In this document: one piece after another, positions 1 to 20,702 of the stretch
Position numbering within the stretch: the first letter of the stretch is position 1
Layout: every line of letters begins with the position of its first letter
IMG/VR virus record: IMGVR_UViG_3300025889_001165
Location: 1-20,702 of that record
DNA: 20,702 nt
Origin: a virus
Reading direction: 5' to 3' (one strand)
Program-made: the position numbers and the translations under genes
Notes under the pieces: model-generated
Database searches by the model: none
The model's input: the letters and a program-made list of their open reading frames with translations, nothing else
Told to the model about the DNA's origin: nothing

Positions 1-23
1 GGCAGGGCATCCTGAACTCATAA
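1..23 (+). CDS. Possible 3' end of an upstream gene (partial)
   Basis: Bases 3-23 read as QGILNS followed by TAA, which would leave an 18-base gap holding the GGAGA ribosome binding site of the next gene. That spacing matches the rest of the window. The frame starting at base 2 is also open, up to a TAA at 38-40, and frame 1 stops at 13-15, so the true frame cannot be settled from so few codons. No function can be assigned. Confidence 0.3.
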
Positions 24-41
24 AACTTTTGGAGATTTAAA

Positions 42-503
42 ATGGCAATTTCTATCACGACGGCAATGCCGACAAGTTTCAAGGTTGAAGTTCTTAAAGC
101 TACTCACAACTTCAGCAATCCGGGTGGTAGCACGTTCAAACTTGCTCTTCTTAAGGCTACGGCTGCGGGAACAGGCACCTATGGCGCTGCAACAACCAAC
201 TATTCTGACGTTACAGGTAACAGCGATGAGCTGCCCAATGGCAGTGGCTACACCACGGCTGGAAACACGCTTTCTTCCGTGACACCTGTGGCAGATGGCA
301 CCACGGCGGTTTGCGACTTTGCGGATACGAGCTGGACTTCTGCGACGTTTACGACCTGCGGCGGCTTAATTTATAACGATTCGGCTTCTAACGAAGCAGT
401 TGCTGTCCTTAGTTTTGGTGGCGACCAGCAGGTTAGTTCGGGTACTTTCCAGATTCAGTTTCCTGCGGCGGCTGCGGCAACCGCAATTATTCGTATTGCT
501 TAA
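42..503 (+). CDS. Small phage structural protein, function unknown
   Basis: This 153-residue protein is rich in Thr, Ala, Ser and Gly. It starts with ATG behind a GGAGA site at 31-35. It has no signal peptide, transmembrane segment or catalytic motif. The composition, with alternating short hydrophobic stretches and Thr/Gly/Asn turns, suggests an all-beta virion component. The N-terminal part (residues 14-36) reads like a strand and loop carrying FKVEVLKATHNF. Proteins of this general look occur in tail or fibre modules of aquatic phages, but I do not recognise a named family. It heads a run of four closely spaced structural genes, so a tail, fibre or decoration role is inferred from context only. 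Confidence 0.75.
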   Translation: MAISITTAMPTSFKVEVLKATHNFSNPGGSTFKLALLKATAAGTGTYGAATTNYSDVTGNSDELPNGSGYTTAGNTLSSVTPVADGTTAVCDFADTSWTSATFTTCGGLIYNDSASNEAVAVLSFGGDQQVSSGTFQIQFPAAAAATAIIRIA

Positions 504-504
504 C

Positions 505-522
505 GGATAGGACTCAAATGTG
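505..522 (+). promoter_or_regulatory. RBS and GTG start overlapping an out-of-frame ATG
   Basis: GGATAGGA at 505-512 precedes the pentamer ATGTG at 518-522. The ATG at 518 opens a different frame that stops after 46 codons at 658. The GTG at 520 opens the 313-residue repeat protein. The GTG frame is therefore the real gene, and the nearby ATG is either an unproductive competitor start or a sign of a one-base sequence error, since most neighbouring genes begin with ATG. Confidence 0.6.
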
Positions 523-1461
523 GCTGTCACTTACGTTGGCTGGGGTGAACCACCATACGGTCTTGGCGGCTGGGGCGAGGACTTTGAGAATGTCGGCTGG
601 GGCCGAGAGACTTGGGGTTCAGGAACTTGGGGTCAGGAGGTCACCCTTGTCAATGTAACAGGGGTTGGCGGTACAGGAGCGGTAGCTGCTCCTGAGAATT
701 ATGTAGTAACAGTAGTACCCACCGGTGTTTCGGGTACTAACCTGATTGGCGGTTTTATTGTCTTTGTTGACGATATTGCTATACCAAACGGGGTACAGGG
801 CACCGGTGCAGTAGGAACGGTTGCAATTTCGGTTGCCGACAGTGTTCAGGTAACGGGGGTTGGAGCGACAGGTTCTGTAGGGGATGTAGCGCTAGTTGCA
901 GAGGTTGTACCGACTGGCGTAACGGCGACAGGAAGTGTGAGCAATATCACACCTTTTGTTCTAAAAACGCCGACGGGAGTTGAAGGTACAGGCGCAGTTG
1001 GTGATGTAAGTCTGCAAGTTGCTGTAGTTGCCAGCGGAGTTGAAGCTACTGGTGCTATTGGAACGGTTGGATTCCAGATTGACAGCCTCATTGTTCTTGA
1101 TGGGGTTGAGGGGGTAGGAGCTGTTGGAACTGCGGTTCCGTCTTACGACCGGTCAATTACTGTATCTGGCCTTTCTGCAACAAGTGGTATTGGCAATGTC
1201 ACACTAGCATTTAGTCGTGTAGTTGTACCCACAGGTGTAAGCAGTATCTGTCGTGTTGGGACTGTATCAGTTAAAATTAGTGACAGTAAGGTTGTTGAAG
1301 GGGTACAGGGTACCGGGCAGATTGGACCAGTAATTTTAACGATTTGGACTAGGGTAGTGGACGATCAAAACGCAGACTGGCAAGAAATTTCGGATGTTTC
1401 TGACGAATGGACGGATGTAGAAACATCACAAGATCCAAATTGGATGGATATAGCGGCATAA
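520..1461 (+). CDS. GVxATG-repeat fibrous virion protein
   Basis: The protein has 313 residues and starts with GTG. It has three parts. Residues 5-38 are a Trp/Gly-rich segment with repeated GW and WG pairs (VGWGE, GGWGE, VGWGRE, GTWGQ). Residues about 45-270 hold eleven copies of a short unit whose core is GVxATGxVG; the cores begin near residues 48, 69, 91, 113, 133, 153, 173, 195, 217, 239 and 261, so the period is 20-22. The C-terminus carries three Trp-x-x-Ile/Val motifs at 287, 297 and 308. Each unit looks like two beta strands joined by a glycine turn, which suggests a stacked beta or fibrous fold. There is no enzyme motif. Similar repeats are known to me from uncharacterised aquatic phage proteins. 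A fibre or tail surface role is inferred from its position next to fibre genes. Confidence 0.8.
   Translation: MAVTYVGWGEPPYGLGGWGEDFENVGWGRETWGSGTWGQEVTLVNVTGVGGTGAVAAPENYVVTVVPTGVSGTNLIGGFIVFVDDIAIPNGVQGTGAVGTVAISVADSVQVTGVGATGSVGDVALVAEVVPTGVTATGSVSNITPFVLKTPTGVEGTGAVGDVSLQVAVVASGVEATGAIGTVGFQIDSLIVLDGVEGVGAVGTAVPSYDRSITVSGLSATSGIGNVTLAFSRVVVPTGVSSICRVGTVSVKISDSKVVEGVQGTGQIGPVILTIWTRVVDDQNADWQEISDVSDEWTDVETSQDPNWMDIAA
652..1326 (+). repeat. Eleven in-frame 60-66 bp protein-coding repeats
   Basis: The coding repeats follow the GVxGTGAVG protein unit with a spacing of 60-66 bases. DNA identity is partial. The best-matched pair shares the block GGGGTACAGGG (near 790 and 1300), followed by ACCGG in both. 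Third positions vary widely, so the array appears old or under selection at the protein level rather than freshly expanded. Confidence 0.75.
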
Positions 1462-1471
1462 AGGAATCAAA

Positions 1472-2332
1472 ATGGCAAGCACATATTCAAGTAATCTAAA
1501 AATCGAGCTGATTGCTACTGGCGAACAGTCGGGTACTTGGGGCGTAACAACCAATACTAACCTTGGGACTGCGCTTGAAGAAGCGATTGTCGGTTACGGG
1601 AACCCCGATTTTACGTCTGATGCTGACCTCACGATCAGCCTGACAGATGCTAATACTACCCAGGTCGCTCGTAACTTAGTTCTTAATGTTACTTCTTCGG
1701 TATCCTTAACAGCGACCAGAAACCTGATTGTCCCAACAATTGAGAAGCCTTATCTGGTAATCAACGCAACAACGGGTAGCCAAAGCATTACAGTTAAAAC
1801 ATCAGCCGGTACTGGGGTTACGGTTCCCAACGGCGCACGTATGTTCTTATACGTTGATGGCACAAACGTCGTTAACACGGTTACAAACCTGCCTTCTGGT
1901 GCCACGGTTGGCGGTGTGGCAATTAGTACTGCATCAGGCGACGTTGCTGGCCCTGGCTCTTCAACAGATAACGGCTTTACCCGGTTTGATGGGACGACAG
2001 GCAAGATTATCCAAAACTCCACAAGCACGTTGGATGATTCTGGGAACGCCACATTTGCTGGTACGGTGGGTGCGGTTGGTTCTGTCAACGTCTCAGGCAC
2101 AGCGGCTGCTGCGGCAGACCTAAAGCTCTACGAAGATACGGACAATGGAACAAACTACATTGGCCTCCAGGCTCCGGCATCTGTAGCAACCTCAACGACA
2201 TTTGTTCTGCCTGACGCAGACGGATCAACCGGGCAAGTTATTCAAACGGACGGCGCTGGTAATTTATCATTTGTCACCAGCAGTGGTATTTCAACAGGCA
2301 AAGCCATTGCCATGGCAATAGTCTTCGGATAA
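1472..2332 (+). CDS. Tail fibre protein with GEQSGTWG-type N-terminus
   Basis: The protein has 286 residues, with ATG behind AAGGAA at 1461-1466. Residues 1-40 carry the signature YSSNLKIELIATGEQSGTWG followed by TNTNLG, a start I recognise from many fibre-like proteins of aquatic phages. Residues about 60-140 form a beta-rich domain ending in GARMFLYVDGTNVV. Residues 155-185 hold a second common phage fibre motif, SGDVAGPGSSTDN, then RFDGTTGKIIQNS. Residues 215-270 hold LKLYEDTDNGTNYIGLQAP and TGQVIQTDGAGNL. The end, GKAIAMAIVFG, is also typical of this group. It is very likely a structural fibre or fibre-adaptor protein. No C-terminal peptidase or lectin domain is visible. Confidence 0.85.
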   Translation: MASTYSSNLKIELIATGEQSGTWGVTTNTNLGTALEEAIVGYGNPDFTSDADLTISLTDANTTQVARNLVLNVTSSVSLTATRNLIVPTIEKPYLVINATTGSQSITVKTSAGTGVTVPNGARMFLYVDGTNVVNTVTNLPSGATVGGVAISTASGDVAGPGSSTDNGFTRFDGTTGKIIQNSTSTLDDSGNATFAGTVGAVGSVNVSGTAAAAADLKLYEDTDNGTNYIGLQAPASVATSTTFVLPDADGSTGQVIQTDGAGNLSFVTSSGISTGKAIAMAIVFG

Positions 2333-2342
2333 GGAGTAAGAA

Positions 2343-2717
2343 ATGGCAAACCCAAATATCGTTAATGTTGCCACGATTTATGGCAATACCTCATCAACCT
2401 CGTTATCGACGACCAGCGCAACTTCGATTGTGAATAATGCGGCTGGAAGCGGTACGGTCTTAAAAATCAACTCCATTGTCGTTGCCAATGTTGATGGCAC
2501 TTCGGCTGCGGATATTACGATTAATGTTTACAGCCAGGATGATCTGGGTGGAACAGCGTATGCCTTGGCCTCTACGATTGCTGTCCCTGCGGATGCGTCG
2601 CTGATTGTGGTTGATAAAAGCACCTCGTTCTACTTGCTTGAAGACCAGTCGATTGGTGCCACGGCGGGTACGGCTGGTGACTTAGTTGTTACCGCAAGTT
2701 GGGAACAGATTTCGTAA
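2343..2717 (+). CDS. Small beta-rich phage structural protein
   Basis: The protein has 124 residues, with GGAG at 2333-2336 placed six bases before the ATG. It is rich in Thr, Ser, Ala and Val, with no charged clusters, no transmembrane segment and no cysteines. The pattern of strands (ILKINSIVVANVDG near 38-51, ADITINVYSQDD near 55-66, TAYALASTIAVP near 69-80, DLVVTASWEQIS at the end) suggests a single beta-sandwich. Small proteins like this are frequent beside fibre genes in aquatic phages, where they may serve as decoration or fibre-joint proteins. No named family is recognised, so the role is inferred from the neighbouring fibre and adhesin genes. Confidence 0.75.
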   Translation: MANPNIVNVATIYGNTSSTSLSTTSATSIVNNAAGSGTVLKINSIVVANVDGTSAADITINVYSQDDLGGTAYALASTIAVPADASLIVVDKSTSFYLLEDQSIGATAGTAGDLVVTASWEQIS

Positions 2718-2727
2718 GGATTGACTG

Positions 2728-5700
2728 ATGAGCAACCGTTACCCTGGCGGTTTTATTACCGCAGATGAGCCTACTGTAAACACAAGCGAAGCTGACGGCA
2801 TTTGGACGTTGGAGCAGCAGGCTGGGTATCAGGGTCAAGGTGTATGGCCTTTACCTGCTCAACTTATTCAGCGTTCTTTGCGGTTCAACTCTGCTGACTC
2901 TGCTTATCTGTCTCGTACACCACCGAGTGCGGGTAATCGCAAGACTTGGACATGGAGTGGGTGGGTAAAGCGGGGTAGTTTAGGGGGATCTCAACAACTT
3001 TTCCATGCTCAAGTTCCAGCTAATGACGATACCAGTTACTTCTCATTTCGCTTTATGTCTGGCAATGAAATTGGCGTAGTTTTATATTCATATTATCCAT
3101 TAATATCAACGCCAATATACAGGGATGTTTCTGGGTGGTATCACATCATGTGTGTTCTTGATACAACTCAGGCTAGTGCTTCAGACAGATTAAAAATATA
3201 TATAAACGGAGCAGAGGTAACTGCGTGGGGAACTGATAATCGTGCATCTATTGCTCAAAATTCGGAGTTAGCAGTTAACCGAGCATCTCCCCATGCCATA
3301 GGCGCAATCCAGGGGTTTGTTGAGTACTTTAACGGCCTGATGGCAGAAGTCCATTTCGTAGACGGTCAAGCCCTTACCCCATCCAGTTTCGGTTACACAA
3401 ACGCCAGCACAGGTGTATGGACACCTATAGCCTACGCTGGAACATACGGACAGAATGGCTTTTATCTGCCATTCAACGACAACTCAGCGGCTATTAACCT
3501 TGGTTTAAACGGTATTCCTTACACGACAGACCAAGCATGGCCTAATACCACGCTCTTGTTGAACACCAACGGGACCAATGCAGCACAGAACAACACATTC
3601 CTTGACTCCTCCGACAACACCTTTACGGTTACCCGCAACGGCAATACAACCCAAGGCCGGTTCAGCCCGTTCGCTGTTGCAGATGGGGAGTGGAGTAATT
3701 ATTTTGATGGGACAGGTAACCAATTAACGGCAAGCCCATTAACCGATCTTGCGTTAGGTGCAGGAGACTACACCATCGAATTTTGGGCCAATATAAGTGC
3801 TTTTACGACCTACGGTACATTTGTCGCAACATATAATAATGCCACTACCGCTGGTGCATGGTTTTTAAGGATAAACAACACAACACAGCAATGGCAATGG
3901 CAAAATGGCGCAAACGGTTCTGCCCCAAATTTCAAAACATATAACTCATCAACCAATCTGACTGTCGGTCAATGGCATCACCTAGCAGTAGTTAGAAGTA
4001 GTGGCGTTGTCGTCTTGTATCAAGATGGCGTAAATGTTGGCGGTGGTGTCGATGCGGAGACACTTGTTGCACCAAACTTTACAATTGGTCGGGCAGTTAA
4101 CGGTTATGAGCTAAATGGTTACCTGTCCAATTTGCGTATTACCAAAGGAACCGCACTTTATACAACCGCATTTACGCCAAGCACAGAACCACTTACAACC
4201 ACTTCTCAGGGTGCAACATCATCTGAAGTTGAAATACTAACCTGCCAATCCAACCGTTTTGTAGACAACTCTAGCAACACACTTGCCCTTACTGTAGTTG
4301 GTAATCCTAAAGTCACACCCTTCAACCCTTTCACCCCGACAGCCGATTACAGCCCAACGGTCAATGGTGGTAGTGGGTATTTTGATGGGACGACTGATTA
4401 TCTTAGCCTAGCAACAAATGCTCCATTCAGCTTTGGCACAAACGACTTCACAATCGAATGGTGGCAAAACACTACTGACACAGAATACGGAATCATTCAC
4501 ACTGGATCTGGTGGTTGGGGTATTGTTGTTACTGGCGGTACTTTATATTTTCAAAGCGTAATTGATTCGACTAACTTGTTATCTGCAAGTCTTACCAGCT
4601 ACCTCAAAGACCAATGGACACACTTTGCATTAGTTAGAAATAGCGGAACTTTGTATTTGTATATTAATGGCGTTCAGATTACATCTGCGGCTTACTCAAC
4701 TGACATTAGCCTAACGCCAACAACCTCATACATTGGATATTATGTTTCTGCGTCACGTTATTTGTTGGGATGGCTTGCTGGCTTGCGTGTTGTAAATGGG
4801 GCTGCTGTTTATACCTCTGCTTTTACTCCACCTACCGCACCTCCAACAAACGCCGTACCTTCGGGCACCACGGAGCTTCTTCTCAACTTCACCAACGCCG
4901 GGATTGTTGATGCCACGGGCGCTAATGATCTTGAGACGGTGGGCAATGCTCAGGTTTCGACCAGCGTAACCAAATGGGGTTCGTCCATAGCGTTTGACGG
5001 GACTGGGGATGTTTTAACCATGAAGGAAACAGGTGGCATCTTCACATTTGGAACGGGAGATTACACTTACGAGTGCTGGATCTACACGACAACTGGAGCC
5101 ACAACACAAAAAACAATTTTTGGTAGAGCAAATACAGGTAATGTGGCAGTTCCTTACATTTACTTAGTTAATTCTACTGGCGTGTTGTCTTTGTATTACA
5201 GCGCAACAGTTGTTTCTAGCACAACCGCTATTGCTCAAAACACATGGACGCATATCGCAGTCTGTCGGGCAAGCGGAACATCACGATTATTCATCAATGG
5301 GGTTTTAGATGGTAGTGCTGCCGACACAACTAGCTTAATAAGCCCAGACATACTCACAATAGGCGGTAGTGGGGTTGCTGCGGCAAATCCTTTTATTGGC
5401 TACATCGAAGACCTCCGCATCACCAAAGGTTACGCTCGATACACGGGCAACTTCACGGTACCTGATGCACCTTTTGCTTATGACAAGAGCGACATTAATT
5501 ATAAACAGTGGACACCGAACAACTTCTCTGTAACTGCGGGTGCTGATAACGATTCTCTTGTGGACACGCCAACGCCTTATGGAACAGACACAGGTGCGGG
5601 TGGTGAGGTAAGAGGGAATTACTGTACGCTGAATCCTTTAAGACAAGCTACTGGTTCTGGGGCCGCATTAGCTAACGGCAACCTTCAATTTACTTGTATC

Positions 5701-7176
5701 AGCGCACCGACAGGCTCACAGACAACCTTTGCCACTATGGGAGTTTCTTCTGGCAAGTGGTATTTTGAAATGCTCGTGTCTACAACTGGAGGAACATATT
5801 ATCCCGGGGTTGGTGTTAATACAGATTTAGCTCTGGCACCTACCAGTCAGTCGGGTGATACTGCTTCTGGCTATATGTATTTAATAAATGGGCAAAAATA
5901 TACAAACTCTACTCTTTCTGCTTACGGAGCGTCCTTTACTGCTAATGATGTCATTGGTGTTGCTCTGGATATGGATGCAGGAACAATTACTTTTTATAAA
6001 AATGGATCTAGCCAAGGGCAAGCGTTTAGCGGGATTAGTGGAACTGCGGTTCCTTGTGTAGTAGGCTTGTCGAGTGCCGCTGGAACTCTTAACTTCGGAC
6101 AACGCCCCTTCGCCTACACAGCCCCATCAGGTTTCAAAGCACTTGTCACAACGAACCTACCAGAGCCAGCGGTGTTGCAGGGCGATGATTACTTCAACAC
6201 GGTGTTGTATACGGGTAATGGGTCTACGCAATCAATCACGGGTGTAGGGTTTCAGCCTGATTTGGTATGGATCAAGAAGCGTACTACTGGTACAGCCAAC
6301 ACAGCGACTAATGTATTTGATGCTGTTAGAGGTGCTGGAAAACCATTATTTACTTCCTCTACTAGCGCAGAATTGACGGGGCGTTTAACAGCCTTTGGCT
6401 CAGACGGCTTTACTGTTGATTCTGATAATGCGGTTAATGACAATAGCCAACCTCTTGTCGCATGGAACTGGAAAGCCAACGGTGCTGGCTCATCTAACAC
6501 AGACGGAACAATAACCAGCACAGTCTCAGCGAATCAGACTGCGGGTATTAGTATTGTTTCGTATACGGGTACGGGTACAACATCTTCGGTTGGTCATGGG
6601 CTTGGAACGACACCCGCTATGATAATTTGTAAAAGTCGAACATCGGCAGTTGGCTGGCCTACATGGCATCAAGGAATGGGCGGTACTGACAAGGTAATTA
6701 CATTAAATACAACAGGCGCAGTTCAAACCATTTCTGGTTATTGGGGTAGTGCAATTGACTCTACTGTATTTGGTTTAATTTCTGGAGCATACGATAACAA
6801 CAGGAGTGGTGATTCTTATATCGCCTACTGCTTCGCAGAAGTTCCCGGCTTCTCGGCCTTTGGTAGCTACACAGGCAACGGGTCTGCGGATGGGCCGTTT
6901 GTTTACACGGGACTGCGACCTGCTTGGGTTTTATTTAAGCGCACAAACACTACTTCGTCATGGGTAATTTTTGATGCGGTTAGAAATACATACAATGTTG
7001 TAGATAAATACCTATATCCAGATTTAACTTTAAATGAGCAAACTGCTTCAGCCGTAGATTTCACCTCTAATGGCTTTAAATTACGCAGTACAAATGCAGA
7101 ACTTAACGTATCAGGTTCAACCTACATCTACGCCGCCTTCGCAGAAAACCCCTTTAAGAACGCTCTCGCACGATAG
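2728..7176 (+). CDS. Giant LamG-repeat adhesin with SPRY-like and DUF7483-like domains
   Basis: The protein has 1482 residues; the ATG lies eight bases after AGGA. Residues 1-42 are a signature (YPGGFI, GIWTLEQ at 24-30, WPL at 40-42) shared with the gene at 7869. LamG-type jelly-roll modules follow at about 50-260 (with FVDGQALTPSSFG at 210-222), 273-495, 500-710 and 714-925. Typical marks are YFDGTGD, DYTIEFW, W.H.A..R, LYINGV and LRITKG. Residues about 926-1140 resemble a SPRY domain (GKWYFEMLV, IGVALDMDAGTITFYKNG). Residues 1153-1482 hold three units with a YTGxGS...PxxVxxK pattern, a type I know as DUF7483, ending in AAFAENPFKNALAR. LamG and SPRY folds bind glycans or proteins, so a receptor-binding or virion-surface adhesin is likely. 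The N-terminus is probably the virion anchor (inference). Confidence 0.88.
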   Translation: MSNRYPGGFITADEPTVNTSEADGIWTLEQQAGYQGQGVWPLPAQLIQRSLRFNSADSAYLSRTPPSAGNRKTWTWSGWVKRGSLGGSQQLFHAQVPANDDTSYFSFRFMSGNEIGVVLYSYYPLISTPIYRDVSGWYHIMCVLDTTQASASDRLKIYINGAEVTAWGTDNRASIAQNSELAVNRASPHAIGAIQGFVEYFNGLMAEVHFVDGQALTPSSFGYTNASTGVWTPIAYAGTYGQNGFYLPFNDNSAAINLGLNGIPYTTDQAWPNTTLLLNTNGTNAAQNNTFLDSSDNTFTVTRNGNTTQGRFSPFAVADGEWSNYFDGTGNQLTASPLTDLALGAGDYTIEFWANISAFTTYGTFVATYNNATTAGAWFLRINNTTQQWQWQNGANGSAPNFKTYNSSTNLTVGQWHHLAVVRSSGVVVLYQDGVNVGGGVDAETLVAPNFTIGRAVNGYELNGYLSNLRITKGTALYTTAFTPSTEPLTTTSQGATSSEVEILTCQSNRFVDNSSNTLALTVVGNPKVTPFNPFTPTADYSPTVNGGSGYFDGTTDYLSLATNAPFSFGTNDFTIEWWQNTTDTEYGIIHTGSGGWGIVVTGGTLYFQSVIDSTNLLSASLTSYLKDQWTHFALVRNSGTLYLYINGVQITSAAYSTDISLTPTTSYIGYYVSASRYLLGWLAGLRVVNGAAVYTSAFTPPTAPPTNAVPSGTTELLLNFTNAGIVDATGANDLETVGNAQVSTSVTKWGSSIAFDGTGDVLTMKETGGIFTFGTGDYTYECWIYTTTGATTQKTIFGRANTGNVAVPYIYLVNSTGVLSLYYSATVVSSTTAIAQNTWTHIAVCRASGTSRLFINGVLDGSAADTTSLISPDILTIGGSGVAAANPFIGYIEDLRITKGYARYTGNFTVPDAPFAYDKSDINYKQWTPNNFSVTAGADNDSLVDTPTPYGTDTGAGGEVRGNYCTLNPLRQATGSGAALANGNLQFTCISAPTGSQTTFATMGVSSGKWYFEMLVSTTGGTYYPGVGVNTDLALAPTSQSGDTASGYMYLINGQKYTNSTLSAYGASFTANDVIGVALDMDAGTITFYKNGSSQGQAFSGISGTAVPCVVGLSSAAGTLNFGQRPFAYTAPSGFKALVTTNLPEPAVLQGDDYFNTVLYTGNGSTQSITGVGFQPDLVWIKKRTTGTANTATNVFDAVRGAGKPLFTSSTSAELTGRLTAFGSDGFTVDSDNAVNDNSQPLVAWNWKANGAGSSNTDGTITSTVSANQTAGISIVSYTGTGTTSSVGHGLGTTPAMIICKSRTSAVGWPTWHQGMGGTDKVITLNTTGAVQTISGYWGSAIDSTVFGLISGAYDNNRSGDSYIAYCFAEVPGFSAFGSYTGNGSADGPFVYTGLRPAWVLFKRTNTTSSWVIFDAVRNTYNVVDKYLYPDLTLNEQTASAVDFTSNGFKLRSTNAELNVSGSTYIYAAFAENPFKNALAR
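3541..5487 (+). repeat. LamG module array in the first adhesin
   Basis: Three consecutive modules of about 640-680 bases start near 3547, 4230 and 4870. Each begins with a linker of the type ELLTCQSNRFVDNS or TTLLLNTNG and continues into PFSPF...GYFDGTGDYL, then closes with LRITKG...YT..FTP. A fourth, divergent LamG domain lies upstream, about 2880-3510. Linker DNA is more alike between copies than the module interiors. Confidence 0.7.
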
Positions 7177-7185
7177 GAGTAACAA

Positions 7186-7869
7186 ATGTTTGCAATCGTA
7201 CAAAACGGTCAGATAGAAAAGATCATTCAGCCCCACCAGGAATTCACGTTTAACGGCACGACATACAATGCCAAGTGGACGGTGCGGATGTCTTCTGCTG
7301 ACAAAGCCAAGCTCGGTATTACCCCTGTTTACACCCAACCCCGACCGGATGAACGGTTTTACTGGGTCCAGGCCAACGAGCCGAAGCTGGTCAACGGCAT
7401 ACCCACAATCAACCACACCTGCGTTGAGAAGAACCCCGAGGAGTTACGCACTCAATTTGTTGAGCAAGAAAAGGCCGCTGCCAATTCGCAGTTAGCCGCA
7501 ACCGACTGGATGGTGATTCGCAAGGCCGAGCGTGATGTAGCAATCCCCGATGAGGTGGCAGAAGAACGTGCGGAAATAATTGCTGACTGTGCAGCTAAAG
7601 AAGCGGCGATTATGGCAACCACCACGCTTGACGAACTGATTGATGTTGTAGCTCCTGGCGCAACCAAGGCCGAGGATGTAATTGCCTACGCTGAACCCCC
7701 AGCACCGCCTGAGCCTGCACCTGAGCCTGAGATTGTGGTTGAAAGTGCTTCTAGTTCGGACACTTTAACAGTGGACCTTGGTTCGTCCGACACGGTTACT
7801 ACTCTTGATTCTGGCTCTGCTTCTGAGACACTTATCGTTGATTCTGGATCTGCAACTGGAGTTCTGTAA
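7186..7869 (+). CDS. Tail-fibre-assembly (chaperone)-like protein with S/T/D-rich tail
   Basis: The protein has 227 residues, with AGGAG at 7175-7179 overlapping the previous stop. The N-terminal region starts MFAIVQNGQIEKII and runs through a beta-rich part to about residue 80. Residues 103-121 read LAATDWMVIRKAERDVAIP, the conserved block of the phage tail fibre assembly and DUF4376-like family, followed by a helix with charged residues (122-155). These proteins are known or thought to help fold or attach the fibres encoded beside them. Here the gene sits between two giant LamG adhesins, the natural clients. Unusually, residues 169-182 are Pro/Glu-rich and residues 186-227 repeat short SGS.SDTLTVD-like units. 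That extension is not part of the usual chaperone and could be a spacer or a virion-bound strand. The stop overlaps the next start (TAATG). Confidence 0.75.
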   Translation: MFAIVQNGQIEKIIQPHQEFTFNGTTYNAKWTVRMSSADKAKLGITPVYTQPRPDERFYWVQANEPKLVNGIPTINHTCVEKNPEELRTQFVEQEKAAANSQLAATDWMVIRKAERDVAIPDEVAEERAEIIADCAAKEAAIMATTTLDELIDVVAPGATKAEDVIAYAEPPAPPEPAPEPEIVVESASSSDTLTVDLGSSDTVTTLDSGSASETLIVDSGSATGVL

Positions 7870-10800
7870 TGTCTGATCGTTATCCTGGCGGTTTTATTAA
7901 GGCAGTACCTGACGAGCCTACCGAGTACACGGCTCCTGGTATCTGGACGCTTGAACAAGCGGCTGTTTATAAAAAAGCCGGGAAATGGCCTTTAACGTCT
8001 GACCCCTATTTCAATCAGACAACCCTGCTGCTTCATGGTGATGGCAGCGGTCAAGAGCTTTGTTTCGAGGACAACTCCAGCAACGACTTTCCCATCACGG
8101 TCAATGGCGATGCTTACGGCACACCGTTTAGCCCGTACAACACAAGCTGGTCAAACTATTTTGATGGGAGTGGGGATCTGCTTAGTATCCCTTCTGCGGT
8201 GTCTACTTTTCAGGGGTTAGGCGCAAATGATTTTTCTTATGAGTGTTTTGTTTATCCTCTAAAACAAACTAATACTTATGCTCAAGGATTAATTACTTAT
8301 GGACAGGCTGGTAGTACAGGAACTAGCACTTGTGACTTAGTTATCAATGCAAGCGGATATTTTCAAATAGCCTATGCAACTGGAGCGGCACCAACTTTAG
8401 TATCACCCGCACTTGCCCCTATAAACACATGGACACATATTGTTGTTTGTCGTTCAGGATCAACATTGTCTATGTTTGTAAATGGGACAAGAGTATCAAC
8501 CGCATCGACAAGTGCTACGGTTGGTTCTAGCGGTGATGTGGTTTACATAGGCAATCAATGGTATGCAATTGAGGCGACAAGACAGCTTCAAGGTTACATT
8601 TCAAACGCAAGAGTTCTTATAGGCTCCTCTGCTTACGATGCCACACAAACAACTATTACAGTACCTACATCTGCGCTTACCGCAATTACGGACACAGAAC
8701 TCCTCACCTGCCAATCCAACCGATTTGTTGACAACAGCACTAACAACTTTGCTATCACAGTAAACGGCGACCCCGAGGTCAAATCACTCAGCCCCTTTGC
8801 CGAGACTGACACCACAACAGGGTCGGGGTATTTTGATGGGAATGGAGATTACCTTGCTCTGTCAGGCGATCCAGTTGTTTCGACAAACTTTACGATTGAG
8901 TTTTGGTTTTATATGCCATCTTGGGGCGACCGTGTGTTTTTGTCGCAGGGTGGCGGTGCGGCAAATTTTAATACTACGAACGGTGTTGCTTTCCAGATTT
9001 ACTCCACTTCCCCCACGTTTTATGTCCAATGGTCTAACGGCGCTGGTAGTTTTGCTGAGATAAATACGGCAACGTCTGGGATCGCACTAAACGCATGGCA
9101 CCACGTTGCGATTGGCAATAACGGAACCACCACGCGAGTTTGGGTTGATGGCGTATCTGTTGGAACCAATACCGGCACTCCGACATGGGGCTATCCAACT
9201 ACTCGCTCAACGTACATTGGATACATCAGTTATTCGTCTTCGTATGTTGGGCTTGGTTATATGTCGGATGTACGAATAGTGACATCTGATGTTTATGGTG
9301 CAAATAACTCGACTATCTCAGTCCCAACCTCACCAGCAACCTCAGATGCAAACACAGAGCTGCTCACCTGCCAGTACCGTAACGCAGTACGCAATGTCGG
9401 CTTCATCGACTCCAGCCCCAACAAGTTTTTAATCACTCGTAACGGCAACACAACGCAGGGTACATTTAGCCCGTTCTCAAATGCGGATGGGGAGTGGTCT
9501 GGTTATTTTTCTGGTGGCAGTACAAGTTACATTGAAACAGACGCTACGACTTTGTTTGACCAAAATGCCGCCGCAACATTTCAATGCTGGATTTATCCAA
9601 CGCAATTTCTCACATCCACAAGCGCAGTTCGTAGGATGTACATTTTTGTCAAGGGTGTGATTTATGCTGGCTTGTCCATTCATAGCGATGGGACATTAGG
9701 TTGGTATGGCTATCCTGCTGGTTCAATCATTACGGCATCGCCAAGCGGAACAATCGTCACTAACGAATGGCAACATATCGCCATCATTGTTGACCCAACT
9801 AGTAACTACATCAAACTGTATAAAAACGGTGTTGAGGTAGGTACATCTGCCTATTCTGCCTACGGTACAAATGGTGCGGCACTTCGTATTGGAATAGGCG
9901 ATACAGGTCAAAGCGGTACGGACGCTTTTATTGGTTACATGAGCAATGTCAAAGTAAGTGCTTCTGTTGCTTCATTGGATTACGCCTCACCACCTGTCCC
10001 TTCAACAACATCTGGGGCTGGACTTCTTACGCTACAAGCCAATCGTTTTTATGATGCGTCAGGCAACAGAACTGTTACGCCTTATGCGGCAGTCAGCATC
10101 CAACCCTTCTCACCCTTTGCGCCATCTGCGGCTTATTCTGCGAGTGTGAATGGCGGGAGTGCCTACCTAGATGGTACGGGGGATTATCTGACATTTACAA
10201 AAAACACAACAAGTGGCGCATTTACTTGCGAGTGTTGGTTTTATCGTGGGCCAAATGTTGGCGGCGCACATAATGTTTTTGCGGGTAGTAACATTACATC
10301 TGTTAATGCAGACAACATTCAGTTTATTGTGACTAATAGTGGTGGCATTGGTTTAACAATGGTCGGTGTTGTCATAGGTGCTACTGGTACTGCTGTCACT
10401 CAAAATGCGTGGAGTCATTTAGTTTGGGTGCGTGATGCATCCAATAATGTAGCTACTTTTGTAAATGGTAATAGGATTAGCACAGCAACAACTTCAGCGG
10501 CATTAAATGTAATTTCTGTAGGCTGTTATTACGCAAATTACTCCCCAAATGGATATATAACTGATGCTCGAATTGTTAATGAAGCGGTTTACGATCCGAC
10601 TCTAACAACACTTACGGTGCCTACCGCACCATTGACAGCAGTTTCTAATACCTATTTACTGGCAAACTTCACCAACGCTGGCATATTCGACAACACAGCT
10701 AAAAACGATCTTGAAACAGTCGGCAATGCTCAGGTTGATACCTCGGTGGTCAAGTACGGTCAGGGCAGTATGAAGTTTGATGGGACTGGGGATTATTTGG

Positions 10801-11267
10801 TGCGGCCTTATTCCCAAAACATTGACCTTAATAAAGGTGACTTCACAATAGAAGCGTGGGTATACCCAACTGGAACTAAAGCGTTTTCTACGATTGCTTC
10901 AATGTGGGGGGCCGCAGGTTTTAATTCTTGGATTTTTAATGTTAACAATGGAACCCTTGGATTTGCTTGGAGAACTGAAAACCCATCATCAAATTTTTTA
11001 GAAGCTGGATCAGTTTCATTAAATACATGGAGTCATGTTGCCGCAGTTAGATCAGGTAATACTTTTACCATCTATTTAAATGGCGTTTCTCAAGATAGCG
11101 GCACTTCAAGCGACAATTCTGAGACTACACAATTAACCATTGGCGCTTATGAAAATGGCGCTGCTGGTAATTTCCAAGGCTTCATCGACGACCTCCGTAT
11201 CACAAAGGGCGTGGCCCGTTACACAGCAAACTTCACACCTCCGGGTGGGCCTTTCTTGAATAAGTAA
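7869..11267 (+). CDS. Giant LamG-repeat adhesin, five modules
   Basis: The protein has 1132 residues. The ATG overlaps the previous stop by one base, with GGAG at 7859-7862. Residues 1-42 align without gaps with the start of the 2728 gene, with about 24 of 42 identities by eye, including YPGGFI, GIWTLEQ at 24-30 and WPL at 40-42. The rest is five LamG-type modules starting near 50, 275, 495, 715 and 925. Marks are NYFDGSGD, FTIEFWFY, WxHxAxxR or W.HIVV, VNG or LNGV, and ARI/LRITKG near each module end. No SPRY or DUF7483-like end is present; the protein stops just after the last module (FTPPGGPFLNK). It is likely a receptor-binding or surface adhesin mounted at the same kind of virion site as its paralogue. 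Enzymatic activity is neither visible nor excluded. Confidence 0.88.
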   Translation: MSDRYPGGFIKAVPDEPTEYTAPGIWTLEQAAVYKKAGKWPLTSDPYFNQTTLLLHGDGSGQELCFEDNSSNDFPITVNGDAYGTPFSPYNTSWSNYFDGSGDLLSIPSAVSTFQGLGANDFSYECFVYPLKQTNTYAQGLITYGQAGSTGTSTCDLVINASGYFQIAYATGAAPTLVSPALAPINTWTHIVVCRSGSTLSMFVNGTRVSTASTSATVGSSGDVVYIGNQWYAIEATRQLQGYISNARVLIGSSAYDATQTTITVPTSALTAITDTELLTCQSNRFVDNSTNNFAITVNGDPEVKSLSPFAETDTTTGSGYFDGNGDYLALSGDPVVSTNFTIEFWFYMPSWGDRVFLSQGGGAANFNTTNGVAFQIYSTSPTFYVQWSNGAGSFAEINTATSGIALNAWHHVAIGNNGTTTRVWVDGVSVGTNTGTPTWGYPTTRSTYIGYISYSSSYVGLGYMSDVRIVTSDVYGANNSTISVPTSPATSDANTELLTCQYRNAVRNVGFIDSSPNKFLITRNGNTTQGTFSPFSNADGEWSGYFSGGSTSYIETDATTLFDQNAAATFQCWIYPTQFLTSTSAVRRMYIFVKGVIYAGLSIHSDGTLGWYGYPAGSIITASPSGTIVTNEWQHIAIIVDPTSNYIKLYKNGVEVGTSAYSAYGTNGAALRIGIGDTGQSGTDAFIGYMSNVKVSASVASLDYASPPVPSTTSGAGLLTLQANRFYDASGNRTVTPYAAVSIQPFSPFAPSAAYSASVNGGSAYLDGTGDYLTFTKNTTSGAFTCECWFYRGPNVGGAHNVFAGSNITSVNADNIQFIVTNSGGIGLTMVGVVIGATGTAVTQNAWSHLVWVRDASNNVATFVNGNRISTATTSAALNVISVGCYYANYSPNGYITDARIVNEAVYDPTLTTLTVPTAPLTAVSNTYLLANFTNAGIFDNTAKNDLETVGNAQVDTSVVKYGQGSMKFDGTGDYLVRPYSQNIDLNKGDFTIEAWVYPTGTKAFSTIASMWGAAGFNSWIFNVNNGTLGFAWRTENPSSNFLEAGSVSLNTWSHVAAVRSGNTFTIYLNGVSQDSGTSSDNSETTQLTIGAYENGAAGNFQGFIDDLRITKGVARYTANFTPPGGPFLNK
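8008..11250 (+). repeat. Five-unit LamG module array in the second adhesin
   Basis: Modules begin near 8020, 8695, 9355, 10015 and 10645, a spacing of 630-675 bases. The second linker here and one linker in the first adhesin (near 4240) share the 17-base block ACCTGCCAATCCAACCG. The last module linker shares CAACTTCACCAACGC... and GGCAATGCTCAGGTT with the last LamG linker of the first adhesin (near 4885-4955). Confidence 0.75.
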
Positions 11268-11272
11268 GGTGA

Positions 11273-11767
11273 ATGGACCCAATTACTGCATTAGCAACCA
11301 TCTCAGCAGTATGGGGTGGTATCAAGAAGGCGGTTGCTGTCGGTCGTGAGGTTCAGGACGTATGGAGTCAGTTGTCAAAGTGGGCGCAAGCCGCTGATGT
11401 ACTAGAGCAGGTATCGGACAAGCCTAAGAAACCACCGTTATTTAAGAAGCTCGACTTCAGTAACGACACCAAGCAAGCCTTCGATGCCTACGCTGCCAAG
11501 GTCAAGATGCGGGAGATGGAAGCTGAGATCCGGCACGAGTTTTTGTACGGCGGTCTGTGCCACTTGGGTATGGACGGACTGCGGGAGTTTTATAACATCC
11601 GGCGCAGGATTCGTGAGCAACGGATCAGGGCCATTCAAGACCAGCTTATACGCCGACGGGCCTTCTTTGAGGCTTGCTTTACAGGTGGGTTGATTCTTGC
11701 TGGCTCGGCTGGGGTGATCTCGATTCTATGGATGGCGGTCGAACTTATTAGTATGGGTGGACAGTGA
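11273..11767 (+). CDS. Unrecognised C-terminally anchored membrane protein in the lysis cassette
   Basis: The protein has 164 residues, with ATG after TAAGGTGA. Residues 1-25 form a hydrophobic or amphipathic helix (MDPITALATISAVWGGIKKAV). Residues 26-60 are polar with a KPKKPPLFKK basic-proline stretch. Residues 65-130 are strongly charged and helical with an Arg-rich part (RRRIREQRIR at 110-120). Residues about 131-160 form a single transmembrane segment. Starts of the type MDPITALA...KK are, to my recollection, common in uncharacterised aquatic phage proteins found next to holins. The topology is opposite to a typical Rz inner spanin, whose membrane anchor is N-terminal. A role in lysis timing or membrane disruption is inferred from its TGATG overlap with the holin gene. 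Function is unknown. Confidence 0.7.
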   Translation: MDPITALATISAVWGGIKKAVAVGREVQDVWSQLSKWAQAADVLEQVSDKPKKPPLFKKLDFSNDTKQAFDAYAAKVKMREMEAEIRHEFLYGGLCHLGMDGLREFYNIRRRIREQRIRAIQDQLIRRRAFFEACFTGGLILAGSAGVISILWMAVELISMGGQ

Positions 11768-11769
11768 TG
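11764..11769 (+). promoter_or_regulatory. GTGATG stop/start coupling site
   Basis: The stop TGA (11765-11767) of the membrane protein overlaps the ATG (11767-11769) of the holin. A GTG at 11764 in the holin frame is an alternative start. GGTGGA at 11756-11761 gives better spacing to the ATG. Dual starts two codons or less apart are known to tune some phage holins; here this is only a possibility. Confidence 0.5.
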
Positions 11770-12267
11770 GGTGAGCTTCTTGCAAAACTAGCGCCGACAG
11801 CAGCGGCATTGATCGGTGGCCCCTTGGGGGGTCTGGCTGTTGAGGCTGTGGGTAAAGCGCTTGGGTTATCCAACGCCACGCAAGACAGTATTAAAGAGGT
11901 ACTTACTTCAGGCACCATGACGCCTGAGCAGATTGCTGCGATTAAGCAGGCCGAGATCGACCTCAAAGTGAAAATGAAAGAGCTTGATATTAAGCTCGAA
12001 GAAGTGCAAGCCGCTGACCGTGCCTCGGCTAGAAAGCTTTTAACGGAGTCGGGTTCGTGGGTACCTGCGGCCTTAAGTGTGGTGACTGTTGGCGGGTTCT
12101 TTATCTTGCTTTTAGGCGCTGCAACCGGACACTTTGAGTTAACGGGCGATGACATCATGATGCTTCTTCTTGGTGTGCTGGCCCGTGAAACGGCTTCGGT
12201 GTATCAGTTCTGGCTCGGATCAAGCTCAGGCTCCCGGCAAAAAACAGAAATGATGGGGAAAAAGTGA
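11767..12267 (+). CDS. Holin, 3TM (GTA/phage) type
   Basis: Read from the ATG at 11767 the protein has 166 residues; a GTG one codon upstream would add one. Residues 7-33 are hydrophobic and glycine-rich (LAPTAAALIGGPLGGLAVEA). Residues 50-92 form a charged helix (KQAEIDLKVKMKELDIKLEE). Transmembrane segments lie at about 98-120 and 128-150. The end VYQFWLGSSSGSRQKTE matches the conserved FWxGSSxGS..K tail of the 3TM holin family (Pfam GTA_holin_3TM, named from memory). Holins form inner-membrane holes that release or activate the endolysin. The gene directly precedes the M15 peptidase with a GTGA overlap, which supports the assignment. Confidence 0.82.
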   Translation: MGELLAKLAPTAAALIGGPLGGLAVEAVGKALGLSNATQDSIKEVLTSGTMTPEQIAAIKQAEIDLKVKMKELDIKLEEVQAADRASARKLLTESGSWVPAALSVVTVGGFFILLLGAATGHFELTGDDIMMLLLGVLARETASVYQFWLGSSSGSRQKTEMMGKK

Positions 12268-12728
12268 ACCTCACCAAAAACTTTACTCTGCATGAAATGA
12301 CCAAATCTGAGACGGCTTTGCGCTACGGTATGGCAAATGAGCCTTCTCAAAAAGAAATTGGCAACCTGCAAGTCCTGTGTGAAGAAGTTCTCCAAAAGGT
12401 GCGTGACTACTACGGTATGGGGGTCAAGGTGAACTCGGGCTACAGGCATCCGCTGGTTAATTCAAAGGTGGGTGGATCTCCGACATCAGACCATTGCAAG
12501 GGGTTTGCCGCCGACATCGAGATTCCTGGGGTAGCTAATGCTGAGGTTGCCCAGTGGATAGCAGATAATTGCCAATTCCGCCAATTAATATTAGAATTTT
12601 ATACACCTGGGATTCCCGATTCCGGCTGGGTTCACGTTAGCTACGACCCCAATGATTTAAAAAAGCAGATTCTGACTGCTACAAAGAAAGATGGTAAAAC
12701 CGTTTATCTACCTGGACTTGTAGCCTAA
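12264..12728 (+). CDS. Endolysin: M15-family zinc D-Ala-D-Ala/L,D-type carboxypeptidase or endopeptidase
   Basis: The protein has 154 residues. GTG is the start, overlapping the holin stop by four bases (GTGA), with GGGG about six bases upstream. The family pattern is clear: VNSGYRHP at 56-63, then S75-D-H77...G80-x-A-x-D84 and W122-V-H124. His77, Asp84 and His124 are the expected zinc ligands, and Glu111 in LILEFY is a candidate catalytic or structural acid. This is the Peptidase_M15_3 (PF08291) arrangement. Such phage enzymes cut peptidoglycan stem peptides. There is no signal peptide or wall-binding domain, so export through the holin lesion is expected. The single-domain size suits a phage of a Gram-negative host. 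The next gene starts inside its stop codon (TAATG). Confidence 0.9.
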   Translation: MNLTKNFTLHEMTKSETALRYGMANEPSQKEIGNLQVLCEEVLQKVRDYYGMGVKVNSGYRHPLVNSKVGGSPTSDHCKGFAADIEIPGVANAEVAQWIADNCQFRQLILEFYTPGIPDSGWVHVSYDPNDLKKQILTATKKDGKTVYLPGLVA

Positions 12729-14662
12729 TGCCTTTTCTCAAACTTAATTTCAAACCCGGAATCAACCGCGATCAGACAAACTACTCTGGTGAGGGTGGTT
12801 GGTGGGACTGCGACAAGGTGCGGTTTTTCTCTGGTTTTCCTCAGAAATTAGGCGGTTGGCAGAAAGCAACGACCTTCACATTTAAAGGCGTTTGCCGTCA
12901 AGTCTGGAACTGGATTACTACTTTTTCAGACAATTTTCTTGGTGTCGGTACAGACGTTAAGCTCTATATTGAGGCTGGTGGTGCCTTTTACGACGTTACA
13001 CCCTTAAGAACAACGCTTTCCTCAACCGACACCGACAACTGTATTAGCACCACAAATACCTCAACCACTGTTACTTTTACCGTAGTCGGGCACGGGTGTT
13101 TGTCTGGTGATTACGTTACGATTTCTGGAGTAACAGGCAATCCGGGCAACATACCCAACTCAGAAATTAATACCGAACATGTTGTTACTCGGGTAGACGA
13201 CGACAACTTTACAATTACAGTAACAACCCCTGCCGACACTACGGCTTCTTCGCAGGGCGGCACAGCTATCGACATCAAGTGCCAGATTCACCCAGGCTAC
13301 CCCTCTACACTACTTGGTTACGGTTGGGGTGCTGGGCCATACAGTGGCAACTGGGGCTGGGGTGAGTCTGGATCAACGCCGATTTCATTGCTCCAACGTG
13401 ACTGGTGGATAAGCAACTTCGATAACGATATGGTTGCCAATATCCGTAATGGTCCTATTTATTACTGGGAGCGTGGGTCTTTAACCATACCATCTACGGC
13501 GTTAAATACCCGAGCCATTCTTTTGTCTGATCTATCAGGTGCTAATTCTGTACCGACGATTGCAATGCAGACGCTTGTTTCCCAGAATGATAAGCACCTT
13601 TTGGCCTTTGGTTGCCAGCCTTATGCAGGTCTTGCGACTGACTTTGACCCCTTGCTTATTCGTTGGGCAAGCCAAGATGAACCACAATATTGGAACCCCA
13701 CAGGCACCACGCCGGGTGGGGCCGCAAGTAGCGCAGGATTTTTAAGGGTTTCACGGGGGTCTAAGATTATCAGCGCCATGCCGACTCGACAAGAGATTTT
13801 GACTTGGACGGATACAACTCTTTATTCCTTGCAGTTCTTGGGTACGGCAGACGTATTTGGCCTCCAACAGCTTGCTGATAACATCTCTTTAATTAGCCCA
13901 CGGGCTATGGCAACGGCGAACAATATTACGTACTGGCTTGGTACCGATAAGTTTTATGCCTACACCGGTCAAGTACAAACCCTCCCCTGCACAGTACGCC
14001 AGTATTTGTTTAAAGATATAAATTATGGTCAGGCTGACCAGATTGTCTGCGGCACCAACGAGGGCTTTAACGAGATATGGTGGTTTTACCCCAGTGCCGA
14101 GTCTAACTGGAACAACAGATATGTGGTCTACAACCATCTACAAAACATTTGGTTCTTTGGAACTCTGGACCGCACGGCTTGGCTCGATACGCCTCTAAGG
14201 GATTACCCTAGTGCTTTGTACACCGCAGAGTACAGCTACGAGGATACGCAAACAGGTAATGTGGGTAACGGTAATCTGTATCAGCATGAGATTGGTGTTG
14301 ACGATGACGGGTCTGCGATGAACTCTTATATCCAGTCCCATGACTTTGATTTGGAGCCTAACGGCGATCAGTTTATGCTGACTCGCAGAATTATCCCTGA
14401 TATTAATTACGATCAGTCCACGGCAGCTACACCGACTGTAACTTTGGCAGTCCGACCCCGTAATTTCCCAGGCTCCCAGTACCAAGGCGACCCGTCTGAC
14501 ACACAAAATGTGATTGAAACGTCTACAGATATTTACACAGATCAGGTTTACATTAGGGCACGTGCCCGTCAAATGGCGCTTAAAGTTGCCTCAAATCAGG
14601 TTGGGGTGCAGTGGCAGTTAGGTTCTCCAAGGCTGGATGTTCGACCAGACGGGCGGCGCTAG
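12728..14662 (+). CDS. Large virion protein, candidate tail nozzle/hub
   Basis: The protein has 644 residues and starts at a TAATG overlap. The start reads MPFLKLNFKPGINRDQTNYS, then GGWWDCDKVRFFSGFPQKLGGW, a conserved opening of a structural protein family I know from uncultured aquatic phages. Residues about 100-180 are an inserted Thr-rich beta domain (TVTFTVVGHGCLSGDYVTISG, then HVVTRVDDDNFTITVT), of a kind repeated in phage tail proteins. Residues 196-215 are Trp/Gly-rich (GYGWGAGPYSGNWGWG). The C-terminal half has regular strand-turn repeats (WASQDEPQYWNPT, TWTDTTLYSLQFLG, AYTGQVQTLPC) that would fit a propeller-like body. The overall look is reminiscent of podovirus nozzle proteins such as P22 gp10, but I see no direct sequence match. 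Virion location is likely and the exact role uncertain. Confidence 0.7.
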   Translation: MPFLKLNFKPGINRDQTNYSGEGGWWDCDKVRFFSGFPQKLGGWQKATTFTFKGVCRQVWNWITTFSDNFLGVGTDVKLYIEAGGAFYDVTPLRTTLSSTDTDNCISTTNTSTTVTFTVVGHGCLSGDYVTISGVTGNPGNIPNSEINTEHVVTRVDDDNFTITVTTPADTTASSQGGTAIDIKCQIHPGYPSTLLGYGWGAGPYSGNWGWGESGSTPISLLQRDWWISNFDNDMVANIRNGPIYYWERGSLTIPSTALNTRAILLSDLSGANSVPTIAMQTLVSQNDKHLLAFGCQPYAGLATDFDPLLIRWASQDEPQYWNPTGTTPGGAASSAGFLRVSRGSKIISAMPTRQEILTWTDTTLYSLQFLGTADVFGLQQLADNISLISPRAMATANNITYWLGTDKFYAYTGQVQTLPCTVRQYLFKDINYGQADQIVCGTNEGFNEIWWFYPSAESNWNNRYVVYNHLQNIWFFGTLDRTAWLDTPLRDYPSALYTAEYSYEDTQTGNVGNGNLYQHEIGVDDDGSAMNSYIQSHDFDLEPNGDQFMLTRRIIPDINYDQSTAATPTVTLAVRPRNFPGSQYQGDPSDTQNVIETSTDIYTDQVYIRARARQMALKVASNQVGVQWQLGSPRLDVRPDGRR

Positions 14663-15337
14663 ATGTTAGTTAAAGAATTTACCGCTCCGGCGCTCCCTCT
14701 GCCCGCTCAGAACTATGATTTATTGTCGGAAAGCGATAAAATTAGGACATTCCGCCTGTACTTTAACCTGCTAGACCGGTATTTAAACGATTTAACAACC
14801 ATTATTAATGGTGGTGGGCCTGGTTTGGGGCTTTTGATGCCGCATATTGCAGCTTCAGATTCAACCGATCAGTATGCTACGGCAGACAATACGCCAACGG
14901 CTGCTGTTTGGAACACTCTTAACTCTGGGTATTTTTGGACATTACAGGCTCCGGGTGTAGCTACAGCTCAGGTGGCGGGTGTTTACAAGGTTACTTTCAG
15001 TTTACAATTTGCCAATACAGATAACACAGCGCACGACGCAACGGTCTGGTTAAGAAACAACGGAACAGACATAGCAAACTCGACAACGCAGTTTACGTTA
15101 ATAGCAAGAAAAAGCGCTGGGGTACCGGCATTAAATGTTGGCTATTCTGAAGTTGTGTTTGAGGTGGCTGCTGGTGATGAGATAGAGCTTTATTGGGCTA
15201 CAGAGAAGGCTTACAACCCTGTAGGGCCTGTTAATGGCGTTTATATGTTTGCAGATACAGCACAGACAACACCTTATGCCAGACCTGCTATTCCATCAGC
15301 GATTGGGTCAATTACTTGGGTGTCGGCCCCGACTTAG
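14663..15337 (+). CDS. Small fibre or spike protein with jelly-roll-like C-terminal domain
   Basis: The protein has 224 residues; the ATG directly abuts the preceding TAG, so translational coupling is likely. Residues 1-50 form an adaptor-like segment with PALPLPAQNY and the helix RLYFNLLDRYLNDLTTI. A Gly-rich hinge (NGGGPGLGLL) follows. Residues about 62-224 resemble a C1q/TNF-like jelly roll of the kind found in phage spikes: GVYKVTFSLQFANTDN, ATVWLRNNGTDIANS and VVFEVAAGDEIELYWAT. Such domains usually trimerise and can bind receptors. The N-terminus would attach to the virion and the C-terminus would face outward (inference). Its position after the candidate nozzle gene fits a short tail accessory fibre. 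Confidence 0.72.
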   Translation: MLVKEFTAPALPLPAQNYDLLSESDKIRTFRLYFNLLDRYLNDLTTIINGGGPGLGLLMPHIAASDSTDQYATADNTPTAAVWNTLNSGYFWTLQAPGVATAQVAGVYKVTFSLQFANTDNTAHDATVWLRNNGTDIANSTTQFTLIARKSAGVPALNVGYSEVVFEVAAGDEIELYWATEKAYNPVGPVNGVYMFADTAQTTPYARPAIPSAIGSITWVSAPT

Positions 15338-15346
15338 GACTAAATT

Positions 15347-18061
15347 ATGAACATGCGTGGATTACCTGCTATTCAATACTACGTGACCGGTGGTCAGATT
15401 AATGACATCTACGAAAGCCTATTTGAGAGGGGAGCAGACCCTGAAGGCTTGGCTTATTACGAAAGTCTTTTAAAAGATGCTTCTGTAGCAGATGCGATTG
15501 CAATTATTGGTGGTGGAGCTAGAGGAGAAGATGTACAAGAAGTTACGCCCCAAGAGATTGCCACTAAATCAATTGTTGCCGCTTATGAAGATGCACTAGG
15601 CCGATCCGGACAAGATATTGATGTTGGTGGGCTTCAGTTTTATCAAGATCAAGTGCTAAATCAAGGGTTAGATGCAACCCTCATTGATAATATTTTGGCT
15701 TCTTCTCCCGAAGCACAGGCTCGATTTGGGGAAGATGTTGCTAAAAAGCAGGAAGAGGCGGCAGCATTTTCTAACCTACCTGGGCAAGACTTTCCGATTA
15801 ACCCTGATACGGGGCTTCCGTTTGTTGGGGGTGTAGACCCTAATGCTCCAACTACTCCAGTTACGCCCAGACAGCCTGTACCCACTAGCAGTGAAGGTGC
15901 CCCTGTTGTTGAAACCCCAGCGGCAAGGACACTACAAGGGCTACCACGGTACATACTTCAGCAGCCCAGTGCCTTACGTTTTGCTCCTTTTCGTCGTGGG
16001 TCTACTCAATTACAAGGACCAACCAGCTTAATGGCAGGTGAAGCCACTTCTCAAACTTCTGCATTTGAACAGCAGCCAGCTATGTTTACACGGGGTGCAA
16101 CTGTAAACGACTTGTACCGACAGCTTTTAAATCGTGGCCCCGATCCAGAGGGGTACAACTATTGGCTTGATGAATTTGGTCCTACGGTAGAACCTAATGA
16201 AGTAAGCAGGTTTATTGGCGGAATTGAAAATCCAACAGAACGAGCCGCAGCCGAACTTGCTGCTCAAGACTTTTTAAGTCGTTTACCGCAGTCAACTTTG
16301 CCACAAGATTTTGTGCTACAAACAGGTGCTTATGGTGCGCCGACACCGACTTCAATGACAATACAGCCACCCGCACCTGTCGCTCCATTGAAAGGTACAA
16401 CTCCTCCGCCCGGAACGGTTGACACTACGCCAATAGATGATGGCGGCGGTGCTAAAGAAGGCGGCATGATTAGGATGGCTGAAGGTGGCGAGGCTATGGC
16501 TAAGCTTTCTCCCACAGAGCTTGGCTCGGAGTTTGATCGTTCTGCATTTGTAGATGAAGAAGGCCGTTTAGTCGGTGGTTATTCCACACCAGTTCGTGAT
16601 GAGTATGGCGTTATCACAGGCTACAACTACCGCCCTTATGAGCGCGACGTTGTGTTTGGCGAAACACTGCGTGGTAAAGAAGCAGGTATACAAATACCTG
16701 ACGCAGACCAAGAGCGAATTCTTAGAGATTTAATGATTATGCGTGGGCAAACAGGCGTTGGCCCATCAAGAGGCGGTCTTGCTGGTATAGAAGTCAGAGG
16801 TCCAGTCCAACGCAATCGGCCTTTGTATTATCCATTTGAGTCTAATTATGCAAAGGGTGGTGATGTTGCTGCAACTGCACAAGATTTAGCTTCCCGTGGT
16901 CGTGGCGGCGACACGATGCTGGTTCACATGGCTCCCCATGAGGTTGCTGGACTAAACGCACTTGCCCGTGCGCAGGGGGATGAACTAACTATTAACCCTG
17001 AAACAGGGATGCCTGAAGCTTTAAAGCTTGGCAAATTGTTTAAACAAATTGCACCATTTATTCCATTTATTCCCGGTGTTGGTCAGTTTTTAGCTCCGTT
17101 TTTACCGTCTGGCTTAGCCGCATGGGGTGCTGCAAACCCGTTACTTGCTAAAGCTGTTACTTCTGGCGTAATCGGCGGCTTTACCGGACCAAAAGGCGGA
17201 TTTGATTTACAGCGTGGTTTGATGCAGGGTATTACTGCTTATGGCTTGGGTAGCTTGCAACAGAATCTTGCTGGCGCTCCAACACCCGGAGGCCCTGCTA
17301 ATGTAACTAGCGTATCCCCAGAAATGGGTGGTGTACCAACTCCTGAAACAATGGTTACTCCTAGTGGCGATGTTTCTCTTTCGTCTTCTTATTCTGGCCC
17401 TACTACTGATTTTATGGGTGGTCCTACAGATTTAAGCTCGCCAACTTTTGACTCTAGCTCCATGCGTCCAGTGTCGCAAAATCTTCCTTATGGGACTAAA
17501 GGAATACCAGGGCTTGACCCTAGTGTGGCTCCTCCGCCAGCACCCAGCGGTTTTGGTGAACCAATGAAAACCCCAACCGCTTTACTTACTACTGTAGGCG
17601 GTGTTGGAATGGTCTCTGACTACGATAAAGCTGTATCTGCACAATTAGCTGCTCAAAGAGAAAAAGACGAAGAGGAAGATATTTACCGCAGACTATTTGA
17701 ACGAACCTTAGGTCGAGTACGCACTGCCAAACAGGGCGGTTTAATGAAGCTAGCCGGTGGTGGCATGACTTATATGGAAGCTGGTGGAACGACCGGATCT
17801 ACTGGTGAACCCCGTGATGTAACTGGAACGGGGGATGGCATGAGCGATAGCGTCCCTGCTAGTATAGAGGGTGTGCAGGAGGCTCGATTAGCCGACGGTG
17901 AATTTGTAATCCCAGCCGATGTTGTTGCTGATATTGGCAATGGGTCAAGCGATGCAGGGTCCAAGAAGCTCTACGACATGATGGATCGTATCCGCATGGC
18001 TCGGCACGGCACAAAAGAACAACCCCCAGAAATCAAGGCCGAGCGCCTGATGCCTGCATAA
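15347..18061 (+). CDS. DUF4214-containing large virion protein, candidate ejection protein
   Basis: The protein has 904 residues; AGGA at 15336-15339 favours this ATG over the one at 15353. DUF4214-type repeats lie at about 15-58 (INDIYESLFERGADPEGLAYY), 74-127 (AYEDALGRSG...FYQDQVL) and 248-305 (VNDLYRQLLNRGPDPEGYNYW). A low-complexity Pro/Gly stretch follows at about 340-385, with GGMIRMAEGG. A block with GGDTMLVHMAPHEVAGLNALA and a hydrophobic Gly/Pro region occupies about 520-640 (FIPFIPGVGQFLAPFLP). The C-terminal 110 residues carry GGLMKLAGGGMTYMEAGG, GDGMSDSVPASIEGVQ and LADGEFVIPADVV, a block I recognise from many aquatic phage and prophage proteins. Taken with the next two genes, I infer an internal or ejected protein that may enter the host envelope. 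A tail-surface role cannot be ruled out because DUF4214 also occurs in adhesins. Confidence 0.75.
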   Translation: MNMRGLPAIQYYVTGGQINDIYESLFERGADPEGLAYYESLLKDASVADAIAIIGGGARGEDVQEVTPQEIATKSIVAAYEDALGRSGQDIDVGGLQFYQDQVLNQGLDATLIDNILASSPEAQARFGEDVAKKQEEAAAFSNLPGQDFPINPDTGLPFVGGVDPNAPTTPVTPRQPVPTSSEGAPVVETPAARTLQGLPRYILQQPSALRFAPFRRGSTQLQGPTSLMAGEATSQTSAFEQQPAMFTRGATVNDLYRQLLNRGPDPEGYNYWLDEFGPTVEPNEVSRFIGGIENPTERAAAELAAQDFLSRLPQSTLPQDFVLQTGAYGAPTPTSMTIQPPAPVAPLKGTTPPPGTVDTTPIDDGGGAKEGGMIRMAEGGEAMAKLSPTELGSEFDRSAFVDEEGRLVGGYSTPVRDEYGVITGYNYRPYERDVVFGETLRGKEAGIQIPDADQERILRDLMIMRGQTGVGPSRGGLAGIEVRGPVQRNRPLYYPFESNYAKGGDVAATAQDLASRGRGGDTMLVHMAPHEVAGLNALARAQGDELTINPETGMPEALKLGKLFKQIAPFIPFIPGVGQFLAPFLPSGLAAWGAANPLLAKAVTSGVIGGFTGPKGGFDLQRGLMQGITAYGLGSLQQNLAGAPTPGGPANVTSVSPEMGGVPTPETMVTPSGDVSLSSSYSGPTTDFMGGPTDLSSPTFDSSSMRPVSQNLPYGTKGIPGLDPSVAPPPAPSGFGEPMKTPTALLTTVGGVGMVSDYDKAVSAQLAAQREKDEEEDIYRRLFERTLGRVRTAKQGGLMKLAGGGMTYMEAGGTTGSTGEPRDVTGTGDGMSDSVPASIEGVQEARLADGEFVIPADVVADIGNGSSDAGSKKLYDMMDRIRMARHGTKEQPPEIKAERLMPA

Positions 18062-18072
18062 AGGAAAGAATC

Positions 18073-19059
18073 ATGGCTCAAGTCGGACAAGTTGCAATAT
18101 CTTCAGACATCCCCAGTGCGCTAAGGCCGTTTTATACGACCGAAGAAACAGGGCTTATACCTCGTGCGGTATCGGAAATATTCCCACAAGGACTAACTGG
18201 GGCAGAAGCTTACGCTCAGCGTTTTCAGCCTTTAATTGAACAGGGTCTTGTTGGTGCGGGCACGATTGCCCCGATGTCGCAGTTCCAAGAGGCGGTAGGT
18301 ACACAACTTGCCGGTCTTACTGCTCCTAGTCAATATGCTTTAGCGGAACAAGCTGGGCAGGTGGCGGCAGGTGCATTTCAAGGTTTGCCTGGAGTTACAG
18401 CAGGTCAGTTTGACATTGAAGCCGCCAGACAGTACATGTCGCCCTACCAGCAGGGTGTTGTTGATATTCAGCAAAGGCAGGCTATTGAAGCTGCACGGCA
18501 GGCTCAGCTTGGTGGTAACTTATCCGCAGTCCGTCAAGGCACTTATGGCGGTGCAAGGCAAGCTCTTTTACAGTCCCAACGGGAAGCAGGTCTTCGCCAA
18601 CAGCTAGGTGATATTCAAACTACTGGACTTCAAGCGGCTTACGATAGGGCAGCGCAACAATTTCAAGCAGACCGTGCGGCTCGTATGCAGGCTGAACAAG
18701 CTAACCTTACTGGTCAACTACAAGGCGCTGCTGGTCTTGGTCAGTTGGCACAAACCTTTGGTGGTCTTGGCACTCAACAGCTTGCTGGTGAACTTGATAT
18801 TCTTAAGACGCAAGGTGCGTTTGGTGATCTTCAGCGTTCTGTTGCACAGCAACAACTTGATGCACAGCGTCAGGCATTACAGGATCAGGCTCAGTACGGC
18901 ATGACTCAGGTAGGCCAGCTCTCCAACTTGTTGCGCGGTGTACCGCTTTCAGACACAACTCAGACGACAACAACCCCATCCCCATCGTTTGCAAGTCAGC
19001 TTACAGGACTCGGCTTAACGGGTATTGGACTCTATAATCTCCTTGGTGGAGGTAAATAA
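18073..19059 (+). CDS. Ala/Gln-rich internal virion protein, candidate DNA-ejection protein
   Basis: The protein has 328 residues, with AAGGAAAG right after the previous stop. Residues 120-210 are helical and Gln/Ala/Arg-rich (YMSPYQQGVVDIQQRQAIEA, GTYGGARQALLQSQREAGLR, LQAAYDRAAQQFQADRAARM) and probably form long coiled-coil-like helices. The motif YMSPYQQ.VVD followed by QG.YGG.RQA is one I know from aquatic podovirus-like phages. The C-terminus is Thr/Pro-rich (QTTTTPSPSF) and ends in a short glycine-rich hydrophobic stretch (GLGLTGIGLYNLLGGG) that could touch membranes. The composition resembles podovirus ejection proteins such as those of P22, though no direct match is visible. It lies between two genes with shared GGG motifs, and its stop overlaps the next start (TAATG). 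Confidence 0.72.
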   Translation: MAQVGQVAISSDIPSALRPFYTTEETGLIPRAVSEIFPQGLTGAEAYAQRFQPLIEQGLVGAGTIAPMSQFQEAVGTQLAGLTAPSQYALAEQAGQVAAGAFQGLPGVTAGQFDIEAARQYMSPYQQGVVDIQQRQAIEAARQAQLGGNLSAVRQGTYGGARQALLQSQREAGLRQQLGDIQTTGLQAAYDRAAQQFQADRAARMQAEQANLTGQLQGAAGLGQLAQTFGGLGTQQLAGELDILKTQGAFGDLQRSVAQQQLDAQRQALQDQAQYGMTQVGQLSNLLRGVPLSDTTQTTTTPSPSFASQLTGLGLTGIGLYNLLGGGK

Positions 19060-20351
19060 TGGCTATGCCGGAAATAGAAGAGGTTAAAGACCTCGCTCTT
19101 AAATATGACAAACCCACTTTGGGTCGGTTGGCTCAAATGGGTCAAATTAGTCCTACACTAGCAGTAATGGCTGGGATGATGCGTGATCGTGTTGTTCAGT
19201 CTGAAATGAAGCCACCCTCACCCCCGACGGTAGCTCAAGAAGTTATGCAGCCAATGGGCCAAAGAATGGGTCTAGCTGCCGCCGCTCAACCACGTATGCC
19301 ACAAACGCCCCCACAAATGCCTCAACAACCACGACCCCAAGGTCAGGGATTAAATCAAGTTCCGGTTCCTCCTCAAATGTTTGAGCGCCAAGGCATGGCT
19401 GGCGGCGGGATTGTTGCGTTTCAAGCGGGCGGTGCTCCTCAAACTCCTACTTTTGCTGATATGTATTCAGGTCTCACTCCTGATCTTGAGGCCCTAGCCG
19501 CAGCTCGAAGGACTTACATGGGCGACTTTCCCATGGAATCCGCAGAAGATCGAAAGCGAGAGTTGCTTGCACAACTCGCAGTTCAAGCAGGTGGTACCTT
19601 AGCATCAACTCCTGGTGGTTTTGCTGAAGGTCTTGGTGCAGCAGCGAAGTCGATATCTCAACCTCTAATGGCTGGTTTAAGTGATATACGCAAAGATCGA
19701 ATGGCTCGACTCGCCGCCGAACGTGCTGAGAAAGGCAAAGTCTTTGAGGGTGTTCTTGGTATGCGCGGTAAAGCTGCTGAAAGTGCCGCTGCTGAAGCAA
19801 GGCTTACAAAAGAGTTAACGTCCAGGGAAACAACAGCCAAAGCAGATCGTGAGTCTAGAGAAGAAATTGAGCGTGCTAATCGTGAATCTCGTGAAGCAAT
19901 TGCATCGCTGCCTGATAATAAAGAGCGAGCTGCACAAGTTATTTTTGATGAAGCAAAAGAGGCAGGTATGCCGATTACGATGGAGCAAGCCATGGCTCGG
20001 GCGACGGCGGCTCTTGAAAAAGCACCGGATCGCTACAATGCACTTAGCAACCGTCTAACAGCAGCTAATAAAGAGATTGCAAGTCTAAGATACATAATGC
20101 ATAACCAAGTTAGTCAAGAAAAAGATCCAAAGAAAAAGAAACAACTTATGGATTCTTTTGAAGAACAGCGAACAAATATTTTAAGAAACTATGCTATTTC
20201 AGAAGCTGATCTTAAAGAGTTAAATACTGCTGGAAGACCATCATCAGGTGCGCCTATGGGAAGTACGCGATCTATGGGGGGTGCACCTGCGGGAAGTACA
20301 CCACCCCCACCGCCTGGGTTTACATTAAACCCTCCGTATTCACCTCAGTAA
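19059..20351 (+). CDS. Pro/Met- and helix-rich virion protein, candidate ejection protein
   Basis: The protein has 430 residues. GGAGG at 19048-19052 lies six bases before this ATG, which favours it over the ATG at 19065. Residues 50-110 are Pro/Gln/Met-rich with repeated MPQ-type units (PRMPQTPPQMPQQPRPQGQG). Residues 113-125 hold MAGGGIVAFQAGG, a motif found in many aquatic phage virion proteins. Residues 175-205 are Gly/Ala-rich (AGGTLASTPGGFAEGLGAAA). Residues 210-300 form a strongly charged helix with the short repeat RESREEIERANRESREAI. The last 40 residues are Pro/Gly/Ser-rich with GAPMGS and GAPAGS repeated and a PPPPP run. No enzyme motif is seen. The domain pattern and neighbours suggest an internal virion protein that partners the 328- and 904-residue proteins. 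Confidence 0.7.
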   Translation: MAMPEIEEVKDLALKYDKPTLGRLAQMGQISPTLAVMAGMMRDRVVQSEMKPPSPPTVAQEVMQPMGQRMGLAAAAQPRMPQTPPQMPQQPRPQGQGLNQVPVPPQMFERQGMAGGGIVAFQAGGAPQTPTFADMYSGLTPDLEALAAARRTYMGDFPMESAEDRKRELLAQLAVQAGGTLASTPGGFAEGLGAAAKSISQPLMAGLSDIRKDRMARLAAERAEKGKVFEGVLGMRGKAAESAAAEARLTKELTSRETTAKADRESREEIERANRESREAIASLPDNKERAAQVIFDEAKEAGMPITMEQAMARATAALEKAPDRYNALSNRLTAANKEIASLRYIMHNQVSQEKDPKKKKQLMDSFEEQRTNILRNYAISEADLKELNTAGRPSSGAPMGSTRSMGGAPAGSTPPPPPGFTLNPPYSPQ

Positions 20352-20362
20352 AGGTTTAGTAC

Positions 20363-20702
20363 ATGCAGACTGCTACCAATCCTCAGACTGGTGAGGTGCT
20401 TTTTCTTATCGACAATGAATGGAAAAAGCCTGAGCAAACTGCAATCAATCCAGAAACGGGGCAAAAAGCTTACCTAATTAACAACAATTGGGAAGTATTG
20501 ACTGGAGCTGAGCCGACAGCGCAACCCCAAGCGCAACCCGTTGCAGCAGAACCGCAACAACTAATACCACAACTGCCTGTTGCCCCAGTAGCATCTGAAG
20601 TTCCTGAAGACGAAGGATTTTTTGAGCGTAACTACAGGTATGCAAAAGATGCGTTAATTTCTGGTTTTGAAAGTTTTCGCATAGGCAACAAAGCTGAAGC
20701 CT
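20363..20702 (+). CDS. N-terminal part of a further virion protein, cut by the window edge
   Basis: An open frame starts with ATG eight bases after AAAGG and stays open for 113 codons to the window end. Residues 6-25 (NPQTGEVLFLIDNEWKKPEQ) and 29-48 (NPETGQKAYLINNNWEVLTG) are two copies of a short unit with the pattern NPxTGxxxxLIxNxW. A Pro/Gln/Ala-rich linker (AQPQAQPVAAEPQQ) follows, then a charged segment, FFERNYRYAKDALISGFESF. To my knowledge, paired units of this kind are often found at the start of very large phage virion proteins with transglycosylase or other internal-core functions. The part needed to confirm that lies outside the window. Confidence 0.7.
   Translation, partial: MQTATNPQTGEVLFLIDNEWKKPEQTAINPETGQKAYLINNNWEVLTGAEPTAQPQAQPVAAEPQQLIPQLPVAPVASEVPEDEGFFERNYRYAKDALISGFESFRIGNKAEA

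Follow-up and report, generated by a model that had tools for sequence, protein, structure and literature searches.

T-even phages reportedly change the specificity of their adhesins by recombination between conserved motifs, as Tetart and colleagues are said to have found in 1998. In the T4-like adhesin gp38, glycine-rich conserved motifs alternate with hypervariable segments (PMC6851490). Recent exchange of domain-sized fragments has been described in phage host-interaction proteins (Smug et al., 2023; PMC10684548), in a main text that makes no mention of laminin, lectin, concanavalin, linkers, or breakpoints and contains no ordered connector classes. In marine phage genomes, it is the genes for host recognition, some of them lectin-like, that vary, according to the portion of Mizuno et al. 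(2014; PMC3909814) considered here, which covers variation of genes and of C-termini; the exchange of core cassettes between conserved connectors is the level that we describe. We analyzed a 20.7 kb piece of the genome of an uncultured tailed phage (the window, meaning the whole stretch of DNA analyzed), in which two genes, g5 and g7, encode fibre-like proteins. As in gp38, conserved motifs in these proteins alternate with hypervariable and putatively receptor-facing segments. Unlike gp38, which has short loops and a polyglycine sandwich, the exchangeable units are whole LamG domains of about 200 aa, the arrays mostly hold 3-6 units, and the connectors fall into ordered positional classes. We rejected membership of the gp38 family for g5 and g7, which are LamG beta-sandwiches without polyglycine linkers and would work like such an adhesin without being one. 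The g5 protein also resembles the LamG-SPRY-DUF7483 fibre of MEP301, CRP-811, and pelagiphages, with which it has A1, SPRY, and DUF7483 in common, and differs from the MEP301 and CRP-811 fibre by an extra triad of modules. We propose, with a probability of roughly 87%, that g5 and g7 are strings of lectin-type domains joined by ordered connectors, and that their cores are exchanged as cassettes by homologous recombination.

Laminin_G_3 profiles match both proteins above the curated cut-off (E = 1.6e-62 for g5 and 2.6e-82 for g7; Table 1). The canonical module consists of a linker of ~40-55 codons, a beta-sandwich core that begins at the motif FDGxGDYL, and a short tail, typically LRITKGxAxYTxxFTPP. 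An AlphaFold (AF2) model of B2-B3 (mean pLDDT 78.9; interdomain packing unreliable) places the B2 beta-sandwich at residues 45-197, i.e. with its start at the FDG seam, and predicts the linker to be mostly non-core with one short hairpin. Foldseek searches with this model returned laminin LG4-5 and neurexin LNS domains as the best matches (E about 1e-12 to 1e-10). In profile scans, the genes downstream of g5 and g7 include several for virion proteins and, as g10, one for an M15 peptidase; in phage DSL-LC04, a complete genome record from a Chinese lake, a LamG gene is likewise followed by genes for an M15 peptidase and a virion protein. We interpret both proteins as virion components of a fibre or adhesin-like type, in which lectin-type (LamG/ConA) domains follow one another in a string, and the LamG cores probably bind sugars or receptors. 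The matching N-termini of the two proteins (7869-8000 in g7; Table 1) suggest two fibres with one attachment point. A near-nucleotide search of phage records with the window gave no match, a scan of bacterial genomes for the host gave just two weak matches to Bacteroidota MAGs, and NCBIfam profiles added nothing useful (a TafC match lay far under its cut-off).

Table 1. Features of g5 and g7 in the window (positions are those of the window).
Feature	Position	Strand	Description	Basis
g5	2728..7176	+	Fibre-like, 1482 aa: N-terminal anchor, LamG A1, triad A2-A4, SPRY, DUF7483	ORF; Pfam Laminin_G_3 x4, SPRY, DUF7483
g5 N-terminal segment	2728..2859	+	Common to g7	66% aa identity over 44 aa
A1	2872..3546	+	LamG module, type without cassette linker	
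F-M-L triad (A2-A4)	3520..5500 (ends approximate)	+	Insertion in g5 relative to MEP301 gp16, CRP-811_32, L103, L106	Protein alignment; nt offset to L103
A2 linker	3547..3702	+	Class F; GC 0.526	Linker class; GC
A2 core	3703..4221	+	Core cassette and tail; GC 0.445	GC
A3 linker	4222..4380	+	Class M	Linker class; GC
A3 core	4381..4866	+	Core cassette and tail	GC
A4 linker	4867..4992	+	Class L; GC 0.548	Linker class; GC
A4 core	4993..5481	+	Core cassette and tail	GC
SPRY of g5	5755..6105	+		Pfam PF00622, E 1.6e-17
DUF7483 of g5	6184..7152	+		Pfam PF24299, E 5e-123
g7	7869..11267	+	Fibre-like, 1132 aa: N-terminal anchor, five LamG modules, order F-M-F-M-L	ORF; Pfam; linker classes
B1 linker	8019..8159	+	Class F (variant)	Linker class; GC
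B1 core	8160..8690	+	Core cassette and tail	GC
B2 linker	8691..8831	+	Class M	Linker class; GC
B2 core	8832..9350	+	Core cassette	nt matches in arrays of other phages
B3 linker	9351..9506	+	Class F	Linker class; GC
B3 core	9507..10013	+	Core cassette	GC
B4 linker	10014..10166	+	Class M	Linker class; GC
B4 core	10167..10646	+	Core cassette	GC
B5 linker	10647..10775	+	Class L	75% identical to A4 linker over 72 nt; GC
B5 core	10776..11264	+	Core cassette, protein end	GC

The original prediction described an array of modules with conserved linkers repeating every 630-680 nt. The array is there, with a spacing of 615-675 nt, and so are the shared linker words that had been named (ACCTGCCAATCCAACCG at 4240 and 8706; GGCAATGCTCAGGTT at 4942 and 10722). 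The description of these linkers as long near-identical blocks is apt between phages; in the window, the exact words measure just 15-17 nt, and eight 15-mers are repeated (null mean 1.4, null maximum 20). What had been overlooked is that the linkers form three ordered classes and that a whole triad was inserted in g5.

We derived a profile from the modules of the window and gathered a first set of 490 full modules from 159 phage loci, using g5, g7, the neighbour genes, and the DNA pattern of one linker in the searches. The hold-out, obtained by a fresh scan with the L-linker pattern and scored with frozen models, comprised 270 modules in 96 further loci. Nearly all loci are IMG/VR metagenome contigs, and counts of module pairs are not independent. 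When modules were classed by linker sequence alone, the linkers split into three classes that follow the order First-Middle-Last (F, M, L). M linkers had partly guided the choice of the first set and L linkers that of the hold-out; the presence of these classes is therefore not independent evidence, unlike their order and the other classes. The opening module was F in 105 out of 112 arrays and the closing module was L in 107 out of 113. The transitions between neighbours were FM (135), ML (117), MF (18), MM (7), and LF (5), with FF, LL, and FL absent. Complete genes read FML in 60 instances, FMFML in 9 (including g7), and FMLFML in 5, and a further 6 (including g5) had another LamG followed by FML; the hold-out contained FML order in 61 genes. 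The complete record of DSL-LC04 reads FMLFML and has a GC content at third codon positions (GC3) of 0.56 in linkers versus 0.27 in cores. Linkers of the same class reach 100% identity in different phages, whereas unlike-class linkers never exceed 0.69, even within one gene, where their mean identity is 46% and the maximum 0.66 across all loci. No account of phage LamG arrays with ordered linker classes turned up in the literature that we searched, mostly papers available without subscription.

Cores shared between modules retained their class in 141 out of 147 classed pairs, and the six exceptions are all F-M pairs. These six appear to be a single core type, which sits at the M position in B2 of g7 and in the L088 group and at the F position in L097; its shared block starts at column 44, beside the FDG seam that is common to all classes. 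We consider the chances even that the three connector classes act as a positional address system, which would route LamG cores to the first, middle, or last position of an array; if so, many phage lineages would draw interchangeable binding cassettes from a common pool. Alternatively, the structure of the protein could demand this order of classes.

Cores and linkers have different histories. Among 398 linker pairs with more than 85% nucleotide identity, 271 carried unrelated cores (both halves below 60%, against a background of about 40%). These pairs come from 140 modules in 72 loci, and none were obtained when codons were shuffled within column and amino acid. The hold-out gave the same picture (unrelated cores beside >85% identical linkers in 245 out of 308 pairs). 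The cores themselves are inherited whole: in 144 pairs with a first core half more than 85% alike, the second half was shared in 139 and fell below 60% in none, and in the hold-out both halves went together in 65 out of 67. We took as breakpoints the internal ends of alignments that reached 350 nt and 80% identity, and merged the resulting 35 by hand into 25 distinct ones by joining near-identical genes and related pairs. As in gp38-type adhesins, the breakpoints lie in conserved motifs, with 22 out of 25 in the linker zone (expected 36%, p-value about 1e-7) and the remaining three within cores (columns 75, 181, and 186). Identity at the breaks drops from about 0.8-1.0 to 0.2-0.6 inside 50-100 nt. 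For instance, L094 and L096 are 99% identical over 1374 nt and soon unrelated where the third linker starts, L096 and L098 share a 96% block that runs from the middle of linker 1 up to where linker 2 ends and has diverged flanks, and L265 is a mosaic whose start is 99.2% identical to L171 and whose end is 99.5% identical to L124. Module content and order are thus not conserved among related phages: the neighbours of a core are either the same or unrelated, and breakpoints cluster in the linkers. These findings support the idea that LamG cores are transferred from phage to phage as complete cassettes, with conserved connectors as the sites of exchange. The proposed in-frame swapping of modules by homologous recombination is supported as well, in a sharper form that includes the ordered linker classes.

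Exchanges can also be traced in the window's own genes. Two cultured phages, MEP301 and CRP-811, and contig L103 lack the F-M-L triad, and their A1 leads directly into the SPRY region. Because this empty form is common, the triad was probably gained in the window lineage and not lost elsewhere. In L097 and in the group formed by L087/L088/L090/L095, modules share 75-79% nucleotide identity with the B2 core; the similarity begins at the FDG seam (8826), and the neighbouring cores are unrelated (0.37-0.40). Since the best shared core reaches just 75-79%, the window exchanges are old and the recent events are those in relatives, and no recent exchange was seen in any window module. By their downstream genes, the nearest relatives are L009 and L010 (window 2343-11270 against 1521-8361 and 3521-8154, respectively), which share g8, g10, and g11 (48-90% aa) and have the LamG genes replaced. 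The stretch between g3 and g8 encodes 2OG-Fe(II) oxygenases in L009 and a carbamoyltransferase in L010, without any LamG match, so these phages cannot be used to compare modules; the different gene content indicates that the entire region has been exchanged too. Outside the LamG modules, part of DUF7483 (window 6463-6696, L103 11657-11890) is 96.6% identical over 234 nt, compared with 73-86% in the other pieces of the gene that could be aligned, a sign of more recent exchange. In addition, the protein end at which contig L143 starts is 99% identical (82 aa) to window 17813-18061, so a near-identical phage exists.

Two explanations would produce such patterns without exchange between phages. 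In the ordinary divergence of tandem domains, linkers would be kept by the needs of the protein while cores diverge fast. Linkers are indeed more conserved than cores at the protein level, and the FDGxGDYL motif in the linker is a standard LamG motif. However, synonymous sites are shared as well (codon identity 0.81 in linkers more than 85% identical versus 0.43 in random pairs, in addition to the 0 versus 271 pairs of the shuffled null). The next neighbour of a shared core was moreover the same in 68 cases and unrelated in 23, and the previous one the same in 68 and unrelated in 19, with no intermediate cases, and identity falls off a cliff in the linker. We therefore regard ordinary divergence as extremely improbable. 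The other explanation is that metagenome assemblers joined unrelated contigs at conserved linkers. Nearly all loci and almost all mosaics are metagenome contigs (IMG/VR), and exact runs as long as 143-191 nt lie next to a few of the breaks (L154/L176, L171/L265, L124/L265, and L215/L220). Exact runs at most breaks are nevertheless under about 90 nt, many of them below 40 nt, and the same arrays were reassembled from several samples (L087/L088/L089/L090/L095 and L161/L182/L201). The near-perfect class order in more than 100 arrays also speaks against joins at any linker, which would scramble it, although joins between linkers of the same class would not. Both the order and the GC3 step are present in the complete DSL-LC04 record, and the g5 triad insertion was judged against cultured isolates. 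Chimeric assembly is thus a very unlikely source of the mosaics.

We propose that exchange of LamG cassettes would take place between co-infecting phages, where homologous recombination would pair linkers of the same class and swap, in frame, a single core or several consecutive ones. Same-class linkers are alike between phages and unlike-class linkers differ within a gene, so like would pair with like, and the class differences within a gene may protect the array by disfavouring module loss through internal recombination. The outcome would be that the probable receptor-contacting cores are replaced and the architecture of the array is retained, and host range may change as a consequence. Exchange by homologous recombination is strongly supported, and this would be its biochemical route. 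Recombination between same-class linkers explains the pattern, so no special enzyme is needed; the DSL-LC04 annotation names no recombinase, and profile scans of the genes in the 20.7 kb window named no recombinase or reverse transcriptase. Rad52-like recombinases of phages perform relaxed homologous recombination and create mosaics through short diverged homology, and phage recombination tolerates divergence of such degree (PMC3945230). That system concerns genome mosaics of E. coli phages with Rad52-like recombinases, whereas the window phage has no identified recombinase gene.

The sequences suggest that ordered, swappable cassettes are a natural plug-in system by which a phage may change its attachment target. 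The swapping of modules in phage adhesins had already been outlined; in the present arrays, the cassette and its borders, the class order, and the synonymous-site signature are readable from sequence, and they were repeated in the hold-out. This yields candidate binding cores that are exchangeable and can be counted as a library, and it makes testable how receptor specificity may change without breaking a multi-domain fibre. Furthermore, the ordered connectors suggest why arrays of similar tandem domains escape collapse through internal recombination.

The linkers also differ from the cores in base composition, as predicted. The GC contents given for three segments were reproduced (56% for 4861-4960, 30% for 3061-3120, and 31.7% for 10921-10980), but the second of these segments, which had been taken for an AT-rich interior, belongs to A1, a different kind of module without a cassette linker. 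All eight canonical modules have GC-richer linkers (mean 0.510 versus 0.438 in cores, Wilcoxon p-value=0.008). The contrast in the window is synonymous and located at third codon positions: GC3 is 0.585 in linkers and 0.319 in interiors, and the linker-interior difference (0.247) exceeds 8 sd of a null in which each gene had its own synonymous codons shuffled (null sd 0.030). Beyond the window, linker GC3 exceeded interior GC3 in 105 out of 109 contigs with a measured background (amino acids controlled) and in 78 out of 78 hold-out contigs. The profile is a square wave, with about +0.2 at columns 0-38, a drop at 42-48, about -0.07 through the core, conserved motifs included, and a rise from 186.

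The better codons in linkers may reflect long residence as opposed to itinerant cores, codon selection, or GC-biased conversion. We rejected translational accuracy at conserved sites as the cause of the step, since conserved core motifs (HIAVVR and LYVNG) are low in GC3 and linkers show no correlation with conservation. A simple scheme of native linkers and foreign AT-rich cores is incomplete because linkers exceed the GC3 of the contig background. Residence time, compatible with cassette exchange, has in our view a one in two chance of being the cause: resident linkers would gain good codons and itinerant cores would keep poor, AT-leaning ones, or, in a variant, slow codons in cores would help folding. 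It accounts for the steeper slope of GC3 on contig background in linkers (0.82 versus 0.42 in cores), for the match between the edges of the square wave (about columns 40-47 and 186) and the places where right-hand and left-hand breakpoints fall, and for a GC3 inside linkers that is independent of amino-acid conservation (r = -0.05). It fits less well with a linker GC3 that surpasses the background instead of matching it and with a core GC3 that is still correlated between modules of the same gene (0.51). GC-biased gene conversion at recombination-prone linkers is equally compatible with exchange and would explain why linker GC3 lies over the contig background in 100 out of 109 contigs and why C-ending and G-ending codons are both up in linkers (NNY and NNR families). 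We nonetheless consider it unlikely: GGG, GGA, CGA, and CGG are down in linkers, the frequency of poor G/R/I/L codons (0.189 in linkers, 0.267 in other ORFs, and 0.354 in cores) resembles codon quality, and the excess is gone in several AT-rich genomes (L101, L117, L128, and L212). Finally, GC3 also peaks at the SPRY-DUF7483 junction (6148-6222) and within DUF7483 (6808-6942), which are possibly further cassette borders.
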